Origin: Robiginitomaculum sp.
GTDB taxonomy: Bacteria; Pseudomonadota; Alphaproteobacteria; Caulobacterales; Maricaulaceae
Length of the DNA: 64,000 nucleotides
NCBI GenBank assembly: GCA_002733905.1
Contig: NVXK01000012.1
Location: 38,362 to 102,361, forward strand
Reading direction: 5' to 3'
Under the pieces are notes generated by a model. That model did not search any database. It worked only from the letters and a program-made list of their open reading frames with translations, and was not told where the DNA came from. This document shows positions 1-64,000 of the stretch, piece after piece. Numbering within the stretch: position 1 is the first letter of the stretch; each line of letters starts with the position of its first letter. A program made the translations under genes and the position numbers.

Positions 1-97
1 GGCACATATATTTTATTTAGGGGTACATCTATAATTCTCATACATTTTGGATAAGGTATTTGTTGACCCGAGACAAGTGGTGGTTTTACACTTAGGC

Positions 98-757
98 ATG
101 AAAAAATATTGCATAAACACCGCGCCGATTATCAGTCTCCCTATTGTTGGTCGCGAGGATAGGTTTCCCGTCAGACGTATTTATTGCGTCGGCAAAAACT
201 ATAAGAAACATGTGGTGGAAATGGGCGGTGATCCCAAACGCTCCACCCCTATTTTTTTCACCAAAAGCCGTGAGACAATTGTGCAGGATGGAAGCAATAT
301 TCCCTACCCTCCTCTTACCCAAAACCTTCATTTCGAGGTCGAGTTGGTTGTTGCAATGGCTAGTGCAAAAGATATATTTGGCTATGGTGTTGGTATTGAT
401 ATGACGCGCCGTGACCTCCAGTCAATTGCCAAAGAAAGCGGTAGTCCTTGGGATATGGCGAAAAATTTCGACCAGAGCGCACCGTGCTCTGCACTCTTAC
501 CAAGAGACACTGCACCAGATTTAAAAACTGCAAAAATCAGCCTTGAGAAAAACGGCATGATCAAGCAAGACTCAACCCTTGATAATATGATTTGGTCAGT
601 AGACGAAATCATCGCACATCTTGCCAATAGCCTGACCTTAACAGCAGGCGATCTTATTTTTACGGGGACTCCCGAGGGGGTTGGCGAAGTGAAAAGCGGT
701 GAAACACTTATCGGGGCCATTGATGGGCTCCCTTCAATTACGGTGCATTATATATGA
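98..757 (+). CDS. Fumarylacetoacetate hydrolase (FAH) family protein
   Basis: A single-domain FAH-fold hydrolase of about 219 residues, likely acting on an acylpyruvate such as fumarylpyruvate or fumarylacetoacetate in the cytoplasm. Seen: the YCVGKNY entry motif, the metal-binding FEVEL segment, the GIDMTRRDLQ segment and the C-terminal GDLIFTGTPEGVG loop, all hallmarks of the family. I start it at the ATG at 98; an in-frame TTG at 47 would add 17 residues that do not resemble the family. Its stop overlaps the start of the zeta-class GST gene by four bases (ATGA), so the two are translationally coupled. This pairing is typical of gentisate or homogentisate degradation, where the isomerase feeds the hydrolase. 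The exact substrate is inferred, not shown. Confidence 0.88.
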   Translation: MKKYCINTAPIISLPIVGREDRFPVRRIYCVGKNYKKHVVEMGGDPKRSTPIFFTKSRETIVQDGSNIPYPPLTQNLHFEVELVVAMASAKDIFGYGVGIDMTRRDLQSIAKESGSPWDMAKNFDQSAPCSALLPRDTAPDLKTAKISLEKNGMIKQDSTLDNMIWSVDEIIAHLANSLTLTAGDLIFTGTPEGVGEVKSGETLIGAIDGLPSITVHYI

Positions 758-1401
758 GCGACTATACACTCCATAACTATTTCCGAAGTTCCACGTCTAT
801 ACGTGTGCGTGTGGCATTAAACCTCAAAGGTTTAGATTATAATTATCAAGCCTATGCGCTTTTGCCGAATGAACATAAGAGCGAAGCCTATTTACGCCTT
901 AACCCGCAAGGCCTCGTCCCTGCACTTGAGATTAAAGACACAGCAGTATTGAGCCAATCTCTGGCCATTATCGAGTATCTTGACGAAGTGCATCCAGAGC
1001 CTTCGCTTTTACCGTCCGACGCCCTTGGCCGCGCGCGCGTACGCGCATTGGCACAAATCATTGGATGCGACATTCACCCTTTGAACAATTTACGCATTTT
1101 GCGTAAACTCAAAGCCGATTTTGACGCCGACCAAAAGACGGTCAACGCATGGTTTGCACAATGGGTAGAGGAAGGTTTCACGGCCCTAGAACAACGCTTA
1201 GCCGAGCCTGAAACTGGCCAGTTCTGTCATGGGGATGCACCAAGCTTGGCCGATATATGCGTTTTTGCACAGGTGTTAAACAATGCACGTTTTAACATTG
1301 ACATGACGCCTTTTCCCAAGATTAATGCTATTCATGCACGGTGCCTGAAAATAGACGCCTTTATAAGGGCCATGCCAGACAAGCAACCCGACGCAGTATA
1401 A
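754..1401 (+). CDS. maiA: Maleylacetoacetate/maleylpyruvate isomerase (zeta-class GST)
   Basis: A 215-residue glutathione S-transferase of the zeta class, which uses glutathione to isomerise the cis double bond of maleylacetoacetate or maleylpyruvate. Seen: an N-terminal thioredoxin-like half with the SSTSIRVRVAL active-site motif (the class motif is SSxSxRVR), NPQGLVPAL for glutathione binding, QSLAIIEYL, and a helical half with DIHPLNNLRIL. Length is normal for the family. It overlaps the preceding FAH hydrolase by four bases, which fits consecutive steps of an aromatic-ring degradation pathway. No ring-cleaving dioxygenase lies next to it, so homogentisate and gentisate pathways cannot be told apart. 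Confidence 0.88.
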   Translation: MSDYTLHNYFRSSTSIRVRVALNLKGLDYNYQAYALLPNEHKSEAYLRLNPQGLVPALEIKDTAVLSQSLAIIEYLDEVHPEPSLLPSDALGRARVRALAQIIGCDIHPLNNLRILRKLKADFDADQKTVNAWFAQWVEEGFTALEQRLAEPETGQFCHGDAPSLADICVFAQVLNNARFNIDMTPFPKINAIHARCLKIDAFIRAMPDKQPDAV

Positions 1402-1431
1402 ATATTACGGGGAATTTTAAAGGGAAAAACC

Positions 1432-2544
1432 ATGTTAAAAAAATTATTCACAGGCATTGGGGTTCTCTTTATAGGGGTTATTGCTTATTTTCTCCTCTGG
1501 CCCGTTTCCGTTAACCCCGTCGTCTGGGACGCTCCGAAAAGCGAAGGGTATACGGGGAAATTTGCACCGAATACAAAACTCGCCAGCCTTGATCGTTTAT
1601 CAATTGGCGAACATCATGGGCCAGAAGATATTGACGGCCGCCTCGAAAACGGCCAATGGATTGTCTACACATCGACACAAAGCGGTGATATTATCCGCGT
1701 CAATACCCACGACAATACCCATAGCGTATTTGCCAATACGGGCGGTGTTGCCCTCGGCTTACAATTTGACGCAAGTGGGAATTTGATTATTGCCGATGCT
1801 CACAAAGGACTGTTGAGCATTGACGCTAGTGGTACGATAAGTGTTCTGACAGACACAACGGATGACGGGAGTCCAATTCTCTATGCTGACGAGATGGCAA
1901 TTGCCCAAGACGGGAAAATTTATTTCTCGGATGCCTCTACTAAGTTCGGTGCAAAAGCGGCTGGCTCCACATTAGCAGGCAGCGTTCTTGAACTGATTGA
2001 ACATGGGCGGACAGGTCGCATCCTTGTTTACAATCCACAAGACAAAACAACAAAAACGGTTATGGATACCCTTAGCTTTGCCAATGGTGTTGCCATGTGT
2101 CCAGATGATGATTGCATACTTGTCGTAGAAACAGGTAGCTATAGTATTAAACGCTTTTGGCTAAAAGGGCCTAAGAAAGGCCAGACCGATACAATCATTG
2201 AAAACCTGCCGGGGTTTCCTGACAATATTAATCGTGGGCAAGATGGGCGTTATTGGGTCGGCCTTACGAGTGCGCGTTCAGAGCCAATTGACAAGTTTTC
2301 TGGCAAACCATTCATAAGAAAAATCATTATGCGCCTGCCTGCATTTATGCGCCCACAAGCAGAAAATTACGGGTTTATTTTTGCGATTGATTATAACGGG
2401 AATTTACGCGCGCAATACCAAGACCCTACAGGCGCCTATCCCCTGACAACGGGCGCGACAGAGCTCGGTGATGGCTGGCTTTATATTGGCAGTCTCGGCG
2501 CATTAGAACTTGGCCGCAAAGATTTAAGGGGAGAAACGTTTTAA
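1432..2544 (+). CDS. SMP-30/gluconolactonase or strictosidine-synthase-like beta-propeller protein
   Basis: A 370-residue protein with one N-terminal membrane anchor (about residues 5–23, hydrophobic, preceded by KK) and then a six-bladed propeller. Recognisable pieces are GPEDI near residue 64, repeated blades of the LxFDxxGNLIIADAHKGL type, YADEMAIAQDGKIYFSDAS, FANGVAMCPDDDCILVVET and the late GFPDNINRGQDGRYWVG. These fit the strictosidine synthase-like/SMP-30 superfamily, whose bacterial members are lactonases or esterases with a bound divalent metal. The protein is probably anchored facing the periplasm. It lies 30 bases after the GST gene on the same strand and may belong to that transcript; the substrate is unknown. 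Confidence 0.75.
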   Translation: MLKKLFTGIGVLFIGVIAYFLLWPVSVNPVVWDAPKSEGYTGKFAPNTKLASLDRLSIGEHHGPEDIDGRLENGQWIVYTSTQSGDIIRVNTHDNTHSVFANTGGVALGLQFDASGNLIIADAHKGLLSIDASGTISVLTDTTDDGSPILYADEMAIAQDGKIYFSDASTKFGAKAAGSTLAGSVLELIEHGRTGRILVYNPQDKTTKTVMDTLSFANGVAMCPDDDCILVVETGSYSIKRFWLKGPKKGQTDTIIENLPGFPDNINRGQDGRYWVGLTSARSEPIDKFSGKPFIRKIIMRLPAFMRPQAENYGFIFAIDYNGNLRAQYQDPTGAYPLTTGATELGDGWLYIGSLGALELGRKDLRGETF

Positions 2545-2601
2545 CGCCTCCCCCCTTCATTGTTTTCAAGTCGATATTTGAGTTTAAATAAGCAGGCCTT
2601 C

Positions 2602-3354
2602 TTAAACAAGCAAACCTTGCGCCGTGCCGTGTAAACGAAATTTTTCGTCTAGCAAATCAAGTGTCACTGCCCATGCGCGGCGGTTCGAGGCTTCATTATA
2701 TTGCATGCCGTTGGCAGGGTCATTTGCGGCTTCCACTGTAAACGCATGTGACGTTTGCCCATAGGCATGAATTTGCCAATCACAGCCCGCTTTTGTTAGT
2801 TCTTTACCAAGGGCGGTCACGCTTGCAGGTGGCGCAAGAGGATCATCCCAACCATGTAGCGCCAGAACACTTGCTTTTATTTTTTGAGCAGGCAAATCAT
2901 TGCCGTCAAAAAGACCATGGAAACTAATCGCAGCTTTTAAAGCAATACCTGAACGGGCAAGATCAAGCGCGCACAAACCACCAAAACAAAAACCCATCAT
3001 AGCAATAGAACGCCCGTCGACTTGCTCGAAACCTTGCGCGGCGTCATAGGCAGCCATAAGACGTTTAAGCAGCATTTTACGATCATCTTTGAACGGCCCC
3101 ATAAGTGCAGCATTTTCTTCTGGCGTTGTGCCGTTTTTACCTTCGCCGTACACATCAATTGCAAATCCGACATAGCCCTGCGCCGCCATTTGAATGGCTT
3201 TGTCTTCTGCAAAGCCATTTCGCCCACTCCAGTCATGACCGATCATCACGCATGGTTTTGGATCAGCGAAGCTTTCATCCCACGCAAGATAGCCGATACA
3301 TTTTGTATCCCCGTCCATATATTCAACAGGTTTCGTCGTAATATTCATTGTCAT
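2602..3354 (-). CDS. Dienelactone hydrolase family protein
   Basis: A 250-residue alpha/beta hydrolase. Seen: the early GHDWSGRN segment, the nucleophile elbow GFCFGG with a cysteine where most hydrolases have serine, an aspartate in HGWDDPL, and a histidine in QTSHAFT; together these form the Cys–Asp–His triad of the dienelactone hydrolase family. The family hydrolyses lactones formed in chlorocatechol breakdown, but many members have other ester or lactone substrates. It is convergent with the SMP-30-like gene and follows an unlinked TPR gene, so the neighbourhood gives only a weak hint of aromatic or lactone metabolism. Start ATG at 3354; an alternative ATG at 3348 changes little. Confidence 0.85.
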   Translation of the reverse strand: MTMNITTKPVEYMDGDTKCIGYLAWDESFADPKPCVMIGHDWSGRNGFAEDKAIQMAAQGYVGFAIDVYGEGKNGTTPEENAALMGPFKDDRKMLLKRLMAAYDAAQGFEQVDGRSIAMMGFCFGGLCALDLARSGIALKAAISFHGLFDGNDLPAQKIKASVLALHGWDDPLAPPASVTALGKELTKAGCDWQIHAYGQTSHAFTVEAANDPANGMQYNEASNRRAWAVTLDLLDEKFRLHGTAQGLLV

Positions 3355-3399
3355 ATCGCTCTGCCTCTATGTCGTCTTGAAATATAAATTTAGCTTTAT

Positions 3400-3425
3400 T
3401 TTTGCGCGAACAACGTCGCGCAAAA
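3400..3425. promoter_or_regulatory. Inverted repeat upstream of the dienelactone hydrolase gene
   Basis: A perfect 10-bp inverted repeat (TTTTGCGCGA with TCGCGCAAAA) around a 6-base loop, about 46 bases upstream of the hydrolase start. It has no T-run after the stem on either strand in the position expected of a terminator, so an operator or leader hairpin is more likely. The role is inferred. Confidence 0.35.
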
Positions 3426-3503
3426 TGTCAGTTGCTCGCTCACTTACACGAAATTAACCGCTATGACTACGTTCAAAAACATCAAAATCAGTCGTTACAA
3501 TGC

Positions 3504-3545
3504 AAAACGCCAATTTAGCCGCATAGACGACTAAATTGGCGTTTT
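3504..3545 (-). terminator. Intrinsic terminator after the TPR gene
   Basis: A perfect 15-bp inverted repeat (AAAACGCCAATTTAG with CTAAATTGGCGTTTT) around a 12-base loop, 18 bases beyond the stop codon of the minus-strand TPR gene. The stem ends in a T-run on both strands, so it can terminate transcription in either direction. Confidence 0.8.
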
Positions 3546-3562
3546 AAATCAAAATGTACTGG

Positions 3563-4378
3563 TTAGCGTTTTGCCAAAGCTTTTTTCGCACCCTCATGAC
3601 CGCTCATTTTTATAGCAAGTTCATATTGGGTTTTCGCCGCAGTCATATCATCCAACTGCTTGTATAAATTTCCTAATCTAAAATGTGCATGTGGCGTATA
3701 CATTTTATCATCGGGGTAAGTTTCAAGGAATTTTACAAATGCTGCCTTACCTTTTTCAAGCTGAATATTGCCAACTTGGCTAATACGCCCCACTTGATAT
3801 AAACAATTTTTATCTACAGGTTCAAGTACAAGGCAGGCTTCAAAGCTTTGTAGCGCCGCCGCATAATTGTCCTCTGCGCTTTCAAGATTTCCGAGAAGTT
3901 GGTGTCCCTGCAATAGATCTTGTTTTGTAATTTCAGTGATAAGTTGTCGTGCGACGTCTTTGTCACCACCAGCGACGGAGGGAGCTTGAAGATGAAATTG
4001 AACAAGCCCGCTCATAGCGTCCAAATTACCGGGGGATAATTTTAGGCTATGCTCCATGGATTTTTTAATTTTCTTGGCCAGTTTTAATTTTTTCAACATA
4101 CCAACTTGCTCAATACGTCCTGCATATGCTTCGCTAAGAAGTTGGCTAATTTCAAGTGTATCTTCGCCATTAGACTGTGTGACGACAAGCATTTTAATCG
4201 CAGATTTAAACTCTTCTTTGCTTATGAGCTCTTGCGCTTGTGTAAACATTGCAGAGTGTTGAACTGCGGAAACGGCTGGTTGGCTTTCTACTTGTGCCAA
4301 AGCAATACTGCTCATATTTGAGAAAGTAAAAATTGTAGCGCCAACTAAAAACAACATTGATCTTCTAGGATTAAACAT
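3563..4378 (-). CDS. Exported tetratricopeptide-repeat protein
   Basis: A 271-residue protein with an N-terminal signal sequence (hydrophobic segment about residues 8–28, ending in a likely SIALA-Q cleavage site) and then helix-pair repeats typical of TPRs, for example the segments around AQELISKEEFKSAIKML, YAAALQSFEACLVLEP, HFRLGNLYKQLDD and MTAAKTQYELAI. TPR arrays are protein-binding scaffolds, so a periplasmic scaffold role is likely, but no specific partner can be named. The gene stands alone: a strong terminator follows it and a divergent promoter region separates it from the sterol-desaturase gene. Confidence 0.7.
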   Translation of the reverse strand: MFNPRRSMLFLVGATIFTFSNMSSIALAQVESQPAVSAVQHSAMFTQAQELISKEEFKSAIKMLVVTQSNGEDTLEISQLLSEAYAGRIEQVGMLKKLKLAKKIKKSMEHSLKLSPGNLDAMSGLVQFHLQAPSVAGGDKDVARQLITEITKQDLLQGHQLLGNLESAEDNYAAALQSFEACLVLEPVDKNCLYQVGRISQVGNIQLEKGKAAFVKFLETYPDDKMYTPHAHFRLGNLYKQLDDMTAAKTQYELAIKMSGHEGAKKALAKR

Positions 4379-4398
4379 CGTATTCGTCCCCCATTTTT

Positions 4399-4418
4399 AT
4401 ATGAAACAGTTTTCATAT
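4399..4418. promoter_or_regulatory. Palindrome between divergent genes (operator candidate)
   Basis: ATATGAAA and TTTCATAT flank CAGT, giving a 20-bp perfect dyad in the gap between the divergent TPR and desaturase genes, 21 bases before the TPR start. The surrounding sequence is AT-rich with a repeated ATATGGTA, as in a promoter. It is a plausible regulator site; the regulator is unknown. Confidence 0.4.
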
Positions 4419-4523
4419 GGTATATTTTATTATATGGTAATTATGCCAAGAGATAGAAATATCAACAGTTAAAGCCCACCCTGACGTATTTGTAACAGTT
4501 GACCAACCACAAAGAGAAACAGT

Positions 4524-5486
4524 TTGAAGAGCTTTCAATTTCCTGAAATCATTAAAAATCCATATTTTCCCGACGTTTTGTTATGGGCCATACCGTTTTT
4601 CGTGCTTGGCATTGCGCTTGAGCTATTGGCCTTAAAACGTCGTCCCGTCGAAAATGCTTACACACGCAAAGATGCCATCACCTCTGTTCTGATGGGGCTG
4701 GGGTCAAGTGTGACAGACACAGTATTCAAATTCATTCCCTTTGGCCTGTTAATTTTCGTATGGCAGTTTCGGGTCATCGACCTTGGCATGTCTATACCTA
4801 TTATTATGCTTGCCCTCGTCCTTGATGATTTTTCATATTATTGGCGACATTGGTTATCGCATAAATCAAGATGGTGCTGGGCTGTACATGTTGTCCATCA
4901 TTCGTCCGAGCATTTCAATTTGACAACAGCACTACGACAACCGTGGACAAGTAGTATTAGCGGCACGTTCATTTTACAAATACCTTTGGTTTTAATGGGG
5001 TTTCACCCATTTTTGCTCGCCTTTGTCTATATGATAAACTTGCTTTACCAATTCTGGTTCCATACTGAAACCATTACAAAAATGCCGTATTGGTTTGAAT
5101 ATATATTCAATACCCCCAGCCATCACCGTGTTCATCATGCGCGTAATCCACGTTATCTTGATGCCAATTTTGCAGGAATATTTATGATATGGGACCGTAT
5201 ATTTGGTACATTTGTTCCTGAACTAGACGATGAAAAACCAGACTACGGTATTGTTCACCAATTAAACTCCCACAATATTTTCAGAGTTTCTTTCCATGAA
5301 TTCATTGGCATTTTTAAAGATGTCTTTCAAAAAGGCCCAAGCATAGGCCAACGCATCCTCTATATATTTGCAGCCCCCGGTTATTCTCATGATAAAAGCC
5401 GCAAGACAGCAAATGACCTTAAGCGTGATTTTCTGGAAAAACACCCCGAGCAATCGGGGAGCCCAGGTCTTCCTAAAAACCTCTAA
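4524..5486 (+). CDS. Sterol desaturase / fatty acid hydroxylase family membrane protein
   Basis: A 320-residue integral membrane di-iron oxygenase. Seen: several hydrophobic helices (about residues 15–35, 55–105 and 150–180) and the three conserved histidine clusters HWLSHK, HVVHHSS and HHRVHHARN that bind the two irons. The family hydroxylates or desaturates lipids and sterols in the membrane; which lipid is used here cannot be read from the sequence. The first codon is TTG at 4524, preceded by an AAGAGAAA purine stretch; no ATG upstream is in frame. The last 30 residues are polar and rich in Lys, Asp and Pro and probably cytoplasmic. Confidence 0.85.
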   Translation: MKSFQFPEIIKNPYFPDVLLWAIPFFVLGIALELLALKRRPVENAYTRKDAITSVLMGLGSSVTDTVFKFIPFGLLIFVWQFRVIDLGMSIPIIMLALVLDDFSYYWRHWLSHKSRWCWAVHVVHHSSEHFNLTTALRQPWTSSISGTFILQIPLVLMGFHPFLLAFVYMINLLYQFWFHTETITKMPYWFEYIFNTPSHHRVHHARNPRYLDANFAGIFMIWDRIFGTFVPELDDEKPDYGIVHQLNSHNIFRVSFHEFIGIFKDVFQKGPSIGQRILYIFAAPGYSHDKSRKTANDLKRDFLEKHPEQSGSPGLPKNL

Positions 5487-5592
5487 GCACACATACTTCA
5501 CGCCAAAATTAACATAATATTAGCCATATTTGCGCATTATGCCCGTGAAATCTTTATCATAGCCACGGGCGAGCTATTTAGGAGCGGGTATT

Positions 5593-6411
5593 ATGCGTAT
5601 TTCAACTGGGATAATTATGAGTGTTAGTGCTTTGGTCTTGGCCAATTGTGCGACGCCAAACAGTAATCCGATTTACCAACAAACAACGAAATACCAATCA
5701 AGTGTGCCAACGACACACATGACGGCTCAAAACGTAAATTACGAAACACAAAACCCGGCGACAGTTACATATGCCAATCATACAGTGCCAGCATATCGCA
5801 CCAATACAGAACATTCACAAAATCAACTGGCGCGTTCTACACACGCTCAACAAGAGTGTGTCTCAAACGGCACACTTAGAGACGGAACATATGATTGCGT
5901 ACCAGTTTCAATTGCCGTTAATGCTTCTCAGGGCATGGCCGTTGTAACACCAGCATACCAAGCCCCCCAAACTATGGTGCAAAATGTATCGACAACGCAA
6001 AACTATGTTTCAGGTGTGCGATCACCCGCGACACCACAGATTGTAGAGAATATAAATAATATCGGCGAAGACGGAACCCCTGGTTACTACGCTGTAAATA
6101 ACATTCACAACGATACGGCGAGTGAGGTTGTCTCTATGGCAGCGGAACGAACAGATCAGAGCCCTGTGCACATCATAGATTCCAGTCAACATATATCGCG
6201 CCAAACACCTGTGACCACACAAATTCCTGTTGCACAAACGTCAATGAATATACATCAACATGTGATCATTCCTGGCGATACAGTTTACAGTCTTGCACGT
6301 AAATCCTGTGTGAGTGTCGGTGTATTAAAAGCGGCAAATAACATTAACAATGATTTTTATATTCGCGTTGGTGATAAAATATCCCTCCCCGCTTCAAAAT
6401 GCAGCGATTAG
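5593..6411 (+). CDS. LysM-domain lipoprotein
   Basis: A 272-residue outer-surface or periplasmic lipoprotein. The signal peptide ends in a lipobox, LANC, so Cys19 should be lipidated. Residues 20–220 are low in predicted structure and rich in Thr, Asn, Gln and Val. A C-terminal LysM module (about 223–268) carries HVIIPGDTVYSLA and VGDKISLP, the peptidoglycan-binding signature. This architecture resembles NlpD-type proteins but lacks the LytM peptidase domain, so it is a peptidoglycan-binding lipoprotein only. A good AGGAG site precedes the ATG. A hairpin starts seven bases after its stop codon. Confidence 0.8.
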   Translation: MRISTGIIMSVSALVLANCATPNSNPIYQQTTKYQSSVPTTHMTAQNVNYETQNPATVTYANHTVPAYRTNTEHSQNQLARSTHAQQECVSNGTLRDGTYDCVPVSIAVNASQGMAVVTPAYQAPQTMVQNVSTTQNYVSGVRSPATPQIVENINNIGEDGTPGYYAVNNIHNDTASEVVSMAAERTDQSPVHIIDSSQHISRQTPVTTQIPVAQTSMNIHQHVIIPGDTVYSLARKSCVSVGVLKAANNINNDFYIRVGDKISLPASKCSD

Positions 6412-6418
6412 GAATTTC

Positions 6419-6463
6419 ATTTCCCTTTTTTACATGTATAAATACATTGAAAAAAAGGGAAAT
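6419..6463 (+). promoter_or_regulatory. Hairpin that buries the pyruvate kinase ribosome binding site
   Basis: ATTTCCCTTTTTT (6419–6431) is perfectly complementary to AAAAAAGGGAAAT (6451–6463), a 13-bp stem with a 19-base loop. The 3' arm contains the only Shine–Dalgarno-like sequence (AAGGGA) for pyruvate kinase, whose ATG is at 6466. The hairpin may also act as a weak terminator for the LysM gene. The regulatory role is inferred. Confidence 0.55.
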
Positions 6464-6465
6464 TC

Positions 6466-7878
6466 ATGCGTACACGTCTTGCCAAAATTGTTGCGACTGT
6501 CGGGCCTGCTAGCGCGGCGCCTTCCAATCTTAAACTTTTACACGAAGTCGGCGTAGATGCCTTTCGATTAAATTTTTCCCACGGTAGCCATGCAGATCAT
6601 GCGCGTTCTGTGACTGCCATTCGTGACATTGAAAAAACATCTGGTTCTCCCATAGCGATTATCGCAGATATGCAAGGACCCAAACTTCGTGTTGGCCCAT
6701 TTGAAAAGGGACAAATTGAGCTCCGCTACGGCGAGAGTATCGACATAGAAATCAGTACAGCGCTAGGACGTGACGGGCTTATCCGCCTTCCCCACCCTGA
6801 ACTTCTTGCCGCCCTCGCACCAGGCAATGCTTTGAAATTTGATGACGGAAAACTGATGGTAACCATCACTGAAGTTAACAAAACAGGCATGAAAGCACGC
6901 GTCGATGTCCCCGGTATTTTAAAGGATAAAAAGGGGGTCAATGTTATTGGCGCTGTCCTGCCTCTGTCGGCAATGACGGACAAAGATAAAATTGATATGG
7001 TTTTCGCACTTGAACAAAAAGTTGACTATATTGCCCTCTCTTTTGTGCAAACTGCGCAAGATGTTGTGGATGCACAAAAAATCATAAAAGGCCAAGCCCG
7101 CCTTATTGTCAAAATTGAAAAACCATCCGCGGTTGATGATCTCGAAGAAATATTAGAACTTGCAGATGCAGCTATGGTTGCGCGTGGTGACTTGGGTGTT
7201 GAACTTGCCCTTGAACAGGTGCCTGTCGTACAACGTAAAATTATCGCCATGGCACGTGCCCTTGGCAAGCCCGTCATTGTCGCTACGCATATGTTAGAAA
7301 GCATGATTGACGCGCCGACACCGACACGCGCCGAAGCGTCCGATGTTGCCACTGCAATTTACCAAGGTGCGGACGCAGTTATGTTGAGTGCGGAAACTGC
7401 CGTTGGTCGTCATCCTGCCACGGCTGTAGCAATCATGGACCGTATTATCGGCGCTGCTGAAATGGATCCGACCTACCCAGACTTCTACACACGCGCAAAT
7501 TTACGCCCACAAGCCACTGTCAATGATGCTATCAGCCAATCCGTTCGCGGCGTGGCACACGTACTGGACTGTAAAGCCGTGATTGGTTTTACGACATCGG
7601 GTTCGACTGTCGCGCGTATTGCGCGTGAGCGACCACCGTGCCAAATCATTGGCATGACACCCGACAAGCGCACGGCAAGTGCAATGGCGCTGATATGGGG
7701 CGTACAATCCGTTGTCATGGATGATCCAAAAGATTTTCATGATATGCTGGCTATGACCCAAACTGTCGCCAAAGAAAAAGGCAATGTGAAAGTCGGCGAA
7801 ACAATCGTTATCACCGCTGGCATCCCATTTGGCCGCGCTGGTACTACGGATACACTGAAGATTGCAACGATAGATTAG
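6466..7878 (+). CDS. pyk: Pyruvate kinase
   Basis: A 470-residue pyruvate kinase, which makes ATP and pyruvate from phosphoenolpyruvate and ADP at the end of glycolysis. Seen: the N-terminal KIVATVGPAS, the FRLNFSHGSH segment, ADMQGPKLRVG, the catalytic lysine motif IVKIEKPSAVDDL, the metal-binding ARGDLGVEL, the signature ATHMLESM and the SAETAVGRHP loop, followed by a regulatory C-domain (about 345–470). Length is normal for bacterial type enzymes. Its translation start lies at the foot of a strong hairpin, which suggests post-transcriptional control. It is convergent with a DUF2867 gene two bases away. Confidence 0.97.
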   Translation: MRTRLAKIVATVGPASAAPSNLKLLHEVGVDAFRLNFSHGSHADHARSVTAIRDIEKTSGSPIAIIADMQGPKLRVGPFEKGQIELRYGESIDIEISTALGRDGLIRLPHPELLAALAPGNALKFDDGKLMVTITEVNKTGMKARVDVPGILKDKKGVNVIGAVLPLSAMTDKDKIDMVFALEQKVDYIALSFVQTAQDVVDAQKIIKGQARLIVKIEKPSAVDDLEEILELADAAMVARGDLGVELALEQVPVVQRKIIAMARALGKPVIVATHMLESMIDAPTPTRAEASDVATAIYQGADAVMLSAETAVGRHPATAVAIMDRIIGAAEMDPTYPDFYTRANLRPQATVNDAISQSVRGVAHVLDCKAVIGFTTSGSTVARIARERPPCQIIGMTPDKRTASAMALIWGVQSVVMDDPKDFHDMLAMTQTVAKEKGNVKVGETIVITAGIPFGRAGTTDTLKIATID

Positions 7879-7880
7879 TG

Positions 7881-8411
7881 TTAAGCCCGTTGCATTTTAC
7901 GGCGTACTCTTTTCAACATTTGCTTTACAATGATGCGGTGAAACACGCCAACTGGCAGCATATATATTTTTCCAAATAAATTATGAGTGACAACAGAAGA
8001 GGTTATTTCCAACACCGATCCTGTTTTTTCTTTTGTCGTTGTCACACAGGTCATCACATCCAAATGTTTATCACGCGCCGTTAAGGTAAGAATATTGGGA
8101 TCAATTTTCTCGATTAAAAAAAAATCTATTTTGTCGCCGGCCGTAAGATTTTCATGTCGCGCACCTGAAAACCCACCGATTTTCTTCACCCCAAACTTCG
8201 CAGAGATAAAATCACGAACACGGAAAGCTGTACTCAATAATGGTAATGGCTCGGACATTACCCCATCCCATGCCGCAAGGGCAGTGATGTTTTTGGGAAG
8301 AGAAATAGATTGCAAATCAAAATAATCAAGAGTGTCATAAGATGAAACTAAATCGACATTCGGCGCTATAAAATTTGGATTATTTGGGGGCATTTTTCTT
8401 CTCGGCGACAT
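7881..8411 (-). CDS. DUF2867 family protein
   Basis: About 176 residues from the ATG at 8411. The sequence has the family look of DUF2867: an acidic and aromatic start (DLVSSYDTLDYFDLQ), then FRVRDFISAKFGVKKIGGF, a central strand-rich stretch LTARDKHLDVMTCVT, and a basic amphipathic C-terminus ending in RVRRKMQ. The function of the family is unknown. Longer in-frame starts exist, but the chosen ATG gives a 32-base overlap with the preceding Cache gene (a later ATG at 8393 gives a 14-base overlap). It is the third gene of a tight minus-strand operon after the TAXI and Cache proteins, so a role in that signalling or uptake module is inferred. Confidence 0.65.
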   Translation of the reverse strand: MSPRRKMPPNNPNFIAPNVDLVSSYDTLDYFDLQSISLPKNITALAAWDGVMSEPLPLLSTAFRVRDFISAKFGVKKIGGFSGARHENLTAGDKIDFFLIEKIDPNILTLTARDKHLDVMTCVTTTKEKTGSVLEITSSVVTHNLFGKIYMLPVGVFHRIIVKQMLKRVRRKMQRA

Positions 8412-9579
8412 GAGACGCCAGCCTTCCAATTGTTGGTTCGCCTGTACGAATACGCAAGAGCCAGTATTGAAGAATACCGAACAAAAATACAAATAGGAGT
8501 GCAAGCGCATAAAATACAAAATACGGGTTGAAAGGCGCCCAAAGCTCAGACGATTCCATCTCGGTCACAACAGCCCAACGTGTCCCATTAAAATCCATAG
8601 GGGCGCCAGCGATATAACTCTTATGCCCTTGTAAATTTTTTCCAGTTGCAAGTACATTTTGCCCTTTTAATGCAAGTTTTACAGCAAGTGTATCAACGGT
8701 TTGCGTCAGTGCTGTCGGGTTATCTAACAGTCTTGAGTTATTACGCATCAACATGTCTTCCCCCACAATATATGTCTCACCCGTTTCACCTAACCCAGAC
8801 GCATATTGTAATTTCGCATTGAAATTATCAGATGGTACTTGAATGGCGTAAACCCCGATTACCCGACCATTGGTATCAAGGATTGGCCGTGCCAAAAATG
8901 CAGCACCATCCCCATTACTTGGCGCATAAGGTGAAAAGTCGACAAATATAGATTTTTTATCTTTAGTTTTCAAGGCGCGCCTAAAGGCCCTGCCCAAACC
9001 TGTTTCTTTATATTTTCCACCTAGCGCCGAAAAATTAAAAGCAAAATCAGCTTCTTTTTCTACAGAATATACGAGATCACCGTCCATGTTGAATAAAAAT
9101 ACATCGTAATATTCATGATGACGCATGAAAGCAGTAAGGATTTGATGTTTTTCAGAATGCAAATTTTGATACGCGCGTAGTGCTAGGGAACCATTTGCGA
9201 ATATTTTTTCTTGATGTTCTGCACCCTCAAAATATGCCCTACGTATCGTGACACGCTCTTGAGGGCTCAAATCTGTCCAGACATCAAAAAACGATTGCGC
9301 CGTTTCACGTATACTTACATGCCTAGCCCATAAGCGCGTTTCTTGGTCCTGTGAATCCATGAAGCGCTTGATCGCAGCACGACGGAGTTCGGTCACCGTT
9401 TCAAGGCGGCTTTCAATCCCACGTTCTTCTTTTTGGCGTACCCCGAGAAAATATATGCTCACAATTATAAAACCAATCATGGTCACAATGCCCATAATTC
9501 TACGGAGATTTTTATTAAAGGTTTTTGCACGCGCTAGATTTAAACTTGGATCTTCAAGGATGATGGGTTGACGGCTCAT
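8380..9579 (-). CDS. Double-Cache-type membrane sensor lacking an output domain
   Basis: A 399-residue protein with a membrane helix at about 28–48, a periplasmic region of about 300 residues and a second helix at about 352–372, followed by only some 25 cytoplasmic residues. The periplasmic part resembles a dCache sensor: a long first helix (ESRLETVTELRRAAIKRFMDS), a membrane-distal module with YDVFLFNMDGDLVYSV and LGRAFRRAL, ARPILDTNGRVIGVYAIQV, and a proximal module with GETGETYIVGEDMLM and DFNGTRWAVVTEM. Known dCache proteins pass ligand signals to chemotaxis, kinase or GGDEF domains; none is present. It overlaps the TAXI gene by four bases (ATGA), which argues that its partner is that protein. 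Confidence 0.75.
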   Translation of the reverse strand: MSRQPIILEDPSLNLARAKTFNKNLRRIMGIVTMIGFIIVSIYFLGVRQKEERGIESRLETVTELRRAAIKRFMDSQDQETRLWARHVSIRETAQSFFDVWTDLSPQERVTIRRAYFEGAEHQEKIFANGSLALRAYQNLHSEKHQILTAFMRHHEYYDVFLFNMDGDLVYSVEKEADFAFNFSALGGKYKETGLGRAFRRALKTKDKKSIFVDFSPYAPSNGDGAAFLARPILDTNGRVIGVYAIQVPSDNFNAKLQYASGLGETGETYIVGEDMLMRNNSRLLDNPTALTQTVDTLAVKLALKGQNVLATGKNLQGHKSYIAGAPMDFNGTRWAVVTEMESSELWAPFNPYFVFYALALLFVFLFGILQYWLLRIRTGEPTIGRLASHVAEKKNAPK

Positions 9580-10850
9580 GCGCGCACCTCCATCTCGGCC
9601 GCACGTTCACGTACAACGTCGATAACTGCGTCATTTAATTCGTCCCATGCAAATGAAAGAAATTCAAAACCTGTTGCACTCAAATTTCCCTGCTCGGAAT
9701 CCTTTAAGACACGGGCAAAAATATCCATCATTTGATTCCTATAATGAGCCAGCACAGGCGTTTTATCCATGATCGCACTATTGTAAATATCAATAAGCTC
9801 ACGGTTATAAGCGTCAACACGGGCTTTCATCTTACGGTTATTTATACGTAGCAAACCTGAAATCAAGCCTGCAAGAAGCGTAATGTAAAATGCAAATACT
9901 TCGGCGTTTTCTTGTAAAAATGATGGGTTATCCCGTTCATAATATTTCATCGCCCCCCCGTGGATAGGGATAGCGGAGTTTGCTAATTCTGCATGGTCAG
10001 CCAAAAATCCAGCAAGCGGAGAATAGTCTGAAAGCTCACGTCGGTTCTCATAAATGAGTTTTGTTACACGCTCAATTAAATTTGGGTCAACATGCTTGGT
10101 GCTTACCAATAACCGCATGACGGTTGGCGTGGGAAGGTCTTGGCTCGGCACGGCAGGAAAACCCTGATACGATCCCGCTGGAATTTCACCTTCGCGGATT
10201 GCGGGTTGGTCGAGGCGTAGTGCATTCGAATGTGAAATCGGCAACAATTTCACCCCTCCCTTTGCAATCATTTTTTGCAAACCCCGATTGCCTGGTGCGC
10301 GAACACGAAAGACACCGTCAACTGCGCCTTGAGAAAGCGCCCATTCGGACGCTTTGGATGACATATTTACAATGTTAATATCATTTTCAGATAGGCCATA
10401 ATGTTCAGCAAGGAAGAAAAACGAACGGTATTGACCACTCGATTTACTGGGCAGAGCCATCGTCTTCCCACGCAAATCAGAAATTGAGTTTATACCAATG
10501 CCTTCGCGTACCAAGACTTGGTATGCATCTGGGTAGAGCATTGTGATTAAGCGTGTGTCAGGGCCCGCTTTTGTATCCGCTTGAATCGTCGCCATTTGCA
10601 AAAGGTTTTTTTGCAGCATGCGGTTATTTTGCCCAGATCCACCCGTTTCCGCCACGACAATATCGAGGAGCGGATCGTACTTCTGAGCAAGGTTGGCAAT
10701 CGCACTCGCCATTGCATACGCTTCGCCCCCTTCTGAACCTGCGCCAATAACAAGAATATGATGCTTGCGTTGGTCAAGAAAATGCAGCCCACCCGCAATC
10801 GCAAAAAAGCCAGTACTCAATAGCACAATAATAATAATTATGCGTCCCAT
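9576..10850 (-). CDS. Membrane-anchored TAXI-family TRAP-type solute-binding protein
   Basis: About 424 residues from the ATG at 10850, which has a GGGGGG ribosome-binding stretch; the upstream ATG at 10862 has none. After an N-terminal hydrophobic helix comes a TAXI fold: VIGAGSEGGEAYAMASAIA, VVAETGGSGQNNRML, the LRGKTMALPSKSSGQYRS segment and WALSQGAVDGVFRV. In place of the usual soluble end there is a second membrane helix (about 313–333, FAFYITLLAGLISGLL) and some 90 charged, helical cytoplasmic residues. No TRAP permease gene (DctM/DctQ type) is near. The protein therefore looks like a receptor rather than an importer subunit; it is coupled to the Cache protein. Confidence 0.78.
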   Translation of the reverse strand: MGRIIIIIVLLSTGFFAIAGGLHFLDQRKHHILVIGAGSEGGEAYAMASAIANLAQKYDPLLDIVVAETGGSGQNNRMLQKNLLQMATIQADTKAGPDTRLITMLYPDAYQVLVREGIGINSISDLRGKTMALPSKSSGQYRSFFFLAEHYGLSENDINIVNMSSKASEWALSQGAVDGVFRVRAPGNRGLQKMIAKGGVKLLPISHSNALRLDQPAIREGEIPAGSYQGFPAVPSQDLPTPTVMRLLVSTKHVDPNLIERVTKLIYENRRELSDYSPLAGFLADHAELANSAIPIHGGAMKYYERDNPSFLQENAEVFAFYITLLAGLISGLLRINNRKMKARVDAYNRELIDIYNSAIMDKTPVLAHYRNQMMDIFARVLKDSEQGNLSATGFEFLSFAWDELNDAVIDVVRERAAEMEVRA

Positions 10851-10867
10851 AACACCCCCCATGTTAT

Positions 10868-10904
10868 TGTTTTGAAATGCACCTTCAATTTACATTTCAA
10901 AACA
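10868..10904 (-). terminator. Hairpin between nhaP-like and TAXI genes
   Basis: A perfect 12-bp inverted repeat (TGTTTTGAAATG with CATTTCAAAACA) with a 13-base loop, between the antiporter stop (10940) and the TAXI start (10850). On the minus strand the stem is followed by AATAAC rather than a T-run, so it may be a weak terminator or a leader hairpin of the TAXI operon. Confidence 0.45.
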
Positions 10905-10939
10905 CCCTTTATGCCCCTTTTAAATAGTTCTTGTGCATT

Positions 10940-12214
10940 TTATAATAGTTCTGGATCAACAACTTTCTGAACAACTTTTTTCATCGTTAATCCCTGAACA
11001 ATAATAGAGAACACCACCACACCATATGTCGCACTTAGAATGAGCGCCTTTTCTGGTACATCAGGCAATGACAGTGCAAGTGCCACTGAAATACCGCCGC
11101 GAATACCGCCCCATGTTAACACAGGAATAGCGCCTTTTGTAAAGGTCTCGAAAATACCCAAGAATTTAATCGGGATCACAACAGATATAAAACGTGCGCC
11201 AAGTACAAGTGGAATAGACAACAATACAATTACTGCGAAGGATGCATTCATTGATGAGCTTAGAATTAAAATTTCCAACCCAATGAGAAGAAAGAGTACG
11301 GAGTTCAAAATTTCATCAATCATTTCCCAAAAGCCGAACAGATATGTACGTGTCTTTTCGCTCATGGCAAATTCCGCGCCTTTATTGCCGATCAATAGCC
11401 CTGCAACAACGACCGCAATTGGCCCTGATAAATGCAGTCTTTGGGCAAGGGCATATGTACCAGCGACAATGCCAAGCGTAATGAGAATTTCAATCGCGTG
11501 TTCGTCAATCATGGCCATTGCCTTATAGGCAATCCAGCCTGCGACAAGACCAAGAACGGCGCCGCCGCCGGCCTCAACAAAAAACAACTCTGCAACACCT
11601 GCGGCGTCTATATGACCACCGCCGTGACCACCGGCTCCATATGCAACCGCAAGAATAATGGTAAAGATAACAACGCCAACACCATCATTAAACAAGCTTT
11701 CCCCTGCAATTTTTGCTTCTAAGCGTTGTGGCATGTTCACGGTTTTCAAAATACTAAGAACCGCGACTGGATCTGTTGGGCTGATAAGGGAGCCAAATAC
11801 AAGTGCCCAGACATAAGGTAGCGGCACACCGACTAGTTTTGCCAGGAAATAAAACCCTGTGCCCACTATAAATGTTGAGACAAGGACACCAACGGTCGCC
11901 ATTAAACCAATGGCCAATCGTTTGGATTTCAAGAAAGCCATATCGACGTGTAGTGCGCCTGCGAATAACAAAAAGGCCAACATACCGTTCATAACTGTAG
12001 CATTAAAGTCGATTTGCCCAATCGCGTTTTGAAATGTAGCAGTGAGCCCTAATGACGGGAATATCACCTCTAACACCAAAAGCACGATTGACGCGCCCAG
12101 AGCCATCACTAAAAGCCCTATCGTATGGGGGAGTTTGATAAATGCATGATTGACCCAGCCAAATAGTGCCGATAAAGCAAGCATCATTGCCGCGATTTCA
12201 AATAAAGATAACAT
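10940..12214 (-). CDS. Cation:proton antiporter (CPA1/NhaP type)
   Basis: A 424-residue polytopic membrane protein with about 12 hydrophobic segments. The CPA1 signature is clear: GSLISPTDPVAVLSIL followed by GESLFNDGVGVVIF, where the aspartates of SPTDP and FNDG form the ion-binding site. Further matches are LIGLEIL and the late TWGGIRGGISVALAL. The family exchanges Na+ (or Li+/K+) for protons across the inner membrane and supports pH and salt homeostasis. The gene is divergent from the PqqB-like lipoprotein gene with a 73-base gap. Specificity for Na+ is inferred from the family. Confidence 0.92.
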   Translation of the reverse strand: MLSLFEIAAMMLALSALFGWVNHAFIKLPHTIGLLVMALGASIVLLVLEVIFPSLGLTATFQNAIGQIDFNATVMNGMLAFLLFAGALHVDMAFLKSKRLAIGLMATVGVLVSTFIVGTGFYFLAKLVGVPLPYVWALVFGSLISPTDPVAVLSILKTVNMPQRLEAKIAGESLFNDGVGVVIFTIILAVAYGAGGHGGGHIDAAGVAELFFVEAGGGAVLGLVAGWIAYKAMAMIDEHAIEILITLGIVAGTYALAQRLHLSGPIAVVVAGLLIGNKGAEFAMSEKTRTYLFGFWEMIDEILNSVLFLLIGLEILILSSSMNASFAVIVLLSIPLVLGARFISVVIPIKFLGIFETFTKGAIPVLTWGGIRGGISVALALSLPDVPEKALILSATYGVVVFSIIVQGLTMKKVVQKVVDPELL

Positions 12215-12287
12215 TCGTTCCCCCCATAGAGTTTAAAGTGTTATAATCAATCTCACGTCAGAGTAAAAGCACTAAGGTATTTATATT

Positions 12288-13256
12288 ATGTCCAGATCAT
12301 TACATACGTCTGCAATTGCCCTCTTTCTTGGCGCAAGTTTAAGCCTTTCTGCGTGTCAACAAAACACGCCAAGCGAAGACATAAAAGTCTGTAATGTGAA
12401 CATTCACATCCTCGGCACCGCGCAAGATGCAGGAAAGCCGCAAATTGGCCAACATAATGACCCCGCATGGATGGATAATAAACTCGTCTCCCCTGCCACA
12501 TCTATCGCTATCGCAGATAATATTGATGGCAGCCGCTATTTATTTGATGCCACGCCTGATATCAAAGCCCAGCTTTTTGCCCTTGACCGTTTTAGCGGCA
12601 GTGCGGGATATCGTCTTGACGGAATTTTTCTCACCCATGCTCATATGGGCCATTATCTTGGACTGGCCCAGTTTGGCCGTGAAGCCATGGGCGCGAAATC
12701 TGTGCCCGTTTTTGCCATGCCGCGTATGGCTAGTTTTTTGAAGAATAACGGCCCTTGGGATCAATTGATTTCCCTCAATAATATAGAAATTAAACCGTTG
12801 AGCGACAAAACAAGTATTGAGCTTAATGAACGCGTAACAGTTACACCTTTCCTCGTACCTCACCGTGGTGAATATTCAGAAACAGTCGGCTATAAAATTC
12901 AAGGCCCCTCAAAATCTGCGATTTACCTGCCTGACATTGACACATGGCAAGAGTGGGAAGCTATGGGGACTAATATTGAAGACGTTATCGCGCAAAATGA
13001 CGTGCTCTTTTTAGATGCAACATTTTATAACGCTGATGAATTATCTGGCCGTGATATGAGCAAAATCCCCCACCCCCCTATGGTAAAGACTATGGAACGC
13101 CTTCATAAGCTTTCTGTAGGTGAACGCACAAAAATTCAGTTCATTCACTTAAACCATTCCAACCCAACCCATGATAAGCACACCAAAGCTTTCGACGAAA
13201 TTGGAAAAGCAGGCTATAAAATTGCAAAGACAGGTGCGTCTTACTGTCTGGACTAG
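12288..13256 (+). CDS. PqqB-like metallo-beta-lactamase-fold lipoprotein
   Basis: A 322-residue protein with a signal peptide and lipobox LSAC (Cys23), so it is predicted to be a periplasm-facing lipoprotein. The mature part opens with NIHILGTAQDAGKPQIGQ, which resembles the start of PqqB, and carries a metal-binding THAHMGHYLGL motif, the strand SAIYLPDIDTWQEW, DVLFLDATFY and a late FIHLNHSNP. PqqB itself is a cytoplasmic enzyme of PQQ synthesis; an exported lipidated version with no other pqq genes nearby suggests a different hydrolase role. Related exported proteins are often annotated as MBL-fold hydrolases. The substrate cannot be inferred. Confidence 0.78.
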   Translation: MSRSLHTSAIALFLGASLSLSACQQNTPSEDIKVCNVNIHILGTAQDAGKPQIGQHNDPAWMDNKLVSPATSIAIADNIDGSRYLFDATPDIKAQLFALDRFSGSAGYRLDGIFLTHAHMGHYLGLAQFGREAMGAKSVPVFAMPRMASFLKNNGPWDQLISLNNIEIKPLSDKTSIELNERVTVTPFLVPHRGEYSETVGYKIQGPSKSAIYLPDIDTWQEWEAMGTNIEDVIAQNDVLFLDATFYNADELSGRDMSKIPHPPMVKTMERLHKLSVGERTKIQFIHLNHSNPTHDKHTKAFDEIGKAGYKIAKTGASYCLD

Positions 13257-13441
13257 ATTTGACGAAAACAAAGTATCACGGCCAAAACCTTGGGAATAAG
13301 CTATGTAAAACATGTGCCCGTATTAAGGTTGTTTGTGTTTAAAGAGCAATACCCCATTATATTCGCCACCATAATGTCGTAATATCTTGGCCAGTATAGC
13401 TTGCATTCCTTTGATTTGACGGTAAAATATGAGCAGTGAGC

Positions 13442-13933
13442 ATGTCATTTAAGCATGTTTTTTTGTGGCGCAACTCAGTATCGGATATTCCCATGCAAAC
13501 AGCATTCGAAGATATCACTTCAGAAAAACACGGTTTCAGCGTTGATGAACTCCTCACCCCCCTCGCCCTTGCTGTTATCATAGACAATAAAGTCCGTGAT
13601 CCAGAAATGTGTGAATTTAAAAATCAGGCCGAAGGCTTGCTCGACATGCTTGAGTATCAGGGTAATATCACACCTTTTACGATTATGGATTGGTATTCTG
13701 AAAATGAATTCAAAATACAAAGCGCCGTTAGAGGGCGTAAAAAGAACACGTTCATTCTTAAAGCTCTAACACGATTTTCCAATAACCTCCCCCTCATCGA
13801 GGCTATTTATGATTCCATGCTCGCTATTTCTATATCTGATAAAGAATATCATGTAGACGAGTCTGACCTTATAAAATCAGCGGCGAGTCTTTGGGGTTAT
13901 GTGCGTCCACCTTTCAAAATCATGCCTCGTTAA
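13442..13933 (+). CDS. TerB-like helical protein
   Basis: About 163 residues from the ATG at 13442; a GTG at 13436 and a later ATG at 13493 are also possible and no ribosome-binding site settles it. The sequence is all-helical with acidic patches, with FSVDELLTPLALAVIIDNKVRDPE and a second similar segment AIYDSMLAISISDKEYHVDESDLI near the end. Two such acidic D/E-rich turns preceded by an L/I/A helix are typical of TerB-like domains (tellurite resistance fold, possibly metal-binding). Function in this organism is unknown. It is followed six bases later by a LysE exporter gene on the same strand. Confidence 0.5.
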   Translation: MSFKHVFLWRNSVSDIPMQTAFEDITSEKHGFSVDELLTPLALAVIIDNKVRDPEMCEFKNQAEGLLDMLEYQGNITPFTIMDWYSENEFKIQSAVRGRKKNTFILKALTRFSNNLPLIEAIYDSMLAISISDKEYHVDESDLIKSAASLWGYVRPPFKIMPR

Positions 13934-13939
13934 TACCTC

Positions 13940-14593
13940 ATGGATGTAGGCTTTTACTTTATCTTTGTTTTGTTCGCCTTTACGGCAGCGATAACACCTG
14001 GACCAAACAATCTCATGCTTATGTCATCAGGAGCCATGTTTGGATTTAAACGTAGTGTCCCGCATATTTTAGGTGTATTTGTAGGGTATAACTTCCTCCT
14101 CATCGCTGCCATATTTGGACTCGGCGCCGTCTTATCTCAATTCCCATGGTCACTTATCATTGTAAAAATCTGTGGTTCAGCATGGCTATCATGGATGGGC
14201 TTTAAATTTTTGCACGCGGCGTTCCAAGTGAAGACTACCCAAACCCTAAGCAAGACAAATGATATTGAGAAAGCCTCTTCACGACCCTTTAAATTTTACG
14301 AGGCCGCCTTGTTTCAATGGGTGAATCCCAAAGGGCTCATCATGGCAACTCTGACTGCAGGAGCATATGTCGGGATTGCAGACGACATCGTTTTGCGTAC
14401 ATTTCTTATGTGTGGAACCTTCTTGATTGCAGGCTGTGTATCAGCAAGTACATGGACAATTGCAGGCTCCACCCTGAACCGACTTATGTCCTCTGGTAAG
14501 TCAGCCCGTATACTCAATATTATTATGGGTATACTCCTCATTGGCACTGCGCTTATGATACTCATGGCAAAGGTCAAGACGGGGCAAAGGTAA
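13940..14593 (+). CDS. LysE/RhtB family amino acid exporter
   Basis: A 217-residue inner-membrane protein with six hydrophobic segments and the family signature near the start: FTAAITPGPNNLMLMSSGAMFGFKR, then HILGVFVGYNFLL. Family members export amino acids or their analogues (lysine, threonine, homoserine and others) using the proton gradient. The middle loop (about 95–115) is charged, as usual. The last residues, AKVKTGQR, are encoded by the first two units of a 17-bp tandem repeat that also supplies the stop codon. Specific substrate unknown. Confidence 0.9.
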   Translation: MDVGFYFIFVLFAFTAAITPGPNNLMLMSSGAMFGFKRSVPHILGVFVGYNFLLIAAIFGLGAVLSQFPWSLIIVKICGSAWLSWMGFKFLHAAFQVKTTQTLSKTNDIEKASSRPFKFYEAALFQWVNPKGLIMATLTAGAYVGIADDIVLRTFLMCGTFLIAGCVSASTWTIAGSTLNRLMSSGKSARILNIIMGILLIGTALMILMAKVKTGQR

Positions 14594-14633
14594 AGACGGG
14601 GCAAAGCTAGAACTGGGCAAAAGCAAAACTGGC
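14566..14633. repeat. Four-unit 17-bp degenerate tandem repeat over the LysE gene end
   Basis: Units start at 14566, 14583, 14600 and 14617; the first two differ at one base (GGCAAAGGTCAAGACGG and GGCAAAGGTAAAGACGG) and the last two are more degenerate. It crosses the LysE stop codon at 14593. It looks like local slippage or duplication; no function is evident. Confidence 0.7.
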
Positions 14634-14740
14634 TGAGTCAAAATTAGGCAGTTCTTAACCCTATCTCTTTTCGTGAAATTAAGCGCTATCCGCTATACGC
14701 CTTCTTACTCAATCTTGGGAAATGAGTAGGGGAATAGTAA

Positions 14741-15358
14741 ATGGGGATGAAAAACAAGGCTATTGTGGCAAGTGCCATAATGCTTATTGCGGCGAGTGCG
14801 TTTGGTTTTTCGCGAGCATCGCTTGCGAAGCCATATGCTCTTACGAGCGCAGGCAAACCAATTGCCAAACAGTGTAGAACTATAATGAGCGGCAAACATA
14901 CACGGTTTGCAGGTGGTGCTGCCGATAAGCAGGGCTGCGCCTGTATTGCCAAACACGCTACCACCAATATTCCACCCAAAACATTACTCGTTTTTACAGA
15001 CATTATGTCTGAACGCTTGGAACTTGCGAACAAGGCTATAAAACTGAATAGAGAAGATGGCGATAAACGCGCACAATTATTAACGGCGGCTCAAGGCGCG
15101 TTTAAAAGCATTCAACACGCGACAAAAATACCCGACCATGAATTTAATAATGTCATGCGAAAAACGAGTGCGTACTTAAAATTTTGCGGTAAACGTGCCA
15201 ATCATAGCGGCGATATCTTAAAAAGCATTGCACACATGACGCCATATAAAAAGGACGAAGGTCGCCAGCCTGACACCCGTCAAACATCGTCCCTTCGTCC
15301 TGCTTATTACATATCATCGCAAGAGGATTATACAAAACTCATCGCGAAATCACATTAG
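14741..15358 (+). CDS. Secreted protein of unknown function
   Basis: I do not recognise this gene. It encodes 205 residues: a signal peptide (about 1–29, ending near ASLAKP), a cysteine-containing head with CRTIMSG, FAGGAADKQGCACIAKHA (a GCAC motif), a helical middle and a further Cys in YLKFCGKR, then a polar, probably disordered tail from about residue 160. Four cysteines in an exported protein suggest one or two disulfides. A GGGGAA stretch precedes the ATG. It is convergent with bipA (13 bases apart) and has no informative neighbours. Confidence 0.55.
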   Translation: MGMKNKAIVASAIMLIAASAFGFSRASLAKPYALTSAGKPIAKQCRTIMSGKHTRFAGGAADKQGCACIAKHATTNIPPKTLLVFTDIMSERLELANKAIKLNREDGDKRAQLLTAAQGAFKSIQHATKIPDHEFNNVMRKTSAYLKFCGKRANHSGDILKSIAHMTPYKKDEGRQPDTRQTSSLRPAYYISSQEDYTKLIAKSH

Positions 15359-15371
15359 TCTATATTTTAGT

Positions 15372-17222
15372 TTAAAGAATACCGTCTGATTTACGTGAAG
15401 CTTTTTTACGCTCATGTTCGAGCAAATAACGCTTACGAATACGAATATTCTCAGGCGTGACTTCTACCAATTCGTCATCATTGATAAATTCAAGCGCAAA
15501 TTCGAGTGTCACAGGAATTGGCGTGGTCAAAATCACGGCTTCATCTGTACCTGACGCACGGATATTGGTCAGTTGCTTACCCTTCAGTGCGTTCACAACC
15601 AAATCATTATCCCGCACATGTTTACCGATCACCATGCCTTCATAAATTTCAGTTTGATGTCCAACGAACATTTGGCCATGGCTTTGCAAATTGAACAGAG
15701 CAAAAGCAACGGCTGTACCAGTCGCTTTTGAAATCAGAACACCTTTTGTACGGCGGCCAATGCCTGCCTGCACACGCGGTGCGTAACGATCAAAGTTATG
15801 ATACATAATGCCAGTACCAGATGTCGCCGTTAGAAACTCAGAACGGAAACCAATAAGGCCACGTGTTGGAATTTCATAATCTAGACGTACACGGCCTTGG
15901 CCATCAGGAACCATATTTTGCAAATTACCTTTGCGGCTCCCTAGTTTCTCCATGATTGTACCTTGGTGCTCAGTCTCGACGTCAATTGTCAAGGTTTCCC
16001 AAGGCTCACAAATAACATCATCAATGGTTTTATTGATCACTTGTGGACGACAAATTGCAAGTTCATAACCTTCACGGCGCATATTCTCGATAAGAATAGC
16101 CAGATGAAGCTCACCACGACCAGAGACACGGAATTTATCCGGATCGTCTAATTGCTCAACACGGAGCGCCACATTGTGGATCAGCTCTTTGTTCAAACGG
16201 TCATTAATATTACGTGATGTCACGTATTTACCTTCACGACCCGCAAATGGGCTGTCATTCACTTGGAAGGTCATTGAAATTGTAGGCTCGTCCACTGATA
16301 ATGGCGGCAAATTATCGAGGTGATCAGGATCACAGAGCACATCTGAAATACCAAGCTTGTCGATACCTGTGAAACAGGCAATATCACCAGCTGTAATTTC
16401 GTCCATCTCTACACGATCAAGTCCCATAAAACCAAATGGCTGTAGCACTTTAGCTTTACGTGTTTTGCCATCTGGAGACATAACAACAACTTGTTGATGA
16501 CGTTTAAGTGAGCCGCGCATAACACGGCCAATACCGATAACACCTGTATACGCACTGTAATCAAGCGCAGAAATTTGCAACTGTAATGGCCCGTCAGGCT
16601 CAACATCAGGAACAGGGGTGTGTTTAACAATTGTTTCGAACAATGGCTTCATGTCTGTACCGACATTGTCACTATCATAGCTCGCCCAACCATTAATCGC
16701 AGAGGCAAAAATAACAGGGAAATCAAGTTGTTCTTCGGTCGCGCCAAGGCGATCAAGTAAATCAAATGTTTGATCAACAGCCCAATCAGGACGTGCGCCC
16801 ATACGGTCAACTTTGTTGACAACAACGATTGGGCAAAGGCCTTGCGCCAAAGCTTTGCGCGTTACGAATGTTGTTTGTGGCATTGGGCCTTCGACCGCGT
16901 CCACCAAAAGCACCACACTATCGACCATGGAGAGCACGCGCTCTACTTCGCCGCCAAAGTCCGCATGTCCTGGTGTATCGACAATATTGATACGCCATTC
17001 CGTGTCTTCGCTGTCAGTCCATTTAATGGCTGTATTTTTCGCAAGGATGGTAATACCGCGTTCTTTTTCGATATCGCCAGAATCCATAACGCGCACAGCT
17101 TGGGCACCGCGTTCAACGAGTGTACCGGATTGGCGTAAGATTTGATCAACAAGAGTTGTTTTACCGTGGTCAACATGGGCCACAATCGCCACATTACGTA
17201 GCGTTTTAATAGAGTTAGTCAT
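15372..17222 (-). CDS. typA: Ribosome-associated GTPase BipA/TypA
   Basis: A translation-factor GTPase of about 616 residues, EF-G-like, which binds ribosomes and aids 50S assembly and stress or cold growth. Seen: the P-loop [13 protein letters not shown], the G2/G3 region with [15 protein letters not shown] and [21 protein letters not shown] for guanine specificity, a beta-barrel domain 2, and the BipA-specific C-terminus with [18 protein letters not shown] and a late RIRKRYL. I start it at the ATG at 17222 ([10 protein letters not shown]); an in-frame TTG at 17267 would add 15 unusual residues. Confidence 0.96.
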
Positions 17223-17290
17223 AATAGGAAACCGTATAAATTTGTGTTGGGCTTCCCCTACAGGCAAATGACCCTCGTGGCTAGCCCTAA

Positions 17291-18496
17291 TTACACGATA
17301 GTTTTATCTTTTAACGCTGCTATTTCAGCACGATTATAGCCTAACTCGCGTAAAATTTCGTCTGTGTGCTCACCAAGTACTGGTGGTGGACGTTCAAACG
17401 CCTGTTTAGTTTTGGAATAATGTATGGGTGAGCGTACTTGTGGGACATGTCCATAAACGGGATGTTCTAGCGTCATTTGCATTCCCCGCGCCTGAATTTG
17501 CGGATCATTAAATACGGCCTCCATATTATTTATAGGGCCACAAGGGACGGAGACACTGTTACACAAAGCGCGCCATTGCGCGGAGTTCTTTGTTTTCATC
17601 AACGGTTCTATGAGGGGGATCAGCACGTCGCGGCTTTCAACACGTGCGGCGCTCGTACAAAACCGTGGATCACTGCCCCATTCTTTTTTGCCAAGCAGTG
17701 AGCAGAAACGCGTAAATTGTGCGTCATTTCCGACCGCGATAATGATATGCCCATCGCTGACCTCGAAGACCTGATAGGGGCATAAATTAGGATGGGTGTT
17801 GCCTTGTAATACAGGCACCTTGCCAGACACCAAATAGTTTTGGCCTTGATTTGCCATCGCGGCAACAGCACATTCAAACAACGATATATCAATGGCTTGG
17901 CCTAATCCCGTCTTTTCACGGTGATAAAGAGCGCCAAGAATAGCATTACTCGTATACAGGCCTGTAAACAAATCACTCGCTGCAACCCCTGTTCGCAAAG
18001 GGCCAGATTCTGGTGTTCCCGTCACGCTCATCATGCCGCCCATGCCCTGAATGATAAAATCATAGCCCGGTAAATTTTTGTACGGGCCTGTTTGGCCAAA
18101 GCCTGTGATTGAGGCGTAAATCAATTTTGGAAATTCATCACAGAGGCTTTCATAATCCAAGCCATGTTTTGCCAAATCTCCGACTTTGTAATTTTCTAAA
18201 ACAATATCTGTATCTGCAAGTAGTTTCCGTACGACTGCCTGACCTTCCTTTGTACGAAAATCAACAGTAATCGAGCGCTTCCCTCTATTGGTTGCACTAT
18301 AATAGGCGGAATCAGATGTAGGTTTACCGTCTTTACCCAAGAGAAATGGTGGCCCCCACGCACGCGTATCATCACCAATATTGCACCGTTCAAGCTTTAT
18401 AACATCTGCGCCCATATCGGCCAATACCTGCCCTGCCCAAGGGCCTGCCAGTACGCGGCTCATATCAAGGACTTTAATACCTTTAAGCGGCCCCAT
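17291..18496 (-). CDS. CaiB/BaiF-family CoA-transferase (class III)
   Basis: A 401-residue class III CoA-transferase, which moves CoA between carboxylic acids through an aspartyl intermediate. Seen: the opening LKGIKVLDMSRVLAGPWAGQVLADMGADVIKLE, RGKRSITVDFRTKEGQ, ENYKVGDLAKHGLDY, the GQTGPYKNLPGYDFIIQGMGG stretch with the catalytic aspartate after PGY, and a late PVYGHVPQVRSPIHYS. The start codon directly follows the stop of the MarR gene (TAAATG), so both are one transcript. The usual regulator–transferase pairing points to degradation of a carboxylic acid that must first be CoA-activated. The acid is not identifiable. Confidence 0.92.
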   Translation of the reverse strand: MGPLKGIKVLDMSRVLAGPWAGQVLADMGADVIKLERCNIGDDTRAWGPPFLLGKDGKPTSDSAYYSATNRGKRSITVDFRTKEGQAVVRKLLADTDIVLENYKVGDLAKHGLDYESLCDEFPKLIYASITGFGQTGPYKNLPGYDFIIQGMGGMMSVTGTPESGPLRTGVAASDLFTGLYTSNAILGALYHREKTGLGQAIDISLFECAVAAMANQGQNYLVSGKVPVLQGNTHPNLCPYQVFEVSDGHIIIAVGNDAQFTRFCSLLGKKEWGSDPRFCTSAARVESRDVLIPLIEPLMKTKNSAQWRALCNSVSVPCGPINNMEAVFNDPQIQARGMQMTLEHPVYGHVPQVRSPIHYSKTKQAFERPPPVLGEHTDEILRELGYNRAEIAALKDKTIV

Positions 18497-18937
18497 TTAT
18501 TCGCTCTCTTCTAATAAAGTATTTAAAATGCGGTCAAGCACAACACGGTCATCGCGAGAGATTTTACTGATCAGCTTTCTCTCGTGGCTCAGAACAATGG
18601 GGGTAATTTTCTCGAACAGTTTTCTGCCAGATGTTGTGAGGCTTAACGGCGAAGAACGCCCGTCGGTTTGCGACGCCTTACGTTTGACCAATTTACGTTC
18701 GATTAAATTCTTGATGGCGCGGCTTAGTGTCGTTTTGTCCATCAATGTTTTTTTCGCAATTGCCCCAGCGGTTAGATCAACGCCACCGCCCAAGACTGCG
18801 AGAATACGCCATTGGGTACGCGTAATATTAAATTTGGCATATTCATCAGCTAAGGATTGGGACACAGTATTGGTCGCAAGCGATAATTTATATGGTAAAA
18901 ATGTATCAAGGTTAAAAAGCATAAGGCAACATAACAT
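18497..18937 (-). CDS. MarR-family transcriptional regulator
   Basis: A winged-helix regulator of about 146 residues. Seen: a helical start LPYKLSLATNTVSQSLADEY, then TRTQWRILAVLGGGVDLTAGAIAKKTLMDKTTLSRAIKNLIERKLVKR (helix-turn-helix) and the wing SQTDGRSSPLSLTTSGRKL, which is standard MarR. MarR proteins usually repress divergent catabolic or efflux genes and release DNA on binding a phenolic ligand. It is co-transcribed with the CoA-transferase and divergent from the VOC and FAH genes; a palindrome lies between. Start codon ATG at 18937 is uncertain; an ATG at 18922 is also possible. Confidence 0.88.
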   Translation of the reverse strand: MLCCLMLFNLDTFLPYKLSLATNTVSQSLADEYAKFNITRTQWRILAVLGGGVDLTAGAIAKKTLMDKTTLSRAIKNLIERKLVKRKASQTDGRSSPLSLTTSGRKLFEKITPIVLSHERKLISKISRDDRVVLDRILNTLLEESE

Positions 18938-19001
18938 CAAGCATGTAGTTGAACAAGCAACTAATCTTACCGCCTTAAATTTTGCGTGTTAGTTATATAC
19001 A

Positions 19002-19022
19002 GTACAGTAAGTTTTACTTTAC
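19002..19022. promoter_or_regulatory. Imperfect palindrome, candidate MarR operator
   Basis: GTA-C-AGTAA, then GTT, then TTACT-T-TAC: a 21-bp dyad with one mismatched pair, in the gap between the divergent MarR and VOC genes. Size and position fit MarR autoregulation plus control of the divergent genes. Binding is inferred. Confidence 0.45.
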
Positions 19023-19146
19023 ATTGAAGCTCGCCCTTAGATTAAAGTAAGCCCTCCCCCCCTATAACCCAACACCTTACTCGATTATTATTTAGTTGCA
19101 CGCGCAACTTGTTTGTGCGACAACCATATAGGACAGGAGTATATTT

Positions 19147-19695
19147 ATGATCAACAAAATACCTCAAGGCTTTCACCATGTTGCTTACCGCTGTAATGAC
19201 GCGAAAGAAACGGTGGAATTTTATTCGCAAATCCTGGGCATGGAGTTTCAGCTTGCGATTGCCGAAGACCATGTGCCCTCGACGGGGGCCTATGACCCTT
19301 ATATGCATATTTTTCTCGACGCAGGTAACAATAATGTCCTCGCTTTCTTTGAACTGCCTGAACAACCGAAAATGGGCAGAGACGGCAATACGCCAGAATG
19401 GGTGCAACATATTGCAATGCGTGTTGAAAGCATGGACAAGCTTCTCGAAGCGAAAAAACATTTGGAGGATAATGACATTGAAGTTCTCGGCCCTACCCAT
19501 CACGGTATATTTAAATCTATCTATTTCTTTGACCCGAACGGGCACAGATTAGAACTCGCGGCCGATATTGGCACGCCGGAACAAATGGCACAGCTTCATT
19601 CTGTTGCACCAGACATGTTAGAAGAATGGTCGCGCACTAAAAAAGCCCCACGTCACGCGGCGTGGCTTCATGAGAAGATTGCCGACGAAACATAA
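19147..19695 (+). CDS. VOC-fold (glyoxalase/extradiol dioxygenase superfamily) protein
   Basis: A 182-residue protein of the vicinal-oxygen-chelate fold. Seen: the first metal histidine in GFHHVAYRC, the second in WVQHIAMRV and the glutamate in DPNGHRLELAAD, the three-ligand set of metal-dependent VOC enzymes. A C-terminal tail (about 150–182) is acidic and basic mixed and probably helical. Such proteins include lactoylglutathione lyase, fosfomycin enzymes and small extradiol dioxygenases. It is followed by the FAH-family gene and faces MarR, so a role in aromatic breakdown is inferred, perhaps ring cleavage or a glyoxalase step. Confidence 0.82.
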   Translation: MINKIPQGFHHVAYRCNDAKETVEFYSQILGMEFQLAIAEDHVPSTGAYDPYMHIFLDAGNNNVLAFFELPEQPKMGRDGNTPEWVQHIAMRVESMDKLLEAKKHLEDNDIEVLGPTHHGIFKSIYFFDPNGHRLELAADIGTPEQMAQLHSVAPDMLEEWSRTKKAPRHAAWLHEKIADET

Positions 19696-19789
19696 GACAT
19701 TATATTTACACCCTGCTTGACTCTCACCAATATGTTACCCAAGTGAAGTGCAAGGGTTTGAATATCCAACCATATATTAGGAATACATC

Positions 19790-20803
19790 ATGAAATTTGC
19801 ATCACTGAAACACGGTCGTGACGGCCATTTAATCATTGTCAGCCGTGATTTAAAAACGGCTGTTGATTGCGGAGAAATCGCGTCCACACTGCAATATGCG
19901 CTTGATAATTGGGAGCGTGTCGCCCCCCTTCTCGAAGAACAATATGACCGTCTCAATAATGGGAAAGGTGATTTCTTTACCTTTGTCCCTGAAGCATGTG
20001 CCTCCCCACTTCCGCGCGCATTTCAGTGGCTTGATGGCTCGGCCTATATCAACCATGTCGAGCTGGTCCGCAAAGCCAGAAACGCAGAAGTACCTGAAAG
20101 CTTTTATTCCGATCCACTTATGTATCAAGGCGGTTCAGACACTTTCATTGGCCCAATGGATCCCATCGTTGCAATTTCAGAAGACCACGGCATAGATTTC
20201 GAAGCCGAAGTTGTCGTCATTACAGACGATGTCCCTATGGCCGTTTCAGAGCGTAAAGCCAAAGACCATATCAAACTTATCATGCTTGTTGATGATGTAA
20301 GCTTACGCGGCCTTATCCCGAATGAACTTCGCAAAGGTTTTGGTTTTGTGAACGGCAAAGCGTCTAGTGCGTTTTCTCCTGTAGCTGTCACGCCTGACGA
20401 ATTAGGGAAATCGTGGAAAGGCTCTAAGGTGCACCTTCCTCTGTTGGTTGAATATAATGAGAAACCATTTGGCAAGACCAATGCAGGCATAGATATGACC
20501 TTTAACTTCTCCAAACTTGTCGCTCACGCCGCGCAAACGCGTGAGCTATGTGCAGGTACGATCATTGGCTCGGGTACAGTTTCCAACCAAGGTGAAAACG
20601 GCGACCCTGGCAAAAAGATTGAAGACGGCGGGCTAGGTTATTCTTGTATTGCGGAAATTCGCATGATTGAAACCATTCAAAACGGTAAAGCGTCAACTCC
20701 ATTTATGAAATTTGGTGATCGTGTTTCCATTGAAATGAACGACAAAGACGGCAATTCCATCTTTGGTAAAATCGACCATTTCGTCGAAAAATACAAAAAA
20801 TAA
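19790..20803 (+). CDS. Fumarylacetoacetate hydrolase family protein (long form)
   Basis: A 337-residue FAH-family enzyme with an N-terminal extension (about 1–90) that includes the conserved SPLPRAFQWLDGSAYINHVELVRKAR, and a catalytic FAH domain with DFEAEVVVITDDVPM, DVSLRGLIPNELRKGFGFVNGKASSAFSP and LCAGTIIGSGTVSN. This long subtype commonly sits with homogentisate or gentisate catabolism and hydrolyses the C–C bond of a diketo acid. It is the second FAH protein in the window; the short one at the left end is coupled to the isomerase. It follows the VOC gene by 94 bases, with a TTAGGA site before the ATG. Confidence 0.86.
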   Translation: MKFASLKHGRDGHLIIVSRDLKTAVDCGEIASTLQYALDNWERVAPLLEEQYDRLNNGKGDFFTFVPEACASPLPRAFQWLDGSAYINHVELVRKARNAEVPESFYSDPLMYQGGSDTFIGPMDPIVAISEDHGIDFEAEVVVITDDVPMAVSERKAKDHIKLIMLVDDVSLRGLIPNELRKGFGFVNGKASSAFSPVAVTPDELGKSWKGSKVHLPLLVEYNEKPFGKTNAGIDMTFNFSKLVAHAAQTRELCAGTIIGSGTVSNQGENGDPGKKIEDGGLGYSCIAEIRMIETIQNGKASTPFMKFGDRVSIEMNDKDGNSIFGKIDHFVEKYKK

Positions 20804-20815
20804 CTTGCATATTTT

Positions 20816-20845
20816 GTGAGTGCTCGACTCGTTTTGGGCACTCAC
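20816..20845 (+). terminator. Hairpin after the long FAH gene
   Basis: GTGAGTGC (20816–20823) pairs with GCACTCAC (20838–20845) around a 14-base loop, 13 bases past the stop codon. No T-run follows, so it is at best a weak intrinsic terminator or an mRNA-end hairpin. Confidence 0.4.
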
Positions 20846-20904
20846 ACCCCAGCATTCACATCCCACGAGATAATAGATTTAAAGACTATCCCATTGGTTA
20901 CGCT

Positions 20905-21861
20905 TTAAATATGCCTGTTGAGCAAGAGCCGTTTCGTTTTTAAATCTAGAATAAAATCCTGCCCATTAATGTAATCTACGCCCACTATCACCAAAGGGAA
21001 TTTCCCTTGATGGTTCAGAGGTAGGGCATCAAAGTCCATGACCAATAAATCATACTGATCCAGTCGAATCCCACCAATTTTTATGCCATCGATTTTGATA
21101 CGTATACGCGGTTTAAATTCCCCTACAGCACCTTGAATAATCCATTCTTTGCGCAAGCGTTTTTTATCTTCACCAAGTTTTGTGCCTTCAACAATATTCC
21201 AGCTAATCGCGCTAAAGCTTGAACCTGTATCAAACAAAGTCGGAATACGAAGATTTCCAAAATAAGTATCTATGAACAGCAAGCCATATTCAGCGTTTGG
21301 ATATGGATTTTTTTCAAGCTTCACCACGGTCCAATCTCTATATTTTAGAGCTTTTAATTTATGACGGGTCAGTATTTGCAAACTGCCACTGCGTGGTTTT
21401 TTTTGATCGTGGGTAAATGATAAAATCAAACCAGACAAAACATCCATGCCCAATATACCGTCCAATTTTCCCTCTTGGTATTCCCAATCTTCTAACACTA
21501 CCACCGTACGGTTTTCATATGACTGAGATGCAAATTCTAGCTGGGTCAAATTTATAGTAGGGCGTTTTTGTGCACGCGTCATTCCCCTCACAGTTTTATA
21601 TGTTAAATTTGATTTAGGGATATTTAGTTTGCGGCTCGTTCTTGACGCTCCCGTATCAACCATAAAAATCAAAGGCTCACTTTCATTTATACTTACAGAT
21701 ATTGTATATTGACCATCCGCTAGGCGTTTAAAAATGAGAAATTGATTGTCTGCTTTGTTTTTAGCCCATACGGATTGCGGGAGAATCAACATCCCCAACA
21801 CCACACACAAATATATGTGCATAAACTTCACATATTTCCACATTTTCTTTTGACCGATCAT
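20905..21861 (-). CDS. Exported aspartic protease-like protein with two DTG lobes
   Basis: A 318-residue protein with a signal peptide (about residues 14–33, ending near SVWA). Two copies of a retropepsin-type lobe are visible: Asp69 in FMVDTGAS followed by LDGILGMDVLSG, and Asp211 in LFDTGSSFSAIS followed by a late VIVGVDYINGQDFILD. Bacterial members with single DTG lobes act as homodimers; here both catalytic aspartates occur in one chain, as in pepsin. The chain resembles clan AA retropepsin-like proteases (PF13650 type). It should act in the periplasm; substrate unknown. It is divergent from uvrB. Confidence 0.7.
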   Translation of the reverse strand: MIGQKKMWKYVKFMHIYLCVVLGMLILPQSVWAKNKADNQFLIFKRLADGQYTISVSINESEPLIFMVDTGASRTSRKLNIPKSNLTYKTVRGMTRAQKRPTINLTQLEFASQSYENRTVVVLEDWEYQEGKLDGILGMDVLSGLILSFTHDQKKPRSGSLQILTRHKLKALKYRDWTVVKLEKNPYPNAEYGLLFIDTYFGNLRIPTLFDTGSSFSAISWNIVEGTKLGEDKKRLRKEWIIQGAVGEFKPRIRIKIDGIKIGGIRLDQYDLLVMDFDALPLNHQGKFPLVIVGVDYINGQDFILDLKTKRLLLNRHI

Positions 21862-22051
21862 TCAGATTCCCAAAAGGAGGATTACAGCATCTCACCTAAG
21901 TTTTCTATTTTGATCATTCATCATAACATATTTACGTCCACACCACCAGTTACAGGCCCCACATCACTAAATCATGTCAAAACATGTCAGGAGACGCTTT
22001 ATCGCGTTCTCTTTTTGTTGCAATCCTTGTGATGCACATTATCTTAAAGCT

Positions 22052-24178
22052 ATGTCGAACGAAATGAACGAAGCTAGCGCCGCATTTGAGGCTGTACAAA
22101 ATGCATGGGTTCCCCATAGGCCAGAACGCCCTGAAAAAATGGACGGCGGTAAAGTGTTCAGGCTTGTCTCGGAATTTGAACCAAAAGGGGATCAACCAAA
22201 AGCGATCAAAGAGCTTTGCGCCAATATTGACGAGGGAGAGCGCAACCAAGTTTTGCTCGGTGTGACGGGGTCTGGCAAAACATTCACAATGGCTAAAATC
22301 ATTGAGCAAACCCAGAGGCCAGCACTTATTCTCGCGCCGAATAAAACTTTGGCGGCGCAATTATATGGAGAATTCAAATCCTTCTTTCCTGACAATGCAG
22401 TGGAATATTTTGTCTCTTATTACGATTATTATCAACCCGAAGCTTATGTGGCACGTACAGATACATTCATTGAAAAAGACAGCAGTGTAAATGAGCAAAT
22501 CGACCGTATGCGTCATGCGGCGACACGCGCTATTTTAGAACGTGATGATGTGATCATTGTCGCGTCTGTTTCTTGCATTTACGGCATTGGTTCTGTTGAG
22601 ACCTATACGAAAATGACGACAGATGTGCGCGTAGGCGACCCACTTGATCCACGAAAACTCATAGAGAATTTAGTGAATATGCAATATACGCGCAATGACA
22701 TCGCATTTGCACGGGGTACATTTCGCGTGCGCGGGGATACCATCGAAGTCTTCCCGGCCCATCTTGATGATCAAGCGTGGCGCATTGATTTTTTCGGCGA
22801 TGAAATAGACAGTATTACAGCCTTCGATCCGCTGACAGGCAAAACCCAAACCAAATTAGAAAATGTCCGTATTTATGCAAATTCACATTATGTAACACCG
22901 CGCCCAACGCTGCAAACTGCGGCCAAGCAAATAAAACGTGATTTGGTTACACGGCTCGCGGAATTTGAAGCGGAGGGAAAGCTCCTCGAAGCGCAAAGGC
23001 TTTCCCAGCGTACAGAGTTTGATTTGGAAATGATTGCTGCGGCGGGTCATTGCACTGGCATTGAAAACTATAGCCGCTATCTGACGGGTCGAAACCCGGG
23101 AGACCCACCGCCAACCTTGTTTGAATACCTTCCTGACAATTGCCTTCTTTTTTGTGATGAGAGCCATGTAAGTGTGCCGCAAATTGGCGGCATGTCGAAA
23201 GGCGATATGGCACGTAAAACAGCACTCTCAGAACACGGGTTTCGTCTGCCATCCTGTATGGACAACCGTCCGCTTAGATTTGAAGAATGGGACGCTATAC
23301 GTCCACAGTCGGTCTATGTGTCCGCCACCCCTGGCCATTGGGAAATGACTCAAACACAGGGCGTATTTGTTGAGCAAATCATTCGCCCTACGGGTCTGAT
23401 TGATCCCCCTGTAGAAGTCCGTCCCGTTGCCAAAGACGGGGCGAGCCAAGTGGACGATGTTATCAATGAAGTTCAAAAAACGACGGCGCGCGGTTACCGT
23501 TCACTCGTCACGACCCTGACCAAGAAAATGTCAGAAGATTTGACAGAATATATGCATAATCAAGGCATACGTGTGCGTTATATGCATTCCGACATTGATA
23601 CGCTTGAACGCATAGAGATTATTCGTGATTTACGCCTAGGCGCATTTGATGTGTTGATTGGCATTAACTTGCTACGTGAAGGTTTGGATATTCCTGAATG
23701 TGCTTTTGTTGGTATTTTAGACGCGGACAAAGAAGGGTTTCTACGTTCCGAGACCTCTATGATCCAAACAATCGGACGGGCCGCGCGTAATGCTGATGCC
23801 TATGTCATTCTCTACGGGGATAAAATTACGGGGTCTATGCAAAGGGCAATGGACGAGACCGAGCGACGGCGTGCTGTACAATCGGCCCATAATGAAAAGC
23901 ACGGCATCACCCCGACAACCGTCACGCGGGGGGTTATTGATATTGTTGGCGATAGTGAAGAAGCAAACCGTATTAAAGCTGACGCGGAAAGATACACCCC
24001 TACGGGCCAGATCAAGAAAAAATATCTGGAAGTTGCCGAAGACGGTGCAGAGTTTATTGGCCAAAATAGACTCGCAATTATTGCAGACCTAGAAAAACGC
24101 ATGTTCATCGCAGCTGAGAACCTCGAGTTCGAAGAAGCAGCCCGTTTGAGAGATCAAATCAAAAAGCTCGATACTTAA
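22052..24178 (+). CDS. uvrB: Excinuclease ABC subunit B
   Basis: A nucleotide-excision-repair helicase-like protein of about 708 residues, which verifies damage after UvrA and hands over to UvrC. Seen: [15 protein letters not shown], Walker A GVTGSGKT at about 71–78, the damage-probing hairpin [38 protein letters not shown], the helicase motifs [12 protein letters not shown] and [13 protein letters not shown], and a C-terminal UVR motif [15 protein letters not shown] start at the ATG at 22052 (MSNEMNEAS); an upstream ATG at 21974 would add 26 Cys- and Arg-rich residues unlike UvrB. Confidence 0.97.
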
Positions 24179-24194
24179 GATAGAAAATAAAAAA

Positions 24195-24228
24195 CGAATC
24201 AAATATTAAAATGGCCAAAATTGATTCG
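24195..24228 (+). terminator. Inverted repeat after uvrB
   Basis: CGAATCAA (24195–24202) pairs with TTGATTCG (24221–24228) around an 18-base loop, starting 17 bases past the uvrB stop. It could end the uvrB transcript but lacks a T-run, so the call is weak. Confidence 0.35.
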
Positions 24229-24398
24229 AATATATAGGAAAAATTGTCTTATTTTATTAGTTTCATGATCAAAATCAGACACTTTACACTCAAAAGATGC
24301 AAAAATAATATTAACACCTTGAGTTAATCACTTGAAATCACAGTATTACTTACTTGATTAACAACTATTAGTAGATTTTTAATATTTATCCGTGCATA

Positions 24399-24500
24399 TT
24401 ACGTCATAGATGGCGCGAGTTTCCCAATGACAACGTCGCCGTCTTTGGTAGCATTTTTGCCCCAGCTGCCAAAATGGTCGACCAGCCACTGATTTTTACT
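24399..24500 (-). pseudogene. C-terminal gene remnant (about 33 codons)
   Basis: On the minus strand an open frame reads ...QWLVDHFGSWGKNATKD, then GDVVIGKLAPSMT and a TAA at 24399–24401. Its composition (W, G, D, no rare-codon mess) looks like the end of a real protein, unlike the AT-rich DNA beside it. There is no start codon and a TGA closes the frame at 24501–24503, so only a tail remains. The parent protein was not recognised. It may be what is left of a gene deleted between uvrB and the DoxX-like gene. Confidence 0.4.
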
Positions 24501-24526
24501 TCATCCCGATAAAATTAGTGGCTGGT
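24481..24526. repeat. 16-base inverted repeat
   Basis: ACCAGCCACTGATTTT (24481–24496) and AAAATTAGTGGCTGGT (24511–24526) are complementary except for one central pair, with a 14-base loop. It lies at the broken 5' end of the gene remnant. It may be a small duplication–inversion scar or a hairpin that terminates transcription. Confidence 0.55.
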
Positions 24527-24533
24527 CACCAAA

Positions 24534-24553
24534 GCGCTGATCACAATCAGCGC
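24534..24553 (-). terminator. Compact hairpin after the DoxX-like gene
   Basis: GCGCTGAT pairs with ATCAGCGC around CACA: an 8-bp stem with a 4-base loop, 12 bases past the stop of the minus-strand DoxX-like gene. Read on the minus strand it is followed by TTTGG, a short T-run, so it is a plausible terminator. Confidence 0.5.
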
Positions 24554-24565
24554 AATCAATATTTG

Positions 24566-24976
24566 CTAAGAAAAAGACCATTTATCGTCTAAATCTCTCA
24601 ACGCATACAAGGTGATCATCGCACCGAGTGCGGGTATCGACGCCAAAAACAAATGGTTATAGCTCTCTAGAAATGGCAGTAAGTGCTTCCATGTTGCGAG
24701 TACAACGCAGCCATGCAAAACCATCACCAATCCATAGCTTATGCGTTTTTTAAACCCCGTGACGAATGCGAGTAATAAAAGTGCCCACAACACACCTATG
24801 ACATATGATCCCATTACGGGCAAATCATTGACACGGTAGAAATGTGCAAAAATTTTTGCAGTTGTTTCTGGCTGGGTAAATTTTTCAACCACCCAAGGTG
24901 CTAAAAAAAGCGCGATGCTGATACGTAGAATAAAAAGTGATACCGGTATTTTACGATGCTGTTCTGCCATTGCCAT
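24566..24976 (-). CDS. DoxX-like small membrane protein
   Basis: A 136-residue protein with four hydrophobic helices (about 12–29, 52–72, 82–98 and 107–125). The pattern LFILRISIALFLAPWVVEKFTQPE near the start, with a helix break before a polar KFT, resembles DoxX/DoxD-like proteins, whose exact role is mostly unknown although some support respiration or redox balance. The gene stands alone between the gap described above and gltX, which is transcribed in the same direction 98 bases upstream. Assignment is by overall pattern only. Confidence 0.55.
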   Translation of the reverse strand: MAMAEQHRKIPVSLFILRISIALFLAPWVVEKFTQPETTAKIFAHFYRVNDLPVMGSYVIGVLWALLLLAFVTGFKKRISYGLVMVLHGCVVLATWKHLLPFLESYNHLFLASIPALGAMITLYALRDLDDKWSFS

Positions 24977-25074
24977 TTATCATCCCCCAAGATACCAATT
25001 AGAAGTCGCTGACATACAGAGATATCCAGATAAATACAATTCAACACATTGTGATATGGCGCGAAACGTGGACG

Positions 25075-26415
25075 CTACCCCACTTCACCGCCGAGTCGTG
25101 CCTTCGCACGTTCAGCGCCTAGCAATGGCAAAAGCTTATTCATTTCGGGCCCTCTCGCACGACCAGTCAACGCCATACGCAATGGTAAGAACAAAGTTTT
25201 TCCCTTGCGGCCCGTTTCTTGTTTTAATGCGCCTGTCCATGCGGACCATGTTTCAAGTGTAATGTCGTCTGGCAGTGATTTTGCAGCTTGCTGGCAAAAC
25301 TCTTTGTCCTCATCCGTAATTTGACCAGGCATTGGCGCGTGAATGACAGTGGACCAACCGACCGCGTCACCAAGCGTGCTCAAATTAGCGCGCACAAGCT
25401 CCCAAAAGGTTTCATTTGCAGGAATGCCAAATGCTTTCAAACGGTCTTCAACAGCACTATAGGGCATTTCTTTTAAGAGACGGCTATTGACGAGCGCCAA
25501 TTCATCCTCATCAAAACGCGCAGGCGCACGGCCAATTTTCGAAAATGCGAATTCTTCAACAAGTTGATCAAGGCTTTGACGGGCTTCAATCGGGTCAGAT
25601 GTACCGATTTTCGCGAGCAGGCTACAAATTGCCAAAGGCTCTATACCTTGCTCACGTAATTGATCCATAGATAGCGAACCAAGGCGCTTAGACAAACCCT
25701 TACCATCTTTCCCTACCAAGAGAGGGGTATGGGCAAAGTTTGGCGCTGTGCCTCCGAGGGCTTCGAAAATTTCGATTTGTGCACCAGAATTGGTAACATG
25801 GTCTTCACCCCGTATCACATGGGTGATCTTCGCCTCGATATCATCGACAACACTTGGCAATGTGTAAAGATAACTGCCGTCCGCACGAATGAGAACAGGG
25901 TCAGAAATTGACGCCGTATCTATGCTTTGCTTCCCACGTACAACATCGTTCCAAACGGCGGGCTTCCCCGTCAGTTTAAAACGCCAATGGGGTTTACGCC
26001 CTTCGGCTTCGTATGCAGAAATTTGGTCTTTTGTAAGTTCAAGCGCAGAACGGTCATAAATCGGTGGTTTGCTTTGTGCACGTAAAATTTTCCGCTGACG
26101 GTCAAGCTCTTCCGAAGTCTCATAACATGGGTAAATCCGCCCCATGGCTTTCAACTTATCGCGCGCCGCGTCATAGGTGTCAAAGCGGTCTGATTGTTTA
26201 AACGTATCGCCCCAGACCATGCCAAGCCATTTCAAGTCTTCACGCAGACCGTCTTCATAGGCTTTGGTGGAACGGGCTATATCGGTATCATCAATACGCA
26301 GCACAAATGTGCCGCCCTGAGACTGCGCGAACAGCCAGTTTACGAGCGCCGTACGCACATTGCCAACATGAAGTTTACCTGTAGGAGAAGGTGCAAATCT
26401 AACGATAGGTTTCAT
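25075..26415 (-). CDS. gltX: Glutamate–tRNA ligase
   Basis: A 446-residue class I aminoacyl-tRNA synthetase that charges tRNA with glutamate. Seen: the HIGH-type motif in RFAPSPTGKLHVGNVRTAL, FVLRIDDTDIARS, the acceptor-binding WNDVVRGKQS, VIRGEDHVTNSGAQIEIFEALG, and the KMSKS-type loop GKGLSKRLGS, followed by the helical anticodon domain. At 446 residues it is the short alphaproteobacterial form; many alphaproteobacteria have two GltX copies, one of which also charges tRNA-Gln, so it could be either. It follows nadE with a two-base gap and is probably co-transcribed. Confidence 0.95.
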   Translation of the reverse strand: MKPIVRFAPSPTGKLHVGNVRTALVNWLFAQSQGGTFVLRIDDTDIARSTKAYEDGLREDLKWLGMVWGDTFKQSDRFDTYDAARDKLKAMGRIYPCYETSEELDRQRKILRAQSKPPIYDRSALELTKDQISAYEAEGRKPHWRFKLTGKPAVWNDVVRGKQSIDTASISDPVLIRADGSYLYTLPSVVDDIEAKITHVIRGEDHVTNSGAQIEIFEALGGTAPNFAHTPLLVGKDGKGLSKRLGSLSMDQLREQGIEPLAICSLLAKIGTSDPIEARQSLDQLVEEFAFSKIGRAPARFDEDELALVNSRLLKEMPYSAVEDRLKAFGIPANETFWELVRANLSTLGDAVGWSTVIHAPMPGQITDEDKEFCQQAAKSLPDDITLETWSAWTGALKQETGRKGKTLFLPLRMALTGRARGPEMNKLLPLLGAERAKARLGGEVG

Positions 26416-26417
26416 AA

Positions 26418-28109
26418 CTATTCTTCTTTGTTTAGGGATATTTGATCCCGGTAACGGTTGGTCAATGGATAACGACGATCACGGCCAAATGCCTGATTGC
26501 CCAGTTTCACCCCAGGAGGAGATTGATTACGTTTATACTCATTTATATAGAGTAAGTGCTGAATACGGTTTGCGATTTCGCTATCATGCCCACGCGCGAT
26601 CAAATCGTCTACAGAGATTTCTGCGTCAATAAGGCCGCGTAAAATATCATCAAGAATTTCATATGGCGGCAGGCTGTCTTGATCCGTTTGGTCAGGGCGA
26701 AGTTCTGCGGACGGTGGCTTGGTGATGATACGTTCAGGGATGGGAGCATCTACGCCCTTTACCCAATTTGGTGTATTTTCATTACGCCATTTCATCAGCG
26801 CGAATACTTCGGTTTTATACAAGTCTTTAAGCGGATTATACCCACCGCACATATCCCCGTATAATGTCGCATAGCCAACAGCCATTTCCGACTTATTCCC
26901 TGTCGTAATCAACATATGGCCAAATTTGTTAGACAGCGCCATCAATGTGACTGCGCGAATACGTGATTGTAGGTTTTCTTCTGTTGTGTCTGCTTCCAAG
27001 CCTTCAAATTTAGGCGCGAGCATGCCTGTAAATGCACCTACAGCGTCCGCAATCGGAATGATATCATAGGTACATCCCATTTTCTCCGCGCAAAGCTGCG
27101 CGTCATCATGACTATCCCCAGACGTATATTTAGACGGCAACATCACGCACCAGACATTTTCAGGGCCAAGCACATCAGCCGCAATACACGCCGCCATAGC
27201 ACTATCAATACCGCCAGACATGCCGAGCAAGACCTGCTTAAACCCACTTTTGCGAACATAATCACCAAGACCTGTCGCCATAGCGTACCAGTCGGCTTCA
27301 TGGCCTTTTAGCTGCTCAGTACGCTGCGCCGTTATACATGTCCATACACCGTCGATTTTCGACCATTTAGCGACATCAAAAGCTTCTTCGAAACTTGGCA
27401 ATGTTTGCACAAGCTCACCATCGGCACTCATCGTAAAGGAAGAACCGTCAAAAGCTAACTCGTCTTGACCACCGACCTGATTCACGTAAATCAACGGGAG
27501 GCCCGTATTTTTCAGACGCGCACGCGCAACAGTTTCGCGTTGCCAGTGAGCATTACGGCGCCACGGCGAACCATTTGGGGAAATCAGAAGTTCTGCGCCG
27601 CGTTCACTTAAATGCTCGCAAACACCTTCATGCCAAATATCTTCACAAATCGGCAAACCGATTTTAACGCCTTTGAACACAATCGGTTCTGGCAAAGGCC
27701 CCGCATTAAAAACACGGCGTTCATCGAACACACCGTAATTCGGCAAATCATGTTTAAAGCGGATATCAGTTATTTCGCCGTCTTGCATAAAAAGAACAGC
27801 GCTATAGAGTTGCCCGACCTGACCATTGTCCCCATCGCCATACCACGGCGTAGAAAACACGACAGCTGGATTGTTTTTTGTGCCTTTTGCGAACACTTTC
27901 ACTAATTCCATGCACGTGCGAATAGCCGATGGTTTCAGCAATAAATCTTCAGCAGGATAGCCAATCACATATGTTTCGGGCAGTACAAAAATATCTGCCT
28001 GTGCCGCGATTGCCTTGTCATACGCAGTTTGCGCTTTTTCCATATTTGCGCGTAAATCCCCGACCGTAGGGTTTAGCTGTGCCGAGGCGATTTTTAAGGT
28101 TGTTATCAT
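26418..28109 (-). CDS. nadE: Glutamine-dependent NAD+ synthetase
   Basis: A 563-residue two-domain enzyme that amidates nicotinic acid adenine dinucleotide to NAD+. The N-terminal nitrilase-type glutaminase domain has Glu in FVLPETYVIGYPAEDL, Lys in FKHDLPNYGVFDERR and Cys in GLPICEDIWHEG; the C-terminal synthetase domain (from about 275) has the P-loop LLGMSGGIDSAMAACIAADVLG and TTGNKSEMAVGYATLYGDM. Length is normal for the glutaminase-fused form, so ammonia need not be supplied. It is divergent from pepN and followed at once by gltX. Confidence 0.96.
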   Translation of the reverse strand: MITTLKIASAQLNPTVGDLRANMEKAQTAYDKAIAAQADIFVLPETYVIGYPAEDLLLKPSAIRTCMELVKVFAKGTKNNPAVVFSTPWYGDGDNGQVGQLYSAVLFMQDGEITDIRFKHDLPNYGVFDERRVFNAGPLPEPIVFKGVKIGLPICEDIWHEGVCEHLSERGAELLISPNGSPWRRNAHWQRETVARARLKNTGLPLIYVNQVGGQDELAFDGSSFTMSADGELVQTLPSFEEAFDVAKWSKIDGVWTCITAQRTEQLKGHEADWYAMATGLGDYVRKSGFKQVLLGMSGGIDSAMAACIAADVLGPENVWCVMLPSKYTSGDSHDDAQLCAEKMGCTYDIIPIADAVGAFTGMLAPKFEGLEADTTEENLQSRIRAVTLMALSNKFGHMLITTGNKSEMAVGYATLYGDMCGGYNPLKDLYKTEVFALMKWRNENTPNWVKGVDAPIPERIITKPPSAELRPDQTDQDSLPPYEILDDILRGLIDAEISVDDLIARGHDSEIANRIQHLLYINEYKRNQSPPGVKLGNQAFGRDRRYPLTNRYRDQISLNKEE

Positions 28110-28212
28110 AGTTTTGTCTTAAAGGGCTAAGCCCCATGCCGCAACCAAGGAATTTTGGTAAAAACAGAATAATACAGAGCTTGTATTACGCCACAATCGC
28201 GGCAATATATGC

Positions 28213-28238
28213 AGTTCACATGATATGAAGTTCACATG
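28213..28238 (+). promoter_or_regulatory. Direct repeat upstream of pepN
   Basis: AGTTCACATG occurs at 28213–28222 and again at 28229–28238, 16 bases apart, ending 21 bases before the pepN start. It could be a regulator site or a recent duplication; there is no independent evidence. Confidence 0.3.
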
Positions 28239-28259
28239 CAAATTTAAGCAGAGATTCCC

Positions 28260-30872
28260 ATGAAAACAGATATGCCCGTCATCACGCGCCTTAGAGACTA
28301 TAAAGCGCCAGACTTTAAAATCGAAACGATTGCGCTAGATTTCAATTTAGAACCTAAGAAAACACGGGTGAAGTCTGTTTTAAATATTGTAAAAACAGGA
28401 AGTCGTAATTCTGTACTTCATATGGACGGTGAAGACATTAAACTTGTCTCGATCAAACTCGACGGCAAGGCCCTGCCCAAATCAAAATATGTGCTGACAC
28501 AATCCGATTTAAAGCTCTCCGATTTACCTGATAAATTCGTCTTGGAAATTGAGACGATTTGCAATCCTTCTGCTAACACGACCCTCATGGGGTTATATGT
28601 TTCAGGCGGTCGTTTTTGTACACAGTGTGAAGCCGAAGGCTTTAGGCGCATCACCTTTTTTCCAGACAGGCCAGATGTGCTTTCAACCTATAGCGTGCGT
28701 ATAGAGGCGGATAAGAAACTATACCCAACCTTGCTTTCGAACGGCAATTGCAGTGAAGAAGGCGACCTTGATAACGGCCGTCATTTCGCGTGTTGGGAAG
28801 ATCCTTTTCCAAAACCCTGTTATTTATTTGCGCTGGTCGCAGGTAATTTTGATACGGTCAGTGATACATTCACGACGATGAGTGGGCGTACAATTCCACT
28901 TGATATTTATGTCGACCCCGGTGATTCTTCACGCGCAACATATGCAATGGACGCGCTGAAACGGTCTATGAAATGGGACGAAGATGTCTTTGGCCGCGAA
29001 TATGATCTCGATAGGTTTATGATTGTCGCTGTGCGCGATTTTAATTTTGGGGCAATGGAAAACAAAGGTTTGAATATTTTCAACTCCTCCCTTTTGCTTG
29101 CTGATGAGGCCAGTGCAACCGATATGAATTTCGAATTAATCGAGAGCGTGGTGGCTCATGAATATTTCCATAATTGGACAGGCAATCGCATTACGTGTCG
29201 CGACTGGTTTCAACTTTGCCTTAAAGAAGGCTTCACAGTTTTTCGTGACCAAGAATTTTCAGCCGACCAACGCGGTGCAGCATTGCAACGCATCAAAGAT
29301 GTAAAAGCCCTGCGTGGGCGGCAATTCCCCGAAGACGCTGGCCCACTTTCTCATCCCGTCCGCCCTGCAAGTTATATGAAGATTGATAATTTTTATACGG
29401 CAACGATTTATGAAAAAGGCGCGGAGCTTATCCGTATGCTAAAAACCCTTTTAGGGGCAGACATGTTTCGCAAAGGAAGCGATCATTATTTCGATACTCT
29501 GGACGGCACTGCCGCGACGATTGAACAGTTCATCGCGTGTTTCGAACACGCGAGCGGCCAAGATTTAAGCCAGTTTTTACGCTGGTATGAATATGCAGGC
29601 ACACCAACAATCAGCGTTGAAACGAAATATGACGAGACAGCGAAAACCTTTGACATTCACTTCAAACAAAGCCTTGGTAATCCGCGAAAACAACCGCTAT
29701 TGCTACCGATAAAAATGGGGCTTATCGACAAAGACGGCAGTAATTTTGGCGAACAAACCCTCTCTTTTCACACGTACGAAACAAGCGTGCATTATGAGAA
29801 TATTACGCACGAACCCGTGCTTTCTATATTCCGAGAATTTTCGGCGCCTGTGCATGTGGAATATACACAAAGCCCACAGCACGCTCTGTTACAAATGCGT
29901 TTTGACACGGATTTATTTAATCGTTGGGAAGCAAGTCAGTCGCTCGCCAGTGATATTTTAGTAGAACTCACCACATCGATTACGACAGGGAAAGCCCCTA
30001 CCAATGTGAAAACACTGCAATTATATATCACTGCCATCGTTGATATTATAAAAGATAAAAACATGGATATGGGGTTTAAAACACTGGCGCTTACCCCTCC
30101 TGGGGATGGGGCGGTTTTGCAAGCTCTTTCTATGAGCACCCAAAACGGCGTTGACCCGCTCGCCGTGCGCCAAGCCACACGGCTTTTACGGCGCGCCATT
30201 GCAGAAGCTGGTGCAGGTGCATTGGAAGAACTATACCTTGAGCTTTCAACGCCGACCGCATTTACCCCTGACGCGAACGGCGCAAGTCGCCGTGCGTTAC
30301 GCAATATATGCTTGCAATTTCTTGCCGAAAACCCAACGCCGCATGTCCGCGCCTTTGCACAACAGCAGTTTAAAACAACAACGAATATGACAGAAGAATT
30401 GGCGGCACTATTGACACTTATTCGCATGGGCGGCGCACATAGTGAAATGGCGTTAGATGCTTTTTATGACAAATGGAAAAGCACCCCCCTTGTCATTGAC
30501 AAATGGTTTGGTGCCAACGCCCTTGTTGGTGGCACTCACGCTTTGCAAAAAATGGAAACCCTTACCCAGCACGCGGCTTATATTGGCGGAAACCCAAATA
30601 GAGTGCGCGCGTTAATTGGTGGGTTTGCGATGAATAACCCAGAAGTATTTCATAAGCTTGATGGATCTGGGTATGCGTTTTTCACAAAGAATGTGCTCGA
30701 AATGGATAAACGCAATCCACAAGTGGCCGCGCGTCTTCTTGGTGTGTTTGGTATTTGGAACAAGCTAGATTTACAGCGACAGGCCCTTATCAAATCGGAG
30801 TTACGCAAAATCATTACCTCTAAACCATCTGCAAATGTTTTAGAAATCGCAACGAAATCTTTAGGGAGTTAG
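28260..30872 (+). CDS. pepN: Aminopeptidase N
   Basis: An 870-residue M1-family zinc aminopeptidase that trims N-terminal residues from peptides. Seen: substrate-binding GAMENKGLNIF, zinc and catalytic motif HEYFHNWTGNRITCRDWFQLCLKEG (HEXXH followed 18 residues later by Glu), the downstream Tyr region YTATIYEKGAEL, and a helical C-terminal domain of about 350 residues. Length matches the Escherichia coli PepN type, which includes the C-terminal domain (Ig-like then helical). An EAL-protein gene follows 14 bases later on the same strand. Cytoplasmic, as no signal peptide is seen. Confidence 0.96.
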   Translation: MKTDMPVITRLRDYKAPDFKIETIALDFNLEPKKTRVKSVLNIVKTGSRNSVLHMDGEDIKLVSIKLDGKALPKSKYVLTQSDLKLSDLPDKFVLEIETICNPSANTTLMGLYVSGGRFCTQCEAEGFRRITFFPDRPDVLSTYSVRIEADKKLYPTLLSNGNCSEEGDLDNGRHFACWEDPFPKPCYLFALVAGNFDTVSDTFTTMSGRTIPLDIYVDPGDSSRATYAMDALKRSMKWDEDVFGREYDLDRFMIVAVRDFNFGAMENKGLNIFNSSLLLADEASATDMNFELIESVVAHEYFHNWTGNRITCRDWFQLCLKEGFTVFRDQEFSADQRGAALQRIKDVKALRGRQFPEDAGPLSHPVRPASYMKIDNFYTATIYEKGAELIRMLKTLLGADMFRKGSDHYFDTLDGTAATIEQFIACFEHASGQDLSQFLRWYEYAGTPTISVETKYDETAKTFDIHFKQSLGNPRKQPLLLPIKMGLIDKDGSNFGEQTLSFHTYETSVHYENITHEPVLSIFREFSAPVHVEYTQSPQHALLQMRFDTDLFNRWEASQSLASDILVELTTSITTGKAPTNVKTLQLYITAIVDIIKDKNMDMGFKTLALTPPGDGAVLQALSMSTQNGVDPLAVRQATRLLRRAIAEAGAGALEELYLELSTPTAFTPDANGASRRALRNICLQFLAENPTPHVRAFAQQQFKTTTNMTEELAALLTLIRMGGAHSEMALDAFYDKWKSTPLVIDKWFGANALVGGTHALQKMETLTQHAAYIGGNPNRVRALIGGFAMNNPEVFHKLDGSGYAFFTKNVLEMDKRNPQVAARLLGVFGIWNKLDLQRQALIKSELRKIITSKPSANVLEIATKSLGS

Positions 30873-30886
30873 GCTAAGGCATTTGC

Positions 30887-31633
30887 ATGGCAGATTTAAA
30901 AATAATTCCAGACTTAAAAACCGAAGTTGGTTTTCGCACGCATATTTCTCAAAACAAATACACTGTGATGAGCCAACCCGTTTTTTGCACGCGCTCGGAT
31001 TCCGTCCTACATACAGAATGGTTGGTACGGTTTGATAGTGATACAGGGTTGGAACGTATTTTACGACCAGCCGAAATAAGTGGCGCCATTTCCGATCTTG
31101 ATCTCTCAATGCTTAAACAAGCTGTAAGTTCTTTAAACTTTGATCCTGAGCGCACCGCTATTGCGGTAAATTTATCTGGTGCTAGTTTTTCAGAACCTTC
31201 ATTTGAACGCTCATTACTGGCTATTTTAGCTGAGTTAAAAGCCTCGCCTCATAAATTACTGTTTGAATTAACAGAAACATGGAATTTAAGCGATTTAACA
31301 CCCGCAATTCGCCTGTTGAATATCTTACGCGAGCGTGGGCATAGCTTATGCCTCGACGATGTCGGCGCGGGTGCTGCAAGTTTACGCTATTTACGCGCAT
31401 TTCCAGCAGATTGGCTCAAAATTGATGGAAGTTTCGTGACGGGAGCCGCGACGAACACACAAGAACGTGCGGTACTTTTAGCCGTATTAAGCTTGCGAGA
31501 CAGCCTAGGGGTACGTTTCATCGCAGAAGGTATAGAATCAGAATCATTGCGGCAATTTGCAATGGAAATTGGCTTTGATGCGCTACAGGGCTATATTTTA
31601 GGTTCCCCAGAGCCGGAAATAAATATTAAGTGA
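30887..31633 (+). CDS. EAL-domain protein (cyclic-di-GMP phosphodiesterase-like)
   Basis: A 248-residue protein made of a single EAL domain without GGDEF or sensor parts. The signature residues are mostly present: HTEWLVRF in place of EALLR (the Glu is kept), NLSG, FELTET, LDDVGAGAASLRYL for DDFG, LKIDGSFV, IAEGIES and LQGYILGSP. The acidic and lysine residues needed to bind metal and c-di-GMP thus look kept, so it may be active; the altered EWL and RP-to-SP changes leave some doubt. It lies directly upstream of a PleC-like kinase, which fits a developmental or motility switch. Confidence 0.78.
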   Translation: MADLKIIPDLKTEVGFRTHISQNKYTVMSQPVFCTRSDSVLHTEWLVRFDSDTGLERILRPAEISGAISDLDLSMLKQAVSSLNFDPERTAIAVNLSGASFSEPSFERSLLAILAELKASPHKLLFELTETWNLSDLTPAIRLLNILRERGHSLCLDDVGAGAASLRYLRAFPADWLKIDGSFVTGAATNTQERAVLLAVLSLRDSLGVRFIAEGIESESLRQFAMEIGFDALQGYILGSPEPEINIK

Positions 31634-31711
31634 CGTCAAAGCCATATTTTTTATCGACTTCATTAACCATCACCCCCTATTCTGTTACTGATTCGAACAA
31701 TAGAGGCATAC

Positions 31712-34621
31712 GTGCATAACGGTAAAGAACCACAGCTATATATGCCACCGCCTCCACGTACTGGAGCGCAAAGACCTGCGTCCAACAGACAGGTTCAACA
31801 GACACAGCCCCCTAGAAAACAAACATTGCCTCACACACAAGTGCGTACAGATTTTGTACAGCCGGCTAGAGGTGGATTTAACCCCAATATCCCACCTCCC
31901 CATATTGAACGCCGTAATAAAGTTCGTACCCTATCGCAGCCTATCGCCAATCCAGCAGCTCTTAAAAACCGCGTACATCCCCATAATAAAATACAAGAAG
32001 AAAAACAAAACGGTAGAGCTATGCTTGCCGTAGCCGTTAGCTTTTTGATTTTTTACCTTTTATTGGTCTCCTCAAAAATCATAACAGATTTCACAAATAA
32101 CAAGCATGTTGCAAATGCTGAGCACATGACCCATGCACTTGGTTTAGCTCAAAAAATCTCGACTGTGATTGATAACAACATCCTTTGGATCAATAATGGA
32201 TTAAGTGAAGGTCGTTCACCACAACACTCAACCGATATGATTTCAAAATCCCCACATATAACCGCAAGCGCAATATTAAGCGCACAAAAACATGTCTATG
32301 CACTCTCACCATCTGGCGCGAATTATTTAACGCAAGTTAAATTGAATAACATCCAAGATAATGGTGTCTTACTGTCTTCCATCATTGAGAAAGATGGGAA
32401 AATCATCCCGATTATCATCAAAAGAACAGGTGATTATTACGCTGTCGCAGCGTTACCTGCCGACATTCTTTTAAATGAGGCGAAGCTAGACCGTACAAAT
32501 AGAACAGGTCTTGTTGCAAAGTCTGGTCGTATTATCGCAGGTAATAAAGGACTTGGTTTATCAGGCGCACGTGATTGGTTCCACGTCAAAACCGCAGATT
32601 TCGAAAAAATAACGCAGGCGAATGAAGAGGTTCGTCAACGCATTCGCATTGCAGGTTCAACTTACCGTATTGTGAGTGTTCCACTCCCGAATTCACAACT
32701 CAAACTCATTGAATCACGGCTTGAGCCAAAAATAAAATTGCTACAATCTGATTTAGTCATTTTTGCTATCCTTTTTATTGGTACCTGTGCTCTTGTCGCT
32801 ATGCTGTTGAACTCGCTTTACAAACGCATTAATTCTATTCGTCGCATTCAAAGACAAACAGAAATATCCCAACAGCGGTATCAAGCGGCCGTTGAAGGTA
32901 ACCGCGGCGGTATATGGGAGTTAGATATCCCAAACAACACAGCTTATGTCAGTGCATCGCTAGCGGGGCTTTTAGGCTTGCGTCGCCAAGAGCATGTCAT
33001 GCCAATTTCACAGTTTTTGAATTTATTTCATTCGCATGACCGTGATCGTTTTTTAGCAATAGCGCGTCGTGCCCATATACAGGGTGAATTTGAGATTGAT
33101 CTTCACATTGCCCATCTTCCGCTCATTTTGCAATGCCGTGGTCGCCCGTCCAGTCAACAAAATGATAACTATAAACGTGTTATTGTTGGTGTCGCAGTAA
33201 ACATAACGGAACAACGCGGTGCTCAACAAAGTTTGAAAGCCGCTGAAGCCAGATTGCACAACGCGCTTAGTTCTATGACAGATTCATTTGTGGTATGGGA
33301 CCAAAACAACAAACTCGTTTTATGGAATCTACGTTTCGAAGAATTTTTTAATATTTCATCGGGAAAACTACACGCGGGCATTGATCATGCGAGCGTAGAT
33401 TTTTTGGTCAAACCTAGCCTCATCGAAGTTATTCCAAGCCCTGACAATGACGGGCTCTCGGAAATCAAACTCAATGATGGACGATGGATTCGCTATATCG
33501 AAACAACAACTACCGAGGGCGGACGTGTGAGCGTGGGTACGGATGTTACAGAAATTCGCTTACGCGAAGCCGAACTACGAGAGAATAGCCGGGCGCTAAA
33601 AAACACCGTCGATGTTTTGCGCAAATCTCAAGACCGTATTGTGGAACTTGCCGATGAATACGAGCAAGAAAAAATCCGTGCTGAGGAAGCCAATCAATCC
33701 AAAACAGATTTCCTTTCCAATATGAGTCATGAACTGCGGACGCCATTAAATGCGATTAACGGTTTCTCCGACATTATGAAAAAAGAAATGTTCGGCCCAC
33801 TTGGCGACCCACGTTATAAAGAATATATTAGTGACATATTGTTTTCGGGACAACATCTTCTTGCTCTGATCAATGATATTTTGGATATGTCGAAAATCGA
33901 AGCTGGTAAAATGACACTTAATACAGAAGTTGTTTTCATGCATGAAATGTTGGCACAGGTCGTACGCATCATCAGGGGCCGTGCCAATGATTCACAATTA
34001 ACACTTGATATTACAAGTACCGAAGTGCGAGACATCGAAGCTGACCCACGGGCGATCAAACAAATCTTGCTAAACCTGATTACCAATGCCATTAAATTCA
34101 CACCTGAAGGCGGCACCGTTGGTGCTGAACTGATTGAGAAACATTCTGGAATCATTATTAAAATTACAGATTCAGGCATTGGAATATCCGAAGATAATAT
34201 TCAACGCCTTGCCAAACCATTCGAACAAGTTGTTGATACAGGCAATGGTCACAAAGAAGGTACCGGGCTTGGTCTAGCGTTATCCAAATCACTCGTGGAA
34301 TTACATGGCGGTAATTTTAAAATTGAAAGCGTGCTTGGCAAAGGCACAACGGTAACATTCTCTCTGCCTAACAAACCTATCCAACGTGCTGAAGAAGCAA
34401 AACCGACCGATGTTCGTCAAGAAATTTCACGACTTGCACAGGACATTGCGAGCGTATTAGGCGAAAGTGAAGTCCAAAAAAGCACAGCATTAGAGGCAAC
34501 AGTTCTAGATTTACCCCCACCAATGCCCACAATCGAGAATACGAACACAGCTAAACCCGTTCTTGCGAAACCTTATGTACAAACGCCACCACCACAACAT
34601 ACAAGAACTGACGCAGCGTAG
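31712..34621 (+). CDS. PAS-containing sensor histidine kinase, PleC/PdhS-like
   Basis: A 969-residue inner-membrane kinase. Order of parts: Pro/Gln-rich cytoplasmic N-terminus (1–100), membrane helix (about 103–120), periplasmic sensor region, second helix (about 348–368), two PAS-type domains (about 385–500 and 510–625), a coiled linker, the H-box SHELRTPLNAINGFSDIM (His near 672), then the ATPase domain with NLITNAIKFTPEGG, ITDSGIGI and GTGLGLALSKS, and a disordered tail of some 90 residues. The stretch FGPLGDPRYKEY next to SGQHLLALINDILDMSKIEAG is the signature of the PleC/PdhS subgroup that acts on DivK. Start is GTG at 31712 behind AGAGG. Confidence 0.82.
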   Translation: MHNGKEPQLYMPPPPRTGAQRPASNRQVQQTQPPRKQTLPHTQVRTDFVQPARGGFNPNIPPPHIERRNKVRTLSQPIANPAALKNRVHPHNKIQEEKQNGRAMLAVAVSFLIFYLLLVSSKIITDFTNNKHVANAEHMTHALGLAQKISTVIDNNILWINNGLSEGRSPQHSTDMISKSPHITASAILSAQKHVYALSPSGANYLTQVKLNNIQDNGVLLSSIIEKDGKIIPIIIKRTGDYYAVAALPADILLNEAKLDRTNRTGLVAKSGRIIAGNKGLGLSGARDWFHVKTADFEKITQANEEVRQRIRIAGSTYRIVSVPLPNSQLKLIESRLEPKIKLLQSDLVIFAILFIGTCALVAMLLNSLYKRINSIRRIQRQTEISQQRYQAAVEGNRGGIWELDIPNNTAYVSASLAGLLGLRRQEHVMPISQFLNLFHSHDRDRFLAIARRAHIQGEFEIDLHIAHLPLILQCRGRPSSQQNDNYKRVIVGVAVNITEQRGAQQSLKAAEARLHNALSSMTDSFVVWDQNNKLVLWNLRFEEFFNISSGKLHAGIDHASVDFLVKPSLIEVIPSPDNDGLSEIKLNDGRWIRYIETTTTEGGRVSVGTDVTEIRLREAELRENSRALKNTVDVLRKSQDRIVELADEYEQEKIRAEEANQSKTDFLSNMSHELRTPLNAINGFSDIMKKEMFGPLGDPRYKEYISDILFSGQHLLALINDILDMSKIEAGKMTLNTEVVFMHEMLAQVVRIIRGRANDSQLTLDITSTEVRDIEADPRAIKQILLNLITNAIKFTPEGGTVGAELIEKHSGIIIKITDSGIGISEDNIQRLAKPFEQVVDTGNGHKEGTGLGLALSKSLVELHGGNFKIESVLGKGTTVTFSLPNKPIQRAEEAKPTDVRQEISRLAQDIASVLGESEVQKSTALEATVLDLPPPMPTIENTNTAKPVLAKPYVQTPPPQHTRTDAA

Positions 34622-34622
34622 T

Positions 34623-37445
34623 TCAAGATAGTATTTGGTTAAATATCCGTGCCGTATCGTTACGCCATTTTTCGTAACGCGTTTCCAGTTCGTGAAATTC
34701 ATACATACCCACACTCTTCACAAGCAATCGTTTTACAGAAATTGGTGCCTCTGACGGTATAAAAATGCCGTCAATCGCAATAGCAATTGTTTGCAATAAG
34801 ATTTGGTACGCACGTGATACCTCAATCAAATTATTGGCGTCATCTGCTTTAAGCCATTTTTCAGTTCGCGCCAAAACCAATATATCTATAAGTCCGCGAG
34901 GTGCGTTAACGGGTTTGTTTTTTAGAATTAAAAACTGTGCGATAAATTCAATATCACGCAAACCACCCAATACGCCTTTAATATCCCAAAGGCCTTTGGC
35001 AGGTTTATCAGTCGCTAATCGTTTATGCATATCCAATATATCAATCACCAATTCACCGTGGTAATTTTTATCAGCCAACGCATTTTCGACAACATGTTCA
35101 ATGAGAGTTTGGAATTTTTTCGAAGAACTGGCAATCACACGTGCGCGGCTAAGGGCCATGAACTCCCACGTCCATGCTTTGTCTACATAATAGTTTCGAA
35201 ATGCCTCTAACGTCACCGCTAAAGGGCCTGATCTGCCAGAAGGCCGCAATGCCATATCCACTTCATACAAGGCCCCCTCTTGGGTCACGCTGGACAATGA
35301 TGTAATAAAGCGGCGAGTCATTTTATTGAATTTTTTCGCAGCGTCCCCAATATCATCTATAGAAGGTTGGTAGATTATGATAACATCCACGTCAGAGCGC
35401 AATGTCATTTCCCGCCCCCCTAATTTTCCCATCGCCAAAACGACGTATTCTCCACGCATAGCCCCCGCGCTATTCTCGACGTCTTGGACAGCTTTGGGGA
35501 GTAAAGCCTGAATAGCTGCCTGCGCAATTGCAGAAAATGCAACACCCACTTTTTCAATATTTTGTTGCCGTAAAATACTTGCCGTTAAGCTAAATTGATC
35601 TTCATGAACCATTTGGCGGACAATATTCATCGCGGTTTCAAAATCGGTCTCTGGTGTCAAATAGCGCGCATAGTGATCAATCGGAATTTCCAATTTCTGG
35701 GTCAGAAACTCTGGCTCAACCATTGCGTCAATAAGTGCGGGTTGGGTGGAAAGCGTTTTGGCAAGACGAGGTGCAATTGCCAACATATTGATGAGGGACA
35801 ACAAGGTTTCTGGTTTATTCAACAAAAGTGAGAGAAGACTTACACCTGCGTTTAAATTTATCATGAAGTTTGAAAAATTAAAAAAGGCTGTATCTGGCTG
35901 CCCTGTGTCGCCACAGGCTTCAATAATACGAGGGGCGAGGCGAGTAAGAAGTTCACGGGCGCGTTGTGTACGCGTTGCGCGAATACGACCACCGAGCCAA
36001 TCGGCCATCGTATTCCACACATCATTACCGCGTTCAAATCCGTAAGCTTGGAGTGTCGTCAATGTCGTGGCTTCAAGTTCTACACCCGTAAATACCAAGC
36101 TCCCTAATGCACTCGACAAATCTTCCTCATCTGGAAACAGATCTGTGTAATGTTGATGTACCCGTGCAAAACGACAGGCCATTTTCGTTTCAAAATCAAT
36201 TAAATTTTTAGCACTACAAAGTGCAGCCAGTTGTTTGCGTATAATATTATCTTTTGGCCAATTGTGTGTTTGTGCATCTCCGTACATTTGCGTTCGGTGC
36301 TCTAACCCCCGCAAATATGCATAGTCTTTTTGCATGGAAAGAACAATTTCGGTGCTCGCATAATCTCCGTCCGCCAAGGCTTGCAGCGCATCTACTGTTC
36401 TTGGTGTTCGTAAGGCTTTGTTCCGCCCACCAAGAATGAGCTGTTGGACTTGGGTATAAAATTCAATTTCCCGAATACCGCCAAGGCCGAGTTTAATATC
36501 GTGCCCCGCCATACACATGTCGGCAATGCTGGCATTGCCCTGAATTTGACGTTTGATGGAATGGATGTCGGCTACGGCAGCGTAATCAAGACTACGCCGC
36601 CAAATAAAAGGTTGAAGGACAGTCTTAAAGAACACATCAGCAGCGCGTTTATCACCGCCACAAAACCGTGCCTTAATCATGGCAGCGCGCTCCCAATTCT
36701 GGCCAAGGGTTTCGTAATAACGTTCAGCGGTCAGTGTTGATACGGCGACTGAATTTGCGCGTGGATCTGGACGTAGACGTAAATCAGTTCGGAAAATATA
36801 TCCGTCTGGTGTCATCTCGTCAAAACCACGCATTAATTTTCGAACGAACCGCACAAGCAAGCGCTCTGCTTTATTCATATCCGGTAATTTGATAAAATCG
36901 GGATCGTAGAAAACAATCAGATCAATATCACTGGAATAATTCAACTCTCGACCACCATATTTTCCTAGCGCCAGAACGAATAGGCCAGGAACAGGGCCAT
37001 ATTCATCACCTTCAAATCCCATTTCATCTGCAACGGATTGTATAAGGGCCTGCATAGAAAAGTCAGCAAAATCGCTAAGAACCCCCGTTACGACGTCCCA
37101 ATCCCAAACACCTGCAATGTCACAACATGCACATAATAAATGCATACGTTGTTTCGCTTGCCTCAGAGATGCGTTCAATGGGGATGCGCTCAACACAGAT
37201 AAGTCATCTGATTGAATATTTGCGAGAATATTTTGGTAAATACTTTCAGGGGATTTCGTTGCTAAGTCCCGTAAAATATCAGGCCATGTTTCGCAAAGCT
37301 GTTTGAGGTAGGGCGCATTTTCACACATGCCCGTAACAATATTTTTGAGCCCCTTTTCCTGTGGCTTATGAGAAGTCTCGTCAAGCACAGGGACAGAATT
37401 ACATATGCGGTCGTTAAAGTTTTTATACTGTGATGTGAAAAACAT
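34623..37445 (-). CDS. glnE: Bifunctional glutamine synthetase adenylyltransferase/deadenylase
   Basis: A 940-residue enzyme that adenylylates and deadenylylates glutamine synthetase in response to nitrogen status through PII. Seen: two nucleotidyltransferase halves, the first with YSSDIDLIVFYD near 167 and the second with LRSDVDVIIIYQP near 690, each followed by the family strands; GGIREIEFYTQVQQLILG and GGLRDIEFIAQFLIL are the paired linker motifs. Length is normal. Its start codon overlaps the stop of the preceding histidine kinase gene (TAATG), so it is translated with the degP–regulator–kinase operon. It is convergent with the PleC-like gene, one base apart. Confidence 0.95.
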   Translation of the reverse strand: MFFTSQYKNFNDRICNSVPVLDETSHKPQEKGLKNIVTGMCENAPYLKQLCETWPDILRDLATKSPESIYQNILANIQSDDLSVLSASPLNASLRQAKQRMHLLCACCDIAGVWDWDVVTGVLSDFADFSMQALIQSVADEMGFEGDEYGPVPGLFVLALGKYGGRELNYSSDIDLIVFYDPDFIKLPDMNKAERLLVRFVRKLMRGFDEMTPDGYIFRTDLRLRPDPRANSVAVSTLTAERYYETLGQNWERAAMIKARFCGGDKRAADVFFKTVLQPFIWRRSLDYAAVADIHSIKRQIQGNASIADMCMAGHDIKLGLGGIREIEFYTQVQQLILGGRNKALRTPRTVDALQALADGDYASTEIVLSMQKDYAYLRGLEHRTQMYGDAQTHNWPKDNIIRKQLAALCSAKNLIDFETKMACRFARVHQHYTDLFPDEEDLSSALGSLVFTGVELEATTLTTLQAYGFERGNDVWNTMADWLGGRIRATRTQRARELLTRLAPRIIEACGDTGQPDTAFFNFSNFMINLNAGVSLLSLLLNKPETLLSLINMLAIAPRLAKTLSTQPALIDAMVEPEFLTQKLEIPIDHYARYLTPETDFETAMNIVRQMVHEDQFSLTASILRQQNIEKVGVAFSAIAQAAIQALLPKAVQDVENSAGAMRGEYVVLAMGKLGGREMTLRSDVDVIIIYQPSIDDIGDAAKKFNKMTRRFITSLSSVTQEGALYEVDMALRPSGRSGPLAVTLEAFRNYYVDKAWTWEFMALSRARVIASSSKKFQTLIEHVVENALADKNYHGELVIDILDMHKRLATDKPAKGLWDIKGVLGGLRDIEFIAQFLILKNKPVNAPRGLIDILVLARTEKWLKADDANNLIEVSRAYQILLQTIAIAIDGIFIPSEAPISVKRLLVKSVGMYEFHELETRYEKWRNDTARIFNQILS

Positions 37446-38899
37446 TATGACCGTTTTACGCGTGGAAATATTAACGCCGCGCGTAAGCCAGGCGATTCAC
37501 TCCCATCTCCACCAGGCCCGTCTGAAAGCTCGAACTGCGCCTGATGTAAATCAGCGATCGCCGTCACGAGAGAAAGGCCAAGGCCGCTCCCTGGTTTTGT
37601 ACGGCTTTTTTCAAGGCGTACAAAACGTTCTTTCACACGCTGTCTATCTTCTTGCGGAATACCAACGCCTGTATCCGTTATAGAAATTTCTGTACGCCCC
37701 GAACTGACCTTACGTAATCTTAGTTTTATAGCGCCTCCACGCGGCGTATATTTAATTGCATTTTCGACAAGGTTTGAAACAGCTTGAGACAACAAACCTC
37801 TATCTGCACGAATTTTATGTTTCCCCGTAATTTCCATGCTGAACTCTAACCCTGCATCTTCACAAGAAGGTTCATATAATTCTGCCATGTCTTCCAGAAG
37901 CGAGCGAGGGTCGAGCGCGATAAGAAGTTCTCTGCGCTCCCCAGCTTCTAAGCGCGCAATACGAAGGACAGAATCAAATGTACGCAAGAGTTCCCCCGCG
38001 TCTTCGGACGCCGCAAGCAGGGCAGTTTGAGCGCCCTCATCCTCAATTTCATGTCCAGCATTTTCAAGGCGCGTACGCAGGCGTGTTAACGGGGAGCGTA
38101 AATCATGCGCGATACTATCACCCGCATAGCGCATCGCCTGCATTAATCTATCAATATGGTCGAGCATGGAATTTAAATGCTCTGCCAAAACATCAAGTTC
38201 ATCCCCAGATTCGTTGCGTTCCATGCGTTGATTAAGATGGCCTGCGCGGACATCTGTCGCAAGTTTATTAAATGTAGCGATACGATTTGAAAAGCGCTTG
38301 GCAAGGAAAATGCCTGACAGAGCTCCGAGTAATAATGCCATCGCGGCAGAAATAAATAGAGCGCGGCTCAATACTTCTGCAGGTTCCAAAATCCGTTCCA
38401 CATCTCTCGCAATAAAGAGTTTATCTGCTTTGTTTAATTGTACAAGTTGGCCACGGGCGCGGTGAACAATCGTACTATCTTGATTATCACCTATCGCCGC
38501 AACACTATAGATGAATTGTCGTACGGGTTTATCGTTTAAATCTGTGAACAGTTTTTGCAGGCCCCATTTTTTAGTATCTGTAAATGTTGGTTGTGTGTTT
38601 AAATTTCCTGTCGGGAGATTACCATTATAGACATAGACATATTTCATCTCTGTGCGGGGTTGCAACATCCTCAAAATGATGATTTTATTAAGCTCGTCAG
38701 GCCCTCTTTTATGGTAAAAAGTTTCCAGCTCGCTCAGTTCTTCGTACAAATCATGGTCAATTTGATTGATAATAACTGTGACGCTTGCATAATAAACATA
38801 GCCCAACACAATCATTGATGAGACAGCAAACAAAGTTGCCGCAATCATTGATAAGCGAAAGGCTGTGTTTTTAAACAGACGTTTTGTAGAGGCGAGCAT
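37445..38899 (-). CDS. Sensor histidine kinase (HAMP type), partner of the adjacent regulator
   Basis: About 484 residues from the ATG at 38899, which has AAAGG before it; a GTG six bases upstream is less likely. Two membrane helices (about 12–35 and 180–205) flank a periplasmic sensor region. A HAMP linker follows (about 205–258), then the H-box SIAHDLRSPLTRLRTRLE and ATPase motifs LVENAIKYTPRGG, ITDTGVGIPQED and GSGLGLSLVTAIADLHQ. It follows the OmpR-type regulator gene by 23 bases and overlaps glnE. With the DegP gene upstream, an envelope-stress signal is a reasonable inference. Confidence 0.9.
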   Translation of the reverse strand: MLASTKRLFKNTAFRLSMIAATLFAVSSMIVLGYVYYASVTVIINQIDHDLYEELSELETFYHKRGPDELNKIIILRMLQPRTEMKYVYVYNGNLPTGNLNTQPTFTDTKKWGLQKLFTDLNDKPVRQFIYSVAAIGDNQDSTIVHRARGQLVQLNKADKLFIARDVERILEPAEVLSRALFISAAMALLLGALSGIFLAKRFSNRIATFNKLATDVRAGHLNQRMERNESGDELDVLAEHLNSMLDHIDRLMQAMRYAGDSIAHDLRSPLTRLRTRLENAGHEIEDEGAQTALLAASEDAGELLRTFDSVLRIARLEAGERRELLIALDPRSLLEDMAELYEPSCEDAGLEFSMEITGKHKIRADRGLLSQAVSNLVENAIKYTPRGGAIKLRLRKVSSGRTEISITDTGVGIPQEDRQRVKERFVRLEKSRTKPGSGLGLSLVTAIADLHQAQFELSDGPGGDGSESPGLRAALIFPRVKRS

Positions 38900-38922
38900 A
38901 TACACCTTTTGCCAAGAAGCGT

Positions 38923-39594
38923 TTAAACCTGCAAGCGGTATCCTGCACCACGGACTGTATGGAGCATTGGTGTCTCGAAATCTTTGTCAATTTTTGATCG
39001 TAGACGAGAAATATGCACATCAATAACATTTGTCTGAGGGTCAAAATGGTAGTCCCACACTTTTTCGAGCAACATTGTGCGGGTCACCACTTTATCAGCG
39101 TGCCGCATTAAACATTCCAACAGACGAAACTCACGCGGTTGTAGCAATATTTTTTGGCCTCCTCGTGAAACCGTACGGGCTAGCAAATCCATTTCCAAAT
39201 CGCCCGTTTTTAATTTTGTAACGGCTGCACTTGGGTCTGAGCGACGACCAATGGCTTCTACACGTGCCAGTAATTCCATAAAGGAATACGGCTTGGCGAG
39301 ATAATCATCTCCGCCTGCACGCAGGCCTTCAATACGGTGATCAACTTCGCCCAAAGCAGATAGAATAAGAACAGGTGTCGTATCATTGTCTTCGCGCAAC
39401 GCCGTTAAAAGCGAAAGCCCGTCACGTTTTGGCAACATACGATCAAGCACGAGCGCGTCATAATCTGCTGACTTTGCCATTTCGAGACCGAGCTCACCGT
39501 CCATAGCAAGGTCAACAACGTGACCTGCTTCCATCAGTCCTTTACGAACGTATTCAGCGGCGACTTCATCATCTTCTACAACTAATATGCGCAT
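38923..39594 (-). CDS. OmpR-family response regulator
   Basis: A 223-residue regulator: a receiver domain (1–120) with acidic pocket EDD at 7–9, phosphoacceptor Asp51 in LVLDRMLPKRDG and Lys in LAKPYSFMELL, and a winged-helix DNA-binding domain (from about 127) ending in VIDVHISRLRSKI and HTVRGAGYRLQV. It should be phosphorylated by the kinase encoded directly downstream and act as a transcription factor. It lies 15 bases after degP, and the three genes plus glnE run as one minus-strand unit. This arrangement is familiar from other alphaproteobacteria. Confidence 0.93.
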   Translation of the reverse strand: MRILVVEDDEVAAEYVRKGLMEAGHVVDLAMDGELGLEMAKSADYDALVLDRMLPKRDGLSLLTALREDNDTTPVLILSALGEVDHRIEGLRAGGDDYLAKPYSFMELLARVEAIGRRSDPSAAVTKLKTGDLEMDLLARTVSRGGQKILLQPREFRLLECLMRHADKVVTRTMLLEKVWDYHFDPQTNVIDVHISRLRSKIDKDFETPMLHTVRGAGYRLQV

Positions 39595-39609
39595 AGTATC
39601 ATCCTGTAC

Positions 39610-41073
39610 CTAGTTAAGTGAAATTGACGTATAGGTTTCGCTACCATTTATGGTGCGAACCAAAAGAGTTATTGAGCGTTGATTTTTTTGTTTAGCTTTT
39701 TGCACGATTGTACGAAATGTACGCACGCTGGCGACAGGTTGACCGTCAGCCTCAAGCAAAACCATGCCTGATTTAATACCTTTTTTCGCGGCGTTACTAC
39801 CTGGTGCAACCGCGTCTACATATGCGCCGACCTGATCACGGCGCATGCCGATACTGTCGCGAAAAGAGGCACTCAGATCGACGAGTGACAAGCCTGTATT
39901 ATACATGCTTCCCGCTTTGGGGGGCGCAGGCGCGGCGCTTGCGCTCGCGCCAGTTGAGCCACGGACACTCCCTGTGGCGAGGAATAAATCATCCTTGGTT
40001 TCGGGGCGTGCCCCAATAAGCACTCTGATTTTTTTTTCTAAAATGACGTCTTTGCGTTCAATTTCAAAATAAGCATAATCACCTGCGCGTAGCTTAGCGA
40101 TTGCACGTGTTGCATCTTTTGAATTACGGATGACCGTATCATTGATCCGCAAAATTATATCTTCAACTTTCAAGCCGGCGGCAAACGCTGGACCATCAGC
40201 ACCAATCGATTCAATGGATGCCCCGCGTGTCACAATTACACCACCTTGATCTTTGACCGCTTCACGCAATGAAGCGCCCAAAAAACCGCGGTTAATTTTA
40301 CCAAATTTAATCAAATCTGCGGCGATGTCTTCTGCGAGGTAGTGAGGGATAACGAATGCAATCCCGACACTGGCACCCGTAGGGGAGTATATTGCCGAAT
40401 TCACGCCGATTACCCGACCCTGAAAATCGAACAAAGGGCCGCCTGAATTACCGCGGTTCACAGTGGCGTCGGTTTGCATATAATCAACATAATAACCAGA
40501 ATCGACACGTTCACGACCAATGGCGGAAATAATACCCACACTTGAAGACTGGCCAATGCCAAACGGATTACCTATTGCCAAAGCCCAATCACCAATACGT
40601 ACTTTTTTACCATGATGAAATTCTACATAATCAAATTTACGGTCTGTTTCAATTTGCAAAACAGCCATATCCGTCTCATGATCAGTGCCAATAATATGCG
40701 CGGCAAACTCTTCACCATTCGCGAAATCAACAGTAATTTTATCGCCACCTTCAATCACATGAAAATTGGTTACGATTTTTCCGTCAGGCGTCACTATAAA
40801 ACCAGAGCCTTGGCCTTCCGTCGCGTCTTGTGTCGGATCACCAGCGGCGGCGCCGCCTGTCACGACTTTGATATTCACAACAGCTGGACTTACATGTTCG
40901 ATAAGGTCAGCCAATGATTTTGGCAGTCCTTTTGTATTAGACATGCCCAATGGCCGCGCCTGCACAATTTGCGCTGTGAAAGGCGTATTTATGACCACAG
41001 CAAAACTTGCGACAGCAAAAACTGAACACAATGCTGACTTAGTCAGATTCAATGATTTCTTAGGGATAAACAT
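39610..41073 (-). CDS. degP: DegP/HtrA-type periplasmic serine protease
   Basis: A Do-family protease and chaperone of 487 residues in the periplasm. Seen: a signal peptide (about 12–40, ending near VQARP), a chymotrypsin-like domain with triad His105 in TNFHVIEG, Asp135 in HETDMAVLQ and Ser210 in RGNSGGPLF, and two PDZ domains (about 270–360, with RGFLGASLREA, and 390–487). An Ala/Ser/Gly/Pro-rich linker separates the PDZ domains. The first codon is taken as the ATG at 41073, not the GTG next to it. As the first gene of the operon with the regulator, kinase and glnE it points to envelope-stress control. Confidence 0.95.
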   Translation of the reverse strand: MFIPKKSLNLTKSALCSVFAVASFAVVINTPFTAQIVQARPLGMSNTKGLPKSLADLIEHVSPAVVNIKVVTGGAAAGDPTQDATEGQGSGFIVTPDGKIVTNFHVIEGGDKITVDFANGEEFAAHIIGTDHETDMAVLQIETDRKFDYVEFHHGKKVRIGDWALAIGNPFGIGQSSSVGIISAIGRERVDSGYYVDYMQTDATVNRGNSGGPLFDFQGRVIGVNSAIYSPTGASVGIAFVIPHYLAEDIAADLIKFGKINRGFLGASLREAVKDQGGVIVTRGASIESIGADGPAFAAGLKVEDIILRINDTVIRNSKDATRAIAKLRAGDYAYFEIERKDVILEKKIRVLIGARPETKDDLFLATGSVRGSTGASASAAPAPPKAGSMYNTGLSLVDLSASFRDSIGMRRDQVGAYVDAVAPGSNAAKKGIKSGMVLLEADGQPVASVRTFRTIVQKAKQKNQRSITLLVRTINGSETYTSISLN

Positions 41074-41133
41074 CACCCATGCTCCATACTAAAATTTACA
41101 ATGCACTACTGCACCTAACACCAACCTTAACAA

Positions 41134-41155
41134 AACATGACAAACTTGTCATGTT
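41134..41155 (-). promoter_or_regulatory. Palindrome upstream of degP
   Basis: AACATGACA and TGTCATGTT flank AACT: a perfect 9-bp dyad, 61 bases upstream of the degP ATG and 36 bases past the end of the DUF938 gene. On the minus strand the second arm is followed by TTGTT. It may be the binding site of the operon's own regulator or a weak terminator for DUF938. Confidence 0.4.
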
Positions 41156-41190
41156 AATGATTTTTTAGAATGTCACCCTATGTCTTTGTT

Positions 41191-41841
41191 TTAAATCTTT
41201 GTTTTAAAAATCAAAAATAGGTTATTTTGTGGCATATCCATAACTGTGCAGGAGTTTAGCCCTCTATCTGCGAAGATATGCTTAACGGAATCTAAATTTC
41301 GTACACCCCAGTGAGAATTTCGGGCCTTCAAAGAACGGTCAAAAGCTAAATTAGAAGACGCGGTCGTTTCGCCTGTCAAAAACGGCCCGTATAAACACAA
41401 AACACCGCCGTTTTGTAAAATTATACTGCCCCCCTTGGCCAAGCCCAAAGCCGCGTCCCAAGGTGCGATATGTATCATATTTGCACAATAGATTACGTCA
41501 GTATTTCCTAAATCTTGCCACCATTTTTCGCGTGTGACATCAAGGGTGAGTGACAAAGGTAATTGGCGCGGCAAATCTTGTGCATAAGCATTTTGGCTTT
41601 GCCGAGACGGCGCGTCAATGTCAGACATTTGCCATTTTATATCTTTGCGAAGCCCACATACATGTGCAGCATGTTGCCCCGTACCCGATGCAATTTCCAA
41701 GACATGAGCATTTTTTGGTAAAACACCCACAAGATGTTTGCCAATAACACTGCGGTTCCTCTCGGCAGATGGCGAAAATAGTTTCTCGCCAACGCGGTCT
41801 CGCATTTCCATATGCACAGGGGTTGGCGCTTTATGATCCAC
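41191..41841 (-). CDS. DUF938 family SAM-dependent methyltransferase-like protein
   Basis: A 216-residue protein with a Rossmann-type methyltransferase core: motif I VLEIASGTGQHAAHV, then WQMSDIDAPSRQSQNAYA and DVIYCANMIHIAPW. The opening SPSAERNRSVI and the later GGVLCLYGPFLTGETTASSNLAFDRSLKARN are characteristic of DUF938. The reaction is unknown. The first codon is a GTG that overlaps the stop of the upstream histidine kinase (TAGTG), indicating coupling; an ATG at 41811 inside would give a shorter product. Members in bacteria are often found singly, so the pairing with the FeuQ-like kinase is notable but not explained. Confidence 0.8.
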   Translation of the reverse strand: MDHKAPTPVHMEMRDRVGEKLFSPSAERNRSVIGKHLVGVLPKNAHVLEIASGTGQHAAHVCGLRKDIKWQMSDIDAPSRQSQNAYAQDLPRQLPLSLTLDVTREKWWQDLGNTDVIYCANMIHIAPWDAALGLAKGGSIILQNGGVLCLYGPFLTGETTASSNLAFDRSLKARNSHWGVRNLDSVKHIFADRGLNSCTVMDMPQNNLFLIFKTKI

Positions 41842-43283
41842 TATCCATCCACGACAGTCGGGAGAATGAGGATAACACGAAGCCCGTTTTTTGGGGATTT
41901 CCCCAAGCTTAAACTACCATTATACGCACGAGCAAGGTCATTAACAATGGAAAGACCGAAACCACTACCCGGTGTCGCTTCATCAAGTCTCTCTCCCCGT
42001 TTCAATACAATCGCATACTCCTCTTCCGCTAGCCCGGGGCCGTTATCATCAACAACCAATTTAATTTTTGCGTTCGTAGGGCCTAGGCGTTCCACCGTGA
42101 CATTGACTTCGCTATGGGTCCATTTACACGCATTATCCATTAAATTCCCGACCATTTCTTCTAGGTCGCGTTGCGCGCCACGAAAGAGAATGCCTTTATT
42201 GACTGAAATGTGAATATCTAAATCCTTATCCCGATAAATACGCGGCAAGGTACGCGCAAGACTTAGCAGTATAGGCTTAACAGGTGTGACCTCACCAATG
42301 CTTTGCCCTCGCGCCGCCGCCCGTGCACGCCGTAAATGATGATCAACCTGTTTTGACATTTCCGTCGTTTGTCGCTCAACAAGCTTTGCATATGCAGTTG
42401 TCTTGCCTTTGGATTCGTTTATCAACACAGCCAACGGCGTTTTCAAAGCATGGGCTAGGTTTCCGACATGGGTTTGTGCATACTCCACGACCTCTTTATT
42501 ATGACCTATAAGAGAATTTAGTTCATCAGCCAATGGCGTAATCTCTATCGGAAATACACCGACAACAGATCGCGCGCGTCCCTCACGTACATCAGCGATT
42601 CGTCTTTGTAGTTCAAAGAAGGGTCGCAAACCAATGCGGACTTGCATAAAAATCGCAGCAGACAAGGCCAGAGCGATCAGGCTCATCAAGCCAATGGCAA
42701 GATAGGAAAACCTACGCACCGCCTGCTGGGTTGGGCGTTTGTCTGCCGCCGCGACAATCACGATTGCCCGCTCACCCATACCGGGAAAAACGACAGATTC
42801 AATAGCGAGACGAAGCGGCTCATTATCTGGCCCTTGTGCAATCGACGTTACAATATTTCCGCCCTGCCCGCGTACTTTTCGCGCGTCTTGTATGGGAAGC
42901 GTTAGGGTTGCACCATAAAGGGAGCGTGAGCCCATGAGCGGTTCTATGCGCCCGTTCTCATTAAGCTCACCGACGAGCCAATAGCGGCCAGACAAGGCTC
43001 TTTGATAGCTCGGATCAATGGGTTCATTTGTTAGCTTGATTTTGACATCATCAACACTTTCCACAACTTCGACATAGGCAATCAATGACTGAATCGTATT
43101 GATAAGCGGGTCATCAAATTGCTTATAAGTTGACATGCGAAAGAATAAAATCAAACCAGTACCTGCGATAATCAACGCAGGTATAGCCCAGTAAAATGTC
43201 GTGCGAACAAGCCCCCAGACGAATGATTTTCCGCCTTGGGGCTGTGTTTTCTGGGAGTGTTCTGAATTATTTTCCTCAGACAT
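41841..43283 (-). CDS. Sensor histidine kinase, FeuQ/PhoQ-like
   Basis: A 480-residue kinase with membrane helices at about 26–48 and 195–217, a periplasmic domain between them, a HAMP linker, and a kinase core: H-box AHALKTPLAVLINES, N-box LMDNACKWTHSEV, G-boxes VVDDNGPGLAEEE and GSGFGLSIVNDLARAYNG. The short HisKA with ALKTPL is typical of the PhoQ/FeuQ group, whose known members sense envelope or osmotic conditions. It follows its regulator gene by 38 bases, and the DUF938 gene overlaps its stop. Confidence 0.88.
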   Translation of the reverse strand: MSEENNSEHSQKTQPQGGKSFVWGLVRTTFYWAIPALIIAGTGLILFFRMSTYKQFDDPLINTIQSLIAYVEVVESVDDVKIKLTNEPIDPSYQRALSGRYWLVGELNENGRIEPLMGSRSLYGATLTLPIQDARKVRGQGGNIVTSIAQGPDNEPLRLAIESVVFPGMGERAIVIVAAADKRPTQQAVRRFSYLAIGLMSLIALALSAAIFMQVRIGLRPFFELQRRIADVREGRARSVVGVFPIEITPLADELNSLIGHNKEVVEYAQTHVGNLAHALKTPLAVLINESKGKTTAYAKLVERQTTEMSKQVDHHLRRARAAARGQSIGEVTPVKPILLSLARTLPRIYRDKDLDIHISVNKGILFRGAQRDLEEMVGNLMDNACKWTHSEVNVTVERLGPTNAKIKLVVDDNGPGLAEEEYAIVLKRGERLDEATPGSGFGLSIVNDLARAYNGSLSLGKSPKNGLRVILILPTVVDG

Positions 43284-43321
43284 TACATTTCCCGAAATAG
43301 TTAAATAGAGCCAAAATGCCC

Positions 43322-44011
43322 CTAGTCTTCTTCAGCTTGCTCTAAATCTTTTGAGGGATCGAGTAAACGATAGCCAAGCCCACGCACGGTTTCGATGCGG
43401 TCAACGCCAATTTTACGACGAAGGCGGCCTACGAATACTTCAATTGTGTTTGAATCACGGTCGAAATCTTGATCGTAAATATGCTCAACCAGTTCAGTTC
43501 TTGAAATAACACGACCAACATGCATTGCCATATAAGAAAGCAAACGAAATTCATGCGAAGTCAATTTAATTGGCGAGCCATCAACAAATGCGCGTGCCGA
43601 ACGATTATCAACCATAAGGCCGCCAATATCGATGGTGTCCGTTGTATGTCCTGCGGCGCGGCGCACAAGTGCGCGAAGGCGTGCAAGCAATTCTTCGGTA
43701 TGGAAAGGCTTTGTGAGATAATCATCGGCCCCTGCGTCAAAGCCAGACACTTTTTCGCTCCACTGATCGCGAGCTGTCAAGATAATGACTGGGAATTTTT
43801 TACCATCTGCACGCCATTTTTGCAAAATGCTAATGCCATCAATGACAGGCAAGCCAAGATCGAGAACAACAGCGTCATAAGGTTCGGTATCTCCTAAGAA
43901 ATGCCCTTCCTCGCCATCATTTGCGACATCCACAGCATAGCCAGCATCTTTCAATGCTTCGCTCAACTGGCGTGATAAATCTAAATCGTCTTCTACTATT
44001 AAAATTCGCAT
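43322..44011 (-). CDS. feuP: OmpR-family response regulator, FeuP-like
   Basis: A 229-residue regulator: receiver domain with EDD at 7–9, Asp51 in VVLDLGLPVIDG and Lys in LTKPFHTEELLA, then a winged helix from about 130 ending in DSNTIEVFVGRLRRKIG and ETVRGLGYRL. The stretch DGEEGHFLGDTEPYDAVVLD and the block SHEFRLLSYMAMHVGRVISRTELVEHIYDQDFDRD agree closely with FeuP as I remember it from rhizobia, where FeuPQ control cyclic glucan export and osmoadaptation. The gene symbol rests on this resemblance. It follows the PepSY gene by 27 bases. Confidence 0.88.
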   Translation of the reverse strand: MRILIVEDDLDLSRQLSEALKDAGYAVDVANDGEEGHFLGDTEPYDAVVLDLGLPVIDGISILQKWRADGKKFPVIILTARDQWSEKVSGFDAGADDYLTKPFHTEELLARLRALVRRAAGHTTDTIDIGGLMVDNRSARAFVDGSPIKLTSHEFRLLSYMAMHVGRVISRTELVEHIYDQDFDRDSNTIEVFVGRLRRKIGVDRIETVRGLGYRLLDPSKDLEQAEED

Positions 44012-44038
44012 TTTGTGAATCCCCTGATACTGTCAGAG

Positions 44039-44404
44039 TTATTTTCTCACTCTACCTGTATGCGCGTCAACATAAACATCGATAATTCGACCATTATTTT
44101 GTTTTAAACGCACACGGTAAGTGTCACCACTGACAAGTTGTACATCGATAAATTTAGCACCTCGTACACGTCCAAGCGCAATTGATTTGGCGCGACTTGC
44201 AGAAATCCGGTGTTGAGGCTGTTTTTGTGCATATTGCGCGGCACGAGTACGATCTCTTTGTATGGCGTCGCGCGTATAATCCAGACGCAGCGAAAAATCG
44301 TTTGAAACATGTGCATCTGCGCGTTGCGCCGCGTGTGCATTCACAACAATGAGGCTCGCCACCACGAGCAGCCCTGTAACAATTATGTATCTAATGCTTT
44401 TCAT
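44039..44404 (-). CDS. PepSY-domain periplasmic protein
   Basis: About 121 residues from the ATG at 44404 (a GTG at 44410 is an alternative). A signal peptide runs to about residue 25 (VNAHAA). The mature part ends in a PepSY module: ISASRAKSIALGRVRGAKFIDVQLVSG, then YRVRLKQNNGRIIDVYVDAHTGRV. PepSY domains bind or inhibit periplasmic peptidases or sense cell-envelope state, and they often precede PhoPQ/FeuPQ-type genes. It is the first gene of the feuP operon. A 13-base direct repeat lies just upstream (44451–44484). Confidence 0.85.
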   Translation of the reverse strand: MKSIRYIIVTGLLVVASLIVVNAHAAQRADAHVSNDFSLRLDYTRDAIQRDRTRAAQYAQKQPQHRISASRAKSIALGRVRGAKFIDVQLVSGDTYRVRLKQNNGRIIDVYVDAHTGRVRK

Positions 44405-44450
44405 ACTCACGTTATCTAGCCTTTAGCCCCTGAATACAATCTGAACAGAG

Positions 44451-44484
44451 CATTCAGCTTAATTTTTCCTGTATTAAGCTTAAT
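44451..44484 (-). promoter_or_regulatory. 13-bp direct repeat upstream of the PepSY–feuP operon
   Basis: Two copies, CATTCAGCTTAAT (44451–44463) and TATTAAGCTTAAT (44472–44484), agree at 11 of 13 bases and start 21 bases apart, that is two helical turns. OmpR-type regulators bind direct repeats on one DNA face, so this fits self-regulation by the FeuP-like protein. The second copy is also a palindrome (ATTAAGCTTAAT). Confidence 0.45.
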
Positions 44485-44495
44485 ATTGTCTTTCG

Positions 44496-45401
44496 TTAAA
44501 ATTCAATCGCTGACCGTGGGTCATTAGGAGAGGCAGCTTTCTTCATTACTTTTTGTAAGTCCTTAGGCAAATTGTCAGGTAACACGATCATAAGTCTGAC
44601 AAGTAGATCACCATTCGCTCCCGTCTTTGTTGGCACACCTTTTCCTTTGAGGCGTAAGGTTTTTCCAGAACTGGAACCAGGGGTGATTTTCATATTAACC
44701 TTACCATGAGGGGTCGGCACTCCGATCTTTGCCCCCAGAACCGCTTCTTGCAGGGTAATTGGCAAATCAAGCCTTAGGGTCTTCCCGTCTCGGCGAAGGT
44801 ATTTATGGGCTTTGGTCTTAATTATGATTTTTGCGTCACCAGCTGGGCCGCCACCGATTCCAGCAGAACCTTTACCACGTAACCGCAATATGGTTTCGTC
44901 TTCTGTTCCAGATGGAATCGTAATTTTCAAAGACTTTCCATTTGCCATACGGACATGTTTACTTGCCCCCATGACCGCTTCGGGAAGCGTAATTTCTAAT
45001 TGATAGCGAATATCCGCGCCCTTTTGTGCGCGTGTGCGCGTAAACGGGTGACCTGAACGCTGCCCGCCCATTTGCATACCAAATAGGGATGAGAACAAAT
45101 CAGACATATCGCCGCCGCCCGCGCCGCCAAATTGCCCGCCAGCCGCTTGAGCTTGGCCTGCAAATGGGGTTTTTTGGTTTCCAGATGCGTCTACTCGCCC
45201 AGAATCATATTGTGAGCGTAGGGTTTTGTCAGTCAGCAAGGCATTTGCGGCAGAAATTTCTTTAAACTTCTCAGAAGCCGCTTTCGAGCCTTGATTCACA
45301 TCAGGGTGATATTTTTTGGCCAAAGCACGATAAGCTTTGCGAATATCGTCATCGTTTGCCGATTTTTTTATACCAAGAATTTTATATGGATCTTTTGCCA
45401 A
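44496..45401 (-). CDS. J-domain co-chaperone, CbpA-like
   Basis: A 301-residue DnaJ relative without the zinc-finger region. The J-domain (1–65) has HPD at 32–34, the DnaK-stimulating triplet. A Gly/Phe-rich linker (about 75–125, GGQFGGAGGGDMSDLF) follows and then two C-terminal client-binding domains, with IRLRGKG-type strands and LRLDLPITLQEAVLGAKI. Lack of the four CxxCxGxG repeats separates it from DnaJ and matches CbpA. It lies downstream of the gene transfer agent cluster (59 bases after g15) on the same strand, which is not known to be functional. Confidence 0.88.
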   Translation of the reverse strand: MAKDPYKILGIKKSANDDDIRKAYRALAKKYHPDVNQGSKAASEKFKEISAANALLTDKTLRSQYDSGRVDASGNQKTPFAGQAQAAGGQFGGAGGGDMSDLFSSLFGMQMGGQRSGHPFTRTRAQKGADIRYQLEITLPEAVMGASKHVRMANGKSLKITIPSGTEDETILRLRGKGSAGIGGGPAGDAKIIIKTKAHKYLRRDGKTLRLDLPITLQEAVLGAKIGVPTPHGKVNMKITPGSSSGKTLRLKGKGVPTKTGANGDLLVRLMIVLPDNLPKDLQKVMKKAASPNDPRSAIEF

Positions 45402-45460
45402 TGTGCATGCCTCCCCACCCTATGTAGGAAGTATAAAGAGAAGTGCAAGTGCGGGGTCAG

Positions 45461-48400
45461 TTAGGGGGAAAAACTATATTGCGTGCCTGCACCCCGCCCG
45501 TAAATTCTCGACATTTGAAAAATATTTATGTGTATGTTTTCTGGCACAAAACCATACAATGTTTCAAGCTCTGGCAAGGTTAGATTTAGCTCTGGAATTT
45601 GCGTTACCAGCGTTGCGAGAACATTATCTCCATCACAAATATCAATCTCATACATTTCAGTGTCTTCACCAAGCGGCACTTCACGCGACACCCAATCATC
45701 ACCATCAACTCTTGTACGGCGCACCCATGAAATTGTGATAGTTTGGCCATTTGTTTTTGCTTTGACATGCACCACACAATACGGGCGTAAATGAGCGGCG
45801 TGGTAAATATGTGATATTTTCTGTGTGTCGCGGCGGCCATTCGCTTTTGCGGTCAGTTTAATTTCAAGCCCTCTTAGCGATGAACTTAATCGCAAGTCTT
45901 GCCATCCCTGCCCTAAATATATGACACGCGCGCCTGAGTTCACAACATCATCCATATCGCTATCACTTCCGTAACGGCCTCGCAAAAACTTATGAATACG
46001 ATATATGTCGACTCCGATAAGGACGGCGTCCTGGCATTGGAATATCTCCCAACCGCATTGTGTTTCTACGGCCAATAAATTTCCACCCGCAAGCATTTCG
46101 GCGTCACTTATCGAAGCAAGACGAATATTTGGAAGATAGATTTCTATGGCAGGGTGATTATCAAACAGAGCAATATTCCCTCGCTTTAAATCCTGTTTTA
46201 AATACCCAATAGAGACTGGTGCTCTTAAAGACGTCGTTTGAGCATTTTCAAAAGAAACACTGGTTTGCACCCAAGGATGCACAACCGCACCGACAAGCAC
46301 ACCTTGGCGCGAATTATCATTTGTGATGTCAGGAATGTCCAAGGCAAAAACATCAGGTGTCGATGACCAAACTGGTGCGCCGCCTGCCCCTGCTACGGCG
46401 GTGTTCACAAGCAGGGGACGGCGCGCGCCTTCACGTCTTGCTTTGACGACATTCTGAGACAATCCTTCTTTTTGGGTAATTAACCACGCCACGTCCTCGG
46501 AGCCATCTTGTCCATTAAGGTATAAAATATCGCCAGTTTCTAGTCCCAAATATTTAGGGGGAAGAACAAGTTCAACACCAGAATTTTCTTCATGAGTTTG
46601 CGCCAATATACTTTGCGACATTTGTTTCGCCTGAGCCGTATCGAACACCAAAGGTGCCTGTACGTTCAATACGCGCACGGCTTCACTTAACAGGCCTTGC
46701 GCTGTAACTGAGCCAGATTGATAGGATTGGGATTTTTCTATAAAGCCAAGACGTACATCTTTGACACGCGCATCTGCGTCATCATATGTGTGTGTGAAAA
46801 TCGGGTGCCCTTCGCGGTTCACGCAATCATCCCGTTGTATCACAACGGGGCTTTGCACACCCTTTGATGCAAATTTCAATCCATCACTTCCTTCGATCAA
46901 ATCAAATCCATATACTAAGCTAAGGGGGGTCAGGGCCGAACGCGCACTCATTGGGCGGTCAATCACAAAGCCGCTTAACATACCATGCACATGAGAAACA
47001 TCAGGCAGAGGGCTACCGCTAGACACTGTGATTTCTGCGACAACATCCGCGAGACTGACCAAGCCTGTGCGTCCTGAAAGCCAATGTCCCAATTGCCAGT
47101 TATCTCCATCCGACCAAATATTTTTACGGGCTGGAAAATCTGGATAAGGCCGCGCATCCCAACACCAAATATGGGTCATATCCGTATCAATCATTTTGCC
47201 TATATATTGTGTAGAGCTTGGGTTATTATCATCCGCGTCCCAATAGGAAATAAAGGCTTCGAGATATCGGCGTTGTATTAAATCATCACGGACGGCATCA
47301 GAAAAATACGGCGCATAGCTTTCCGAGCTTTTGGGGTCCCAAAAAACATTTGGTTGATTAGCGCCCTTGTCAATTGCCGGGCATCCAATTTCTGTAAACC
47401 AGATCGGTTTCGATTGTGGTATCCATGCCGTAGACGCCGTCATTTCGTCTCCTCCTATACGCTCGTGATGAGGGTTTTGCCACCAATTGCGAATATCTTT
47501 ATACCGAAACACCCATGGTTTATTTGCCAGCCCGTCTGTAATGGGGGTGCGTGTTTGTGACGTGCGGTCTTGGGCGCTAGCATAATACCATTCATACCCC
47601 TCACCGCCTTCGATATTACCGCGCAGATAATCAAGGTCATAAATATCAGGAGCAATCAGGGCGTCGTGATGATCGTCCCCTGCGCGCCAATCTGACAAAG
47701 GCAAATAGGCATCAATGCCAATTGCATCAATATTTGGATCCGCCCAGAGGGGATCAAGATGATAGAGAACATCTCCCGTACCGTCTTGAGGGTGATGGCC
47801 AAAATACTCGCTCCAATCGGCGGCGTAAGTGAGTTTCGTATCTGCCCCTACAATTGTGCGTACATCGCCAGCCAAAGACTTAAACGCATGTACTGTTGGA
47901 TATGCCCCTGTTTCGTCACGTATGGTTGTGAGACCCCGCAGTTCTGATCCAATTACAAACCCGTCAACACCACCCGCGAGATTTGCAATATGTGCATAGT
48001 GTAAAATCATTCGCCGCAAAGAATATTCAGGTGCGCCCGTATAGCTCACACCCTCGGGCGTCACTGAATAATCCGAAGGGCTACACTCACCAAAGAATGC
48101 CGACACGTGTTGCCGAGCAGCCGCACTGCCCATAATGTCAGGCGCACACGTAATCCGTCCACGCCAAGGCAGTGCGGGTTGCGACGTACCGCCATAAGGA
48201 TTGGGCAGTTGGTTATCCGCACTAATATCCATCAAGATAAACGGATAAAGAGAGACCTTAAACCCACGTGCTTTCAGAGATTTTATCGCTTCTATGACCG
48301 ACATATCATCGGGTGTACCACCATATGTTGGCGAACCATCGATCTGAGAAACAACATAAGCATGACTACGTATATCGCCGCTCACTTGCCAATCTTTGGG

Positions 48401-49279
48401 CGTTATCTTTCTCTCGAGACCTTCAACACCGGGGCGAATTTTACAATGTGACGCCCGTAAATCATCCCCGAACCAAGAGACCACTAAAGTCACAGACTTG
48501 CAATTTGGCAATTGGGTTTCGAGTTGATCAAGAGCGCATTCAATATCGGCACGACCACTTAAATTATTCATATTTACAGGTCGTGTTGTCCCAGGGCCAA
48601 GACGTTGTTCCGTAATTGATGTACCATAGGCGAATTCGCCAGAACCAGGGATCATATCCACACCCAAGACCAAATCTTCAAGGCGTTTCTCATCATTAAT
48701 ACGTTTTGGCATACGGATGATTTCGAAATTCAGTTGCGGCAAACGGCCACCAAAATCATCGACAGGCATGTCTTCAAATACCACATACGCAGTGCCTTTA
48801 AAGGCGGGGACATCACCGCCCTCTATTTCTGCAATCAGAGGGTCTGCGGTTTGGGTGTGCGTACCCGTATAGACGCGCATATTAAGCCCCTCCATTTGCA
48901 AAGGCTGTCCATTGGCCCAAATTTGATCAATGCCTAAAATTTCACCTTCGCACAGACCAACCGCAAAACTCAGCGTGTAATCATATTCCCGTGTACGGGG
49001 GCCGCCCTTTACCCCTTGGCGTGTTTCGGTCACATGTTCTTTGACACGCGCAGCCCAGATGACTTGGCCCGCAATACGTACCCGTCCGAAAACACTTGCC
49101 ATTGGCGCACCATTACGAGAAGATTGTATATGTAGGGTTTCCAGTTGCGGCCCTTCAAACACACGGTTATCCAAGGCATTGTAAATCGTTCGGCGCGCAT
49201 GGGATATGGCCATACGTTTTGCCGTATGTAGTAGGTTCGTGCCTGCCGTTTTAGCGACACTTAAAACGATATTTGACAT
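45461..49279 (-). CDS. GTA g15: large tail-tip protein (megatron)
   Basis: A 1272-residue protein that forms the tail-tip fibre base in RcGTA-type particles. Visible parts: an N-terminal tail-hub region (about 1–200, with VFGRVRIAGQVIWAARV), a TIM-barrel-like middle (about 420–720, with GGVDGFVIGSELRGLTTIRD and the aromatic-rich YAADWSEYFG), and a C-terminal beta-rich region from about 800. Length is close to the roughly 1300 residues I recall for RcGTA g15. The stop is 59 bases before the J-protein start; the start is one base after g14. All reading frames are intact. Confidence 0.9.
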   Translation of the reverse strand: MSNIVLSVAKTAGTNLLHTAKRMAISHARRTIYNALDNRVFEGPQLETLHIQSSRNGAPMASVFGRVRIAGQVIWAARVKEHVTETRQGVKGGPRTREYDYTLSFAVGLCEGEILGIDQIWANGQPLQMEGLNMRVYTGTHTQTADPLIAEIEGGDVPAFKGTAYVVFEDMPVDDFGGRLPQLNFEIIRMPKRINDEKRLEDLVLGVDMIPGSGEFAYGTSITEQRLGPGTTRPVNMNNLSGRADIECALDQLETQLPNCKSVTLVVSWFGDDLRASHCKIRPGVEGLERKITPKDWQVSGDIRSHAYVVSQIDGSPTYGGTPDDMSVIEAIKSLKARGFKVSLYPFILMDISADNQLPNPYGGTSQPALPWRGRITCAPDIMGSAAARQHVSAFFGECSPSDYSVTPEGVSYTGAPEYSLRRMILHYAHIANLAGGVDGFVIGSELRGLTTIRDETGAYPTVHAFKSLAGDVRTIVGADTKLTYAADWSEYFGHHPQDGTGDVLYHLDPLWADPNIDAIGIDAYLPLSDWRAGDDHHDALIAPDIYDLDYLRGNIEGGEGYEWYYASAQDRTSQTRTPITDGLANKPWVFRYKDIRNWWQNPHHERIGGDEMTASTAWIPQSKPIWFTEIGCPAIDKGANQPNVFWDPKSSESYAPYFSDAVRDDLIQRRYLEAFISYWDADDNNPSSTQYIGKMIDTDMTHIWCWDARPYPDFPARKNIWSDGDNWQLGHWLSGRTGLVSLADVVAEITVSSGSPLPDVSHVHGMLSGFVIDRPMSARSALTPLSLVYGFDLIEGSDGLKFASKGVQSPVVIQRDDCVNREGHPIFTHTYDDADARVKDVRLGFIEKSQSYQSGSVTAQGLLSEAVRVLNVQAPLVFDTAQAKQMSQSILAQTHEENSGVELVLPPKYLGLETGDILYLNGQDGSEDVAWLITQKEGLSQNVVKARREGARRPLLVNTAVAGAGGAPVWSSTPDVFALDIPDITNDNSRQGVLVGAVVHPWVQTSVSFENAQTTSLRAPVSIGYLKQDLKRGNIALFDNHPAIEIYLPNIRLASISDAEMLAGGNLLAVETQCGWEIFQCQDAVLIGVDIYRIHKFLRGRYGSDSDMDDVVNSGARVIYLGQGWQDLRLSSSLRGLEIKLTAKANGRRDTQKISHIYHAAHLRPYCVVHVKAKTNGQTITISWVRRTRVDGDDWVSREVPLGEDTEMYEIDICDGDNVLATLVTQIPELNLTLPELETLYGFVPENIHINIFQMSRIYGRGAGTQYSFSP

Positions 49280-49280
49280 G

Positions 49281-49724
49281 CTAATTCCTTATATTTGGAA
49301 ATCTGTAGGCATAGGCGCGGCGCGAACGCCAAAACGGGGCCAATCGCGATTTTGTGACAGAACGTCCCCAATAGGCATGGACGATAAAAACATCATCAAG
49401 CATGATGGCCATATGCTTTGCTGGTGCGCCCACATTCATCCGAAACAAAATCACATCACCGCTTTGCATTTGCGAAAACGCAATCGGTGACAAACAATTA
49501 TCGGCGGCGTGTTTCAGTGTTTCAGCCCCGTTTATTTCCGCCCAGTCGGGGGAATAGGACGGTAGTTGTATTGGCTCTTTGCCATAGAATGCACGCCAAA
49601 CACCGCGCACCAATCCGAGGCAATCACAGCCTGCATGTTTGGCGCTAGCTTGGTGCAGATAGGGTGTGCCAATCCATGTCAAAGCTTCGTCACAAATCAT
49701 GGCTCGTGTGGGGGCAATACTCAT
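49281..49724 (-). CDS. GTA g14: NlpC/P60-type peptidase
   Basis: A 147-residue cysteine peptidase that would cut peptidoglycan during DNA delivery. The catalytic Cys is in AGCDCLGLVRG (about residue 36), a His in PAKHMAIML, and a second His/aromatic HAYWGRSV. Position and length fit RcGTA g14. It overlaps g13 by four bases (ATGA) and is followed at once by g15. Confidence 0.9.
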   Translation of the reverse strand: MSIAPTRAMICDEALTWIGTPYLHQASAKHAGCDCLGLVRGVWRAFYGKEPIQLPSYSPDWAEINGAETLKHAADNCLSPIAFSQMQSGDVILFRMNVGAPAKHMAIMLDDVFIVHAYWGRSVTKSRLAPFWRSRRAYAYRFPNIRN

Positions 49725-50383
49725 TGAGAATACCGAGAACTTCCGTCTTTAACGTCGCCTTCCAATGGCGCGGCATAGCTTGCGTCTTCACCTATCAAAT
49801 ATGGGAAGCCAGCAAAATTATGGGCGTTTTGAAACTGGTCTTTGCAGGCTTTGAAACTATGCGGACAGGAAATTCCTTGCGGAAGAACCGAAATATCAAC
49901 ACCACATATAGCGCCGCCGAATGCGACTTCACATTGGCGAGAAAACACGCGCCCTGTGGACTGTTCAAGTTTCGCAGACCGCCCTGTAAGCTCTGCCTCG
50001 ATTTGGCCGTCGCGAATATGAATGTCGCCAATTGTACCGCCCCAAATTAGACCGTATTCGGTAGGGTCATTCCAATTCACCCGTAAAATTTCAATTTCAG
50101 CATTATGATACAGCCCTGCTTTCACATCCACATGGGTAATTTCGTCTGCGTTTATTGCGCCAAGAACCGTACTATTGTTCAAAACAAACCCCAACTGAGT
50201 ATCAATATCAGACGCGGAAAATCCTGTACCCCCCTGATAAACAACACCATCAATTTCAAGGCGGCGGTCATGATCAGTAAAGCCCATGACATGCCCGTCC
50301 ATACGGGTCAATTTCCATGCCCAGCACAATGTTGTACATTCTTGTTCTATATGAGATTGGAACGCCGTTGAGAAATTACGCAT
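49721..50383 (-). CDS. GTA g13: hub protein (DUF2163), shortened
   Basis: A 220-residue tail-hub protein. Seen: an N-terminal DUF2163 part (about 1–150, with MGFTDHDRRLEIDG) and four cysteines: C151, C160 (ICGVD), C173 and C180, followed by FQNAHNFAGFPYLIGEDASY. The cysteines fit the iron–sulfur-type site of tail hubs. In full-length family members (about 290 residues, from memory) some 70 residues separate the two cysteine pairs; here only 12 do. The end motif is kept, so this is an internal deletion, not a truncation. Frame is intact and both overlaps with g12 and g14 are kept. Confidence 0.88.
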   Translation of the reverse strand: MRNFSTAFQSHIEQECTTLCWAWKLTRMDGHVMGFTDHDRRLEIDGVVYQGGTGFSASDIDTQLGFVLNNSTVLGAINADEITHVDVKAGLYHNAEIEILRVNWNDPTEYGLIWGGTIGDIHIRDGQIEAELTGRSAKLEQSTGRVFSRQCEVAFGGAICGVDISVLPQGISCPHSFKACKDQFQNAHNFAGFPYLIGEDASYAAPLEGDVKDGSSRYSQ

Positions 50384-50981
50384 AAGGCAAAACCTCTAAT
50401 AATGGTATATTCACAGCACTGCCTGCACCAAAATCTTCGCGCGATGTTTTAAGGTGGTCTGTGTCAAAACGTACAGGGACATCAAAGGAAAAGCTTGCAG
50501 TGATCTCAGCCCCGTTTTGAGGTGGGTTATCAAAGCTAACAAAGCCCGTTTGGTCATCAACAGTGAAGCCTGTCATTTCGACACCATTCACAAATGCCCG
50601 TACACTGTTCGGTACAGGTTTTGTAATTATACGTGTCCAACTATTCATAGAATCCGTGTATTTCTTGATCAGTTGAAATGCCGTTTGCACGCCGTCGCTT
50701 GTACCAAGAATTTGCATGTCGGCTTGATTGTCAATTGGGTCACGAAAACGAAATCCATAAAGCTGACCACGGCGCGCCTCATAAAAATTTACAAGGAGTT
50801 GAATGTCGCTCAAACTTTTTACGCCCACGCCGGCGTCATAACGTCTGCGTGTTTGGCTATGGCTTGCATTACGTTGTTCCTGCCCACTCGCAAGTGTAAT
50901 AATTTCCGTTTGGATATTGGGGCCACCGCTTGCACCAAAGGCGAGAGGTAGTGGAAAATTTATGTTATGAAAACCTGACAT
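50376..50981 (-). CDS. GTA g12: distal tail protein (DUF2460)
   Basis: A 201-residue protein. The opening INFPLPLAFGASGGPNIQTEIITLASGQEQRN and the middle QLLVNFYEARRGQLYGFRFRDPIDN are typical of DUF2460, the RcGTA distal tail protein family (g12), which forms a ring below the tail tube. Normal length. It follows g9 (major tail protein) by only 23 bases; in RcGTA g10 and g11 lie in between. It overlaps g13 by eight bases. Confidence 0.9.
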   Translation of the reverse strand: MSGFHNINFPLPLAFGASGGPNIQTEIITLASGQEQRNASHSQTRRRYDAGVGVKSLSDIQLLVNFYEARRGQLYGFRFRDPIDNQADMQILGTSDGVQTAFQLIKKYTDSMNSWTRIITKPVPNSVRAFVNGVEMTGFTVDDQTGFVSFDNPPQNGAEITASFSFDVPVRFDTDHLKTSREDFGAGSAVNIPLLEVLPYA

Positions 50982-51004
50982 GAAACGTCTCCGATTTGGT
51001 AATT

Positions 51005-51415
51005 TTATTGCGGTGAGAACTGAATTTTGCCAGCCGACATCAAGGTGATTTCATAGGTTGCCTCACCATTATAACTGCCAAGGTAATTCAAGCTTGTGAT
51101 AAGAAATACGCCTGCGATTATGCCAAAACCTGGGATATGTATTTGATAGTCTTGTACGCTTTGTGCAAAAAAATGTGTGCGTATGAGCGCGTCGGAATTG
51201 CTGTCGCAAAATATTCCCGCACCAGAAATTTCTACGAATTTCACACCTGCATCTGGCAGTAATTCTCGCCAAGCCTCTTCGCTCTCACTATGGGTGATAT
51301 CAATGGGTTTCGTGTTGAACTTAAGGCTCTTGGTTCGCAGACCAGCGACGGTAATAAAACTGTCCGTTTCATCTTTGATTTTGATGAGCATGTTCCGCCC
51401 ACTTTGCGCGCTCAT
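51005..51415 (-). CDS. GTA g9: major tail (tube) protein
   Basis: A 136-residue beta-rich tube protein. The segments MLIKIKDETDSFITVAGLRTKSLKFN, the DITHSESEEAWRELLPDAGVK stretch, SGAGIFCDS and the late TYEITLMSAGKIQF are those of the TP901-1/GTA major tail family. Its start follows the stop of g8 (TAAATG). Directly downstream, without room for further genes, comes g12. Confidence 0.9.
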   Translation of the reverse strand: MSAQSGRNMLIKIKDETDSFITVAGLRTKSLKFNTKPIDITHSESEEAWRELLPDAGVKFVEISGAGIFCDSNSDALIRTHFFAQSVQDYQIHIPGFGIIAGVFLITSLNYLGSYNGEATYEITLMSAGKIQFSPQ

Positions 51416-51841
51416 TTACGCCTCCTCAAGTGAATGTGTTGTGATGTTCACACGGATAAGCCCGTGCAATGTGCGTCCATCAGGTGCGCGGAAATGGTCT
51501 GTGTAGAGAATATTTGCGCTCACGAGATTCGCATCTGTGAGTATAAAGGTCTCACTTTCCAAAGCGTCTATTACTGCTGCTAAACACTGCATGATTTCGG
51601 CGCGTCCAGAATAGCGCGACCAGATGTGTAGGCTCAGAGCATGGCTCGTCATCGGACGATTATCACCACCAACATCAGTACTCCGCATATCGCCGTAACT
51701 GAGATAAGGGTAGATCGGATCTTCAGGCACATGGTCATAAAGACGCGGCGAGTTTCCGAGCAAGCTTTGTATGCTTATGTCATTTGTCAAAGCCGTGTGA
51801 ATAGCCTTGGCAACAGATTGTATTTGATCAGCGTCACTCAT
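51416..51841 (-). CDS. GTA g8: tail terminator (DUF3168)
   Basis: About 141 residues from the ATG at 51841, which overlaps the stop of g7 by four bases. The sequence has an alpha/beta start VAKAIHTALTNDISIQSLLGNSPRLYDHVPEDPIYPYLSYGD and a late LRGLIRVNITTHSL-type strand, matching DUF3168/tail terminator proteins that cap the tail tube below the head. Length is normal; longer upstream starts would remove the four-base coupling. Confidence 0.88.
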   Translation of the reverse strand: MSDADQIQSVAKAIHTALTNDISIQSLLGNSPRLYDHVPEDPIYPYLSYGDMRSTDVGGDNRPMTSHALSLHIWSRYSGRAEIMQCLAAVIDALESETFILTDANLVSANILYTDHFRAPDGRTLHGLIRVNITTHSLEEA

Positions 51842-52155
51842 TGCTGTTCCTCTTCGCAAATAAGGTGAAGTCGTTCGCGGCGTGTATCTGGATCAGAACT
51901 GGTCAGAACCCGTAGTTTTTTCTCGCCCCAGATTAACCGTGCGCGTTCAGGGAAACCTGCTTGCCAGCGCATGATAACAAGGTAAGTTTTTGTGACAGAC
52001 AAACGCCCATTTCTCGCGCGTTCTTGTATCGTTTTCGGGGTAATATGCGCCCAAGTTTGCCCGTGCAAAACCCAGCTTGTTTGCGCCCCGCCAAATTCAT
52101 CTGCAACAGTATGCGGCACGTAAATACCGATGCGTGTACGTAAATTCCCTATCAT
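51838..52155 (-). CDS. GTA g7: head–tail adaptor (head closure)
   Basis: About 105 residues from the ATG at 52155, four-base overlap with g6 (ATGA). The pattern LRTRIGIYVPHTVADEFGGAQTSWVLHGQTWAHI and the later RLIWGEKKLRVLTSSDPDTRRERLHLICEE is the typical head-closure/adaptor family fold (SPP1 gp16-type), which plugs the connector. An upstream GTG at 52167 is an alternative start. Confidence 0.87.
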   Translation of the reverse strand: MIGNLRTRIGIYVPHTVADEFGGAQTSWVLHGQTWAHITPKTIQERARNGRLSVTKTYLVIMRWQAGFPERARLIWGEKKLRVLTSSDPDTRRERLHLICEEEQQ

Positions 52156-52715
52156 AACCGTACCCACCGATACGGCATTAGCAACGCATCCACCATCATC
52201 GGAATAGAGGGGTGATCCGCATGATCTCTGTATTCAAAATGCTGTGCAAGCAGCAGCAATATTGCCTGTTTGATTGGCAAAGGAATATCGTCTGCGCTCT
52301 CGCCATATCCCGCAGAAAATTGAATTTCAATTTGGGCGGGATTGGTGAGAAAATCCGCCCATGACGATCCCGTGTTTAGCTTTACGTCTCCTGGGTCACG
52401 GCGAATATTTACAGTGTATTGTTGTGGTGCAATCACAGCGCTCTGCTCTGCCGCGTCAAACAATGTTATGGATGTGACGGCTAATAGCGGCGGCCTCGGT
52501 AAATGCAAACACGTGCTATTTGGTAAGTCTCCACTATATTTATATGCGCGCGTAATCAGTGTGCGACCAATTATATTTTCGACTTGTGAACGCGCAAGCG
52601 TAATAAAGCTCGTGATCAATGTGTTTTCATCATCCCCATCAACACGCAAAAACTGTTTAGCATAGGCGAGATCAATCGGTTCAATATTTGGGGGCGCCAA
52701 TTCTATTAAGGCCAT
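52152..52715 (-). CDS. GTA g6: head–tail connector
   Basis: A 187-residue helical connector. The opening EPIDLAYAKQFLRVDGDDENTLITSFITLARSQVENIIGRTLI and the late IKQAILLLLAQHFEYRD are the marks of the gp6-type connector family. It sits below the portal and joins it to g7. The gap to the capsid gene upstream (83 bases) contains a GC-rich hairpin (52761–52782). Confidence 0.9.
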   Translation of the reverse strand: MALIELAPPNIEPIDLAYAKQFLRVDGDDENTLITSFITLARSQVENIIGRTLITRAYKYSGDLPNSTCLHLPRPPLLAVTSITLFDAAEQSAVIAPQQYTVNIRRDPGDVKLNTGSSWADFLTNPAQIEIQFSAGYGESADDIPLPIKQAILLLLAQHFEYRDHADHPSIPMMVDALLMPYRWVRL

Positions 52716-52760
52716 GTGGTCTCACTTTCGTCAGGACGGGATAATGGAAAGAAGGAATGG

Positions 52761-52782
52761 GCGGCCTCCACGAAGAGGCCGC
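52761..52782 (-). terminator. GC-rich hairpin after the capsid gene
   Basis: GCGGCCTC and GAGGCCGC flank a 6-base loop: a perfect 8-bp stem between the capsid stop (52799) and the g6 start (52715). No long T-run follows, so full termination is unlikely; partial termination or 3'-end protection of the capsid mRNA would raise capsid output over connectors. Confidence 0.5.
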
Positions 52783-52798
52783 TTATAGTAATTTAAGG

Positions 52799-54055
52799 CT
52801 AGGACGCGGCGAACTTCAAAAGTTTGATCGCGTTGAAATCCTGTATGCCGCCGCCGACGCGTTTTGTTGTGTAAAACAAAACATATGGCTTGGCTGAATA
52901 TGGGTCACGCAGGACACGAACGCCTTGACGGTCAACGATAAGATAACCACGACGGAAATCGCCAAATGCGATGGAATAGCTATCCGACGCGACATCTGGC
53001 ATGTCTTCGACTTCGACGACGGGGTAACCTAACAATGTTGAAGCTTGACCACTTTGCAATGATGGCTGCCAAATATAATTTCCATCCGCATCTTTGAACT
53101 TTCTAAGCTGACCAAGTGTGCGGCGGTTCATTGTGAAATTGGCGTTGGCGCGGTAGCGCGGTTTTGGCGCGTAGATAAGATCAATTAGGGAATCAATCGG
53201 AGAATTCGTATCAAATGCACCGTCCGAACCTGTCGCGACATAGCCCATATTGCCCCACGAATGCGCGCTATCGGCAACATTGGTATAGCCCAAAATACCT
53301 TTTGGTTTATTGGTGCCATTCCCGACGGTGAACGCATTGGTTTCTTGCGCGGCAAAGATATCGCGGACTTCATCAGCGAGCCATTGATCCACATCGGCGA
53401 CACCATCATCAAGCAAAAGTTGGGTTGCCGCTGGCATTGCGTAAAGCTCTCCCACAGGAAAATCTAACAGCTCTAATTGCGGCGCTGTGGTTTCTGGACG
53501 CGCGTCGGTTTCTCCGGCCCATCCAGAGGACGCACCATTTATGCTAATCGGTTTTTTGAAACTAGACGCACCTACTTGACGTACGCTGGCAATAGAGCGG
53601 AAAATTGAAGCTTCGCGTAGCGCGCTGTCAATAAGGCTTTCTGTTTGCGCGGGCGCAACATACCCACCTTCACCGCCAACACCTGCATTCGCGCCCTTGC
53701 TTTCCATCGCAAGAAGGCCCGTGCCGTCACCGCTTCGAATATATGATGACCATGCAGATTTGGATTCTGCATTTTGTGTCGCTTTATTAAGTTGAGAGCC
53801 GAGTTGAGAGCCAAGTTGAGGTTGGGCATTATGAATAGACATACGCTCGATACGGCGTGATTGTTGGTCGAGTGCTGTGTTCAAGCGGTCGACTTTTTCT
53901 TCGAGCAAAATATCTGCTGAGTTTTTGGCTTCGATCTCTGCAAGGCGCACATCATTTGCGTCCTTGAAAGCTGAAAATGTTGAGGCAAAGTCAGCATGGG
54001 CAGATTGCAAATCTGTCGGCTGTGCCATTTTAGTTTCTTTGATATGTGTTTTCAC
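52799..54055 (-). CDS. GTA g5: HK97-type major capsid protein
   Basis: A 418-residue HK97-fold capsid protein. Residues 1–105 are a charged helical scaffold (delta) domain, for example DANDVRLAEIEAKNSADILLEEKVDRLNTA, removed by the g4 protease; the mature core has the E-loop and A-domain blocks EGGYVAPAQTESLIDSALREAS, SGWAGETDARPET, NGTNKPKGILGY and LGYPVVEVEDMPDVA. The start is GTG at 54055, with AGGAG six bases before it and a four-base GTGA overlap with g4. A short 12-bp repeat (LGSQ LGSQ) lies in the scaffold part. Closely resembles RcGTA g5. Confidence 0.93.
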   Translation of the reverse strand: MKTHIKETKMAQPTDLQSAHADFASTFSAFKDANDVRLAEIEAKNSADILLEEKVDRLNTALDQQSRRIERMSIHNAQPQLGSQLGSQLNKATQNAESKSAWSSYIRSGDGTGLLAMESKGANAGVGGEGGYVAPAQTESLIDSALREASIFRSIASVRQVGASSFKKPISINGASSGWAGETDARPETTAPQLELLDFPVGELYAMPAATQLLLDDGVADVDQWLADEVRDIFAAQETNAFTVGNGTNKPKGILGYTNVADSAHSWGNMGYVATGSDGAFDTNSPIDSLIDLIYAPKPRYRANANFTMNRRTLGQLRKFKDADGNYIWQPSLQSGQASTLLGYPVVEVEDMPDVASDSYSIAFGDFRRGYLIVDRQGVRVLRDPYSAKPYVLFYTTKRVGGGIQDFNAIKLLKFAAS

Positions 54056-54540
54056 AATATACTCCTAAGTGGGGGTTCAGTACTTATTTGAGGATCGTCA
54101 ATTTGAGTGATGCGCGCATTTCGCAACATCGGGAAGGCGACGATCGAAACCTCCCACAAATCTATTTCAAGCAGTTCGCGTCCAGCTTTCAGCCTCCGCA
54201 TACGTGTCGGTTTATACCCAATAGAGAGGCCAGAAATTGCGCCTGATTTTACCAGCCGCGCAAGACGGTCTGCGGTTTGCGTACCGAGGAAAATTTCGCC
54301 TGATACGAACAGTCCCGTCTTATCCTCGACCACACGTGTCCATATGCCAATCGGCTCTTTGGTCTCATGTCCGAATAACATCGGAAGTTTGGGCGTGCTG
54401 TCTCGGTTTGTATTTTTAAGCAGATAAGCTGCGAATGCACCACGCCTGACAATGTCACCGCCAAGGTCGCGTATATCAAAGAGGCTCGCATAGCCGCTTA
54501 GCCTCAGCGCCTGTGCGCCAATCATTTTTACGTCAATCAT
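54052..54540 (-). CDS. GTA g4: prohead protease
   Basis: A 162-residue serine protease of the HK97 prohead (S78) family, which cuts the scaffold domain off the capsid protein. Seen: GYASLFDIRDLGGDIVRRGAF, a catalytic His in MLFGHETKEPIGIWT and Ser in GAISGLSIGY. Length is a little short but complete. It overlaps the capsid start by four bases and follows g3.5 by 11 bases. Confidence 0.92.
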   Translation of the reverse strand: MIDVKMIGAQALRLSGYASLFDIRDLGGDIVRRGAFAAYLLKNTNRDSTPKLPMLFGHETKEPIGIWTRVVEDKTGLFVSGEIFLGTQTADRLARLVKSGAISGLSIGYKPTRMRRLKAGRELLEIDLWEVSIVAFPMLRNARITQIDDPQISTEPPLRSIL

Positions 54541-54551
54541 GTTGTATCCGT

Positions 54552-54794
54552 TTAGTTTTGAGGCTTGTGGTCAAGCCTGCGTTCGATGCGTGCGAGGGAT
54601 TGCCTTGCCATAATCATTTGTTCCTCGAGCCTGACTAAACGTTCTGCGATTGGCAGCGATGTCGAGGTCGTTTTTTCAAGAATTTGCAAGCGTGTTTCGG
54701 CTGCCCCGCCCCACATAAGAACCGCCGCAGATTGAAGGGCAAATGTTACAATTATGCCTGCGCTCACAGAGCGGTTTATTTGAAACCCGCTCAT
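54552..54794 (-). CDS. GTA g3.5-like small membrane-segment protein
   Basis: An 80-residue protein with one hydrophobic segment (about 11–30, VSAGIIVTFALQSAAVLMWGGAA) and a helical coiled second half (ILEKTTSTSLPIAERLVRLEEQ). Its place between portal and protease and its size match the g3.5 slot of the RcGTA cluster; the function there is uncertain. Start overlaps the portal stop by four bases (ATGA). Confidence 0.7.
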   Translation of the reverse strand: MSGFQINRSVSAGIIVTFALQSAAVLMWGGAAETRLQILEKTTSTSLPIAERLVRLEEQMIMARQSLARIERRLDHKPQN

Positions 54795-55984
54795 TTCGCG
54801 CCTCTTTCATCAGGCATATGTTTTGCAATGCCAACCATGTCGCGTTTCTCGTCATCGCTCAGAAAATCTACATCCTTAAGGCGGTTCCAGATGAGGGCAC
54901 GTTCAGAACTGAGCGCGGGAATTTTATCAAGTTCTACATGTAGACTAAGGTCTTCGCCAAACCAGAGGCCGAGCCATGTGCCAATACTGTCCGCCGTTTT
55001 TTGCACGAGCGGCAATATGGTTTGTCGCCAAAAGGCAAGATTGGCTTCTTTGTAATTGGCGTAAGTATTATCCCCAGGAATGCCAAGCAGCATTGGCGGC
55101 ACGCCGAAGGCAAGCGCGATTTCTCGCGCCGCTTCGCGCCTTGCATTAATAAAATCCATGTCATGGGGGGACATGCTCATGGGTTTCCAATCAAGCCCGC
55201 CTTCTAACAGGAGGGGCCGCCCTGCTGCTTGCGCGCCAGCATGGTTGGTTTCTAATTCTGACTTAAGACGCGCAAATTGTTCATCGCTTAAACGTTCACC
55301 ATTTTTGCCTGCACTGTTATAAATCAGTGCGCCACTGGGCCTTGCGGAATTATCGAGGAGCGCCTTTGTCCATACGCCCCCTGCATTGTGAACATCTACG
55401 GCTTGGGCTGCGGCTTCGAGTGGTGAAAACCCGTAAATATCATCGACGGGATTGAACAGACGCATATGGTGTAATTTGGAACGGCCTGTCAGAGTATCTG
55501 TAATAAAGCACCGCGCACGGCCACCAACTTCATATTCCCAAGATAGAGGACATCCGCGATTATCCGTGCGTACACTCATGCGGTCGGGGCGTAATGTGAA
55601 AAGGGCTTTAGGTACATCGTCAACACATACCACCTCTAAATACCCATTGCCGCTCAGTTGTAAATATCCATAAAGGCTTTCCATTAATTCAGCGCGTGAA
55701 TGGTTTGGGTTTGGGTTATCAAGAAGGGTTTGCACTGGGTCTTGTTGAACGCACTCGCCGTTACGCCGCGTACAAAAGGCAACAGACGCGGCGGCTTCGG
55801 CAATCATGCGGACGCAGCGATATGCAACTGCATTGCGTTGATACCCTTCCCTCGCCAGCCCACTATAATCACGTGATGACCAACGTGCCGCATTGGCAAG
55901 CTGTAAGGCAATAAGAGGGGATGTATGCGTTGAAGATTTTGTATTTTCGGGTCGCGAAAATGCTGTGCGTAACCAAGGTTTCAT
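54791..55984 (-). CDS. GTA g3: portal protein
   Basis: About 397 residues from the ATG at 55984, which has a GGA site seven bases before it (an ATG at 55996 is possible). An HK97-type portal: AYRCVRMIAEAAASVAF, ELMESLYGYLQLSGNGYLEVV, HMRLFNPVDDIYGFSPLEAAAQAV and AFGVPPMLLGIPGDNTYANYKEANLAFWR. It forms the ring for DNA entry and exit. A 17-bp palindrome (56000–56016) lies just before the start. Two non-structural genes separate it from the terminase. Confidence 0.92.
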   Translation of the reverse strand: MKPWLRTAFSRPENTKSSTHTSPLIALQLANAARWSSRDYSGLAREGYQRNAVAYRCVRMIAEAAASVAFCTRRNGECVQQDPVQTLLDNPNPNHSRAELMESLYGYLQLSGNGYLEVVCVDDVPKALFTLRPDRMSVRTDNRGCPLSWEYEVGGRARCFITDTLTGRSKLHHMRLFNPVDDIYGFSPLEAAAQAVDVHNAGGVWTKALLDNSARPSGALIYNSAGKNGERLSDEQFARLKSELETNHAGAQAAGRPLLLEGGLDWKPMSMSPHDMDFINARREAAREIALAFGVPPMLLGIPGDNTYANYKEANLAFWRQTILPLVQKTADSIGTWLGLWFGEDLSLHVELDKIPALSSERALIWNRLKDVDFLSDDEKRDMVGIAKHMPDERGAK

Positions 55985-55999
55985 AAATACATCCATCTT

Positions 56000-56016
56000 C
56001 GTTATTTAAAATAACG
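56000..56016. repeat. 17-bp palindrome before the portal gene
   Basis: CGTTATTT and AAATAACG flank a single base, 15 bases upstream of the portal ATG at 55984. It is too tight to form a useful hairpin loop, so a protein-binding site or chance are both possible. Confidence 0.35.
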
Positions 56017-56067
56017 GGTTAAATCCAAAATCAATTCCGTGTGGAAAATGACTATGAATGAAACCTA

Positions 56068-56084
56068 CCCCGCCAAGGCAGGGG
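56068..56084 (-). terminator. GC-rich hairpin after the TPR-like gene
   Basis: CCCCGCC, AA, GGC, A, GGGG: a stem with one bulged base, about 50 bases past the stop of the minus-strand helical-repeat gene. No T-run follows, so it may be a weak terminator separating the inserted genes from the portal operon. Confidence 0.35.
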
Positions 56085-56133
56085 GAGGATTTATCTACTG
56101 ATTATTTATAAAATGGCAGTAAAACTTAGAAAG

Positions 56134-56565
56134 TTACGCAACGCCCATGAGGGAGAAAGTTGCGGGTGCTTCGTCTTGACCTGCATATCTAAGCGCTTCT
56201 TTATAATTTATGCGAATATCTTCGCGTAATCCTTCGGCGCCCAAAAGAGAGGCAATGGTGATTGCACTTCTATAAGCAAGGATTGCGTGTTCAAGGGCAC
56301 GCATATCAACTTCATTTTTACCAACGGACAAAAGAACATCACCCAATTTCTTTTGAATATGGGCATTTTCAATCGGCGTAGAAGACTGGCTGTATAGTTC
56401 TTCTGTGGAACGCATGGCTTGCACAGCGTCAATGAGGGGATCAATATCGCCAGTATCACACGCGAGAACGATCATCTTCAATGCCATTTCACGGTTTAAA
56501 TCCGCAAGCTCTTCTGTTGCCTCTTTTTGTTTTTGACGTAAAAACAATTTGTTAAACTTAGGCAT
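56134..56565 (-). CDS. Helical-repeat (TPR-like) protein inside the GTA cluster
   Basis: About 143 residues from the ATG at 56565, supported by GGAG six bases upstream. All-helical: an N-terminal basic helix KFNKLFLRQKQKEATEELADLNREMALKM and then two to three amphipathic pairs, KKLGDVLLSVGKNEVDMRALEHAILAYRSAITIA, which look like TPR or SEL1-type helices. Not a known GTA structural gene; I recognise no specific family. It sits between portal and terminase, where RcGTA has nothing. It may be an ordinary neighbour that moved in. Confidence 0.55.
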   Translation of the reverse strand: MPKFNKLFLRQKQKEATEELADLNREMALKMIVLACDTGDIDPLIDAVQAMRSTEELYSQSSTPIENAHIQKKLGDVLLSVGKNEVDMRALEHAILAYRSAITIASLLGAEGLREDIRINYKEALRYAGQDEAPATFSLMGVA

Positions 56566-56671
56566 AATATTCTCCACACCTGTGTATCACTCTTTAATTT
56601 TGAGTATGCATTATGGGAGAATTGTGGTTAAAAAGAGTTTAAAAATTAGGGTAAATAAGCGGTTAATATCA

Positions 56672-57178
56672 TTATTTTTGAATATTATTCCACAAACCCT
56701 TGGCATAGGCATCAAAATCATCCCCTGTTTGTAAACGGTAGAGGGGAAATTGTGCATGCGAGAAAATAGCGTCTTTGAAAGAATCGCTCAACTCAGCCTG
56801 AGCTGTTTTATGGGAAGACCCGTCCAATTCTATTGCACAGACAAAGCTTCCATCGCCCTTACAAATCACAAAATCAACATGGCGAGATTTAATACGGCCA
56901 CGATATTGCCATTTTAAACGTTGGTCTTTGATATCGAGGCGCACACGTAAAACATCTTCCAACCGCACTTTGGTAAACACATGAAACCCACGCGGCATAT
57001 GGCGAATAAGTGCGTAGAAAAATGCGTTTTCAGCTTGATTTACAAAAATATTCCCACGTGTTTCATAGGCATGTAACGTCTTTTTATCTGCTTGCGTGGT
57101 CGTTGGCGCTTGCCATTTTTGGTTCAAAACCACCCAAATGACAAAACCACATATAATCAAAACAATAAATATTTCCAT
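56672..57178 (-). CDS. DUF2726 protein (nuclease-like) inside the GTA cluster
   Basis: A 168-residue protein with an N-terminal membrane helix (about 2–19) and then a DUF2726 domain: ENAFFYALIRHMP, then FTKVRLEDVLRVRLD, HVDFVICKGDGSFVCAIELDGSSHK and YRLQTGDDF. DUF2726 is related to the PD-(D/E)XK nuclease fold, where the Asp of VDFVI and the Glu of CAIELDG hold the metal. Function is unknown. Membrane anchoring suggests a cytoplasmic enzyme tied to the inner membrane. It lies between the terminase and the helical-repeat gene. Confidence 0.7.
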   Translation of the reverse strand: MEIFIVLIICGFVIWVVLNQKWQAPTTTQADKKTLHAYETRGNIFVNQAENAFFYALIRHMPRGFHVFTKVRLEDVLRVRLDIKDQRLKWQYRGRIKSRHVDFVICKGDGSFVCAIELDGSSHKTAQAELSDSFKDAIFSHAQFPLYRLQTGDDFDAYAKGLWNNIQK

Positions 57179-57216
57179 GCCGCTTTTGTGCGTGAAAACG
57201 AACCGAGCTACAAGCT

Positions 57217-58467
57217 TTATAATTGCCGCAACCGTGGTTGGGCACGAGGTTTTAGTAATAAATCATTTACGGCCCAAACAAGGGCATCTGCTCTATCGGG
57301 GCTTTTGGTGCTCTTGCCCATCTGTGTTCCAAGTTCGCAAAGCTCATCCTCAAGCTTACAAAAATGGCCGATATGTTTGACCATGCCTTGTTCATACAAT
57401 GCCGCCACAGGTTCTGCGCGGGCTGTTTTTGATTTGGAGGCATAGACGGTACGGATTGGAATATTTGCGTTAATCGCGTTAAATACACTTTTGACCATTT
57501 CTCCGCCCTGATTAATTTCTACGAGAATATAGGCGGCGTCCCATTTTTGAAACATCGCATATGCATGTCGCGCCCACCGATCAGGCGACAAGCCCTGCAC
57601 AGTTTCATCCGCAAGGATGTATGCCGCTCTGCGGTGTTCATGCTGACGACATCCCGCGATAATAATACCGCAACTGTCGGCACGTTCACCGCTTGTGATT
57701 GGCGGATCTATGGCGACAATAATTTTATCGAGGTCGGGTCTGTATTTGACATATGCGTTTTCGATCATATTACGTGTCCACAATGCCCCTTGAATATCAT
57801 CAAGGATTTCACCGTTCAATTCTTGCCGACCCAAACGTGTCCCCCCATATGTTTCAAAAATTGTTGAAATGAAAACAGACGATAAATTTGCTTTATTGTC
57901 GAGGGTCGCGGCTTTGGTAATAACGACACCCTCTTGCTGCATCAGTGTTCGCAATGGTGGTGTTGGCTTGGGTGTAGATGTCAAAACAAGCCGTGGATGC
58001 TCCCCAAGACGTAGGCCAAAACGTAAGTTCGAAAGTGTGTCTTCGGGATATTCCCATGCACAAAATTCGTCCCCCCAGCCTGCGTCAAATTGCGGGCCAC
58101 GTAAACCATCCGGGTCTTGAGACGAGAACACATATCCTATAGCCCCATTTGGCCAGACCAGTCTGCGGCGTGAGCTTTCGTAAATGGGGCGTTCAAACGG
58201 AAACCCGATATTTAGCAATCCGCTTTCGCCTTCAATCATCACCTCGCGTGCGTCCGCATAAGTCGGTGCTACCAAGGCAATACGTCCTGCGCCATTTTTG
58301 ACTTGTGCACGTATCCACTCTGCGCCTGCCCGCGTTTTACCTGCGCCGCGTCCGCCAAGAAACAGCCAGACAATCCAATCCCCATCTGGGGCAAGTTGTG
58401 AGGTGCGCGCCGTATAGCGCCAACTGTTTTCGAGGGTAACAAAGTCCCTATGGGTCAAGGCTTCCAT
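57217..58467 (-). CDS. GTA g2: large terminase (packaging ATPase–nuclease)
   Basis: About 416 residues from the ATG at 58467 (MEALTHRDF), which overlaps the end of g1 by 20 bases; a longer in-frame start at 58602 would overlap g1 more and adds nothing conserved. Seen: Walker A GGRGAGKTRAG (about 38–48), adenine-binding APTYADAREVMIEG, Walker B DAGWGDEFCAWE, and the RNase H-like nuclease with IIVAIDPPITSGERADSCGI and SPDRADALVWAVNDLL. It packages fragments of host DNA in GTA heads. Confidence 0.93.
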   Translation of the reverse strand: MEALTHRDFVTLENSWRYTARTSQLAPDGDWIVWLFLGGRGAGKTRAGAEWIRAQVKNGAGRIALVAPTYADAREVMIEGESGLLNIGFPFERPIYESSRRRLVWPNGAIGYVFSSQDPDGLRGPQFDAGWGDEFCAWEYPEDTLSNLRFGLRLGEHPRLVLTSTPKPTPPLRTLMQQEGVVITKAATLDNKANLSSVFISTIFETYGGTRLGRQELNGEILDDIQGALWTRNMIENAYVKYRPDLDKIIVAIDPPITSGERADSCGIIIAGCRQHEHRRAAYILADETVQGLSPDRWARHAYAMFQKWDAAYILVEINQGGEMVKSVFNAINANIPIRTVYASKSKTARAEPVAALYEQGMVKHIGHFCKLEDELCELGTQMGKSTKSPDRADALVWAVNDLLLKPRAQPRLRQL

Positions 58468-58822
58468 CACTGATATCTGGGTCTGTATCTCGGCGGAGGC
58501 GAGTATAGATGCTGTTAAGTCGATCTTGGATGACACGCATTTCCGCGTCATTTGGTGGGGGGATTTTGTCATAGGGGATATGGGTGTTTTCGTCTGTCTC
58601 ACTTTCTATTTGTGAGTTTTGTTTCTCGTCTTGGTCATCGACGATTTGGGTGAGTTTATAAACTGCGCTTAAGGCCTTGGCACGCCGTTCTACCTCTGTG
58701 GCGGCGTCTGTCAAAAACTGAATGTCGAGTTGTTCAATTGCCATGCAAATATTCTGGCGCACGACGTCCATTGCGGGCGGCGTATTCGTAAGATTGTTTT
58801 TATCTACAGACTGGGTTTTCAT
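58448..58822 (-). CDS. GTA g1: small terminase-like protein
   Basis: A 124-residue protein with a helical hairpin MAIEQLDIQFLTDAATEVERRAKALSAVYKLTQIV, an acidic linker (DDQDEKQNSQIESETDENTH) and a basic end YTRLRRDTDPD. By place (before the terminase, overlapping it by 20 bases) and size it fits RcGTA g1, the small terminase; sequence alone is only suggestive. The first ATG (58822) has an AGAGG directly next to it, so the true start may be a little further in. Confidence 0.6.
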   Translation of the reverse strand: MKTQSVDKNNLTNTPPAMDVVRQNICMAIEQLDIQFLTDAATEVERRAKALSAVYKLTQIVDDQDEKQNSQIESETDENTHIPYDKIPPPNDAEMRVIQDRLNSIYTRLRRDTDPDISDGSLDP

Positions 58823-58875
58823 CCTCTATAATATGAGAGAATTCACACATACGAGGATTAGTCTCAAAGAAAAAC

Positions 58876-59376
58876 CTATTCTTCTTCGCTGCCCTGCTCA
58901 TTATCCTGATCACTACCTTGCGGTGATACATCAGGTTCGCCGGGCCAAATGACAATATGTTTTGGATGGTCTTTTTCGATGACATCAAGCTCGCTATATG
59001 TCGCATTTTGCACACTCATACCTGCGTCATGTATTGTTTGACGTGAACCACTGACCAAATGATGCCAATGGAATAAATCTTCACCATTCGCAACAAGGCG
59101 GTAAGCACATGTATGGGGCATCCATTTCAGCACACCTGCATTTTCTGGCGTTAGTTGTACACAATCGGGAACCTGTACTGTGCGGTTTGGATAGTCACTA
59201 CAACTGCATGAGTTTTTGTCAAAAAGCTTGCAGGTTACATCTGTAACATAAATTGCACCTGTGTCTTCGTCTTCCATACGCAGGCAACAGCATTTGCCGC
59301 AACCATCGCAAAGGCTTTCCCATTCAGACTTACTCATATCCGACATGGGTTTGGTTTTCCAAAATTCTTTACTCAT
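58876..59376 (-). CDS. YcgN family cysteine-cluster protein
   Basis: About 166 residues from the ATG at 59376 (MSKEFWKTK); an upstream start would add 22 residues. Cysteines in CDGCGKCCCLR, CKLFDKNSCSCSDYPNR and PDCVQL form the metal- or Fe–S-binding pattern of the YcgN/UPF0153 family, found widely in proteobacteria, of unknown function. The last residues are acidic. It runs in the same direction as the GTA cluster but is 53 bases upstream of g1 and probably a separate unit. It is divergent from the PBP1A gene, with an ATTAACGTTAAT palindrome (59419–59430) in the gap. Confidence 0.8.
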   Translation of the reverse strand: MSKEFWKTKPMSDMSKSEWESLCDGCGKCCCLRMEDEDTGAIYVTDVTCKLFDKNSCSCSDYPNRTVQVPDCVQLTPENAGVLKWMPHTCAYRLVANGEDLFHWHHLVSGSRQTIHDAGMSVQNATYSELDVIEKDHPKHIVIWPGEPDVSPQGSDQDNEQGSEEE

Positions 59377-59470
59377 ATTGATCTGCTTTGTTGGTCTTTG
59401 GTCATATATTGGCTGCACATTAACGTTAATTTTAATGGGCAAAGCGGCCTTTTAAGGGTAAAGAAGCCAT

Positions 59471-61462
59471 ATGTACACCTTTAGAGCAGATATTGGCGCA
59501 GCCAATGACAATAAAAAGCTAAAGAAACGCCGCCTGTTTTGGGGTGCGGTTCTCGGTTTGGCTGTTATTGGCTCTATTAGCTATATTGAGGGTAAACGTT
59601 ATTTGCTTGACGGTTTGCCTGAACTGCCGACCAAAGAGTCGATGTGGGCGGTCAATGTGAAACCGAACATAACTTTGCTGGATAAAGGCGGGAATGTTAT
59701 CGGGCACCGTGGGCCGCATTATGGTCGCCCTCTTAAACTTACAGAAATGCCGAGCCATTTGAGTGATGCTTTCCTCGCAATCGAAGATCAACGGTTTTAT
59801 GAACACCCTGGCATTGACCGCAAAGCAATATTGCGTGCGGCTGTGGCCAATTTAAAAACAGGGCACAGATCACAAGGCGGGTCGACGCTTACCCAGCAAC
59901 TCGTCAAAAACATGGTTTTAACGCCAGATAAAACCTACAAACGTAAATTTCAAGAAATGTGGCTGTCCTATCAAATGGAACAGGTCATGACGAAGCATGA
60001 AATATTTGAACTTTATCTCAACCGTATTGATATGGGAAACAGGTCTTTTGGGGTGGAGGCGGCGGCGCAAAGATATTTTGGTAAATCGGCAACACAAGTC
60101 AGTTTGGCAGAAGCGGCTGTTTTAGCCGCAATTCCAAAAGCAACGAATAGTTACGACCCGATTAAACATCCTGCGGCCTCTCAAAAACGGGCACAACTCG
60201 TTTTGTACGAAATGATGGCACAAGGCAAAATTTCACCGTCTGAAATGTCTGAAGCGGAACTGAATACAGCCAAAATTGTTTCAAACACAGTCACATATAT
60301 CGACGCGAACACACTTGGTCATATTTTTGATATGGTCACAGAAAAAGCAGACTCCTTGCTTGGATCAAAAACCAAGGATTTGATTATACGCACAACTATT
60401 GACACTGATTTACAAAAGCATGCGTTTAATGCCGTTACTTCGATTTTGGATAAAAATGAAAAACGTAAAAAAGTAACGGAAGGCGCATTGGTCAGTATCG
60501 AAACAGAAACTGGCGCCATCGTCGCCCTCATCGGGGGGCGTGATTATAATAAAAGCAAGTTCAACCGTGCGACCCAAGCACAACGCCAACCGGGGTCTGC
60601 GTTCAAAGCATTTGTTTATGCCGCTGCTCTCGAAGCGGGGCTAACACCTGGCACAGTACGCATTGATGAACCCATTGACATTAACGGCTGGAAGCCCGGA
60701 AATTATACCAATCGCTACCGTGGTCCTATGACCTTGCGCGAAGCATTACGCCTTTCCATCAACACGGTTGCGGCTCAAGTTGGCGCAGAAATTGGCCCAG
60801 ATAAAGTCGTGGAAATTGCCAAACGTTTTGGCATTACCAGCAAGCTTGGCGCTCATTATTCCATTGCCCTTGGTTCATCAGAAGTGAACCTGCTCGACTT
60901 GACTTCGGCCTATATGGTATTTGCCAATGAGGGCCTTCGTCGCCCCCCCTATATCATTGAACACATTAGTGACACTGCCAATACAGAGCTTTATACACGT
61001 AAGCCGTCTGTTCCAGAGCGCGTTTACGCCCTTCCCTATGCAAGACAAATGACGGGTATGTTACGTGATGTTGTTGAGGGCGGCACAGGCCATGGTGCAC
61101 GTTTTGGCAAACGTCAATTAGCAGGAAAAACGGGGACGTCTCAAGATTACCGAGATGCATGGTTTATTGGTTTTTCCGCGGATTATACGACGGGCGTATG
61201 GCTCGGCAATGATGACAATTCACCAACGCGGCGCATTACAGGGGGGCTACTGCCTGTGGATACTTGGAAAGCCTTTATGATAAAAGCCCATAAAGGTAAA
61301 AAACGCCGTCCCCTTCACGCGCCAGACCCACTTATCGATGATACTGAAACGCAGGTTCTCGTAAGTTTTTACCATAATTTGTCAGAGCAATTTATTTCCG
61401 AACGCAATCTCGCCAATGGGCTAAAACCACAAACGGCCTCTCTTAACAGCAATAACCGCTAA
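59471..61462 (+). CDS. Penicillin-binding protein 1A-type peptidoglycan synthase
   Basis: A 663-residue bifunctional class A PBP. Order of parts: short cytoplasmic tail, membrane helix (about 22–40), GT51 glycosyltransferase (catalytic Glu105 in AIEDQRFYEHPGI, then GGSTLTQQLVKN), and a transpeptidase with SxxK Ser in PGSAFKAFVY (about 375), SxN in SINTV and KTGTS (about 553). It polymerises and cross-links peptidoglycan on the outer face of the inner membrane. Length and motif spacing fit PbpC/PBP1A-like forms of alphaproteobacteria. Confidence 0.93.
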   Translation: MYTFRADIGAANDNKKLKKRRLFWGAVLGLAVIGSISYIEGKRYLLDGLPELPTKESMWAVNVKPNITLLDKGGNVIGHRGPHYGRPLKLTEMPSHLSDAFLAIEDQRFYEHPGIDRKAILRAAVANLKTGHRSQGGSTLTQQLVKNMVLTPDKTYKRKFQEMWLSYQMEQVMTKHEIFELYLNRIDMGNRSFGVEAAAQRYFGKSATQVSLAEAAVLAAIPKATNSYDPIKHPAASQKRAQLVLYEMMAQGKISPSEMSEAELNTAKIVSNTVTYIDANTLGHIFDMVTEKADSLLGSKTKDLIIRTTIDTDLQKHAFNAVTSILDKNEKRKKVTEGALVSIETETGAIVALIGGRDYNKSKFNRATQAQRQPGSAFKAFVYAAALEAGLTPGTVRIDEPIDINGWKPGNYTNRYRGPMTLREALRLSINTVAAQVGAEIGPDKVVEIAKRFGITSKLGAHYSIALGSSEVNLLDLTSAYMVFANEGLRRPPYIIEHISDTANTELYTRKPSVPERVYALPYARQMTGMLRDVVEGGTGHGARFGKRQLAGKTGTSQDYRDAWFIGFSADYTTGVWLGNDDNSPTRRITGGLLPVDTWKAFMIKAHKGKKRRPLHAPDPLIDDTETQVLVSFYHNLSEQFISERNLANGLKPQTASLNSNNR

Positions 61463-61577
61463 GAGACATCTGTCCGAAGTTTAATCATCCTGTCATCCAA
61501 AATTAAAGCTATTTTAACCCGCAGACTTGATTTTATGGTACGTTATTACATACACCATATATAGAAAGTTCAGCCCT

Positions 61578-62306
61578 ATGGCTCATGCCCTCCTTTTTCG
61601 CTATATCCTGCAAATACTATCTCTAAGCACAATATGCGCTTGGTCATTAAGTGCAGGTGCTACGGTCAGGGATAAAAATGATACTGGTGTTTACCGCGAA
61701 ATTACAGTTTCATCACTCAAAGAATGTGAGGCCCTCTGTAAAGCAGATAGCAAATGTCGCGGCTCCATCACAGAACAAGCTGATACGCGCTATCCAGTTA
61801 TGCAGTGCAAACTGAATAACGGTTTTGGGAAGAACTCACCTTTCCCCAATATTCCTCCAACGCCGTTTAACATCAACATTGCCCTCGCAGATTTCAATAC
61901 TTACCGTGCGACCAAAGGGCTAAAGCCTGTTATTTTAAACGACAAACTCAATGCAGCCTCAGAAGTCCATGCACGCGATCTTGCCGCACATGGTATTATT
62001 TCGCATACGGGCACAGATGGATCGGCCCATGCGGACCGTGTAAAAAGGCAAGGATATAAGTTTTCTCTTGTTGCCGAAAATGTAGCGACAGGGCAAAAAA
62101 GTTGGGAAGAGGTTTTTAAAGCTTGGCAAGATAGCCCAGGCCATGACGAAAATTTACTGTTGGAAGATGTTACAGATTTTGGCATTGCAATCGTCTATGA
62201 TCCCACAACCAGATTTCAAACCTATTGGGCAATGCTTGTCGCCACCCCATTTGATGCAGGCAAATACGGCACATACAGCTATATAGACGCCGCGCCGCAC
62301 AAATAA
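61578..62306 (+). CDS. Secreted PAN-like plus CAP-domain protein
   Basis: About 242 residues from the ATG at 61578; a TTG at 61527 is unlikely. A signal peptide runs to about residue 27 (LSAGA). A cysteine module resembling PAN/apple follows (CEALCKADSKCRGS), and then a CAP (SCP/PR-1) domain from about 95 with ASEVHARDLAAHGIISHTGTDGSAHADRV, AENVATGQKSWEEVFKAW and DSPGHDENLL. CAP proteins are secreted, of varied and often unknown action. The same N-terminal cysteine type appears in the next gene, which suggests a shared surface role. Confidence 0.78.
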   Translation: MAHALLFRYILQILSLSTICAWSLSAGATVRDKNDTGVYREITVSSLKECEALCKADSKCRGSITEQADTRYPVMQCKLNNGFGKNSPFPNIPPTPFNINIALADFNTYRATKGLKPVILNDKLNAASEVHARDLAAHGIISHTGTDGSAHADRVKRQGYKFSLVAENVATGQKSWEEVFKAWQDSPGHDENLLLEDVTDFGIAIVYDPTTRFQTYWAMLVATPFDAGKYGTYSYIDAAPHK

Positions 62307-62372
62307 AATTAACAAAACGCTAATACATTGCTGTGAAACTCTACAAAACGATTCGCATGTGGAGAATTTACG

Positions 62373-63524
<1,152 letters not shown>

Positions 63525-63539
63525 ATAATCGCAAAACAG

Positions 63540-63881
63540 TTATTTTGCGGCTAGCTTGGCAGGATTGTTTTTACCCAAGAATGAACTTGCCCCATGCAGG
63601 GTTAAACGCGCCCATGCAAACATGACAAAAACAATATATGCTGCCGTAATCCCCCCCAAGATTGCCCCCCCAAAAAGCTCTACGTCATGGTCCAGAATTA
63701 CGAGAACTGACTGCGATCCTGCGAACGCGACCAATCCAGCGAGGAACATCCAGAACCCAACCCAGTAAAATTTTACAATTTCACATTTTTGTTTCACTTT
63801 TATCGCGGGTAATAAAAACATAGAAGTTACCCCAATCGTGATAAAAAACATGATAAATGCTGCTAAATATTGTCCCGACAT
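63540..63881 (-). CDS. Small multi-pass membrane protein of unknown function
   Basis: About 113 residues from the ATG at 63881 (MSGQYLAAF); a TTG 12 bases upstream is less likely. Three hydrophobic helices (about 4–24, 40–65 and 70–92) with a polar, charged end GKNNPAKLAAK. No family is recognised. It is convergent with the PAN/QA gene, 15 bases apart. The remaining 119 bases to the window end show nothing convincing. Confidence 0.5.
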   Translation of the reverse strand: MSGQYLAAFIMFFITIGVTSMFLLPAIKVKQKCEIVKFYWVGFWMFLAGLVAFAGSQSVLVILDHDVELFGGAILGGITAAYIVFVMFAWARLTLHGASSFLGKNNPAKLAAK

Positions 63882-64000
63882 AGTCCATCCCAATGATTAT
63901 TGATCTTTAGAACCTATCAGAAGCAAGGTTCAGGCCAGTTTCTCGTATTCGTAGAATTTTTTCTTTGCAATTCGCCCGCAATCACTTCATTCATGCGCTA

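What the first reader, a model, noticed from the sequence alone, without database searches (positions are those of the whole stretch)
50982..51004. GTA cluster lacks tail chaperone and tape measure genes (g10, g11)
In the RcGTA gene order, g10 and g11 (tape measure) lie between the major tail protein g9 and the distal tail protein g12. Here g9 ends at 51005 and g12 starts at 50981, leaving only 23 bases, so neither gene can fit, and no other gene in the window is a candidate. All other structural genes are intact, so this is a clean absence rather than decay. Either the tail is built without a tape measure, or the gene lies elsewhere, or the particle is not made.
Basis: partly seen in the sequence, partly recalled or inferred. 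Interest (0 to 1): 0.7.

Follow-up and report, generated by a model that had tools for sequence, protein, structure and literature searches.

The report
Gene transfer agent missing tail-measuring genes
A bacterium carries an otherwise intact set of genes for a virus-like DNA-transfer particle from which the genes that measure and help build the tail are cleanly missing, so either its particles no longer work or they work without a measured tail.

Summary
In detail: 23 bases separate g9 (51005-51415, minus strand) from g12 (50376-50981), and three genes are gone, not two: the tail chaperones g10 and g10.1 and the tape measure g11. Of 97 other genomes of the family with g12, 96 have g11 directly upstream of it (the nearest relative among them); the last has g11 on another contig. 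Searches of the own genome find no GTA copy elsewhere; the one PF11836 hit lies in a prophage with its own 1092-aa tape measure. So this is a loss of about 0.92 kb, seen in no other genome of its family searched here. The other cluster genes g2-g15 are full length. On this branch head genes changed at the pace of flanking genes, distal tail genes (g9, g12, g13, g14) faster, though this test is post hoc and noisy. A second, independent clean loss exists in another family of the order (G046), where a DUF805 gene sits between g9 and g12. Another genus keeps a 98-aa mini tape measure without chaperones, but lacks head genes nearby too. Most likely this is a tail-defective GTA in early erosion; a working GTA without a measured tail is not excluded. 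New variant of a known kind.

The parts
50982..51004 (-). 23-base g9-g12 spacer where g10, g10.1 and g11 stand in relatives; carries a ribosome-binding-site-like GGAG before g12
51005..51415 (-). g9, major tail (tail tube) protein, 136 aa
   Evidence: PF06199 5.8e-37; TIGR02126; RcGTA Rcc01691 structure 6tba 5.9e-37
50376..50981 (-). g12, distal tail protein, 201 aa
   Evidence: PF09343 1e-72; TIGR02217; 6tba 8e-56
49721..50383 (-). g13, baseplate hub protein, 220 aa
   Evidence: PF09931 2e-48
49281..49724 (-). g14, NlpC/P60 cell-wall peptidase, 147 aa
   Evidence: PF00877 6e-10; TIGR02219 5.9e-50
45461..49279 (-). g15, megatron baseplate protein, 1272 aa
   Evidence: NF048004 equivalog, 1523.1 bits against cut-off 800; PF13547; 6tba 3e-277
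51416..51859 (-). g8, tail terminator
   Evidence: PF11367 2.3e-27
51838..52167 (-). g7, stopper
   Evidence: PF05521 8e-18
52152..52715 (-). g6, adaptor
   Evidence: PF05135 1.2e-8
52799..54055 (-). g5, major capsid protein
   Evidence: PF05065 5.2e-89; TIGR01554
54052..54540 (-). g4, prohead protease
   Evidence: PF04586 3.7e-24
54552..54794 (-). g3.5 by position, 80 aa
   Evidence: no Pfam family; matched in 11 of 13 related loci
54791..55996 (-). g3, portal
   Evidence: PF04860 1.4e-80
56134..56577 (-). conserved gene of unknown function between g2 and g3 (x2)
   Evidence: no Pfam, NCBIfam or PHROG hit; matched in 12 of 13 related loci
56672..57178 (-). DUF2726 gene between g2 and g3 (x1)
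   Evidence: PF10881 1.2e-23; matched in 10 of 13 related loci
57217..58602 (-). g2, large terminase (the listed GTG start overlaps the next ORF; the true start may lie further in)
   Evidence: PF03237, PF17289
58448..58822 (-). g1 by position only, 124 aa
   Evidence: no family hit; 45% identical to a 128-aa ORF in L054 (nearest relative), no match in the 12 other loci

Best explanation
An RcGTA-type head-tail cluster in a Robiginitomaculum-like alphaproteobacterium lost its tail-measuring module (chaperones g10 and g10.1 and tape measure g11, about 0.92 kb), most simply in one event on the branch since its split from its nearest relative seen here. Shown: the absence, its cleanness, that no other searched genome of the family has it, the lack of a recognisable GTA copy elsewhere in the draft genome, and that g2-g9 and g12-g15 are full length. 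Inferred: without the tape measure and its chaperones the tail-initiation complex does not form properly, so the g9 tube is not polymerised to a set length; the cell can still make heads and package DNA, but normal transducing particles are absent or rare. The head genes are still held at the usual pace while the distal tail genes have started to drift or readjust. It is a tail-defective GTA at an early stage of erosion.
For: Clean 23-base junction. Of 19 relatives' loci fetched, 16 had matches to both g9 and g12, and all 16 hold the module in 0.9-1.5 kb; the other 3 lacked a g9 match. In the family 100 of 101 g12 copies in 97 other genomes have a g11 match directly upstream, -1 to 269 bases. 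The g11 and g10 profiles give nothing in the own genome at E<=10, PF09550 nothing, though these Pfam models do recognise the nearest relative's g10 and g10.1. Published mutants: five TP901-1 tape-measure deletions, among them both 30-residue terminal ones, are listed with 'No tails' (PMC5099701, passages); RcGTA without g14 gives empty heads without tails (PMC7296036, passages). g9/g12/g13/g14 show 53 changes at sites invariant in six relatives against 79 in head genes, the six relatives together 47 against 163, p=0.0006. Head genes follow flanking genes (88:64 against 190:128, p=0.76). Eroded clusters occur in the same order.
Against: No stop or frameshift in any tail gene. If the excess change in g9, g12, g13 and g14 were neutral, about 2.3 nonsense changes would be expected (P of none 0.10), with g15 about 5.4, so constraint on the tail may persist. 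RcGTA makes some aberrant particles without tape measure. A parallel clean loss in G046 with an otherwise full cluster hints that the state can last. The rate test is weak: the grouping was chosen after seeing the data; one flanking gene (the kinase at 41841-43283) is as skewed by itself, 44:14; in G046 the tail group is not raised (36:59 against 81:128, p=0.90), only g9 (21:59 against 11:128, p=0.0005); and in the G046 set genomes that keep the module also deviate in the same tests (G302 tail lowered p=0.007; g15 raised in G194 p=0.0002 and G429 p=0.003, lowered in G302 p=0.003 and in G046 itself p=0.00008), so these p-values overstate.
Confidence: 0.5

Rival explanations
1. A working GTA without a tape measure. 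The terminator, few or unmeasured g9 rings and the distal tail-megatron baseplate join directly; g9, g12 and g13 have adapted. This could suffice because a GTA only has to bring DNA into the periplasm, where the recipient's competence system takes it up, so the channel role of the tape measure is not needed.
For: Full-length tail and head genes; faster change in distal tail genes without a single stop; aberrant RcGTA particles lacking the tape measure still show the putative peptidase density, and RcGTA DNA goes to the periplasm and then the competence system (PMC7296036, passages); Caulobacter GTAs transfer DNA although particles showed no visible tail in electron micrographs, which the authors put down to a very short tail or to loss in preparation (PMC9632790, passages); GTA-type tape measures here are short (median 181 aa over 185 matching ORFs); second clean loss in G046.
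Against: Tape-measure terminal deletions leave siphophage TP901-1 without tails; the state is rare (own genome and G046 are the only full losses among the clusters examined); a recent loss of function explains intact ORFs equally well; the rate test is weak (see best explanation).
Confidence: 0.27
2. Assembly error: the module exists but was dropped from the contig.
For: The genome is a draft of 43 contigs, 96.9% complete, and reads were not available. No second genome with the junction was found (exact 24-base pattern, viral contigs only; no other genome of the family).
Against: The junction is 17 kb from the nearer contig end; no exact repeat over 10 bases flanks the module in 8 relatives, so no repeat-driven collapse is expected; both neighbouring genes are complete; distal tail genes changed faster on this branch, which an assembly error would not cause.
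Confidence: 0.08
3. The function is supplied in trans, by the resident prophage's tape measure and chaperone (contig C37) or by a gene too diverged to be recognised.
For: The prophage has a PF11836 protein (34.7 bits, cut-off 27.8) and a 1092-aa PF20155 tape measure protein.
Against: That tape measure is about eight times longer than those of the genus (134-143 aa in eight loci) and stands with its own tail genes; genome-wide g10 and g11 profiles find nothing else.
Confidence: 0.05

Closest known systems
RcGTA of Rhodobacter capsulatus (structure: PMC7296036, passages)
   Same: Same gene order g2-g9, g12-g15 (order partly recalled); g9, g12 and g15 match the solved RcGTA proteins; megatron equivalog.
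   Different: RcGTA has g11, a trimer that fills a tail of five g9 rings, and the chaperones g10 and g10.1 (names recalled; g10 with PF11836 and a second chaperone are mentioned in PMC11409702, passages); here all three are absent.
GTA clusters of the nearest relatives (Robiginitomaculum sp. NORP39, L054 = G001, and others)
   Same: 38-80% identity across g2-g15 in 13 loci, where the gene lies inside the locus; x2 between g2 and g3 is shared with NORP39, which has no x1 match.
   Different: Loci of the genus in which both genes were found have 942-1175 bases between g9 and g12; in NORP39 they encode PF11836, PF09550 and PF09718 proteins.
GTA cluster of G046 (unnamed species, another family of the order)
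   Same: g2-g9 and g12-g15 present, g10/g10.1/g11 absent from the cluster, g9 and g12 intact.
   Different: 586 bases with an opposite-strand DUF805 gene fill the place, so an independent event.
Caulobacter crescentus GTA (PMC9632790, passages)
   Same: Particles seen without a visible tail though DNA is transferred; same order (recalled).
   Different: Caulobacter vibrioides, searched as a control genome, has PF09550 and PF11836 matches (their place in that genome was not looked at).

Membership tests
RcGTA-type gene transfer agent | Head-tail genes g2-g9 and g12-g15 in RcGTA order on one strand | tested here: met
   (RcGTA gene order partly recalled; g9, g12 and g15 tied to RcGTA entries)
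RcGTA-type gene transfer agent | Megatron baseplate protein (NF048004 equivalog) | tested here: met
   1523.1 bits against cut-off 800
RcGTA-type gene transfer agent | Tail chaperones g10 and g10.1 and tape measure g11 | tested here: not met
   23-base gap; none elsewhere in the genome (the PF11836 hit is prophage). Under the completeness rule quoted in PMC10883770 (passage) this would count as an incomplete GTA region, so it is filed as a derived, incomplete cluster by descent.
RcGTA-type gene transfer agent | Common descent with family GTAs at the same chromosomal neighbourhood | tested here: met
   Flanking genes of the window (dnaJ towards pepN) are found in the stretches adjoining the GTA cluster of G001, G003, G006 and, in part, G008
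RcGTA-type gene transfer agent | Releases particles that carry random host DNA and transfer it | not testable with these tools
   needs experiment
RcGTA-type gene transfer agent | GafA or GafYZ activator in the genome | not tested

The most novel reading that the evidence does not exclude
A gene transfer agent that has dispensed with its tape measure and tail chaperones and still delivers DNA, through a minimal or unmeasured tail whose tube and distal proteins have readjusted; a state reached at least twice in this order.
Probability: 0.25. Interest if true: 0.75.

Novelty: new variant of a known kind. Interest (0 to 1): 0.48.

Why it matters
Tape measure and chaperones are generally treated as essential for siphovirus-type tails. 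A cluster that lost just this module, with an independent parallel in another family, while keeping the rest, is a natural experiment on whether a GTA needs a measured tail at all, and on how GTAs erode in their hosts (for instance as non-producing cheaters). It also warns that apparently intact GTA clusters need a check of g10-g11 before they are called functional.

Tried and rejected
Displaced module: PF11836 rings at G000:C37:11799-12086 but belongs to a prophage with its own terminase, portal, capsid, tail tube and 1092-aa tape measure, so rejected.

Assembly collapse through flanking repeats: longest exact repeat 8-10 bases in 8 relatives.

A convergent substitution in g9 (D96G in both G000 and G046) looked exciting, but G stands at that column in 53 of 259 g9 sequences, and shared changed sites are no more than chance (1 seen, 1.4 expected): dropped.

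Microhomology at the breakpoints: a DNA alignment against the nearest relative was not informative; a fold of the junction shows no structure (z 0.93).

A predicted fold of the nearest relative's g11 was poor (mean pLDDT 56) and is not used.

The tail-against-head test in G046 failed for the tail group and held only for g9. The fourth part of that script (family f2) crashed and was not repeated.

No copy of the junction in IMG/VR (exact 24-base pattern). Of the best 80 of 455 related IMG/VR stretches, 75 had g9 and g12; 74 of these hold all three module genes, 1 has no g11 hit in a 976-base gap.

In the order survey only about 150 places per gene were printed, so the 267 g9 and 271 g12 genomes could be compared only in part; 95 further regions were fetched around single hits and are part of the 196 loci.

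Full report
Observation. On the minus strand g9 ends at 51005 and g12 begins at 50981; the 23 bases between carry a GGAG seven bases before the g12 ATG. The cluster reads, in transcription order, g1-like ORF, g2 terminase, DUF2726 gene (x1), unknown gene (x2), g3 portal, g3.5, g4 protease, g5 capsid, g6, g7, g8, g9, g12, g13, g14, g15 (g1 and g3.5 by position only). Protein lengths of g2-g15 are like those in 13 related loci, apart from genes cut by contig or fetch ends and differing start choices. The window is G000:C33:38362-102361 of a 3.48-Mb, 43-contig genome, 96.9% complete. The nine closest named loci are eight Robiginitomaculum sp. and one unclassified alphaproteobacterium, all metagenome-assembled.

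What is missing. The nearest relative of the 14 compared by aminopeptidase N is G001 (75% identity; same-genus G005, G009 and G010 were not in that comparison), named NORP39 (L054). There 0.95 kb between g9 and g12 encode a PF11836 protein (g10), a PF09550 protein (g10.1) and a 134-aa PF09718 tape-measure protein (g11). Of 19 loci fetched from relatives, 16 had matches to both g9 and g12 and all 16 hold the module; L033, L045 and L049 lacked a g9 match.

Is it elsewhere? Profiles of g11 and g10 from relatives find nothing in the own genome even at E<=10, nor does PF09550; the g10.1 alignment itself was not run. PF11836 finds one place on contig C37, inside a prophage with terminase, portal, capsid, tail tube and a 1092-aa PF20155 tape measure. 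The g11 profile rings in 97 of 137 genomes of the family, so it is sensitive enough at this distance.

How rare is it? Family: 137 genomes were searched with g12. 99 match; without the own genome and G124 (a weak hit in a 1653-residue frame) 97 remain, with 101 g12 copies. From the tables I left out the own row, G124, a weak second row of G108, the second piece of the split G064 gene, and surplus or stray weak g11 rows. 100 of 101 copies have a g11 match directly upstream (-1 to 269 bases, median 11); in six of these copies (two in G027, one each in G125, G135, G136 and G119) the match lies in an 817- to 1248-residue frame, a phage-like long tape measure. The one miss, G004, has g11 on another contig. 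Order: in the 60-relative sample 44 other genomes have g12 and 43 have g11. The exception, G046, was read directly: g9 and g12 are intact, 586 bases between them hold a DUF805 gene on the other strand, and g2-g8 and g13-g15 are present. The g11 profile finds nothing in G046, but it is weak in that family (1e-14 to 1e-8 in three others), so a displaced copy there is less firmly excluded. In the 87 genomes whose two positions were printed on one contig and strand, the own genome has 35 bases between matches, the others 819-2713. Over 196 loci (some genomes twice; the own GTA not counted) 179 have both genes: 174 with g10, g10.1 and g11, 3 with a mini g11 only, 1 without a g10.1 hit, 1 (G046) with none; 17 had no pair. 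IMG/VR: 74 of 75 pairs complete. Named species: 75 of 80 loci with a g9 match upstream have 904-1534 bases; 5 had no g9 match.

Intermediate states. Three genomes of one genus (G317, G325, G387) have gaps of about 330 bases with a 98-aa mini g11 and neither chaperone. Their g2-g5 homologues were not found in about 16 kb (only a 51-residue g5-like stretch in G325), and in the one locus annotated (G325) a Na/H exchanger gene and an opposite-strand ORF separate g8 from g9, so these clusters are further eroded or reused. Tail ORFs that stay open therefore do not prove a working GTA.

Selection. Against outgroup relatives (four for GTA genes, three for most flanking genes) the G000/G001 branch ratio averages 1.35 over 14 GTA-cluster genes and 1.24 over ten flanking genes (htrA left out, cut by fetch ends). 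Counting changes at sites invariant in all others, head genes g2-g8 give 88:64 (G000:G001), flanking genes 190:128 (p=0.76), and g9/g12/g13/g14 57:17 (p=0.005 against either). With seven genomes: 53 tail against 79 head changes in G000, 47 against 163 in the six others (p=0.0006); with eleven genomes 17:14 against 47:190 (p=0.00007). In that tail test no other genome of these two sets reached p=0.05; g15 is mildly raised in G000 (p=0.04 and 0.01), lowered in G008 (p=0.03, seven-genome set). Caveats: the grouping was made after seeing the numbers; one flanking kinase gene alone is 44:14; in G046 the tail group is not raised (p=0.90) though g9 alone is (21:59 against 11:128, p=0.0005; G000 g9 alone p=0.018 and 0.019); and in the G046 set genomes with the module also deviate (G302, G194, G429) and G046's g15 is lowered (p=0.00008). 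So the rate signal is suggestive only. If the excess in the four genes were neutral decay, 2.3 nonsense changes would be expected, none seen (P=0.10); with g15 5.4. This leans, weakly, to constraint on a changed tail rather than free decay.

Mechanism. From passages of PMC7296036: RcGTA has five g9 rings, a g11 trimer fills the channel, aberrant particles lacking g11 occur, and DNA is proposed to go to the periplasm and then the competence system. From passages of PMC5099701: five TP901-1 tape-measure deletions, both terminal ones among them, are listed with no tails. I therefore hold a tail-defective GTA in early erosion most likely (0.5), and a GTA that works without a measured tail the main rival (0.27).

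Known work. Among the titles and abstract openings listed by searches (20 of 70; 20 of 65; 20 of 100; 12 of 30; none found) I saw no report of a GTA cluster without a tape measure; the unlisted papers were not seen, and I read only passages of seven papers. PMC10883770 (passages) discards incomplete GTA regions (392 to 293 OTUs), so missing genes in GTA regions are known in general. PMC9632790 (passages) reports Caulobacter GTA particles without a visible tail.

Noticed in passing
L132:8404-9174 (G046:C18): A second, independent GTA cluster without g10-g11: an opposite-strand DUF805 gene lies between intact g9 and g12.
   Followed up: yes
L225, L246, L251, L342-L344 (G317, G387, G325): A genus whose GTA-like cluster keeps g6, g8, g9, a 98-aa mini tape measure and g12-g15, but has no chaperones and no g2-g5 head genes in about 16 kb: possibly a tail-only remnant kept in three species.
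   Followed up: partly
56134-57178: Two genes between terminase and portal (a DUF2726 one and one of unknown family) are conserved in relatives' GTA clusters (10 and 12 of 13 loci).
   Followed up: partly
G011 (same genus): A 99% complete genome of the same genus has no g9, g12 or g15 match: apparently complete GTA loss.
   Followed up: partly
L032:1-20000 (G000:C37): A prophage in the own genome with its own 1092-aa tape measure; opposite-strand genes, one an RNase_T-type exonuclease, lie between chaperone and tape measure.
   Followed up: partly
L209 (G436:C59): g9 and g12 lie 18 kb apart on opposite strands of one contig: a rearranged GTA cluster.
   Followed up: no
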